This document shows positions 1 to 34,227 of a DNA stretch of 34,227 nt, one piece after another. The DNA comes from Microcaldota archaeon (lineage in GTDB: Archaea; Micrarchaeota; Micrarchaeia; Anstonellales; Bilamarchaeaceae), in the NCBI GenBank assembly GCA_013425375.1, contig JACCLH010000083.1, positions 1 to 34,227 of the forward strand, in the 5' to 3' direction. Each line of letters opens with the position of its first letter. The stretch's first letter is position 1. The notes beneath the pieces are model-generated. The model had not been told where the DNA came from, did not search any database, and saw nothing but the letters and a program-made list of their open reading frames with translations. The position numbers were made by a program, and so were the translations under genes.

Positions 1-251
1 AGACTATTTTTCAATTCTTCTATCGCCTTTGCGACCTTCATCCCTTTCTCAGTAAGTTTGACTATCCTTTTCTTGCCCTTGGGCTCTATGGACACGAAGC
101 CGCCCTTCTGGAGCTGGGACATCAGCTTGGTCACATACACATAAGTGGTGTCTGTGCTTTTGGCGATTTTGGAGAGGTGCCACGGCGTCTCGCTGTCGCG
201 CAGCACGGCCATTATACGGCATGGTTTCGGCCGCGCGAACCTGGTGAACAT
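1..251 (-). CDS. MarR-like winged-helix transcriptional regulator (partial, runs off the window start)
   Basis: Reverse-complement reading gives MFTRFARPKPCRIMAVLRDSETPWHLSKIAKSTDTTYVYVTKLMSQLQKGGFVSIEPKGKKRIVKLTEKGMKVAKAIEELKNSL; wHTH-type pattern. Not in the ORF track because it is truncated. Confidence 0.75.
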   Translation of the reverse strand, partial: MFTRFARPKPCRIMAVLRDSETPWHLSKIAKSTDTTYVYVTKLMSQLQKGGFVSIEPKGKKRIVKLTEKGMKVAKAIEELKNS

Positions 252-278
252 GACGCCCTATATCGTCCGCTTGTTTTA

Positions 279-316
279 AAAGCTATCATTTACGTCGTTG
301 CACCGACGATAGCTTT
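279..316. promoter_or_regulatory. Interrupted inverted repeat overlapping divergent TATA-like boxes (candidate operator)
   Basis: AAAGCTAT (279-286) / ATAGCTTT (309-316), plus inner CGTCG (293-297) / CGACG (304-308); TTTTAAAA and TTTATAAAAT lie at the edges. Confidence 0.5.
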
Positions 317-386
317 ATAAAATATCTCTCGGTGATATGGGTGCAATCGACAAACGCTCCCGCGGGGGGCATAAGAAGGTGACAAC

Positions 387-602
387 ATGGGACAGAAAAT
401 CGGAAGCGAAAAAATCTCTAGGGAAGACGGATATCTGTACTTCGTAGGCAAGGACGGCTATGTCTGGGCAGCTCCTATGAAGCACAACAAGAAGGGGAGG
501 AAGAAAAAGGTAGGCGGCGAGAAGATTTCCAAGGAAACCGGCTACATGTACTACCTTGGCAAAGACGGATATGTATACAAGGCGAAGCTGAAGAACTCGT
601 AA
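387..602 (+). CDS. Small conserved protein made of two tandem copies of an EKISxExGYxYxxGKDGYV motif
   Basis: 71 aa; internal duplication visible (EKISREDGYLYFVGKDGYVW / EKISKETGYMYYLGKDGYVY); TATA box upstream. Confidence 0.8.
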   Translation: MGQKIGSEKISREDGYLYFVGKDGYVWAAPMKHNKKGRKKKVGGEKISKETGYMYYLGKDGYVYKAKLKNS

Positions 603-692
603 TCAACCAGCTTCATCTTTTTTTCTTTCCTCTTATTTTTTAAATCAACCCCTGCTAATTCCTTTTCAATCTACTTATACTGAGGTGGACAA

Positions 693-1082
693 ATGCGTAT
701 AGTGATATCGGAATCCAGCGGAAAGAGCTACCAGATAGAGCTCGCGAAGGACAAGGAATCCAGCCTGGCCGGAAAGAAGATAGGTGACGAGCTGGACGGC
801 AACCTGGTCGGCGCTGCGGGGTACACCCTCGAGCTGACCGGCGGAAGCGACAACAGCGGCTTCCCGATGCGCGTTGAGGTGCACGGCGCAGCGAAGAAAC
901 TCGTGCTCACCAGCGACGGAGTCGGCTTCAAGGCCAAGGACAAGGGTGCGCGGAGGAGGCGTTACATGCGCGGCAACACCTACTCCTCCGAGATAGTCCA
1001 GGTGAACACTAAAGTGAAGACGCCCGGCGCGGTGCCCCTGGAGCAGCTTTTCCCCAAGGCTGAGAAGAAGGAGACCAAATGA
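693..1082 (+). CDS. rps6e: 30S ribosomal protein eS6
   Basis: Family-typical sequence (SGKSYQIEL...GSDNSGFPMR...RRRRYMRGNT); adjacent to aIF2-gamma. Confidence 0.95.
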   Translation: MRIVISESSGKSYQIELAKDKESSLAGKKIGDELDGNLVGAAGYTLELTGGSDNSGFPMRVEVHGAAKKLVLTSDGVGFKAKDKGARRRRYMRGNTYSSEIVQVNTKVKTPGAVPLEQLFPKAEKKETK

Positions 1083-2272
1083 TGCAGGCTGAGATGAACA
1101 TCGGCATGCTTGGCCATGTCGACCACGGCAAGACCACCCTCACCAAGGCGCTCACGGGAAAATGGACCGACACGCACAGCGAGGAGATAAAACGCGGCAT
1201 TTCCATCCGCCTCGGCTATGCCGACGCTTATATATATCACTGCCCGAAATGCGATTTGTATTCGTCTGAAGCTAAATGCCCGAAATGCGGCGGCAAGCCC
1301 AAGCTCGCCAGGAAGCTGTCCATAGTGGATGCGCCTGGCCATGAGACGCTTATGACCACGGTCATAGCTGCGACCAGCATCCTGGACGGCGTGCTTTTCC
1401 TAATAGCGGCCAACGAGCCATGCCCGCAGCCGCAGACCACAGAGCACCTGCTCGTGCTGAATTCCACAGGCATAAAGAACGTCATAATAGTCCAGACCAA
1501 GATAGACCTGGTCACCAAAGAGAAGGCCATGGAGAACTACAAACAGATAAAGGCGTTCCTGAAGGGCACGGTCGCAGAGAACGCGTCCATAATACCCGTG
1601 TCTGCCAATGCAGGCCTCAACATGGATGCTCTGCTCAGGAAGATAAACGAGGTCATGAAGCCCCAGCCGCATGACGAGAAAGCGCCGCTGAGGATGTACG
1701 TCTCACGTTCATTCGATGTCAACAGGCCAGGTACATCTGTCAAGGACCTGAAGGGCGGGGTGCTCGGAGGTTCCATCGTCCAGGGCGTGCTGAAGGTCGG
1801 GGACGAGATAGAGATAAAGCCCGGCATAGTGCGCAAGGAAGGCGGGAAGCCGACCTCTGTGGTATGCAAGGCCCAGAGCCTGATGGAGGAGACCGAGGTG
1901 CTTGAGAGCGCCAAGCCAGGCGGACTTGTGGCGGTGGCCACGACCCTGGACCCGTCGCTCACGAAATCAGACGCGCTCGTCGGCTCCGTAGTAGGAAGGA
2001 AGGGCGAGGTTCCTGACCCTGTGGATACGCTCAACGTGAAGTATGCCTTGCTCGAGCGGGCCGACATGCAGAACATGCCATTGCGCGAGAACGAGCCCGT
2101 TGTGGTGAACGTTCATACCTGCACAGACGTGGGGATTCTGGTGAAGCTTTCCAAAGGCGTCGCCACCATAAAGCTGAAGAAGCCGACAGTGGCTTACAAG
2201 GACATGTATGTGGCCCTTTCCAGGAAGATAGGCCAGCGGTGGCGCCTGAGTGCCTGGGGCAAAGTGGTCTAA
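1079..2272 (+). CDS. eif2g: Translation initiation factor aIF2 subunit gamma
   Basis: GTPase motifs GHVDHGKTTL, DAPGH; zinc knuckle CPKCDLYSSEAKCPKCG; ATGA-type overlap with eS6. Confidence 0.97.
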   Translation: MMQAEMNIGMLGHVDHGKTTLTKALTGKWTDTHSEEIKRGISIRLGYADAYIYHCPKCDLYSSEAKCPKCGGKPKLARKLSIVDAPGHETLMTTVIAATSILDGVLFLIAANEPCPQPQTTEHLLVLNSTGIKNVIIVQTKIDLVTKEKAMENYKQIKAFLKGTVAENASIIPVSANAGLNMDALLRKINEVMKPQPHDEKAPLRMYVSRSFDVNRPGTSVKDLKGGVLGGSIVQGVLKVGDEIEIKPGIVRKEGGKPTSVVCKAQSLMEETEVLESAKPGGLVAVATTLDPSLTKSDALVGSVVGRKGEVPDPVDTLNVKYALLERADMQNMPLRENEPVVVNVHTCTDVGILVKLSKGVATIKLKKPTVAYKDMYVALSRKIGQRWRLSAWGKVV

Positions 2273-2309
2273 TTTAAAATTCTGACGCGTAAAACTTATT
2301 CGTGTTCAC

Positions 2310-2486
2310 GCTGGGGTGCAGCTGACCGACGTTTCGGCCATCGCACCCCCAGCTACTGCGTGACTCATGTTTTCACGCTGGGGTTGTAGCTGGCCGGTGT
2401 TCCGGCCATCAAACCCCAGCTAAGCCAGACTCATGTTTTCACGCTGGGGTGCAGCTGACCGACGTTTCGGTCATCGCGCCCCCAGC
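2310..2486 (+). repeat. Three tandem 44-nt stem-loop units (2310-2353, 2377-2420, 2443-2486) at 66-67 nt period, in phase with the tRNA-Ser 5' end at 2510
   Basis: Each starts GCTGGGG and ends CCCAGC, with inner hairpins GACCGA/TCGGCC, GGCCGG/CCGGCC and GACCGA/TCGGTC; spacers end in ATGTTTTCAC like the tRNA 5' flank. Confidence 0.85.
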
Positions 2487-2509
2487 TACTGCGTGACTTA
2501 TGTTTTCAC

Positions 2510-2647
2510 GCTGGGGTCGCCTAGTCCGGTAGGGCGAAAGGTTGCTATCGCGCTTTTTAGTAAAAAGCGCCCAAAAACGGGCTGTAAAAAGCGTTGCGGA
2601 AACCTTTTGCGCGCAAGCGTCCGGGAGTTCAAATCTCCCCCCTAGCG
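2510..2647 (+). tRNA. tRNA-Ser(GCT), intron-containing
   Basis: Acceptor GCTGGGG/CCCTAGC, D-stem GCC/GGC, anticodon stem AAAGG/CCTTT, anticodon GCT at 2544-2546, long variable arm GCGC-GCAA-GCGT, T-arm GGGAG-TTCAAAT-CTCCC, discriminator G. Intron about 2548-2601 with BHB TTGC/GCGG, bulges TA^T and AA^A. Confidence 0.9.
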
Positions 2648-2650
2648 ATT

Positions 2651-2723
2651 TTTGTTCACTGGCCTCGTTTTTGTTCGTTAGCTCGCCTCCGGCCCGCACG
2701 AACACTGGCTCGGCGTGAACAAA
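2651..2723. repeat. Nested inverted repeat between tRNA-Ser and the MGMT gene
   Basis: TTTGTTCAC (2651-2659)/GTGAACAAA (2715-2723) enclosing TGTTCG (2672-2677)/CGAACA (2699-2704). Confidence 0.7.
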
Positions 2724-2739
2724 CCACAAGCTGATTATC

Positions 2740-3117
2740 ATGTCATTCACAGAAAAGGTCTATTTTGCCTGCAAATGCATCCCGAAAGGCAAGGTCGCCA
2801 CCTACTCCCAGCTCGCCCGCGCAAGCACAAATTTTCGCAAAAAATTTGTGCGCATTGGAAATTCGGTTAGAATTTCCAATACAATAAACAAACCAAAATC
2901 CGCTCGTGCAATAAGTCGCGCGAACGCGTGTCGTGCAGTGGGCAACGCGCTCAACAAAAACCGTTCCCGCTCGGTTCCGTGCCATCGTGTCATAAGGAGC
3001 GACGGGACTGTTGGTGGGTTCGCGAGAGGAACGAGAGCGAAAATAAGGATGTTGCGGAGCGAGGGCGTGGAGATAAAGAACGGAAAAATCCCGCCGCGAT
3101 TCCTCTGCAGAATCTGA
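2740..3117 (+). CDS. Methylated-DNA--protein-cysteine methyltransferase family protein with a palindrome-encoded in-frame insert
   Basis: IPKGKVATYSQLARA...CRAVGNALNKN...VPCHRVIRSDGTVGGFARG; PCHR active-site motif present. Confidence 0.85.
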   Translation: MSFTEKVYFACKCIPKGKVATYSQLARASTNFRKKFVRIGNSVRISNTINKPKSARAISRANACRAVGNALNKNRSRSVPCHRVIRSDGTVGGFARGTRAKIRMLRSEGVEIKNGKIPPRFLCRI

Positions 3118-3227
3118 CTTATTCCTGTCATCGCAACTAAAATCCGTTCCTGATAACCACATTCAACCTCATTTGAATACCTTTATAAACATTTTTCGCC
3201 ATATTCTGTCCGGGAGGGGATAATTCT

Positions 3228-3536
3228 ATGAGGAATTTGAAGGCAGCAACCGAGGCCGTACCAAAGCATAGCCGCATAAAAATCCCGAAGGGATATGAAG
3301 CCAGAAAGAGGCTTGTGGAACTCTATTTCGAGCTGAAGCGGAGAAAACCGGATTCCGAAGCTCATGCCGATTCCAGGCCCTTTATCCTGTCAAAGCGGAG
3401 CAACGCCAGAGCCGAGCGCGAGATCGCGAAACTGGTCGGCACGAATGTGTCAATCGTCAGGTCCCACGAATTGGATGCAATGCTGGGCCAGGATGCGATA
3501 GACCGCCTGATTTCAGAAGCCAGGAAAAAGCGCTGA
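3228..3536 (+). CDS. Hypothetical protein (102 aa)
   Basis: ORF preceded by a TATA-like CTTTATAAAC; no recognised family. Confidence 0.65.
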   Translation: MRNLKAATEAVPKHSRIKIPKGYEARKRLVELYFELKRRKPDSEAHADSRPFILSKRSNARAEREIAKLVGTNVSIVRSHELDAMLGQDAIDRLISEARKKR

Positions 3537-3539
3537 GAT

Positions 3540-4730
3540 TCAGCTTCCGAACAGGCTCTTCTTGAGTATCGCCAGGACGCTCTCATGGTCAGGCTCTATC
3601 CTTATCAGGGTGGTCTGGCCGCGGACTCCCTTGCCGCTCGGAGTGGTTATTATCAGGCCAAGCGTCTCAAGGTCGTTCAGGTATTCCTTGTACCATCTTG
3701 AGCTCCTGGGCCTTTTCCTAGCGGCCTTGCACGCCCGTTCATACTCCTCATACACCTCTCCTGAGAAAAGGAACCCGGTCTCCACTCCCCCGAGCCTGGA
3801 ATATTTGCTGCCGGAGCCTGACAGGGTGGCTATCGCATAGAGGACCAGCTGATGCATCTCAGGCAGGGTGCTTATGGTCTCCACGATGAGGTCCAGCTCC
3901 ACCTTCTTCCTGGCGGATTCAACGTCTATGTCGCTCACTTTCTTCCTGCCCTGCTGCTGGGCGATCTCGCCTGCCTTGTTGAGCAGCTTGAGCGCATAGC
4001 GGGCATCGCCGCTCTCCTGCGATGTTATTGCTGCGGACAGATTGATGGCCGAAGGGTCTACCACTCCTGCCGCGAATCCCTCACCCACCCGCTGCTCAAG
4101 TATCTTCTTGAGCTGCTCAGCGGTGTATGGCTGGAATATCATCTCTGTCTCATAGAGGCTGCTCCTGCTCCTTGGGTCCAGCGAGTCCTTGAAGTTCAGC
4201 TTGTTGGAGATGCCTATGATGCTGACACCACCCCTCTTCACCTCGTCGTTGGAGCGTGTCATGGTGTACACCAGGTCATCCAGGTCCTTCACCATGTCTA
4301 TCTCGTCAAGCACGACCACGATCTGCTCTCCTGCGGAAGCGATCTCTATCAGCTTCTCGTAGAGGAAAGGCAGTCCGAATCCGGCCTTCTCCAGCTCTGG
4401 CATGTATCCCTTCAGCACCTTCTGGAGTATCCTGTAGCGCGAGTTGTATATCCTGCAGTTCACATAGTGCATGCTCGCGCTGCCTGGCTTGGCGTTGATG
4501 ATGAACTCGTCCATCACCTTCTTGGTGGTGCACGTCTTGCCCGTGCCGGTCTTGCCGTATATAATGAGGTTCCTGGGCCTCTGCCCTCTCAGCGCAGGTG
4601 TCACCACGGTCCTTATCTCGTGCATCTGCTGGTCCCTGTAGGGCAGGTCCTTGGGCACATAGTGCGGTGACAGGACCGACAGGTCCTTGAAGATGGAAGT
4701 CTCTGAAAGCATTTTGTCAAAAGAAGTCAT
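3540..4730 (-). CDS. cdc6: Orc1/Cdc6 family replication initiator
   Basis: AAA+ Walker A GKTGTGKT, VVLDEID, C-terminal winged helix. Start set at MTSFDKML because a TATA-like GGCTTAAAAAC lies inside the longer ORF's N-terminus (ORF track runs to 4772). Confidence 0.93.
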   Translation of the reverse strand: MTSFDKMLSETSIFKDLSVLSPHYVPKDLPYRDQQMHEIRTVVTPALRGQRPRNLIIYGKTGTGKTCTTKKVMDEFIINAKPGSASMHYVNCRIYNSRYRILQKVLKGYMPELEKAGFGLPFLYEKLIEIASAGEQIVVVLDEIDMVKDLDDLVYTMTRSNDEVKRGGVSIIGISNKLNFKDSLDPRSRSSLYETEMIFQPYTAEQLKKILEQRVGEGFAAGVVDPSAINLSAAITSQESGDARYALKLLNKAGEIAQQQGRKKVSDIDVESARKKVELDLIVETISTLPEMHQLVLYAIATLSGSGSKYSRLGGVETGFLFSGEVYEEYERACKAARKRPRSSRWYKEYLNDLETLGLIITTPSGKGVRGQTTLIRIEPDHESVLAILKKSLFGS

Positions 4731-4849
4731 AGTAGTGCCTTGCTTGGAAATGTTTTTAAGCCAGAGTTCCACTAATCCGGGTCCCCGCGTTGCTTTTTAA
4801 TATTTTGCCAGCAGAAAGGTTCCTACTACTCTATGGAGGCGATTTGTGA

Positions 4850-5272
4850 ATGATAGTCGGTGAAAGGATACTAGAAGTCAGCGGAAACAAGACCCCGAAG
4901 GCCAGCATAAAAGGGCTGAGCATAAACATCTCTCTGGAAGACGTGAAGAGCCAGGAAGACAACATCGAGATAACGTATGTCTACACTGCCAACTACCAGC
5001 AGGATGCAGGCCAGCTCAAGATAAAAGGGGTCCTGCTCGCCAGGGAAGAGGCCAAGCTCGCCAAGGAGATCGTGGATACCTGGAAGAAGAGCAAGAAGAT
5101 CCCGGAAAGCTACACGAGCATGGTGCTGAGCGCGGTCAACTATAGTGGCAGCGCGAACGGCACCCTGGTCGCGCGCGTGCTCGGCCTGACAGCACCTCTG
5201 ATTCCGCCAAGGATACAATTGTCCAAGGGCGCTGGGACTGCTGTTCCAGCTGCCCCTGCGGCCAAGAAATAA
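4850..5272 (+). CDS. Conserved archaeal protein of unknown function
   Basis: 140 aa ORF, archaeal-type composition, short intergenic distance. Confidence 0.7.
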   Translation: MIVGERILEVSGNKTPKASIKGLSINISLEDVKSQEDNIEITYVYTANYQQDAGQLKIKGVLLAREEAKLAKEIVDTWKKSKKIPESYTSMVLSAVNYSGSANGTLVARVLGLTAPLIPPRIQLSKGAGTAVPAAPAAKK

Positions 5273-5325
5273 TCATTTCCTCGTTTTCTCACTATTTTTA
5301 ACCTTTTCTTAACACATACATTCTG

Positions 5326-6321
5326 ATGGATGCACCACCACTATATCTCACGCTCGGCACGACCGCGGCCTCAAGGAAGCGGCGTCTTTGCTCGAGGATG
5401 CAGAAACAGGCTGAAGCCAATGCCAGAAACGGGCTCAGCACCCGCATCCCGTTCCTTAAAAGCGCTCTCTGCGGCCAGGAGACGCTGAACGGCGAATCCG
5501 TCCCCGCACAGCCGCGCAAGCTGGACAAGGACGCGCCAGAGGGCCATAGCCTCCCTTTCACCGTGAACTATCTCGCGCTATTCCGCCTGCGGTCCTTCTG
5601 GGACGACATCATGAGGTTCAATTCATTCAACGCCAGCCGCGGCCTACAGGCGATTTCCCTCGAGCGCCCCGTCAACAACCAACTACTCTATCGCGTCACT
5701 GCCTGCGACATATCTTATGTCGGAGACCTCCGCATCGCCCGCGTGACCGGCGACGAATCCGGCTTCACACTCGGCGGCGGTGGGGTTTTCAGCCCGATTC
5801 TGTACGGCATCGCCTTGAGCAAAGCCCAGTCATTCTATTCAGGTTCGCATATACAGTGCCACGAAATCGAACATGCAAGGCACCATTCACTGTGGCATCT
5901 TGCTGGGTTCCCGTTTCTCGCATTGCCGTCTAAATCTACTGAGTACCTCGCCATGCTCAAGACTCTGATTGAGCTGGGTGAAGCGCCGCAGCTGCTCGCG
6001 TGGCGGAATGAATTCATCGATGTCCTCCCGTTCAAAGGCCCTCCAGGGGACAGGAAAGCCCATGACGCCGCTGCCCTGATGTTCATCCAGCGCCTGACCG
6101 AGCGATACGGGATGACGAGAGAAGAAGTCGCCCTGGCGATAATATGGACCTTGCGGGAAGAAGTGGAGGCGCGCCACGGTCAGGAGGTCAGCCTGTCTTG
6201 CGCCGAACACTTCGAGAGAATGAAAGCCGCGGCGTTCATCGAATATCGTGAAACCTACGCCCGGCTTTTCGGGATGTCGCTGGACGACTTGCGCGATGTC
6301 GTCTCAAGGCTTAGCATGTAG
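5326..6321 (+). CDS. Hypothetical protein with HEXXH zincin-like motif
   Basis: 331 aa; HIQCHEIEHARHH at about 5851-5883 followed by TEYLAMLKTLIELGE. Confidence 0.6.
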   Translation: MDAPPLYLTLGTTAASRKRRLCSRMQKQAEANARNGLSTRIPFLKSALCGQETLNGESVPAQPRKLDKDAPEGHSLPFTVNYLALFRLRSFWDDIMRFNSFNASRGLQAISLERPVNNQLLYRVTACDISYVGDLRIARVTGDESGFTLGGGGVFSPILYGIALSKAQSFYSGSHIQCHEIEHARHHSLWHLAGFPFLALPSKSTEYLAMLKTLIELGEAPQLLAWRNEFIDVLPFKGPPGDRKAHDAAALMFIQRLTERYGMTREEVALAIIWTLREEVEARHGQEVSLSCAEHFERMKAAAFIEYRETYARLFGMSLDDLRDVVSRLSM

Positions 6322-6322
6322 C

Positions 6323-6736
6323 TCATTTCTGCAGTCTTTTCAGCGCGTCCATCGCATCCTTTCTTCTTTCCCACGGCACCAGCAGGTGGTCGTGGTGGTA
6401 TGCAGAAAAAGCATTGATGCTTATCTTCTCTTTCGCCAATGCCTCGCTTATCCTCGCCAGGAAACCGACCGCCATCAAATCAGAATAGACATTGAGCGTT
6501 ATCAAGGCGAACGGCCCGGCCATCTTTTCAGTCAGACCCGCGATTTCTTCCTTTATCCCTTCTTCTAACACCACCGTGAGCCCTTCCTCCTCCCGGTAGA
6601 TGCAGGTGATGTAATCCAGGTAGTTGGCAAGCATCATCAGCTCGCTTTCGCCAACAGAAGCCATGAAGTATCTGGTTTTCGCCATCTTCGGCTGCAGGTT
6701 CTTCAACAGCTTTTTCAGGTCAGATACTGTTTCCAT
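6323..6736 (-). CDS. ACT-domain-like protein (DUF2241/CASTOR-type)
   Basis: FALITLNVYSDLMAVGFLARISEALAKEKISINAFSAYHHDHLLVPWERRKDAMDALKRLQ. Confidence 0.75.
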   Translation of the reverse strand: METVSDLKKLLKNLQPKMAKTRYFMASVGESELMMLANYLDYITCIYREEEGLTVVLEEGIKEEIAGLTEKMAGPFALITLNVYSDLMAVGFLARISEALAKEKISINAFSAYHHDHLLVPWERRKDAMDALKRLQK

Positions 6737-6746
6737 AGTTTCACCT

Positions 6747-7907
6747 TCAAATCAGCACTGCACTGTCCTTGCAAACAAACAGCAAAGCGAAGCGCTGCGG
6801 CAGCTCTTTCATCTCGTCCTTCTTGAACGGTCCCACGGTATCGTTCCCGAGCGTGAGCTGCGGCACGTCTTCAATAAACTTCACCTTCATTTCATTTCCG
6901 GGTTCGCTCGCGCTTCCGATTCCGCTCGGATTTTCGGTTTTTTGTTTTGGGTTTTGGTTTTTGTTTTGGTTCTCGAGCACGGCGTCCTTCCACGGATCAA
7001 ATGCCTTTATATCATCTATTATCTTCGCCACCAATCCTGTCTCGCCATGTATGGAATTAGGAACCCGTATCAGCTTGCTGAGGTCCTGCGTCACTCCGAC
7101 ATCGGTATTCACAGAATGGATGGGCAGACTGTCAGCGACAATCTTCAGCCTCTTCTTCAATTCATCGAATTTCAGGAATGTCCTGCTCCAGTTGCCCTCT
7201 TTTATCCCGCTGATGAAGAACTCCCTCTCTTTCTGGTCAGCGTATTTCCGCGAAAGCGCTGTGGGATTATCCTCCAGCAGCTTCAACACCCCGCGTGCCA
7301 TCCGTCCCCTGTATCCACCCTCGTCAGGCCTCGGTCCCAACAGTTTCTGCGGCTTACTGTCAGACAGCCCGAAGAAATCCAGGTAATCCAGCCCCTGGCC
7401 CATTATGTAATCCACAAGCTCCCTTCTCTCATCGCCGCCAAGGTCCAGGAACGCCTTGTCCCTCACATGGATGTGATAGCCGCGGTTCCCTGAGAAAACG
7501 ATTATGACGTCCTCTTTTCCCACTCCGAAGTCATTGATTATGAAATCATCAACCAGCCGCACAACCTCCTCTTTCACTGCCTCCAGCTTGGCATAGGCGC
7601 CATATCTGCCTTCGGAGTGGATGTCAAGGTCAAAGACCAGGTCTGCCCCTTTCCACTGCTTCTTCTGTATCGGTGTGGCTCCGGGGAACTCGTAATACGC
7701 CGTCGAGTGGGATACGAACATCGGCGTGTTGCTGCAAAGGTATCTCCTGAGCTCCGTGGCATTGGCGAAATTCAGATGCCTGGCGTCTATCTTCTTCACA
7801 TTGCCGATGCCGAACTCCCTCTGCTCCAGGCCAGGGATGGGGAAGTCCGCCTCGGCGTAGTACGAAGCGAATATCCTCTTCACCGCGAGCATGTCGTCCT
7901 GTCTCAT
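6747..7907 (-). CDS. priS: DNA primase small (catalytic) subunit PriS
   Basis: DLVFDLDIHSE, FSGNRGYHIHV; adjacent to priL. Confidence 0.93.
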   Translation of the reverse strand: MRQDDMLAVKRIFASYYAEADFPIPGLEQREFGIGNVKKIDARHLNFANATELRRYLCSNTPMFVSHSTAYYEFPGATPIQKKQWKGADLVFDLDIHSEGRYGAYAKLEAVKEEVVRLVDDFIINDFGVGKEDVIIVFSGNRGYHIHVRDKAFLDLGGDERRELVDYIMGQGLDYLDFFGLSDSKPQKLLGPRPDEGGYRGRMARGVLKLLEDNPTALSRKYADQKEREFFISGIKEGNWSRTFLKFDELKKRLKIVADSLPIHSVNTDVGVTQDLSKLIRVPNSIHGETGLVAKIIDDIKAFDPWKDAVLENQNKNQNPKQKTENPSGIGSASEPGNEMKVKFIEDVPQLTLGNDTVGPFKKDEMKELPQRFALLFVCKDSAVLI

Positions 7908-8842
7908 TTCCTTATGACCCCTTTCCTGTCATCTGTCAGCGTGTGCCAGTTCAGTGGATGCCCTATGCCGCACACAGCGCAGCACAGACCATAGGTCATG
8001 ATGGTGGCGCAGGAAGGCACGCTGTACTCCTTCTTCCTGATATGGCTCACCTGGTATTTCGTCACCTTCTCGTTGAAGTCAGGCAGGTCCTCGAACACCT
8101 TGACTATCGCCTCCTCGCCCATGCCTATCGCTGTCAGATAGGTCGCCAGGTACCATCTGGCATGGTGCGGCAGGTTCTCATGCTTCCTGGCGCTCTCCAG
8201 CATCTTCATGACACAGGGCGGGTGGTCGCCTGCCTTGATTATTATCCTGCTCTCGTTCTTGGGGATCTCTGCCAGCAGCTTCTTCGCCGCCTGCTTTATG
8301 ATGTCAGGTGGGTCCTTCACGAGCGGGATGTCCTCCACGTGCTGGCGGACCGCCTCCTCTATGAGCCTGAGCTTCTGCGAGCGCTTTATCTCCACCGTGC
8401 CGTGCAGTATCCGCATGTTTATTAGCCGGTAATCCGGGTTCCTCAGGCTGTACCGCAGGTAGGTGGGCAGGTCCACAGCGAGCCTGTCCCCCTCGCCTTT
8501 GGTGGCTATGCCGAAGCGTGAGGCCACCTCGTCAACGGCTGCATCACCATCGCGGTCAAGATAGCCCCGCGCCCTTTTCGATTCGTTGACAGCGAACCTG
8601 CTGGTGAGGAAATTGTTGTGGAGGTGCCCCAGCATCATCCTGGCAGCCGCGAACGAGGCTATCTCCTCCATCTTCTCGGTGTCGTGGAGGAGCATCCTGG
8701 CGCTGCTTTCGCCCTTGAGCGCCTTCTTCACCCGTTCCACGGCCAGTTCCACTATCCTTTCATCGGGCGCCATGCCCTGGATGTGCTTCTTGGCGCTCTC
8801 GCTGAACGGATATCTGACCGAGAAATCAAGCCCCTCCGCCAT
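7904..8842 (-). CDS. priL: DNA primase large subunit PriL
   Basis: C-terminal Cys-rich region (CVMKML..., PSCATIMTYGLCCAVCGIGHPLNWH); overlaps priS. Confidence 0.9.
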   Translation of the reverse strand: MAEGLDFSVRYPFSESAKKHIQGMAPDERIVELAVERVKKALKGESSARMLLHDTEKMEEIASFAAARMMLGHLHNNFLTSRFAVNESKRARGYLDRDGDAAVDEVASRFGIATKGEGDRLAVDLPTYLRYSLRNPDYRLINMRILHGTVEIKRSQKLRLIEEAVRQHVEDIPLVKDPPDIIKQAAKKLLAEIPKNESRIIIKAGDHPPCVMKMLESARKHENLPHHARWYLATYLTAIGMGEEAIVKVFEDLPDFNEKVTKYQVSHIRKKEYSVPSCATIMTYGLCCAVCGIGHPLNWHTLTDDRKGVIRK

Positions 8843-8861
8843 GACCCCTATTCGGAGTTGT

Positions 8862-9362
8862 CTATTTTATATATTTCCCAAGAAGCCCGAAGAGCATGTA
8901 GGCCCCATCGAACAGCAGTATCGCGACCAGGTAGTCCCATCTCCCGAAAGCGACCATCACCAGGGCACCGAGCTTCAGGAACATGCGGTAATCTGTCAGC
9001 GGCTTCAAAGCGCCCACCAGCTTCAGCTCGTCAAGGAAAGCGAGCGCGACAAAGAACACGAAAACCATCACATCCAGCGACGGGAACCCGAAAGCGAAAA
9101 GCGATATCGCGGCTATCGCGAATCCTAACTGGTGGGCGACAGTATCAATCTTTCTGGCAAAAACCTGCGCCACGAGCGCAGCCAAAAACAGCACTGAAAA
9201 GCTCGCAGTCCCGATAAGATATCCTATCGCGAGGCCATAAGCAGCTGCGAAGACGTATTTGGATGGATGCTTGCTTTTCCTGTCGTCATCCATCCAGTCC
9301 ACTGCCTTGACCAGGAAACCGGCTAGGAAAGCGAGGATGAAAGGGAGGGCGGATGCGAGCAT
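8862..9362 (-). CDS. Hypothetical multi-pass membrane protein
   Basis: Several hydrophobic segments; likely start MLASALPFILAFLAG (ORF track extends to 9419 over dys). Confidence 0.7.
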   Translation of the reverse strand: MLASALPFILAFLAGFLVKAVDWMDDDRKSKHPSKYVFAAAYGLAIGYLIGTASFSVLFLAALVAQVFARKIDTVAHQLGFAIAAISLFAFGFPSLDVMVFVFFVALAFLDELKLVGALKPLTDYRMFLKLGALVMVAFGRWDYLVAILLFDGAYMLFGLLGKYIK

Positions 9363-9367
9363 GTCGT

Positions 9368-10258
9368 TCACCTCAAAAACCTGGCCATTATAAGCGGCAA
9401 TGCGATTGTCGCATCGCAATCCACGGTCACATGGCCCGCGGTCTCCTTTATCTTGCCCCAGGATATGCCCTCACTGGTCCTCGCCCCGCTCAGCGAGCCG
9501 TCCCATGGCGATGAGGTCGTGACATAGACCGCATAGTCAAAGCCGCCCCTCAGCAGGTTCACCCCTATCGCATGGTGCTTGGATATCCCTCCGCCGAGCA
9601 CTATGCCGCCTGTCTTGTCCGCATTCAGCGCAAGCTGGGCCAGTTCATTCATGTCCTTGGTGACATCTATCGTGAAATCCTTCCTTTTCTGCTTGAAGAA
9701 ATATGTCTGCAGCCCTATGGCCGAGTCTGTTATGCCAGGGCAGAACACCGGTATGCTGTTCTTCGTGCACCAGTGCAGGAAAGAGTCCTCACCGGTCTTC
9801 TCCCCGATTTTCCTGGCTATCTGCGATGGCGAGACCGTCTTCTCTTTCTTATACAGCTCTTCATAGGTTTCTTTCATGAAGCCCTCCAGATATTCGTAGC
9901 GGTCGTTGGGCACAAGGATATTGCCTATCCTGTTGACTCCTTTCTTGTGGAGCGTGGCATCATCCATCATGAAATCTCCGAGCTGGTATGGCTTCGCGGA
10001 TTTGATGAGGTCATGGTCCAGGCTCCCTCCAGCGGTGATTATCGCATCCACGAACCGCCTTTTGCACATCTCCGCGATTATCCCCCGCAGGCCTGATGCT
10101 ATCATATTGGATGTGAACGTCAGGAAAATGGTCGCCTTCTCCTTCTTCATCCTCTCTATTATGGAGACCGCCCTGGCGATGTTGGTGGCCTGGAATCCGC
10201 AGCCGGCCAGTCCGTCAATCTCTCTCAGGTCTTCCGCTTTCAGGTCCTGGATATCCAT
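9368..10258 (-). CDS. dys: Deoxyhypusine synthase
   Basis: FTSNMIASGLRGIIAEMCK, ITAGGSLDHDLIK, GGISKHHAI, SSPWDGSLSGA. Confidence 0.95.
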   Translation of the reverse strand: MDIQDLKAEDLREIDGLAGCGFQATNIARAVSIIERMKKEKATIFLTFTSNMIASGLRGIIAEMCKRRFVDAIITAGGSLDHDLIKSAKPYQLGDFMMDDATLHKKGVNRIGNILVPNDRYEYLEGFMKETYEELYKKEKTVSPSQIARKIGEKTGEDSFLHWCTKNSIPVFCPGITDSAIGLQTYFFKQKRKDFTIDVTKDMNELAQLALNADKTGGIVLGGGISKHHAIGVNLLRGGFDYAVYVTTSSPWDGSLSGARTSEGISWGKIKETAGHVTVDCDATIALPLIMARFLR

Positions 10259-10300
10259 GGCAAGCAGTAGGGAGTGATAATATAAAAAACAGAGGGCCGG

Positions 10301-11158
10301 CTACCTGTCCAGATACGGTATCGTATTGCCGGCGAATTCTATGAGCGCATCCTTCTCCCCAGGAGAGAGCTTCCTGTCCAGATAGGCCGCCATCGCCTCA
10401 TCCAGCATGCCGTTGTCCAGACCATCCCTTATCTTGCATATGATCATGGCACGCATATGTTCGGCCATGCCAGCTTCCTTGATGAGACCCACGAACTCGT
10501 TTGTGGAGAAATCTGCCGGTACAACGCACATCCCGTAGCGTATTATGCCGATGCTGTCCACCAGGTCCTTGGACCTTATCTTCTTCATCATCAGCTTCAC
10601 TATGAGCAGCTCCTCAGGACGCAGGAGACGTGCCTGCATGGAGAAGCTCCCGTTCTCAGGATAGAACCCGAAGATCTCTTTTTCGTAATTGGATGCGAGC
10701 GAGAATTTTGGTTCGTAAGCAACGGCGCTCGAGGCATCGTATATAGGCGATACGGATATATGGGCCGCGGTTGCGGGACCGCAGTCTTTCTTGGATTTGT
10801 TGGCCTTTCTGCCTAATATGATGACATTCTCGTTGGACAACCGTAACTTCTTTCTCTTGTAGCCGAGATTCTTCAGCATTAAACCTATCTTCCGGGCGTC
10901 TTCACTATGCACCACCATGTCTATGTCATGGGTGTATCTTGTCGGGCCGCTGTAGGCGCGCGCCGCATAGCCGCCCATGAGCAGCAGCCGGACTTTGTTC
11001 TGCCTCGCCCAGACCATCATCTCGTTGATATCATACATGGCCTGCCTCTCCTGGTTGGACCTTCCAAGGTTTTCGAGGAGAGGGCGCTGTTTTTCGAATC
11101 TCGAGCGTTCTATCTCGACGTAGCGTCTGCTGCCACTGCCCTTTAATCTGTTGTCCAT
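10301..11158 (-). CDS. Nucleotidyltransferase-fold protein (AbiEii / DUF1814-like)
   Basis: LLLMGGYAARAYSGPTRYTHDIDMVV; RPEELLIVKLMMKKIRSKDLVD. No adjacent antitoxin-like partner. Confidence 0.7.
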   Translation of the reverse strand: MDNRLKGSGSRRYVEIERSRFEKQRPLLENLGRSNQERQAMYDINEMMVWARQNKVRLLLMGGYAARAYSGPTRYTHDIDMVVHSEDARKIGLMLKNLGYKRKKLRLSNENVIILGRKANKSKKDCGPATAAHISVSPIYDASSAVAYEPKFSLASNYEKEIFGFYPENGSFSMQARLLRPEELLIVKLMMKKIRSKDLVDSIGIIRYGMCVVPADFSTNEFVGLIKEAGMAEHMRAMIICKIRDGLDNGMLDEAMAAYLDRKLSPGEKDALIEFAGNTIPYLDR

Positions 11159-11211
11159 AGTGTAACTAAGGGTAATAGTATTTATAAATGTTTGCGGATG
11201 GAAAAATGTGT

Positions 11212-11967
11212 TTATAGTTTGGCAGCGCTCTCTGCCAGCACATCAGCCAGTTCAGAGGCGCAGAAGTTGTATCCGTACTTTCTCTTAAGCATGTTGCCTG
11301 CGTTGCCTGTTATAATCGCTCCGGCCACCGCGGCTGTGAAGCTGTCGTTCTTGCATGCGAGCGCTGCCACGAGCCCCGCCAGCACATCCCCTGTCCCGCC
11401 TTTTGTCATCCCCTGATTATGCACCCTGTTGGTCACAGTCCTTTTCCCGTTGCTGATTATGTCCACTGGCCCCTTCTTGAGTATGATGCAGCGGTGCTTC
11501 GCAGCCATCGCCTTCACGTTCCTTGCGCTGCCTTCCATCCCGAAAAGCATCCTGAACTCGTTCTCGTGCGGGGTGAGTATGGCGCCTTTGGGTATCCTCC
11601 CTTTCACGCGCTTCAGGCCATCGCCATCTATCACGAGTTTCGTGTTTTTTGTTTCGGGTTTCGGTATCGCCACGCGCGCATCCGATATCCCTATACCGAA
11701 AAGTATGCAGTCAATCTTCCCCCTCATCGCCGCGCTCTTCAAATCATAAACCACAATCGCCTCAGGTATCCTTTTCACCGCGCCTATCAGATAAGGGTCC
11801 CGTTCCGCAGGATAGAAATAAAGCAGGTCCACGAATCGCCTCGCGGCAAGGATTGAGAACATGGGCGCGCCATGGTAGTCTCTGCTCCCTCCTATTATAA
11901 GCAGTCTTCCATTATCGCCCTTCCGCGATTTCCCTGGCGGCGAATAGAGCGAGCGCAGCGCATTCAT
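11212..11967 (-). CDS. nnrD: ADP-dependent NAD(P)H-hydrate dehydratase (NnrD-like)
   Basis: GDNGRLLIIGGSRDYHGAP, LTPHENEFRMLFG, KGGTGDVLAGLVAALA. Start set at MNALRSLYSPPGK. Confidence 0.88.
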   Translation of the reverse strand: MNALRSLYSPPGKSRKGDNGRLLIIGGSRDYHGAPMFSILAARRFVDLLYFYPAERDPYLIGAVKRIPEAIVVYDLKSAAMRGKIDCILFGIGISDARVAIPKPETKNTKLVIDGDGLKRVKGRIPKGAILTPHENEFRMLFGMEGSARNVKAMAAKHRCIILKKGPVDIISNGKRTVTNRVHNQGMTKGGTGDVLAGLVAALACKNDSFTAAVAGAIITGNAGNMLKRKYGYNFCASELADVLAESAAKL

Positions 11968-12077
11968 GTTTATCGCTTCTCTGTAAGGATTAAAATTGTG
12001 ATTGGCCTGGTCCTGCCCCACCATGGCCTGCGGCAGGCACCGGAAAACAAAATGATTATTAAGGATATCTCAGTGGT

Positions 12078-12818
12078 ATGGACATGGTAACCAGAAAGAA
12101 GGACCCCCCTACAGCTAAGATTGAACGGGTGCCCAGCGGCATCCCAGGCCTTGATGAGATGGTTTGTGGCGGTTTCGTGAGGGACAGCACAGTGCTTGTG
12201 CAGGGCGGGACAGGATCCGGCAAGACCATCATGTGCCTCCAATATCTCTATAACGGCGTCATCAAGTACAACGAGCCCGGCGTCTATCTCAGCTTCGCAG
12301 AATCAGATGAGATGGTATACCAGCACGGCAGCCTGTTCTCCTGGGACTTCAAATCCCTGGTCCGGGCCAACAAGTTCGCCATCATACGCTACCAGCCCCA
12401 TGAGATAGTGAAGATAATAGAAGAAGGCGGCGGCGTGATACGCGACACCGTGGAGTCCATGGGCGCCAGAAGGCTCGTCATAGACTCGCTCAGCGCCTAT
12501 GAGATGATGTTCGAGAACAAATACCGGGCCAACGAATCCATCCTTTCGCTGCTGGAGATACTCCGCAAATGGAACACAACCTCGCTCGTCACTTCAGAGA
12601 GCCCGATAAGCCCCATGATAGGGGGGCGGGGGAGGCTCGGCTTCCTCACGGACGGCATCATCAATCTCTATTACCTAAGGACGAACCACCACCGTTCGCG
12701 AGTCGTGGAGATACTCAAGATGAGAGACACCAACCACAGCGACGAGTTGCATCTCTTCGATCTGGATAAGAAAGGGATCAGGGTGACAAGGAGGTTGGGG
12801 AAGGTTGGCCAGTCCTAG
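12078..12818 (+). CDS. KaiC-like RecA-superfamily ATPase heading the pilus locus
   Basis: SGIPGLDEMVCGGFVRDSTVLVQGGTGSGKTIMCLQYLYNG; Walker B RRLVIDSLSAY. Confidence 0.9.
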   Translation: MDMVTRKKDPPTAKIERVPSGIPGLDEMVCGGFVRDSTVLVQGGTGSGKTIMCLQYLYNGVIKYNEPGVYLSFAESDEMVYQHGSLFSWDFKSLVRANKFAIIRYQPHEIVKIIEEGGGVIRDTVESMGARRLVIDSLSAYEMMFENKYRANESILSLLEILRKWNTTSLVTSESPISPMIGGRGRLGFLTDGIINLYYLRTNHHRSRVVEILKMRDTNHSDELHLFDLDKKGIRVTRRLGKVGQS

Positions 12819-15096
12819 TAATGCGCAGGCGAGCGTGGAATTCCTTCTCATCCTAGCCGTATCCATGGTCGTCATAATGATGATTGTGATACTGGCGCAG
12901 CAGCAGATAACCACAGTGCAGGCCGAGAAGGACAGCATGGATGCGCAAAACTCGCTCCTGGACCTGAGTTCTGCGGCCAGGGAGGTATATGCCCAGGGCG
13001 AAGGTTCCAAGAAACTTGTTTTCATCAGGCTCCCGAGCAGCTATGAGCCCAGCCGGTCGTTCGTGGGCAACAAGTCCATACAGATAAGGGCGGCCGGGAC
13101 CGACCATGTCTCAGTGGAGAATTTCAACGTCCGCGGCTATCTGCCGGGCACACCTGGAGGACACTGGGTGTGGGTGACATCTGAGGGCAACCGCGTCCGC
13201 ATAGGGCTTGCCATGATGGAACTTGACAAGAACAGGATATATGTTGTGATGGACAGCAACAGCTCCGCCAGCCGGTCCTTCTCTATCAAGAACGCCTGGG
13301 TCAGGAATATCAGCGTGGAAACCGCCACCACATGGACCACCGCGGATGTGCAGATGAGCGGAGTACCATCCGCATTCCAGCTCAGTGTTAACGGCAGCGA
13401 GCTGATAAACGTCCAATTCGCCTCCAGCGCGGAATCTGCCGGCTTCTACATCGGTGCGATAGAACTCGATGCCAGCGACGGCACGGGCGCAGTCGAAACT
13501 GTCACCGTGCCGGTCACAGTGGAGGTAATCAATCCTAACCAGCCCCTCCTGCCGGTGAAGGATATCCAGGGCCCGATAATCACCAACATCTACCAGGTGC
13601 CTACGCCTGCGGTGAAGACCCAGCCACTGGCAATCTATGTGAATGCCACGGACTCCCTGACCGGAAACCACACCATAAGCGGCTGCCAGATAGACGCGGA
13701 TAACTCTGGCAACTGGCAGACCATGCTTCCGGTCGACGGAGCGTACGACCAGGTAACGGAATTGTCGGTTTTCAATTATACGAGCGGTTTCACCCTCGGT
13801 CCGCACACAGTGAGGGCCAAGTGCACGGACTTCCTTAACAACACCGGTCCATTGGCCTACTATTACTTCAATGTGAGCGAGGCGGACCAGCTCGGCCCCA
13901 TAGTCATCCAGATGTATCATACCGACTATGCGACGACCATATCCAACATATCTGTGGGCGGGATTGCGACCGACGCATATACCGGGGGCAACGATGTCTC
14001 GGGGTGCAATGTGAAGGTAGACTCAGGCGGCTGGCATCCTGCCACCCCTGGAGACGGAACGTGGAATTCGACGACCGAGAACTTCACATACAATGTCGGG
14101 CCGGTCGCGGTGGGCATCCACAGCGTATATTACCAATGCAATGATTCGGTCGGAAATGTCGGCGGCATCTACAACGACACTTTCGGCGTGGTGGATGTGG
14201 ACCTGATGCTTGTCCTGGACCGGTCCGGCTCCATGGCATGGAACGTCACCAATGCCACGAATAGCGCCATCGTCAGCGCGTCAAGCACAGGCTGGAGCAG
14301 CGTGAAGACCCTGAGCGTCACCGCAAAGAATGGCGAACTGGCGAACCTCACGACGGAGATACGCTCGAGCACATCCAATTGTCTGACGTCCTTCAATGTC
14401 ACCATAGGCGGAGTGCAGGTGGCGACCGGAAACACCACCTCGACAAGCTACGTCTATTTCAATAACAGCATCAACATCACGAATGTCTACCCGCCCTTCA
14501 CCGTCACCCTTTGGCTGAAGCGCAACGCCACCGGATGCACGGCATACAACGGGGACTTCTCCATCCAGCAGGCCCCGATCAAGATGGCCGCGGCCCAGAA
14601 CGGCTCAGAGATATTCCTAGACATCGCCGGAAACCAGGTGCAGGCCGGCCTTGTCTCATTCAGCACGAGCGCCACCACCAACGAACAGCTCGCGATGATG
14701 ACGCCTTCGAATCAGGGGCATCTGAAGGATGCCATAGACGCCCTCACAGCTTCCGGCACCACATGCATCGAGTGTGGGCTCACGAACGCGTGCACCGAGC
14801 TAAACTCGTCCCGGTCCAGGCCCACAGCCAGCAAGGTCGTAGTGCTTCTGACCGACGGTGTCGGCAACGTCTGCAAAGACACCGGCTCCTGCACTGGCAC
14901 TGAATGCATGGGCTGTTCTGTCGCAGGCGCGGTCTATTGCAGGGACCGCGATGTGACCGTGTATACCATAGGGTTCGGCAATGATGTGGACGAGTCGGAG
15001 CTCACGAATATCGCCCTTCTTACGGGAGGAGACTACTATTTCGCTCCGAACGTTGCCACACTGACCGCCATTTTCCAGAGCATAGGCAGGCATTAG
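12805..15096 (+). CDS. Pilin-like (class III signal peptide) protein with tandem Ig-like repeats and a C-terminal vWA domain
   Basis: TTG start; AQASVEFLLILAVSMVVIMMIVIL; MIDAS DRSGS; VVVLLTDGVGN; VTVYTIGFGNDVDESELTNIA. Confidence 0.88.
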   Translation: MASPSNAQASVEFLLILAVSMVVIMMIVILAQQQITTVQAEKDSMDAQNSLLDLSSAAREVYAQGEGSKKLVFIRLPSSYEPSRSFVGNKSIQIRAAGTDHVSVENFNVRGYLPGTPGGHWVWVTSEGNRVRIGLAMMELDKNRIYVVMDSNSSASRSFSIKNAWVRNISVETATTWTTADVQMSGVPSAFQLSVNGSELINVQFASSAESAGFYIGAIELDASDGTGAVETVTVPVTVEVINPNQPLLPVKDIQGPIITNIYQVPTPAVKTQPLAIYVNATDSLTGNHTISGCQIDADNSGNWQTMLPVDGAYDQVTELSVFNYTSGFTLGPHTVRAKCTDFLNNTGPLAYYYFNVSEADQLGPIVIQMYHTDYATTISNISVGGIATDAYTGGNDVSGCNVKVDSGGWHPATPGDGTWNSTTENFTYNVGPVAVGIHSVYYQCNDSVGNVGGIYNDTFGVVDVDLMLVLDRSGSMAWNVTNATNSAIVSASSTGWSSVKTLSVTAKNGELANLTTEIRSSTSNCLTSFNVTIGGVQVATGNTTSTSYVYFNNSINITNVYPPFTVTLWLKRNATGCTAYNGDFSIQQAPIKMAAAQNGSEIFLDIAGNQVQAGLVSFSTSATTNEQLAMMTPSNQGHLKDAIDALTASGTTCIECGLTNACTELNSSRSRPTASKVVVLLTDGVGNVCKDTGSCTGTECMGCSVAGAVYCRDRDVTVYTIGFGNDVDESELTNIALLTGGDYYFAPNVATLTAIFQSIGRH

Positions 15097-15106
15097 GCTG
15101 ATAACC

Positions 15107-15490
15107 ATGAAAGCACAGGCCTCGTTAGAATTCATGATCGTATATTCTGTCCTGCTCATGATATTCGTGGTGGTGTTCACAATCTCTTTCGGCGGCAGCC
15201 TCAATCTCTTCCAGGCCCAGGACTCGGCGCTGGCCATGCGCAACTCCCACGCCGCGGCAGCAGCCATGAACTATGTCTACCTGGCCGGAGACGGCGCCAG
15301 TTACAACTTCACCAGGGCGAACGCCGATAACAGGGAGAATGTCACCATGTCAGCATATGCGGTGACTGTCTGGAGGCCGCTGGCATCCGCAGCCGTGCCG
15401 CTGCTGGACGGCAAGATGAACGCCAGCTCGCTCAACCGCAGCGGCATGCTCATAACAAACAACGGTGGTGAGATAGATATCGGCGACTGA
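15107..15490 (+). CDS. Type IV pilin-like protein
   Basis: MKAQASLEFMIVYSVLLMIFVVVFTISF class III signal peptide. Confidence 0.8.
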   Translation: MKAQASLEFMIVYSVLLMIFVVVFTISFGGSLNLFQAQDSALAMRNSHAAAAAMNYVYLAGDGASYNFTRANADNRENVTMSAYAVTVWRPLASAAVPLLDGKMNASSLNRSGMLITNNGGEIDIGD

Positions 15491-15524
15491 CCCGACTGAC
15501 CACCGCAAAGGGCAGACATGGGCC

Positions 15525-16007
15525 ATGGACTTCATCATGGGCCTGCTGGCACTGACATTCATAATGGCGCTCTACATCCTTATGTGGGACAGCATCGCAC
15601 AGAGATGGAACGCAGCAGGTCGGCATACGGAAATGGAATCCAGCGCATATTTCGCGGCCGAGTCGCTCATGACGACGCCAGGCGAGCCGGAGAGCTGGGA
15701 GATGCTTCCGCATATCGACGGCAACGTGAGCGCCATAGGGCTGGTCAATGGCCGCAACGAGCTGAGCCGGATGAAGCTGGAGAAGCTGGTGGCCGAGAAC
15801 GCCACATCCTATGAGGCCATAACTGCGCGTCTGGGCATGCAGCGCTACGAGTTCGGTATGCGTGTCACGGATCTCCGTGGCAATAAAGTATACTACGAGT
15901 TCGGGAAGTTCAGTTTCGGCATGCTCAACAACTCGCTGATTTTCGACCGTCTGGGCATGCTGGACGGGGAGCCGGTGATTGTGCATATGGAGGTGTGGGG
16001 GAGATGA
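15525..16007 (+). CDS. Predicted pilus-associated membrane-anchored protein
   Basis: N-terminal hydrophobic helix MDFIMGLLALTFIMALYILMW; operon position. Confidence 0.7.
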   Translation: MDFIMGLLALTFIMALYILMWDSIAQRWNAAGRHTEMESSAYFAAESLMTTPGEPESWEMLPHIDGNVSAIGLVNGRNELSRMKLEKLVAENATSYEAITARLGMQRYEFGMRVTDLRGNKVYYEFGKFSFGMLNNSLIFDRLGMLDGEPVIVHMEVWGR

Positions 16008-16411
16008 GGGGATTCGCCATCACCACGGATGCCGTAGTGGCAATATCATTTTTCCTGTTCGCCATAATGATCATATCAAGCCAGAGCTACCAGCCCAGGG
16101 CGCCCGGCGGCATCTACCTGAAGCAGCTGACGCTGGATGCGATGACAGTGCTGGAGAAGACAGGCAGGATAAACCAGGCCATCGCCGGCAACAACAGCGC
16201 CATCCAGGATATCATAGAAGCTACGCCGAATCTCGCATGCATGGACATCTCCATAATGAACGCCAGCGGGGATGTGGTGGCTACTGCCGTGAAGACCGAC
16301 TGCACCGAAAACGCCGGCTTGGATATGCAGACGAGCGCAAGGCCTGTGCTCTGCGATGGCATCACCTATGTAGTCAAATCCGAATCCTGGTTCAGGAAGG
16401 AGCCTGATTAG
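16004..16411 (+). CDS. Predicted minor pilin-like protein
   Basis: MRGFAITTDAVVAISFFLFAIMIISS; ATGA overlap with the upstream gene. Confidence 0.7.
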   Translation: MRGFAITTDAVVAISFFLFAIMIISSQSYQPRAPGGIYLKQLTLDAMTVLEKTGRINQAIAGNNSAIQDIIEATPNLACMDISIMNASGDVVATAVKTDCTENAGLDMQTSARPVLCDGITYVVKSESWFRKEPD

Positions 16412-16450
16412 CATGGGGGTACGGATGATGATTCCGGGGGGAGAAGAGCG

Positions 16451-17281
16451 ATGCGCGGATTCGTGATAACCATTCTGTCGGTGAGCCTCATAATGATGCT
16501 TGTGATGCTAGCCATGTCGCTCCGCAACGCCCAGCTCGGTACCGAGAGGGCGCTCCTGGAGCCGCTGCCCCTCACCTATGCCGCATTCCTGTTGGATGAC
16601 GTTGGCTACGAACTCAACTCCCTGGTCGGACCCCGCATCGTCTTCAAAGAGACCAACGAAAGCATGGGACTGGCCGTTAGCGATACCCTCCACGGCTACA
16701 ACCATTCCGCCGAAATGTCTTTCTACAGCGCCTTCCTGGCCGGAGAAGTGGCGACCAGGACCGCCAGCAACATCACAACAAACTTCACCAACATGACTGA
16801 CGGCGTGATACGCGTTTTCATAGCTGAGGATTACATCTACAGCAACGACCATACCAAAAATGAGTCGCTTTTCACCAAGTCAGACGGCACCGGTGCCACA
16901 TCCTATGACATAAACATCACAATCACAGCAGTCCGGTCCAACGTCACCCATATGGCGTTCAATGACAATGGCACCCTCAATGTCACCATACGCTATACCG
17001 ACCTTAACGGCACCGGGGTGGAGGAAGGGCGTGTCTTCCCTGACCAGCCCAACACCCTCAGGGTGGATTATGAGGGCGGAGGCAGCATACTCGTGGCGCT
17101 GGGGCCTGAAGGCGGCAATGACGGCTCGCTGCGTATGGAAGCGACCGGGATTAGCGCCGAGACTGCATGGGCCGCAGTCCTGCCGCCGCTCAATGCCACG
17201 AAGAGGATGGGCTATGAATACGATGCGACCATAGAATATGTGCAGGGCAAGGTTGCGAAGAGCTGCCGCATCGGAAAATGA
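16451..17281 (+). CDS. Predicted minor pilin-like / pilus-associated protein
   Basis: MRGFVITILSVSLIMMLVMLAMSLR; many N-x-S/T sequons. Confidence 0.7.
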   Translation: MRGFVITILSVSLIMMLVMLAMSLRNAQLGTERALLEPLPLTYAAFLLDDVGYELNSLVGPRIVFKETNESMGLAVSDTLHGYNHSAEMSFYSAFLAGEVATRTASNITTNFTNMTDGVIRVFIAEDYIYSNDHTKNESLFTKSDGTGATSYDINITITAVRSNVTHMAFNDNGTLNVTIRYTDLNGTGVEEGRVFPDQPNTLRVDYEGGGSILVALGPEGGNDGSLRMEATGISAETAWAAVLPPLNATKRMGYEYDATIEYVQGKVAKSCRIGK

Positions 17282-17315
17282 ATGCATTTAAATCACACAT
17301 GAGAGTGATGGGAAC

Positions 17316-19046
17316 ATGGCCGTGGAAACGAAAATCGACAAGATGGTCACCCTTCTGAGAAAAAACAAGACCATGAGCCTGAGGACGCTCGCCCGCGAGC
17401 TTTCTATCAGTGAGGAGCTGGTCGAGAAATTCGCGCTTTGCATGGAGAAGGCAGGGCTCGCATACATCCACTATCCCATCAACATGATAGAGAACCCTTC
17501 GGTCACATACGTGGCCCCTCCGGTCGAAGCGCAGAAGGCCGCCCACGTCGGCAAGCTGCTCAGCGAGTACGACATAACCCAGCAGGGCGATGCCATCGGC
17601 CACGTGAAGATATTCCATTCTCCTGAGGAGCGCCGCCCGCTCTATCTCATCGCGCTACCGGAAGCGGGCCCGGGCACACGCTCCTATCTGGAGGAAGTCA
17701 AGCAGGAGGTCTCCAGGACATTCCAGATCTGGGTCGATGAGAAGAATCCTGAGGAGAACAGGCGCCTTTTCGAAGGCCGCCGGAAACTGATATCGGACAT
17801 CATCAAGAAGGACCTCTCCCCGTCGCCGGAGGTGCTGGACGAGCTCGCTCGCATCGTCCTGAACGAGATGTACGGCCTCGGCGAGCTGGAAGCCCTGGTG
17901 GAGGACCGGAGGCTTGAGGAGATAGTAATCAACGCCGCCAAGCAGCCTGTCTCGGTATATCACAAGGAGTTCGGATGGCTCAGGACCAACATCAGGATGA
18001 AGAGCGAGGCTGAGATCGAGAACTTCTCGCAGCAGATTGCGCGCAAGGTGGGCAGGCAGATCAGCACCCTGAACCCCATCCTTGACGCGCACCTGGGGAC
18101 CGGCGAGCGTGTGAACGCGACGCTCAGCCCCATATCCGCCTACGGCAACACGATAACCATGAGGCTTTTTGCGAAGAACCCGTGGACCATAGTCAGTTTC
18201 ATCAAAAAGGAGAACAATGCCATGTCGCCGGAGATGGCCGCGCTATTGTGGCAGGCCATGCACTATGAGATGAACATACTCACCGCAGGGGGCACGGCGA
18301 GCGGCAAGACCAGCGCGCTGAACGCGCTCCTGGCGCTCATACAGCCTTTCCAGAGGATCATCACAATAGAGGATACCCGCGAGCTCTACCTTCCGACATA
18401 CCAATGGAACTGGGTGCCGCTGGTGACCAGGATGCCGAACCCTGAAGGCATGGGCGAGGTCACGATGCTCGACCTGATGGTCAACTCCCTCCGTATGCGG
18501 CCCGACCGCATCGTCCTCGGTGAAATCCGCCGCAAGCGCGAGGCCGAGGTCTTCTTCGAAGCCATGCACACCGGACACAGCGTCTATTCCACGGTCCACG
18601 CGGATACCGGCCAGCAGGTCCTGAAGAGGCTCATAGAGCCGCCCATCGAGATCCCTGAATCCCAGGTGGAGGACGTGCACCTCCTGCTGGTCCAGTACCG
18701 CGACAGGAGGCGGAACATCCGCAGGACGCACGAGATATCAGAGGTGCTCTGCGGTGTGTCAGGACCGGAGCTGAACAGGGTGTTCACATGGAAGCCGCGC
18801 ACCGACGGTTTCGAGAGCGCCAAGGCCCCCCACCGCTACATGGAGGAGCTCAACCTGCGGACCGGCATGACCGAAGCTGAAGTGAATGCGGACCAGAAGG
18901 ACAAGATAACGGTCCTCAGCTGGATGCTCAAGAACGGGCTGGAGGATGTGGAGAGTGTGGGCAGAGTCATGAAAGCCTATTACGCGGACACCGCAGGCAT
19001 AGTAGACGCGGCCGAGAAGGGGACTTCACCGCAGAAGGTGCTTTGA
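17316..19046 (+). CDS. Type II/IV secretion ATPase (VirB11/TadA/FlaI-type) with N-terminal wHTH-like region
   Basis: GGTASGKTSALNALL, IEDTRELYLP, GEIRRKREAEVFFEAMHTGHSVYSTVHAD. Confidence 0.95.
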   Translation: MAVETKIDKMVTLLRKNKTMSLRTLARELSISEELVEKFALCMEKAGLAYIHYPINMIENPSVTYVAPPVEAQKAAHVGKLLSEYDITQQGDAIGHVKIFHSPEERRPLYLIALPEAGPGTRSYLEEVKQEVSRTFQIWVDEKNPEENRRLFEGRRKLISDIIKKDLSPSPEVLDELARIVLNEMYGLGELEALVEDRRLEEIVINAAKQPVSVYHKEFGWLRTNIRMKSEAEIENFSQQIARKVGRQISTLNPILDAHLGTGERVNATLSPISAYGNTITMRLFAKNPWTIVSFIKKENNAMSPEMAALLWQAMHYEMNILTAGGTASGKTSALNALLALIQPFQRIITIEDTRELYLPTYQWNWVPLVTRMPNPEGMGEVTMLDLMVNSLRMRPDRIVLGEIRRKREAEVFFEAMHTGHSVYSTVHADTGQQVLKRLIEPPIEIPESQVEDVHLLLVQYRDRRRNIRRTHEISEVLCGVSGPELNRVFTWKPRTDGFESAKAPHRYMEELNLRTGMTEAEVNADQKDKITVLSWMLKNGLEDVESVGRVMKAYYADTAGIVDAAEKGTSPQKVL

Positions 19047-19047
19047 C

Positions 19048-19938
19048 ATGCCGGACCGCGTGCCAATAATGCTCCTGCCGGCCAACGTGGTGCGGAAACT
19101 CGGGCGGAGGACTTTCCCCCCTGTCATGCTGCTCCTGCCGCTCTTCCCGTCGCTCAAAGGCACGCTCCAGGAAATCCGGTCCGAGGTCGGCGTGGATTCA
19201 TTCGTCACGGCATCATTATTCTCATCCTTCATCTACGGGCTCATCTTCTTCCTGCTCAGCTTCGCCCTACTCTCATCGCGCCCGATCACGACAGACCCTC
19301 TCATCTTCTCCATCGTCCTGGGAGCCGTCTTCTGGCTGATGTTTTTCATCCTGCATATCTACTATCCGGGCATCATCGTGAAGAAGATCGCGGCCAAGGA
19401 GAACAAGGACCTGCTCTATGCCCTGCGCGAGATGATAATAGACATAGACGGAGGCGTCCCCCTGTTCGATTCCATGAAGAACATCTCCGCTGCCGGATAC
19501 GGCTACATCTCCGCGGACTTCGATTGGGTGGTGCGCCAGGTGGAAAGCGGCGTGCCGGAGCGGGAGGTCCTGAAGCAGCTCGCCCTCAAGACAGAGAGCG
19601 AGTTCCTCAAGCGGGCGGCCTGGCAGATGGTGAACGCCCTTGAATCCGGCGCCAAGATGAGCGATGCGCTGGAAGGCATCGCGGTTGCCGTGGAGGAATA
19701 CCTCCTTCGCGAGATAAAGAACTACTCCAACAACCTCAATTTCCTGTTGCTGATATACATGCTCGTGGGCATCGTGGCCCCGTCCCTGGGCATCACATTC
19801 ATGGTACTCCTATCGGCGTTCAGCGGGCTCGGCGTGACCATAGAGGCAGTGATGATGCTCATCATATGCACATCCATCTTCCAGGTCGTGATGATAGGAT
19901 ACATGGCCTCCACAAGGCCGGATCTCTTCGGTGGCTGA
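19048..19938 (+). CDS. Type II secretion F / TadC-FlaJ-like membrane protein 1
   Basis: T2SF-like helical pattern (LREMIIDIDGGVPLFDSMKNIS...) with C-terminal TM cluster. Confidence 0.88.
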   Translation: MPDRVPIMLLPANVVRKLGRRTFPPVMLLLPLFPSLKGTLQEIRSEVGVDSFVTASLFSSFIYGLIFFLLSFALLSSRPITTDPLIFSIVLGAVFWLMFFILHIYYPGIIVKKIAAKENKDLLYALREMIIDIDGGVPLFDSMKNISAAGYGYISADFDWVVRQVESGVPEREVLKQLALKTESEFLKRAAWQMVNALESGAKMSDALEGIAVAVEEYLLREIKNYSNNLNFLLLIYMLVGIVAPSLGITFMVLLSAFSGLGVTIEAVMMLIICTSIFQVVMIGYMASTRPDLFGG

Positions 19939-20989
19939 AATGGAACCATCAACAAATGACAAGGAAGAATCGCTCATGAGCCAGAGGCCTTTCAGGCGCG
20001 TTGGTTCTGTGCTGCCAAAAGCCATGCTGAAGCATTTCAGCACCAGGCTCCGGCATGCAGGCATCAGGAAGGATGTTCGCGTGTGGCTCGGGGCACGGCT
20101 CCTCCTCGCGTTTCTGATTGGCTCAATCCTTCTCCTGCTCTACATCATGATATTCAATCCGGTCACCAATATCGAAACCCTGGCGGTCTCCATATGCCTT
20201 TTCCTGGGCGGGGGCTTCCTTGTTCTGGTGCCGTCATACCTTCAGCTTTATTACCGCATCGTGGACCGCACCACCCAGGTGGAGAAGGTCCTGCCGGATT
20301 TCCTGCTTCTCACAGTTTCCAACCTGAGGGCAGGCATGAGCCCATTCGCCGCCTTCACCCAGGCCGCAATCCCGGAATTCGGGTCTTTCCACGAAGAGGT
20401 GAGGCTGGGCGCTGCGAGAACCGGAGGCAAAAGCTCGCTTGCGGATGCGCTCAACGAGATATCCACTTATTTCGATTCGCATCTGCTCGAGAGGACAGTG
20501 AGCCTCTTCAACAAGGGGCTCCGCTCGGGCGGCCATCTCGCCAGGCTGCTCACCTCGATAGCGCAGGAGGTCCGCCGCATACAGGACCTGCGGGCCGAGC
20601 TGATATCATCCACCAGGTCCTACACGATTTTCCTCATGTTCATCCTGGTCCTGGTGATGCCGTTCCTGCTTTCGATCTCCACGCATTTCGTCCAGGTCTT
20701 CCTCAAGATTAACCAGGAGAGCGTGGCAGCCGGTGCAGACTCCAGTGCAACGGCAGGCATGCCTGTTTTCTCAGGCGCCATACTGATAACCGCCAACGAC
20801 ATGGTCATGATATCAATCACCCTGATAGTGACGAGCTCCCTGTTCATGTCTATCCTGATAGGGGTTATCAGCAGGGGCCGTGCCACCTATGGTGTGAAGT
20901 ATTTCCCTCTTTTTGCCTGCGCGGCGACGCTGACCTATCTGCTCTCGAAAGCGTTCATAGAAAGCTTCCTGTCAGGGTTCTCCTATTGA
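19931..20989 (+). CDS. Type II secretion F / TadC-FlaJ-like membrane protein 2
   Basis: LPDFLLLTVSNLRAGMSPFAAFTQA; overlaps copy 1. Confidence 0.88.
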   Translation: MAEMEPSTNDKEESLMSQRPFRRVGSVLPKAMLKHFSTRLRHAGIRKDVRVWLGARLLLAFLIGSILLLLYIMIFNPVTNIETLAVSICLFLGGGFLVLVPSYLQLYYRIVDRTTQVEKVLPDFLLLTVSNLRAGMSPFAAFTQAAIPEFGSFHEEVRLGAARTGGKSSLADALNEISTYFDSHLLERTVSLFNKGLRSGGHLARLLTSIAQEVRRIQDLRAELISSTRSYTIFLMFILVLVMPFLLSISTHFVQVFLKINQESVAAGADSSATAGMPVFSGAILITANDMVMISITLIVTSSLFMSILIGVISRGRATYGVKYFPLFACAATLTYLLSKAFIESFLSGFSY

Positions 20990-21040
20990 ATTGTCGCTTC
21001 AGATGCATCCTGATGGGCGAAATTCCAGTTCCAGAAAGGT

Positions 21041-21050
21041 TTTAAACCTC
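21041..21050 (+). promoter_or_regulatory. TATA-like box upstream of pilin 1
   Basis: TTTAAACC about 45 nt upstream of the pilin 1 ATG. Confidence 0.5.
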
Positions 21051-21094
21051 CCCCTGAAAAGCTACTCCAAGCAAACCCAAGAGGTGCTATAAAT

Positions 21095-21547
21095 ATGAAA
21101 GGACAAGTTTCGACAGAATACCTTGTAATCCTGGCTATTGTCCTCGTCGTTGCCTTGGTCGTCGTCTACCTGGTAGGCGGCTTCGCTGGCATGGGCGTAG
21201 GAACGATGGAGACCCAGAGCATGCAGGCGTGGGGAACTGCGGCGCCGTTCGCTATCACGAGCTGGAAGCAGACCGACACCGCGTTGGAAATGGAGGTCCA
21301 GAACAACGATGTGGACCAACTGACCCTCACTGGCATAGCGATGGATGGCGCTAGTGTGACAATCGCCCCGGTGAACCAGACCTTCGCGAGCGGCTCTAAG
21401 TTCCTCATAACCGCTACCGTGGCTAGTGCATGCGGCGCTCCCGGTACGTCTTTCAGCCACTCAAACGTGATTTTGACCTATAACAAGGGCTCGATAAGCG
21501 GAAAGACGGAGACAGGCATAAGGCCGATAGTCGGCAAGTGCTCCTGA
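21095..21547 (+). CDS. Type IV pilin paralog 1 (150 aa)
   Basis: MKGQVSTEYLVILAIVLVVALVVVYLVGGFAGMG; C-terminal IVGKCS. Confidence 0.93.
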   Translation: MKGQVSTEYLVILAIVLVVALVVVYLVGGFAGMGVGTMETQSMQAWGTAAPFAITSWKQTDTALEMEVQNNDVDQLTLTGIAMDGASVTIAPVNQTFASGSKFLITATVASACGAPGTSFSHSNVILTYNKGSISGKTETGIRPIVGKCS

Positions 21548-21681
21548 ACCTCTGTTTTTTTCCTTTAATTTTTCTTTTTCTTCTTAATTTTCTCCTGCTT
21601 GATGCGCATCCTTCTACATGGCCAGGGTCATCCTCCCCCATTATAAAATCTGCCGAGAATAATCCATGTCGGGACGATAAA

Positions 21682-22134
21682 ATGTTCTGTAAAGGTCAAG
21701 TCTCCACGGAATATCTCGTGGTGCTCGCAATCATCCTGGTCGTAGGCCTTGTGGTCGTCTATCTTATCGGCGGATTCGCAGGCATGGGAGGATCGAACCT
21801 GGAGACCGAGAGCATGCAGGCATGGGGAACTGCAGCGCCGTTTGCCATAACCAACTGGAAGCAGACCGGCTCGACGCTCCAGATGGAGCTCCGCAACAAC
21901 GATATCAACACCCTGACCCTGACCGGCATATCCATGGACAATGCCGTTGTTTACTCAGCAAACACGACATTCACGAGCGGCGAGAAGAGGCTCATCAGCG
22001 TCACGACTTCGACCAGCTGCGGCGCGACCGGAACGCGGTTCGTCCACGATAATGTCCTGATAACCTACAACAAGGGCATGATAACTGGGAATACCGAAAG
22101 GGGTCTGAAGCCCATTATCGGCAAGTGCTCCTGA
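21682..22134 (+). CDS. Type IV pilin paralog 2 (150 aa)
   Basis: True start at MFCKGQVSTEYLVVLAI; the ORF track start at 21538 overlaps pilin 1 and is too long. TATA-like TTATAAAATC at 21641. Confidence 0.92.
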   Translation: MFCKGQVSTEYLVVLAIILVVGLVVVYLIGGFAGMGGSNLETESMQAWGTAAPFAITNWKQTGSTLQMELRNNDINTLTLTGISMDNAVVYSANTTFTSGEKRLISVTTSTSCGATGTRFVHDNVLITYNKGMITGNTERGLKPIIGKCS

Positions 22135-22208
22135 ACCTGATCTCTTCACCGGCAGCTCAACCCCCATCTTTTTAAATCTGAAGCGGCTCTACTGCATGAG
22201 GGAATGTC

Positions 22209-22661
22209 ATGTTCAAGAAAGGGCAAGTATCTACTGAATATCTGGTTATTCTGGCTGTCGTGCTGGTCATAGCCCTTGTGGTGGTCTACCTGGTGGGCGG
22301 TTTTGCCGGCATGGGCGCGGGAACAACGGAGACCCAAAGCCAGCAGGCTTGGGGCACCGCAGCGCCATTCTCCATAACCATCCTGAAGCAGAGCGGCACG
22401 ACCCTTGAGATGGAGATACAGAACAACGACGTTGACAAGCTCATCCTGACCGACATAACGATGGATAACGTCTCGGTCTTGGCTACGAACACATCGTTCA
22501 CGAGCGGCGAGAAGAAAGTCCTCAACGCCACCACTGCGGCTTCCTGCGGAATCCCAGGTTCGGCGTTCTCGCATCAGAATGTCCGCATAACCTACACCAA
22601 GGGTGCGATAATCGGAAAGACCGAGTTCGGCATCCGCCCGCTGATGGGCAAGTGCTCCTGA
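22209..22661 (+). CDS. Type IV pilin paralog 3 (150 aa)
   Basis: MFKKGQVSTEYLVILAVVLVIALVVVYLVGG; C-terminal LMGKCS; TATA-like TTTAAATC at 22171. Confidence 0.93.
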   Translation: MFKKGQVSTEYLVILAVVLVIALVVVYLVGGFAGMGAGTTETQSQQAWGTAAPFSITILKQSGTTLEMEIQNNDVDKLILTDITMDNVSVLATNTSFTSGEKKVLNATTAASCGIPGSAFSHQNVRITYTKGAIIGKTEFGIRPLMGKCS

Positions 22662-22711
22662 AGAGACAGGTCCATCTTAATTTTCCTTTATTTTTCCTTT
22701 TCCCTCTCCTC

Positions 22712-23515
22712 TCAGGATAGATATCTCCTTATCACAGAATTGAGTTTTTCAGCTTCTTTCAGCGCTGCATCCGCAGGCTTCCCGCCCTGCTTCTCGTAGG
22801 CGTAGGCTATTGAAGAAGAGGCATTGATGCGGTGGATGAGGGCGTTTCCCTTCACTGCTTCCATAACCATCCCGAGATTGCCTCCCTGCGCGCCTATGCC
22901 AGGGATGAGGAACGGAACCTTATTTTCCGTCATCTTTGCCAGCTTCCCTATCGCCTCGCTCGTCGCGCCCACAACCAAACCACACTTCCAATCAAGTGCC
23001 TTCTCAGCGACCCGTTCGTAAACATATCCCTTGCCGCACTTCAGTTCCTCGAAATCTTTGGCTCCGGGATTTGATGTCCTGCAAAGCATGTACGCCAGCT
23101 TGCCCTCCCGAAGGAACGGCTTCACTGAATCCTCACCCATATAAGGGCTGATGGTGGTGGCATCAGCGCCCCAGAAGTCATAGAGCTCGCGTGCATACGC
23201 TTCGCTGGATTTGCCGATATCCCCCCTCTTCCCGTCGAGTATAAGAGGCACCTTCCCACGGTATCTTTGCATAATCTCTTCCAGCGCATACAATCCGTCG
23301 AACCCGTACTGGGCGAAATAAGCATAATTCGGTTTCAGGGCAGCTATGGCGTTCTCAGCGAGCAGCCTGTCTATGATGTCGTGGAAGAACGGCGCTATCG
23401 TCTCCTCAACCGACTTTCCTTTCCCCATGGCGCCTGCTATCCGGTCCATGTCCGGGTCCACTCCGAAACAGAGTATCGTCTTATTCTCTCTCGCGCTCTT
23501 CTCGAGGTCAATCAT
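22712..23515 (-). CDS. pyrF: Orotidine 5'-phosphate decarboxylase
   Basis: CFGVDPD, LKPNYAYFAQYG, LILDGKRGDIGKSSEAYA, LIPGIGAQGG. Confidence 0.93.
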   Translation of the reverse strand: MIDLEKSARENKTILCFGVDPDMDRIAGAMGKGKSVEETIAPFFHDIIDRLLAENAIAALKPNYAYFAQYGFDGLYALEEIMQRYRGKVPLILDGKRGDIGKSSEAYARELYDFWGADATTISPYMGEDSVKPFLREGKLAYMLCRTSNPGAKDFEELKCGKGYVYERVAEKALDWKCGLVVGATSEAIGKLAKMTENKVPFLIPGIGAQGGNLGMVMEAVKGNALIHRINASSSIAYAYEKQGGKPADAALKEAEKLNSVIRRYLS

Positions 23516-23651
23516 GAATGACTAACGCCGGCGATGTTTAAATCCCTTAGCCACCCCCCTTTCACTGGCCACCGCACTCTTTCAGCAATCAATATAAACG
23601 TGTTCTGGCAAAGGAGATGTCGCTCTCTGACCAATGGCCAGAGTTTGTAAT

Positions 23652-23911
23652 GGGGTTATGGCGTAAAGCCGGATGTGGCACGCAACCTGGTAGCGCGGCA
23701 GAGGCTTATTTTCGCTTTCTCAAGACGAAAATCTGTTGCCGAAGCTCCAGATCTCTCTTCTGCATAAGCAGAAGAATTTGTAGCCGCGAAACCTGCATGC
23801 CGGAGTTCAACGCGCCTTTTTAGTAAAAAGGCGCGCCCAAAAACGGGTGTGCTAAAAGCGCCCAAAACGGGCCGTAAATAAAAATGCGCTGAACAGATCT
23901 CCGTGACCCCA
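23652..23911 (+). tRNA. Heavily interrupted tRNA, probably tRNA-Trp(CCA)
   Basis: Acceptor GGGGTTA (23652-23658)/TGACCCC (23904-23910), discriminator A, D-loop AACCTGGTA, CTCCAGA anticodon-loop candidate (23745-23751), T-stem CGGAG/CTCCG. D-arm intron about 23667-23685 (BHB GCGT/ACGC) and T-loop intron about 23811-23896 (BHB GTTC/GAAC, leaving TTCAAAT). Anticodon-region insert borders unresolved. Confidence 0.65.
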
Positions 23912-23947
23912 TTTTTTTACTACATCGATGATTTCCAAGAGGTGGAT

Positions 23948-24955
23948 ATGATGCGTTCGTATATCGTGTTGGCTCTGCTGGCGATAGTCCTCGCCGGCTG
24001 CGTGAACCCCCCTGTAGATGGGGGAAACCAGACAACCCAGCCACCAGTGATGGACGTGGCGCCAGGGCAGAACAATACCGGCCAGAACGTTTCTGTCCAG
24101 CCGCAGCAGAACCAGTCCACCGTGCTTGCGCCTGGCGATAGTGTGAGCCTCGGCGACCATGTCTGGGTGGATTACACCCTATGGGTGCAGGGCAAGGTCC
24201 TTGACACCAGCAATGCCACCCTGGCCAACGAGTCCGGCATCCTCAACCCGAACCGCCAGTACAAGCCCCTTGACTTCGAAGTGCAGTTCAACAAAGGCCT
24301 CATAGACGGCTTCATCATCAATGTCATAAACATGCATGTCAACGAGACTGTGAGCTTCGATGTGGACCCTGCACGCGGCTATGGCCCGTACGACCCAGCT
24401 AAGGTCATCGTGGTGCCGAGGTTCTACACCGCGGACCGTTACATCGAGCAGAGCCTGTACGAGACCGTGCCGCGCTCGTATTTCACCCAGCAGGGCATAA
24501 ATGTCTCCAACGGGACCGGCTTCGACACCCCCTACGGCACTGTGTTCATAACCGATTTCAACGACGAGAATGTCACAATATTCTACCTCCTCGTGCCTGG
24601 CGCCAATATAACTGTCGGCGGCGTTCCCCAACAGGTCGTGGCCCTCTCGAACCTGACCGCGAAGATGGAACTGATGCTCGAGGAGAACGGGACCTATGCT
24701 CTCCCGGACCCCATCCTCAAGGCCGCAGTCCCGCTGAGGGTCGTCAACAAGACAAACGACAGCATCGTCATGGAGAGGATGCTTATCGTGAACCGTTCCT
24801 ATAAGCTGGCACACCCATACACGTTGGCGCCTACGACATTTCTCGTGAAAGATGTCGCAGACACCAACATCACGCTGGATGGCAACCACCCGCTGGCTAA
24901 CGAGACACTGCACTTCCAGGTGACCCTGCTCAACGCCACCAGGCCCAGCAACTAA
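23948..24955 (+). CDS. Lipoprotein FKBP-type (SlyD-like) peptidyl-prolyl isomerase
   Basis: MMRSYIVLALLAIVLAGC lipobox; GDHVWVDYTLWVQGKVLDTS; ARGYGPYDPAKVIVVPR; NHPLANETLHFQVTL. Confidence 0.85.
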   Translation: MMRSYIVLALLAIVLAGCVNPPVDGGNQTTQPPVMDVAPGQNNTGQNVSVQPQQNQSTVLAPGDSVSLGDHVWVDYTLWVQGKVLDTSNATLANESGILNPNRQYKPLDFEVQFNKGLIDGFIINVINMHVNETVSFDVDPARGYGPYDPAKVIVVPRFYTADRYIEQSLYETVPRSYFTQQGINVSNGTGFDTPYGTVFITDFNDENVTIFYLLVPGANITVGGVPQQVVALSNLTAKMELMLEENGTYALPDPILKAAVPLRVVNKTNDSIVMERMLIVNRSYKLAHPYTLAPTTFLVKDVADTNITLDGNHPLANETLHFQVTLLNATRPSN

Positions 24956-24975
24956 GTAAATGACTTAAAAAATAG

Positions 24976-25113
24976 CCTTAGAATGGCATACTCGACTGAT
25001 GCATCCGAATCGTCGGATGCATCGGCAGTAACAAGGTGAGACGACCCCGAGTATCGGGGCCAGGGTGCACTAACGTGCACTCGGCTCACCTTGTTAAGAA
25101 GTGCTGACTAAGG
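24976..25113. repeat. Multi-branched inverted-repeat element between convergent genes (candidate structured RNA or mobile palindrome)
   Basis: CCTTAG/CTAAGG outer stem; GATGCATCCGA-atcg-TCGGATGCATC hairpin; AACAAGGTGAG/CTCACCTTGTT enclosing CCCCGA-gta-TCGGGG and GTGCAC-taac-GTGCAC. Confidence 0.85.
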
Positions 25114-25132
25114 TAAAAATTTAGGTCAGACA

Positions 25133-27826
25133 CTATCGTCCTTCTTTTTTCCCATTATACTTCATCCATTTCCTGATTTCCATGTAGGAGAACACGAACA
25201 GCGCCAGGCCTATCGCAAGTACCCATTCAGTAATGCCCAGCGGCTTCACATGGAACAGCTCATTGAGCAGCGGAGTATACAATATCGCCACCTGCATGCC
25301 CAGCGTCAGTATCGTCGTATAGACAAGCCATTTGTTCGCGAACAGCTCCCTGATGATCGGCCTCTCGAGCGAGCGGCAGGAGAACGCCTGCGTCTTCTCG
25401 AACATCACCATCACGGTGAAAGCCAGGCTCTGCGCCAGCACCATGTCGCCTCTGGTCACGTCGAACATGAATGCGCCGATGGTGGCGATGGTGACTATGG
25501 CCGGCGATTCGAATATGAATATGCCCATGCCCTTCCAGATGCTGTCTCCCTTCTTGCGGGGCTTTCTGTTCATGACCTCCCTGTCTATGGGGTCGACCGC
25601 CAGCGCGATGGCCGGCAGGCCGTCCGTGACGAGGTTTATCCACAGTATCTGTATGGCTATGAGCGGCAGGGGCATGCCCAGCATCACCGCGAAGAATATG
25701 ACCCCGACCTCTGCGATGTTGCCTGCGAGCAGGTAGGCGACCGTCTTCCGTATGTTATCATATATGCCGCGGCCTTCTTCTATGGCAGCCACGATGCTCG
25801 CGAAGTTGTCGTCAGCCAGCACCATGTCGCCGCTCTCCTTGGCGACCTCTGTGCCTGTGATGCCCATGGCCACGCCTATATCAGCCTTCTTCAGGGCCGG
25901 GGCGTCATTCACGCCATCGCCGGTCATCGCCACCACATGGCCTTTGTAGTTGAGCGCCTCCACGATCCTCAGCTTGTGTGCAGGAGACACTCGCGCATAG
26001 ACTGATATCCCATCCACTTTTGTGTGGAACTCGTCCTGGCCCATCCGGTCCAGCTCCTCGCCGGTCACCACCCTGCTGCCATCGCCTATGCCCAGCTCCT
26101 CTGCGATGGCCTTGGCAGTCAAGGGATGGTCGCCGGTTATCATGATTACCCGTATGCCAGCGCTCCTGCACAGCCTCAGGGCGTCCTTGACCTCCTCGCG
26201 CGGGCTGTCCATCATTGCAGCTATGCCTATGAAAGTGAGATCCTTCTCCACTGCGGCCTGGGTGAGTTTGGCTCCGTCCAGCTCCCTATATGCGAGCGCG
26301 AGCGTCCTGTATCCTTTGGCGGTCAACGCGTTGTTCGCTTCCTCTATCTCCTCTTTCTCCCCGGAACTCAGGCGCCTCGTTTTCCCATCTGCCAGCCTTC
26401 TCGTTGATAGCGTAAGCACGACCTCTGGCGCGCCTTTCACATAAGCTACGTTCTTGCCGCCATCCTTGCGGACCACAGCCATCATCTTCCTTGCGGAATC
26501 GAACGGGAACTCCACTATGGCCGCGTTCTCGGCCTCAAGGCTCTCCTTCCACGTGCCTCCCTTGGCTCCGAGCACGAGGAGCGAGCCTTCGGTCGGGTCC
26601 CCTATCACCTGCCAGCCTGCCTTCTCCTCCTTGAGGTACGCGTTGTTGCAGAGCACCGCGGTCTTCATCAGCATCTTCAGATCACACTCCCAGGGTGCGT
26701 GGCCTGCTTTATCCTTACTGAGAGCGCACCCTCGCATGCCGCCTTCCGCGCTGCTGGCGGCAGCGGGCGTCAGCCCTGGGAGTGTGCCGCTCTCCAGCCG
26801 TATCTCCTTGCCATCCACCGAGAATCCGCCTCTCGGCTCATAGCCTGAGCCGGAAACATCAACTATCTTATCATCGAGCAGTATCTTCCTGACCGTCATC
26901 TCGTTCTTGGTGAGCGTGCCGGTCTTGTCTGTGCATATCACGTCTGCGCAGCCGAGGGTCTCCACTGACTTCAGCTTCTTGACTATCGCATTGCGCCTGG
27001 ACATCCTCTGTACTCCCACCGCCAGTGTCACAACGACCACTGCTGGCAGTCCTTCGGGTATGGCTGCCACCGCCAGGCTCACCGAGGTCAGGAACATGCT
27101 GAACGGCTCAAAGCCCCTCAGCGTCCCAGCCAAGAATATGACCGCGCACAGCGCGACTATGGCCACGCCGAGCTGCTTACCCATGATCTCCAGGTCCTTC
27201 TCTATCGGCGTCTGCTCCTTCACAACGGATTGGACCATCTCGGATATCTCTCCCATCCTGGTGGCCATCCCGGTCTGCTCCACGAGCATCCTTCCCTTGC
27301 CTGACACCACTATGGTGCCCATATACGTCCTGCTCTCCTCCTCAGCGCTCTTGGCGACCGGCATGCTTTCCCCGGTCAGGGCGGCCTCGTCAGTGGCCAG
27401 ATCGAAGGATTCTATCACCACGCCATCAGCAGGTATCCGGTCGCCGGCCTCCACAAGCACGACGTCCCCAGGGACCAGCATCCTGGCGTCTATCACATCG
27501 ACCCTGCCGTCCCTCAGCACCATGGCCTTGGGTGAGACCATCCTCCTGAGCGCCTCGAACGACTTCTCGGCCCGGTACTCCTGGACAAAGCTGAGTATGG
27601 CGTGCATGAAGACTACCGCGAGTATCATGATGGCATCCAGGTCCTCCCCCAGAAGGGTGGCGATGGCCGCAGCGGCCAGCAGGAGCAGGATGAGGAAATC
27701 CGTGAACTGCTTCAGGAACTTGATGACCAGCGATTCTTTCTTCTTCTCCTGGAGCTCGTTGGGGCCGTGCTTCAGGAGCAGCTTCGCAGCCTCTGCATCC
27801 GAGAGCCCGGCATACCTGTTTTTCAT
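25133..27826 (-). CDS. P-type cation-transporting ATPase (Ca2+/PMA-like)
   Basis: DKTGTLTKNEMTV, TGES, GDPTEGSLLVL, MITGDHPLTAKAIAEELGI, MTGDGVNDAPALKKADIGVAMG. Confidence 0.95.
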   Translation of the reverse strand: MKNRYAGLSDAEAAKLLLKHGPNELQEKKKESLVIKFLKQFTDFLILLLLAAAAIATLLGEDLDAIMILAVVFMHAILSFVQEYRAEKSFEALRRMVSPKAMVLRDGRVDVIDARMLVPGDVVLVEAGDRIPADGVVIESFDLATDEAALTGESMPVAKSAEEESRTYMGTIVVSGKGRMLVEQTGMATRMGEISEMVQSVVKEQTPIEKDLEIMGKQLGVAIVALCAVIFLAGTLRGFEPFSMFLTSVSLAVAAIPEGLPAVVVVTLAVGVQRMSRRNAIVKKLKSVETLGCADVICTDKTGTLTKNEMTVRKILLDDKIVDVSGSGYEPRGGFSVDGKEIRLESGTLPGLTPAAASSAEGGMRGCALSKDKAGHAPWECDLKMLMKTAVLCNNAYLKEEKAGWQVIGDPTEGSLLVLGAKGGTWKESLEAENAAIVEFPFDSARKMMAVVRKDGGKNVAYVKGAPEVVLTLSTRRLADGKTRRLSSGEKEEIEEANNALTAKGYRTLALAYRELDGAKLTQAAVEKDLTFIGIAAMMDSPREEVKDALRLCRSAGIRVIMITGDHPLTAKAIAEELGIGDGSRVVTGEELDRMGQDEFHTKVDGISVYARVSPAHKLRIVEALNYKGHVVAMTGDGVNDAPALKKADIGVAMGITGTEVAKESGDMVLADDNFASIVAAIEEGRGIYDNIRKTVAYLLAGNIAEVGVIFFAVMLGMPLPLIAIQILWINLVTDGLPAIALAVDPIDREVMNRKPRKKGDSIWKGMGIFIFESPAIVTIATIGAFMFDVTRGDMVLAQSLAFTVMVMFEKTQAFSCRSLERPIIRELFANKWLVYTTILTLGMQVAILYTPLLNELFHVKPLGITEWVLAIGLALFVFSYMEIRKWMKYNGKKEGR
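26683..26786. repeat. Palindromic element inside the P-type ATPase CDS
   Basis: CACACTCCCAGGG (26683-26695)/CCCTGGGAGTGTG (26774-26786), with inner GGTGCG/CGCACC and GCCGCC/GGCGGC. Confidence 0.75.
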
Positions 27827-27875
27827 CGTTTCCTAGTTCGAAACACGACCTTTAAAAATACTCCGATGTAGAGAA

Positions 27876-28541
27876 ATGTATAACTCGTTCTCCCAAGTGG
27901 TTTTGATGGATAGCATAAAACACGTTGAAGATGCGAAGCAGACCGGTACTACGACAGTGGGCTTGGTATGCAAGGATGGGATTGTCCTCGCCAGCGACAG
28001 GCGGGCGACCATGGGCTATTTCATCGCGAGCAAGGATATTGACAAGATATATCCTGTGAGCGACCGCATAGCCATGACCATAGCCGGCAGCGTGGGCGAT
28101 GCCCAGACGCTCATCCGCTGGATGAACGCCGAACTCAAGCTCTATGAGCTTAAGCATGAGAAGGCGGCGACGGTGGAGGCCGCGGCCGTCCTCCTGGCCA
28201 ACATACTTTCCCAATACAAATACTACCCGTTCTTCGTCCAGCTGCTCATAGGCGGCATAGATGAGAAGCCCAGGCTCTTCTCGGTGGACATGCTCGGCGG
28301 CATAACAGAAGAGAAGATGACATCCACTGGCAGCGGTTCCCCCATCGCCTACGGTGTCATGGAGGAGCTCTACGCGCTTGACCAGGACATCTCGGTCAAT
28401 CTGCCCATAGCCGCCAAGGCCGTAAGCGCCGCCATGAAGAGGGATGCCGCCACCGGCGAGCGGGTGGACCTGGCAGTGATAACGAAATTCGGTTTCAAGA
28501 GGCTGGAAAAGGAAGATGTCGCCCGCCTTATGAAAGCCTAA
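27876..28541 (+). CDS. psmB: Proteasome subunit beta
   Basis: Propeptide then TTTVGLVCKDGIVLASDRRATMG. Start could be 27876 or 27906. Confidence 0.95.
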   Translation: MYNSFSQVVLMDSIKHVEDAKQTGTTTVGLVCKDGIVLASDRRATMGYFIASKDIDKIYPVSDRIAMTIAGSVGDAQTLIRWMNAELKLYELKHEKAATVEAAAVLLANILSQYKYYPFFVQLLIGGIDEKPRLFSVDMLGGITEEKMTSTGSGSPIAYGVMEELYALDQDISVNLPIAAKAVSAAMKRDAATGERVDLAVITKFGFKRLEKEDVARLMKA

Positions 28542-28605
28542 GCTCCCTAAACCTTAACCAATATTTTTTCTTTCAGCAGTACGCACATCAACGCAACTTT
28601 TCGAG

Positions 28606-30510
28606 GTGTTTCCATTGCACTATAAGGACATAGTAAAGAAAATCAGCGAAATCATGCCGCCTGACTGCGAGGTCACAAAGGTGGAGCCTGAAGGGCTGTC
28701 CACCGTCATATACATCAAGAACATCAAGGCGTTCTACTCCAATGACAGGCTCATAAAGGAGCTGGCCAGCGCGCTCAAGAAGAAGGTCACCATCCGCGTG
28801 GACCCTGCCAATCTCATGCCGCTGGACGAGGCCAAGCAGATAATACAGACCCTGGTGCCGAAGGAGGCCGACATCCGCGACATCACCTTCGTCCCTGAGA
28901 TGTGCGAGGTCCGCATTGAGGCGATAAAGCCCGGCCTTGTCATAGGCAAGGGCGGTTCCGTACTGAAAGAGATCATGCTCCGCACCAACTGGGCGCCGGT
29001 CACCCTCCGCGCACCGACCATGCCCTCAGCGACCCTGGAGGGCGTGAGGAAGATAAACGCCATGGAGGCCGCGGAGAGGAAGAAATTCCTGGTCAACATA
29101 GGCAAGAAGATATGCCAGCCGTCTCCTCCAGGCGACTGGATACGGGTTATGGCGCTCGGAGGCTTCAGGGAGGTGGGTCGTTCCTGCATGCTTGTCCAGA
29201 CGCCGAACAGCAAGGTCCTCATAGATGTCGGGGTGAATACTGCCACATCCGATCCGACCAAGGCATATCCCTATCTGAACATGACCGGATTCTCGCTGGA
29301 GGACCTTGACGCCGTGGTGATAAGCCACGGCCACATGGACCACATGGGCTTCCTCCCCTACCTGTTCGCCTACGGCTATGACGGCCCGGTGTACTGCACG
29401 CCGCCCACGCGCGACTTCATGGTGCTGCTCCAGCAGGACTACCTCAATCTGTGCAAGAAGGCGTTCAACACAGACCCGCCCTACACCAAGAAGGACATCT
29501 ACAAGGAGCTCCGCAACATCATCACCGTGGATTACGAGGAGGTTGTGGACATCACGCCGGAGATAAAGATGACGCTCTACAACGCCGGCCACATCCTGGG
29601 CAGCGCCAGCGTGCATCTCCACATCGGAGAAGGCGCGCACAACCTGGTCTACTCGGGTGATATCAAGTTCGGCTTCACCAGGCTCTTCGACCCTGCCACC
29701 ACGCACTTCCCGAGGCTGGAGACGCTTTTCATAGAGAGCACCTACGGAGGCAGGAACGACATCTCAGTCAACAGGTTCGACAGCGAGAAGAGGCTCTCCA
29801 CCATAATAAGGGAGGCCATCGCCAAGAGGGGGAAGGTCCTCATACCGGTGTTCGCTGTCGGCCGTTCCCAGGAGATACTGCTCGTGCTGGAAGAGATGAT
29901 GCGCAGGGAGCCTGACATCAACATCCCGATATACATTGACGGCATGATACTGGAGGCGTCGGCCATCCACACCGCCTATCCCGAATATCTCCGCGAACAG
30001 CTCCAGAGGAGGATACTCTCTGACAGGAGCCCGTTCGAATCGCCGCTGATAAAGGTGGCCAAGGGCACGTCCAAGGAGGAGATAATCAATGGAGAGCCTG
30101 CGGTCATCCTGGCTCCGTCAGGCATGCTCACCGGAGGCCCGTCCTATGAATACCTCAGGCTCATGGCAGACGACCCGAACAACGCGCTCGTCTTCGTGGG
30201 ATATCAGAGCGCGCTTTCGCTCGGAAGCAAGGTCCAGCGCGGCATGAAGGAGCTGCCCATCCTCGGTGATGACGGCAAGATGAAGACGCTGAACATAAAC
30301 ATGCGCGTGGATACGGCTGAAGGCTTCTCAGGCCACAGCGACCGCGCACAGCTCGCCGCCTATCTCAAGAACCTGAGGCCGGGTCCTGAGCGCGTGCTGA
30401 CCATGCACGGAGACTGGGGCAAGACCGAGGAGTTCGCCAGGTCCATAGGCATGATGATGCGGAAGGATTCGCGCGCGCTGGCTGATCTGGAAGCCGTGAG
30501 GCTGAAATGA
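28606..30510 (+). CDS. aCPSF1/FttA-type beta-CASP ribonuclease with N-terminal KH region
   Basis: KPGLVIGKGGSVLKEIM (KH), SHGHMDHMGFLPYL, ESTYGGR, SGHSDRAQL; GTG start. Confidence 0.95.
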   Translation: MFPLHYKDIVKKISEIMPPDCEVTKVEPEGLSTVIYIKNIKAFYSNDRLIKELASALKKKVTIRVDPANLMPLDEAKQIIQTLVPKEADIRDITFVPEMCEVRIEAIKPGLVIGKGGSVLKEIMLRTNWAPVTLRAPTMPSATLEGVRKINAMEAAERKKFLVNIGKKICQPSPPGDWIRVMALGGFREVGRSCMLVQTPNSKVLIDVGVNTATSDPTKAYPYLNMTGFSLEDLDAVVISHGHMDHMGFLPYLFAYGYDGPVYCTPPTRDFMVLLQQDYLNLCKKAFNTDPPYTKKDIYKELRNIITVDYEEVVDITPEIKMTLYNAGHILGSASVHLHIGEGAHNLVYSGDIKFGFTRLFDPATTHFPRLETLFIESTYGGRNDISVNRFDSEKRLSTIIREAIAKRGKVLIPVFAVGRSQEILLVLEEMMRREPDINIPIYIDGMILEASAIHTAYPEYLREQLQRRILSDRSPFESPLIKVAKGTSKEEIINGEPAVILAPSGMLTGGPSYEYLRLMADDPNNALVFVGYQSALSLGSKVQRGMKELPILGDDGKMKTLNINMRVDTAEGFSGHSDRAQLAAYLKNLRPGPERVLTMHGDWGKTEEFARSIGMMMRKDSRALADLEAVRLK

Positions 30511-30529
30511 AAAAAGGATAAAGAAAGGT

Positions 30530-31099
30530 TTACCTGATCCACACGTCTACGTTCCCCTCGCAGGCCTTTCCACCTACAGATACCGTGACATGTTTCAGGG
30601 CTTTTTCCAGGTCTGCATGCAGCTTAGATTTGAGATACACCATTTGAGCATCTGTGGACCTCCACAAATATGATTCTAGTGTGCAGGTCACATAAGGATG
30701 CCCATTTGACACCCACCATATTGATGTTTCACCTGCTCCTAGCTCAGCCAGTCGTTGAACTACTCGGCCGATACGGGCTCCTCCTGGGCCTGGGCAAAAG
30801 ACTGGAGTAGCGCGCTTCACGCTTATCTTGCCCTTCGTATTGACCTGGACGTCAAGCCTTACGGCAACCCTTGCGGGAAGAGGAGAATTTTCTCCCTCGA
30901 ATAGCCGAGTGTTGTTTATCACATCTTTGACTACATCATATAGTACATTATGTACCTTTTCCAGTGCCGCATTCTCGCATCGCATCGGCGGTTCGGTCTT
31001 CGGCTGCGCATAAGTAGGAAGCCCGCCGTTCAATGCCGTCGCCAAAGCTGCCGCAGCGACCGCTCCTCTCAATCCGACTTTCATCCTGTTATTCATCAT
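30530..31099 (-). CDS. Predicted secreted hypothetical protein
   Basis: N-terminal signal-like MKVGLRGAVAAAALATALNGGLPTYAQ; RLDVQVNTKGKISV resembles TonB-C-like repeats (weak). Confidence 0.6.
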   Translation of the reverse strand: MMNNRMKVGLRGAVAAAALATALNGGLPTYAQPKTEPPMRCENAALEKVHNVLYDVVKDVINNTRLFEGENSPLPARVAVRLDVQVNTKGKISVKRATPVFCPGPGGARIGRVVQRLAELGAGETSIWWVSNGHPYVTCTLESYLWRSTDAQMVYLKSKLHADLEKALKHVTVSVGGKACEGNVDVWIR

Positions 31100-31232
31100 A
31101 TCCCCCTTTGCACATACGCATGTGCCACCCTATATACGATTGAATACATTTTTAAATGTGTTCTATAACAAATGACAAGATTCAAGCGCTTATTATGGCA
31201 AATCCGACAATCCGGAATACGGAAACCTACGC

Positions 31233-31715
31233 CTACCTCTTTTTCTTCAGTTTCCTTTCTATCTCGTGGCGCTCCCATGGATAGACTATCCAGGCGCTGG
31301 CTGTCGCCGCGTAGTAATCCGGCTTGAAGTCCGAGAAATCCGGGGTCGGCTTGTAATGGATGGTGGCCACCCGTGTCTCTCCGGCTCCTTTCCTTTTCAG
31401 GTAATCCTTCGCCACCAGGATGCTCTTCCCAGTGTCTACTATGTCATCCACGATGAGTATCCTCTTGCCCTTGATGTCCATGTTGAGCTCCTGGGATATC
31501 CTCGGGAAGTCCGTGGGCTTGCCCATGGTCTTGTAGAACGAGATGCCCAATATCCCGATATCATCCACTCCGAGGATGTCTGCCAGTATCCTCGCAGGCA
31601 CCAGCCCTCCCCGGGAAAGTCCGACTATCATGTCCGGCTTGAAGCCTTTCACCATGCCGGCCAGCTTTTCGCAGTATGCGATGGTGGCATCCCAGTTCAT
31701 CCTCAACAGGTCCAT
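31233..31715 (-). CDS. Phosphoribosyltransferase (Gpt/hypoxanthine-type)
   Basis: MIVGLSRGGLVPARILAD; RILIVDDIVDTGKS PRPP loop. Confidence 0.88.
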   Translation of the reverse strand: MDLLRMNWDATIAYCEKLAGMVKGFKPDMIVGLSRGGLVPARILADILGVDDIGILGISFYKTMGKPTDFPRISQELNMDIKGKRILIVDDIVDTGKSILVAKDYLKRKGAGETRVATIHYKPTPDFSDFKPDYYAATASAWIVYPWERHEIERKLKKKR

Positions 31716-31784
31716 GCGCTAATGCCCTTCAAGAATGTTTAAAAGCCTTTCTACGGTATAGCCATCAAAACTCAGGTGTATCAA

Positions 31785-31874
31785 ATGGAGCCCTTCAGGA
31801 TAGACGAAGAAGAAGACTGGGAAGACGACGACATGGAAGAGGACGAGTGGGAGGAAGAAGAGGAGGAAGAGTGA
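31785..31874 (+). CDS. Acidic microprotein 1 (29 aa)
   Basis: MEPFRIDEEEDWEDDDMEEDEWEEEEEEE*; TATA-like GTTTAAAAG upstream; paralogous to the next ORF. Confidence 0.6.
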   Translation: MEPFRIDEEEDWEDDDMEEDEWEEEEEEE

Positions 31875-31889
31875 CTCCGGGGCAGTTCC

Positions 31890-31976
31890 ATGAAACCATT
31901 ACGCATAGACGAAGAGGAAGAGCCTTCTGACGACGACTTCGAGGAAGAGGACTGGGAAGAAGAGGAAGAGACCTGA
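31890..31976 (+). CDS. Acidic microprotein 2 (28 aa)
   Basis: MKPLRIDEEEEPSDDDFEEEDWEEEEET*; same N-terminal MxPxRIDEEE and W-E-run tail. Confidence 0.6.
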   Translation: MKPLRIDEEEEPSDDDFEEEDWEEEEET

Positions 31977-32039
31977 TACCGCTGTTTCCCTGCTGTTTTT
32001 TTAATCTTAGGAAGCTAGTTCTTTTTGTAAATCAAGTAC

Positions 32040-32247
32040 GGGCTCGTAGCTCAGTCGCACCTTTTTAGGAAAAAGGTGCGTCCAAAAACCGGTAGTTAGT
32101 TTTTGGCGCGCTTCACAATAAAGCGGTGCGGAGAAGCTTGGATAGAGCGGCAGCCTTCTAAGCTTTGGGTAATAGCAAGCCAGTTTTTGGCCGCTTTTTC
32201 CCAAAAAGCGGAAAGCTGTAGGTCAGGGGTTCAAATCCCCTCGGGCC
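32040..32247 (+). tRNA. tRNA-Arg(TCT) with two introns
   Basis: Acceptor GGGCTCG/CGGGCCC, D-stem GCTC/GAGC, anticodon stem GCAGC/GCTGT with loop CTTCTAA, T-arm AGGGG-TTCAAAT-CCCCT, discriminator G. D-loop intron about 32055-32136; anticodon intron about 32161-32213. Confidence 0.9.
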
Positions 32248-32373
32248 CGTTTCTATTCACTGCGGCGAGGCCGGGCAGCGTGAAGCCCGGCACTTCCTAA
32301 GCCTTTTAAATTCCTTTTCATCATCTACTGGCTATCAAATCCTTGAAGCGAATGCTTTCTGTCAGGTGGTCTT

Positions 32374-32622
32374 ATGGATATCAAACAAATCAGCGAAATG
32401 GTCGATAATCTCGTCAATGACACAACAATCCCGAAGAATATCCGCAAGGCCCTGTCCGAGGCCAAGTCCAGGCTTGACAGCAACGAAGAGAAAAGCGTCA
32501 AGATAAGCGCGGCCATCTATCTCATCGAATCCATAACCGAGGACATCAACATGCCCGCCCATGCAAGGACCCAGATATGGTCCATCATAGGCGCGCTTGA
32601 AGAGATGAATGAGCGAACGTGA
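32374..32622 (+). CDS. UPF0147 family protein
   Basis: MVDNLVNDTTIPKNIRKALSEAKSRL...ISAAIYLIESITEDINMPAHARTQIW. Confidence 0.92.
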   Translation: MDIKQISEMVDNLVNDTTIPKNIRKALSEAKSRLDSNEEKSVKISAAIYLIESITEDINMPAHARTQIWSIIGALEEMNERT

Positions 32623-34057
32623 GGCGATGATCGCTGAACTCGCTGAGAAAGGCATAAGGGTTGCGGTCGAAGCAGAGGAGCTCCTTATCAACGACCAGAC
32701 CGGCACCCTCGTGCAGAGGATGCTTCTCCTGGACAAGCCGTTCATAACCAAGGAAGATGTGGAATCGCTCCTCAAACCGCCTGAAATCCCCAAGGCCGAA
32801 ATCATCAGGCCCTCCTCGTTCTCGCCTAGCGCCAAGGAGCACCCGCCGGACATAAAGGTCAACCACACCCTGGATGTGACAGGCAAGTCCAGGACAAAGG
32901 GCGAGGTAGACAATTTCATCGCGCATTTCAGGAACAGGTTCGAACGCATCTCCCGCATGCTGAGGAGGAGCAATGCTGTGCCCACTGTGGACCTGGCCGA
33001 TGTCAGGAAGCACCTCAACGAGAAGGTCCGCGTCATAGTCTTCATATCCGAGAAGCGGGACACCAAGAAGGGCAACCTGCTTTTCGAGGTGGAGGATTTC
33101 ACAGGAACGTTCAAGATCGTCGTTTCCCAGTCCAGGTTCAACGACAAGATAATGGACAAGGCCAAGGCCGTGCTGCTGGATGACATCGTGGCCATAACAG
33201 GCAAGGTCCTGGAGCCGTATATCATAGCAGAGGACATAGAATGGCCGGACATCCCGGTCATCCGCGAGAAGAAGCAGGTGGAGGCTGATGTGGCCGTCGC
33301 CTATCTCTCTGACCTGCATTTCGGCAGCAGGCATTTCCTGAGCAAGCCCCTGAAATCCTTCTCGGACTGGCTCCACGGCAGAGGTGAGGCCAGGGAACTG
33401 GCAGGCAAGGTGAAGTACATATGCATCGCCGGTGACATCGCCGACGGCATCGGCATCTACCCCAACCAGGAGAAGGACCTGGTGGTGAAGGACATCTACC
33501 AGCAGTACAAGATGTTCGACGATTTCATGGAGACCCTGCCGGATTACATCGAGGTCATAGCCGCGCCGGGCAACCACGACGCGGTCCGGAGGGGGGAGCC
33601 CCAGCCAGCATTGGCCAAGGATATGATATCCTCGGACATCACCCTCGTAGGCAACCCGTCCTGCGTGGCGGTGGAAGGCGTGAAGCACCTGATATATCAT
33701 GCGACGTCCATGGATTCCATGATAGCGAGCATCCCGCATGCGTCCTACATGCACCCTGAGAAGGTGATGGTGGAATATCTCAAGAGGCGGCACCTCTCGC
33801 CCATCTATGGCGGCAACCTGATAATCCCTGAGAACGTGGACTACATGGTGATAGAGGAGCCGCCTGATGTCTTCCATTCCGGCCATGTGCACAAGAACGG
33901 ATACACCCAGTACCGCGGCACGCTCGTGATAAACTCAGGCACGTTCCAGGACCAGACAGACTACCAGGTGAAGCAGGGCCATATCCCCACTCCGGCGCTG
34001 GTTCCGGTGTATGAGATGAAATCCGGCCGCCTGCACACCCTGGATTTCAAATCATGA
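32609..34057 (+). CDS. polB: Archaeal DNA polymerase II small subunit DP1
   Basis: YLSDLHFGSRHF, GDIADGIG, PGNHDAVRRGEPQP, SGHVHKNGY. Confidence 0.95.
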   Translation: MSEREAMIAELAEKGIRVAVEAEELLINDQTGTLVQRMLLLDKPFITKEDVESLLKPPEIPKAEIIRPSSFSPSAKEHPPDIKVNHTLDVTGKSRTKGEVDNFIAHFRNRFERISRMLRRSNAVPTVDLADVRKHLNEKVRVIVFISEKRDTKKGNLLFEVEDFTGTFKIVVSQSRFNDKIMDKAKAVLLDDIVAITGKVLEPYIIAEDIEWPDIPVIREKKQVEADVAVAYLSDLHFGSRHFLSKPLKSFSDWLHGRGEARELAGKVKYICIAGDIADGIGIYPNQEKDLVVKDIYQQYKMFDDFMETLPDYIEVIAAPGNHDAVRRGEPQPALAKDMISSDITLVGNPSCVAVEGVKHLIYHATSMDSMIASIPHASYMHPEKVMVEYLKRRHLSPIYGGNLIIPENVDYMVIEEPPDVFHSGHVHKNGYTQYRGTLVINSGTFQDQTDYQVKQGHIPTPALVPVYEMKSGRLHTLDFKS

Positions 34058-34227
34058 CAAGGGTCGCGCCAGCCGTTCTGACTTCCTCCCAGTAAATCCG
34101 CAAGTGAATAAAAAGACGTCGGATTGACTCAGGAATTTCAGTAGATTTTGAAGCTCAGCAGCACGATTGCCGGATATACAGGCATACTGCCGCTGCCAGT
34201 TGCAGCAGACTACTGCAGAACTCTGTC

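Follow-up and report, generated by a model that had tools for sequence, protein, structure and literature searches.

Hairpin units copying the ends of neighbouring tRNA genes in a family of Micrarchaeota, and their possible origin by duplicative insertion

Introduction

The window, that is, the whole stretch of 34,227 nt analysed here, is contig G000:C42 of a 1.1-Mb Micrarchaeota MAG (G000) which is 82% complete. Its tRNA-Ser(GCT) gene is preceded by three hairpin units, each of which begins with the first seven nucleotides of the gene itself. What are these units, and why would the end of a tRNA gene be copied repeatedly in front of it? The original prediction, made from the letters of this locus, regarded the units as resembling minimal RNase P substrates, possibly small RNAs released with the tRNA, or as degenerate tRNA duplications kept for their structure. 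We analysed the array and its counterparts in related genomes, which were searched with the array, then with tRNA upstream regions, a linker 11-mer and a covariance model of 21 units.

Results

Layout of the array

The features of the locus are listed in Table 1. Each unit consists of a copy of the tRNA 5' end (X1), an inner hairpin with a 4-base loop, a complementary arm (X'), and a linker of 22-23 nt ending in GTTTTCAC, and its total length is 66-67 nt. The unit starts and the tRNA start were confirmed at the predicted positions; the steps from unit to unit and from the last unit to the tRNA are 67, 66 and 67, and the array is in phase with the gene. GCTGGGG is indeed the start of each unit, but the closing complement is a full 7-nt CCCCAGC, of which only 6 nt had been quoted. 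Likewise, the inner stems described as GACCGA/TCGGTC and GGCCGG/CCGGCC are those of units 3 and 2, where the pairing is perfect, whereas unit 1 has GACCGA/TCGGCC with an A.C mismatch at the second pair. The folding z-scores were -2.1, -4.9 and -4.6 for units 1, 2 and 3, respectively, and -5.5 for the array together with the tRNA.

Table 1. Positions of the array, the neighbouring features of the window, and antisense units in the genomes searched
Feature	Position	Strand	Remarks
aIF2 gamma (archaeal translation initiation factor) gene, upstream	1079..2272	+	
TATA-like TTTAAA	2273..2278	+	37 nt upstream of unit 1; consensus inference
Hairpin unit 1	2310..2353	+	X1 GCTGGGG; inner GACCGA-CGTT-TCGGCC; X' CCCCAGC
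Linker 1 (type A)	2354..2376	+	TACTGCGTGACTCATGTTTTCAC
Hairpin unit 2	2377..2420	+	X1 GCTGGGG; inner GGCCGG-TGTT-CCGGCC; X' CCCCAGC
Linker 2 (type A)	2421..2442	+	TAAGCCAGACTCATGTTTTCAC
Hairpin unit 3	2443..2486	+	X1 GCTGGGG; inner GACCGA-CGTT-TCGGTC; X' CCCCAGC
Linker 3 (type A)	2487..2509	+	TACTGCGTGACTTATGTTTTCAC; adjoins tRNA 5' end
tRNA-Ser(GCT) gene with intron	2510..2647	+	RF00005, 39.1 bits; X2, the sequence copied in the units, comprises its first 7 nt
tRNA-Ser intron, about 54 nt, limits +/-1	2548..2601	+	Comparison with intron-less orthologues; carries dispersed hairpin sequence
Antisense units at tRNA 3' ends	G015:C3, G015:C24, G000:C14, G002:C4, G002:C12, G009:C17, G022:C40, G022:C54, G012:C11		

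The aIF2 gamma gene is followed by TTTAAA, the three units and the tRNA, and in several relatives, too, tRNA-Ser lies downstream of this gene, with or without units. Micrarchaeota MAGs are among the closest relatives as judged by the same gene. The TTTAAA sequence is likely the promoter of the array and the tRNA, judging from its consensus. In the loci compared, a TATA-like box usually stands 33-43 nt upstream of the first unit, a spacing like that of tRNAs without units, and by this spacing the array would be inside the primary transcript, which supports the predicted co-transcription.

ARAGORN in default mode missed the tRNA-Ser at 2510-2647, which the Rfam tRNA model recovers. This tRNA was the sole match in an Rfam search of 2200-2720, and no known RNA family exceeded its gathering score for the units. 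No convincing kink-turn, C/D or H/ACA box was seen in the units by eye.

Orthologues lacking the intron place that of the window's tRNA-Ser after GCT-A. The hairpin in this intron (GCGCTTTTTAGTAAAAAGCGCCCAAAAACGGGC) is dispersed in the window's genome and its relatives, often in or near tRNA genes; the window has a related copy at 23811-23860, and the genome contains about nine others. It may represent a mobile tRNA intron family. A small ORF at 2740-3117 encodes the DNA-binding domain of O6-methylguanine-DNA methyltransferase, and within its coding sequence, at about 2826-2885, lie two near-perfect hairpins with the look of in-frame insertions ahead of an AVGNALNKN motif. The same genome carries a second array (L038:1-210, on G000:C60) with stems GCAGGGG/CCCCTGC, which runs to the contig end. 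The tRNA-Leu expected 3' of this array is missing from the contig, probably because the assembly was broken by the repeats.

Copying of the tRNA gene's own end

In the related genomes the same unit design was found at Ser, Leu, Met, Gly, Cys-like and other tRNAs, and each unit copies the end of its own gene, which supports the predicted relation between the stems and the tRNA 5' end. In a table of 55 units, compiled by hand from loci found by model and pattern searches, 6.87 of 7 positions are identical between X1 and the gene's own end, and 6.16 of 7 are complementary between X' and that end. The observed score for this matching of X1 and X' with the gene was never reached by shuffled pairing in 20,000 trials. 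Exact cognate X1 and X' were present upstream of 5 of 71 tRNAs, compared with 0 of 3966 non-cognate combinations; when up to one mismatch per arm was allowed, the values were 15 of 71 and 55 of 3966. Direct-inverted-direct triads numbered 18 against 3 in the shuffle (0.83 Mb), and the whole structure was matched by 0 of 500 shuffles. The array of the window is far beyond chance.

The direct repeat usually starts at the mature tRNA terminus and in most cases extends 7-17 nt into the gene, so that the D-arm is reached in Leu units, whose second arm carries the complement of D-arm positions. The Ser units of the window and of G015 have CCCCAGC throughout, whereas the 3' strand of tRNA-Ser is CCCTAGC with a G-U pair. 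That is, the second arm corresponds to the 5' end in reverse complement and not to the tRNA's 3' strand, and the description of the units as degenerate tRNA duplications was wrong in detail.

Distribution among relatives

The covariance-model search recovered the units with E-values down to 1e-18. At E <= 0.01, 16 of the genomes searched (40 relatives) had matches, every one of them a member of the window's own family; when 246 genomes of the phylum were scanned at E <= 1e-6, only this family gave matches. The model underestimates the range, because it includes the linker and the tRNA-Met of G029, from another family of the order, is preceded by a unit with a different linker.

Copy number varies. 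At tRNA-Ser there are no units in many relatives, one in G002 and G018, two in G009, three in the window and five in G015, two adjacent ones of which have the same sequence; thus, the array does not always precede tRNA-Ser. At tRNA-Met, the site is empty in G000 and occupied in G002, G007, G008, G009, G013, G015 and G022. Several of the genomes with a unit here are congeners of the window's genome. G022 belongs to another genus, and both its tRNA-Met and X1 read GCCGGAG. In the same way, tRNA-Ser and the unit of L205 both start with GCCGAGG. This tRNA-Ser (L205:1406-2100, from a Micrarchaeota MAG) contains very long hairpin-filled inserts in the anticodon loop and the T-loop, and has one cognate leader unit.

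About nine units lie at tRNA 3' ends in antisense orientation (Table 1) and carry a copy of that end in reverse complement. Species share two of these positions, one between G000 and G015 and one between G009 and G015. A looser unit was also found in G020 upstream of an S10-like ORF (E 0.009), a weaker example with a divergent linker. Because of the 3' antisense cases and the S10-like case, a function confined to the pre-tRNA 5' leader is not the whole story. At L293:5315-5476, two units copy 17 nt of a tRNA 3' end (GCGACCGCCGGGAATTG, antisense), and the T-arm part is paired rather than the acceptor part. We also noted a second conserved type of tRNA leader, GAAGTTTGATgA...AAAcTTTaCC...GGaAAgTTTc (L028:700-830, L029:425-475, L030:630-690), with the direct-inverted-direct arrangement AAGTTT/AAACTT, sometimes between units and sometimes alone.

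These observations bear on the view that the units have their shape as minimal RNase P substrates. The element occurs antisense at tRNA 3' ends and, in a looser version, before a protein gene; the copy, of up to 17 nt, may extend into the D- or T-arm; and neither a T-loop nor a CCA-like end is present in the units. Given the antisense occurrences at 3' ends and the missing T-loop, we rejected RNase P mimicry as the sole explanation. An acceptor-T minihelix does not describe the units either, in which an outer stem of 7-10 bp leads through an asymmetric internal loop to a hairpin with a tetraloop, and X' is followed by TACTG or TAAG. Loss of RNase P with an alternative processing route was also rejected: RNase P RNA matches were obtained in all 25 genomes searched, 12 of them, including G000, over the curated cut-off. 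With RNase P RNA available, the usual removal of 5' leaders is possible.

Pairing of the arms and the folding of the tRNA

In the covariance-model alignment, 94% of the outer-stem cells are paired and 4 of 7 pairs are changed on both sides; the stem covariation noted in the window is thus seen across units. The X1-X' mismatches in the 55 units comprise 22 A.C, 5 G.U and 25 others. Even transitions in X' predict about 63% G.U, and G.U was seen in 5 of 27 (P = 2e-6). An ordinary conserved RNA helix does not show such a pattern. The closer agreement of X1 than of X' with the gene is consistent with a block that arrives with an approximate X' of its own while the end of its target is duplicated.

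We calculated the effect of each arm on the tRNA by equilibrium folding of a few tRNAs. The partition function for unit 3 with tRNA-Ser gave an acceptor-stem pairing of 0.96 for the intact sequence, 0.12 with X1 scrambled and 0.07 with X' scrambled; the value was 0.92 with both arms scrambled and 0.99 without the unit. The two arms are therefore predicted to neutralise each other and so to keep the acceptor stem of the tRNA. Single changes in the context of unit 3 lowered acceptor pairing when placed in X1 (mean 0.76) but not in X' (mean 0.97). The greater sensitivity of X1 was likewise obtained for unit 2 and for the tRNA-Met of G002, and weakly for unit 1; the values for the Ser of G015 and the Met of G013 were ambiguous, and the Leu of G015 folds poorly even with its unit. 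By these calculations, neither arm would be easily lost alone once present, and X1 would stay closer to the tRNA than X', as is observed.

The linker

A conserved linker, TAMTGyGnnACnnATGTTTTCAC, adjoins the tRNA terminus. Linkers are about 0.70 identical whatever the tRNA or genome (0.48 when shuffled), and of the 10 linker matches in about 0.8 Mb of G015, 9 touch tRNA ends. This sequence of about 23 nt, often together with an AGCTG...CATC core, recurs at unrelated tRNAs. It can form a GTGnGAC...GTTTTCAC hairpin with 81% of cells paired, in which no covariation was found; its 3' side is invariant.

Discussion

We think that the units are DNA-level, terminus-specific duplicative insertions at tRNA genes of this Micrarchaeota family, followed by tandem expansion and entrenchment, and we give this reading a probability of about one half. 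A block made of the inner hairpin, X' and the conserved linker would insert exactly at a mature tRNA end, either 5' in sense or 3' in antisense orientation. The insertion would duplicate the terminal 7-17 nt of the gene and yield the order X1, hairpin, X', linker, X2 (the gene). At the 5' end the insert would sit in the pre-tRNA leader, which RNase P would remove, and slippage between the X repeats could then multiply the block into an array with steps such as 67, 66 and 67. The lock that we infer for its persistence is mutual: without X1 as its partner, X' would grab the 5' strand of the tRNA, and without X' as its partner, X1 would compete for the 3' strand. The insertion itself might be carried out by a recombinase or transposase, or might arise from template switching between tRNA loci. 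One observation counts against the simplest form of this reading, namely that plain insertion with target duplication leaves the block's partial complement of the target unexplained; to account for it, one has to invoke template switching, a donor tRNA locus whose end is similar, or selection at a later stage. The reading is also weakened by the lack of a candidate enzyme, since Cas1 had no match in the unit-bearing genomes searched and Y1/HUH transposases had none in most of them.

Could the units instead be functional pre-tRNA leader hairpins, which present the tRNA to RNase P or RNase Z, act as a folding chaperone, or switch between X1:X' and X':X2 pairing? The location of the array within the transcript, the compensatory stem changes (0 of 500 shuffles), a tRNA-Met unit kept across genera with its stem changed in concert, and the conserved linker with its possible hairpin all speak for such a role. 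We nevertheless consider it unlikely, since units are also found antisense at tRNA 3' ends, the same tRNA lacks a unit in many close relatives (as does the tRNA-Met of the window's genome), G.U intermediates are few in the outer stem, and the linker hairpin does not covary. Slightly less probable in our estimate is an origin by template switch alone, in which a fork stalled at a tRNA gene copies the gene end in reverse complement and then re-copies the end; there would be no mobile element, and the linkers would be alike by descent or convergence. A switch with a backward return point is expected to give exactly a direct-inverted-direct triad, triads also exist outside tRNA genes (the excess of 18 over 3) and upstream of the S10-like ORF, and template switching is a known maker and maintainer of RNA hairpins (PMC8794818). 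Such hairpins resemble the units in their local reverse-complement copy and near-perfect stem; unlike them, the units add a direct copy and a linker common to unrelated loci, and this sharing requires copying from locus to locus. No ancestor/descendant pair displaying a switch event was found among the loci compared, but the architecture fits.

Far less probable is that the units are what remains of integrative elements (tyrosine integrase or casposon type) with tRNA ends as their attachment sites. Duplicated tRNA ends are a hallmark of such integration in the model of tRNA gene disruption (Sugahara et al. 2012, PMC3293823), and in SSV/pNOB8-type att duplications, as in the units, a terminal fragment of the tRNA is directly duplicated around the insert while the tRNA remains intact (PMC3293823). 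Unlike these scars, the units have an insert of only about 60 nt with an inverted copy of the end, are arranged in tandem, and occur at many tRNAs per genome. Casposons also adjoin tRNA 3' ends, leave the gene unaltered and have target duplications of variable length (median 15 nt; PMC4046053), but the units are found at 5' ends as well, and no cargo was seen. Insertion by Cas1 is unsupported: PF01867 had no match in eight unit-bearing genomes (G000, itself 82% complete, G002, G005, G006, G007, G009, G013 and G015). To our knowledge, an inverted copy of the end within the insert is not a feature of either type of element.

REP/RAYT and other miniature palindromic repeats are short dispersed hairpins with a conserved foot sequence, and the units share these properties. 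However, the stem of the units varies with the target and sits at tRNA termini, and an HUH transposase is not consistently present: PF01797 (Y1_Tnp) is missing from G002, G005, G006, G007, G009 and G013, with a fragment in G000 and one interrupted copy in G015. An IS200/IS605 or REP origin is thus unsupported. Archaeal BHB introns are hairpins inserted in tRNA genes, and the unit-bearing genomes are intron-rich; in contrast to such introns, which we rejected as an explanation, the units lie outside the mature tRNA, precede a contiguous tRNA 5' end, and have no BHB motif by eye. The units thus lack at least one hallmark of each of the closest known kinds, with the template-switch hairpin, whose architecture fits, as a possible exception. 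We found no description of hairpin arrays copying tRNA ends in the open literature, subscription papers and preprints being outside the scope of this survey.

Returning to duplicative insertion, we tentatively suggest that the units belong to an undescribed class of minute elements, mobile or born in replication, that recognise exact tRNA gene ends, copy the target end into both arms of a hairpin, spread among unrelated tRNAs at either end, and become fixed by the mutual need of the arms. For tRNA annotation the units are a warning, because the repeats break assemblies and a copied tRNA 5' end sits upstream of the true one. They would provide a concrete case of entrenchment, in which an insertion is unable to lose one arm alone, and may link tRNA gene disruption, template switching and small mobile hairpins. 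For this lineage, whose tRNA genes are crowded with introns, they would mean that essential RNA genes are altered at their ends time and again by a change that copies its target.
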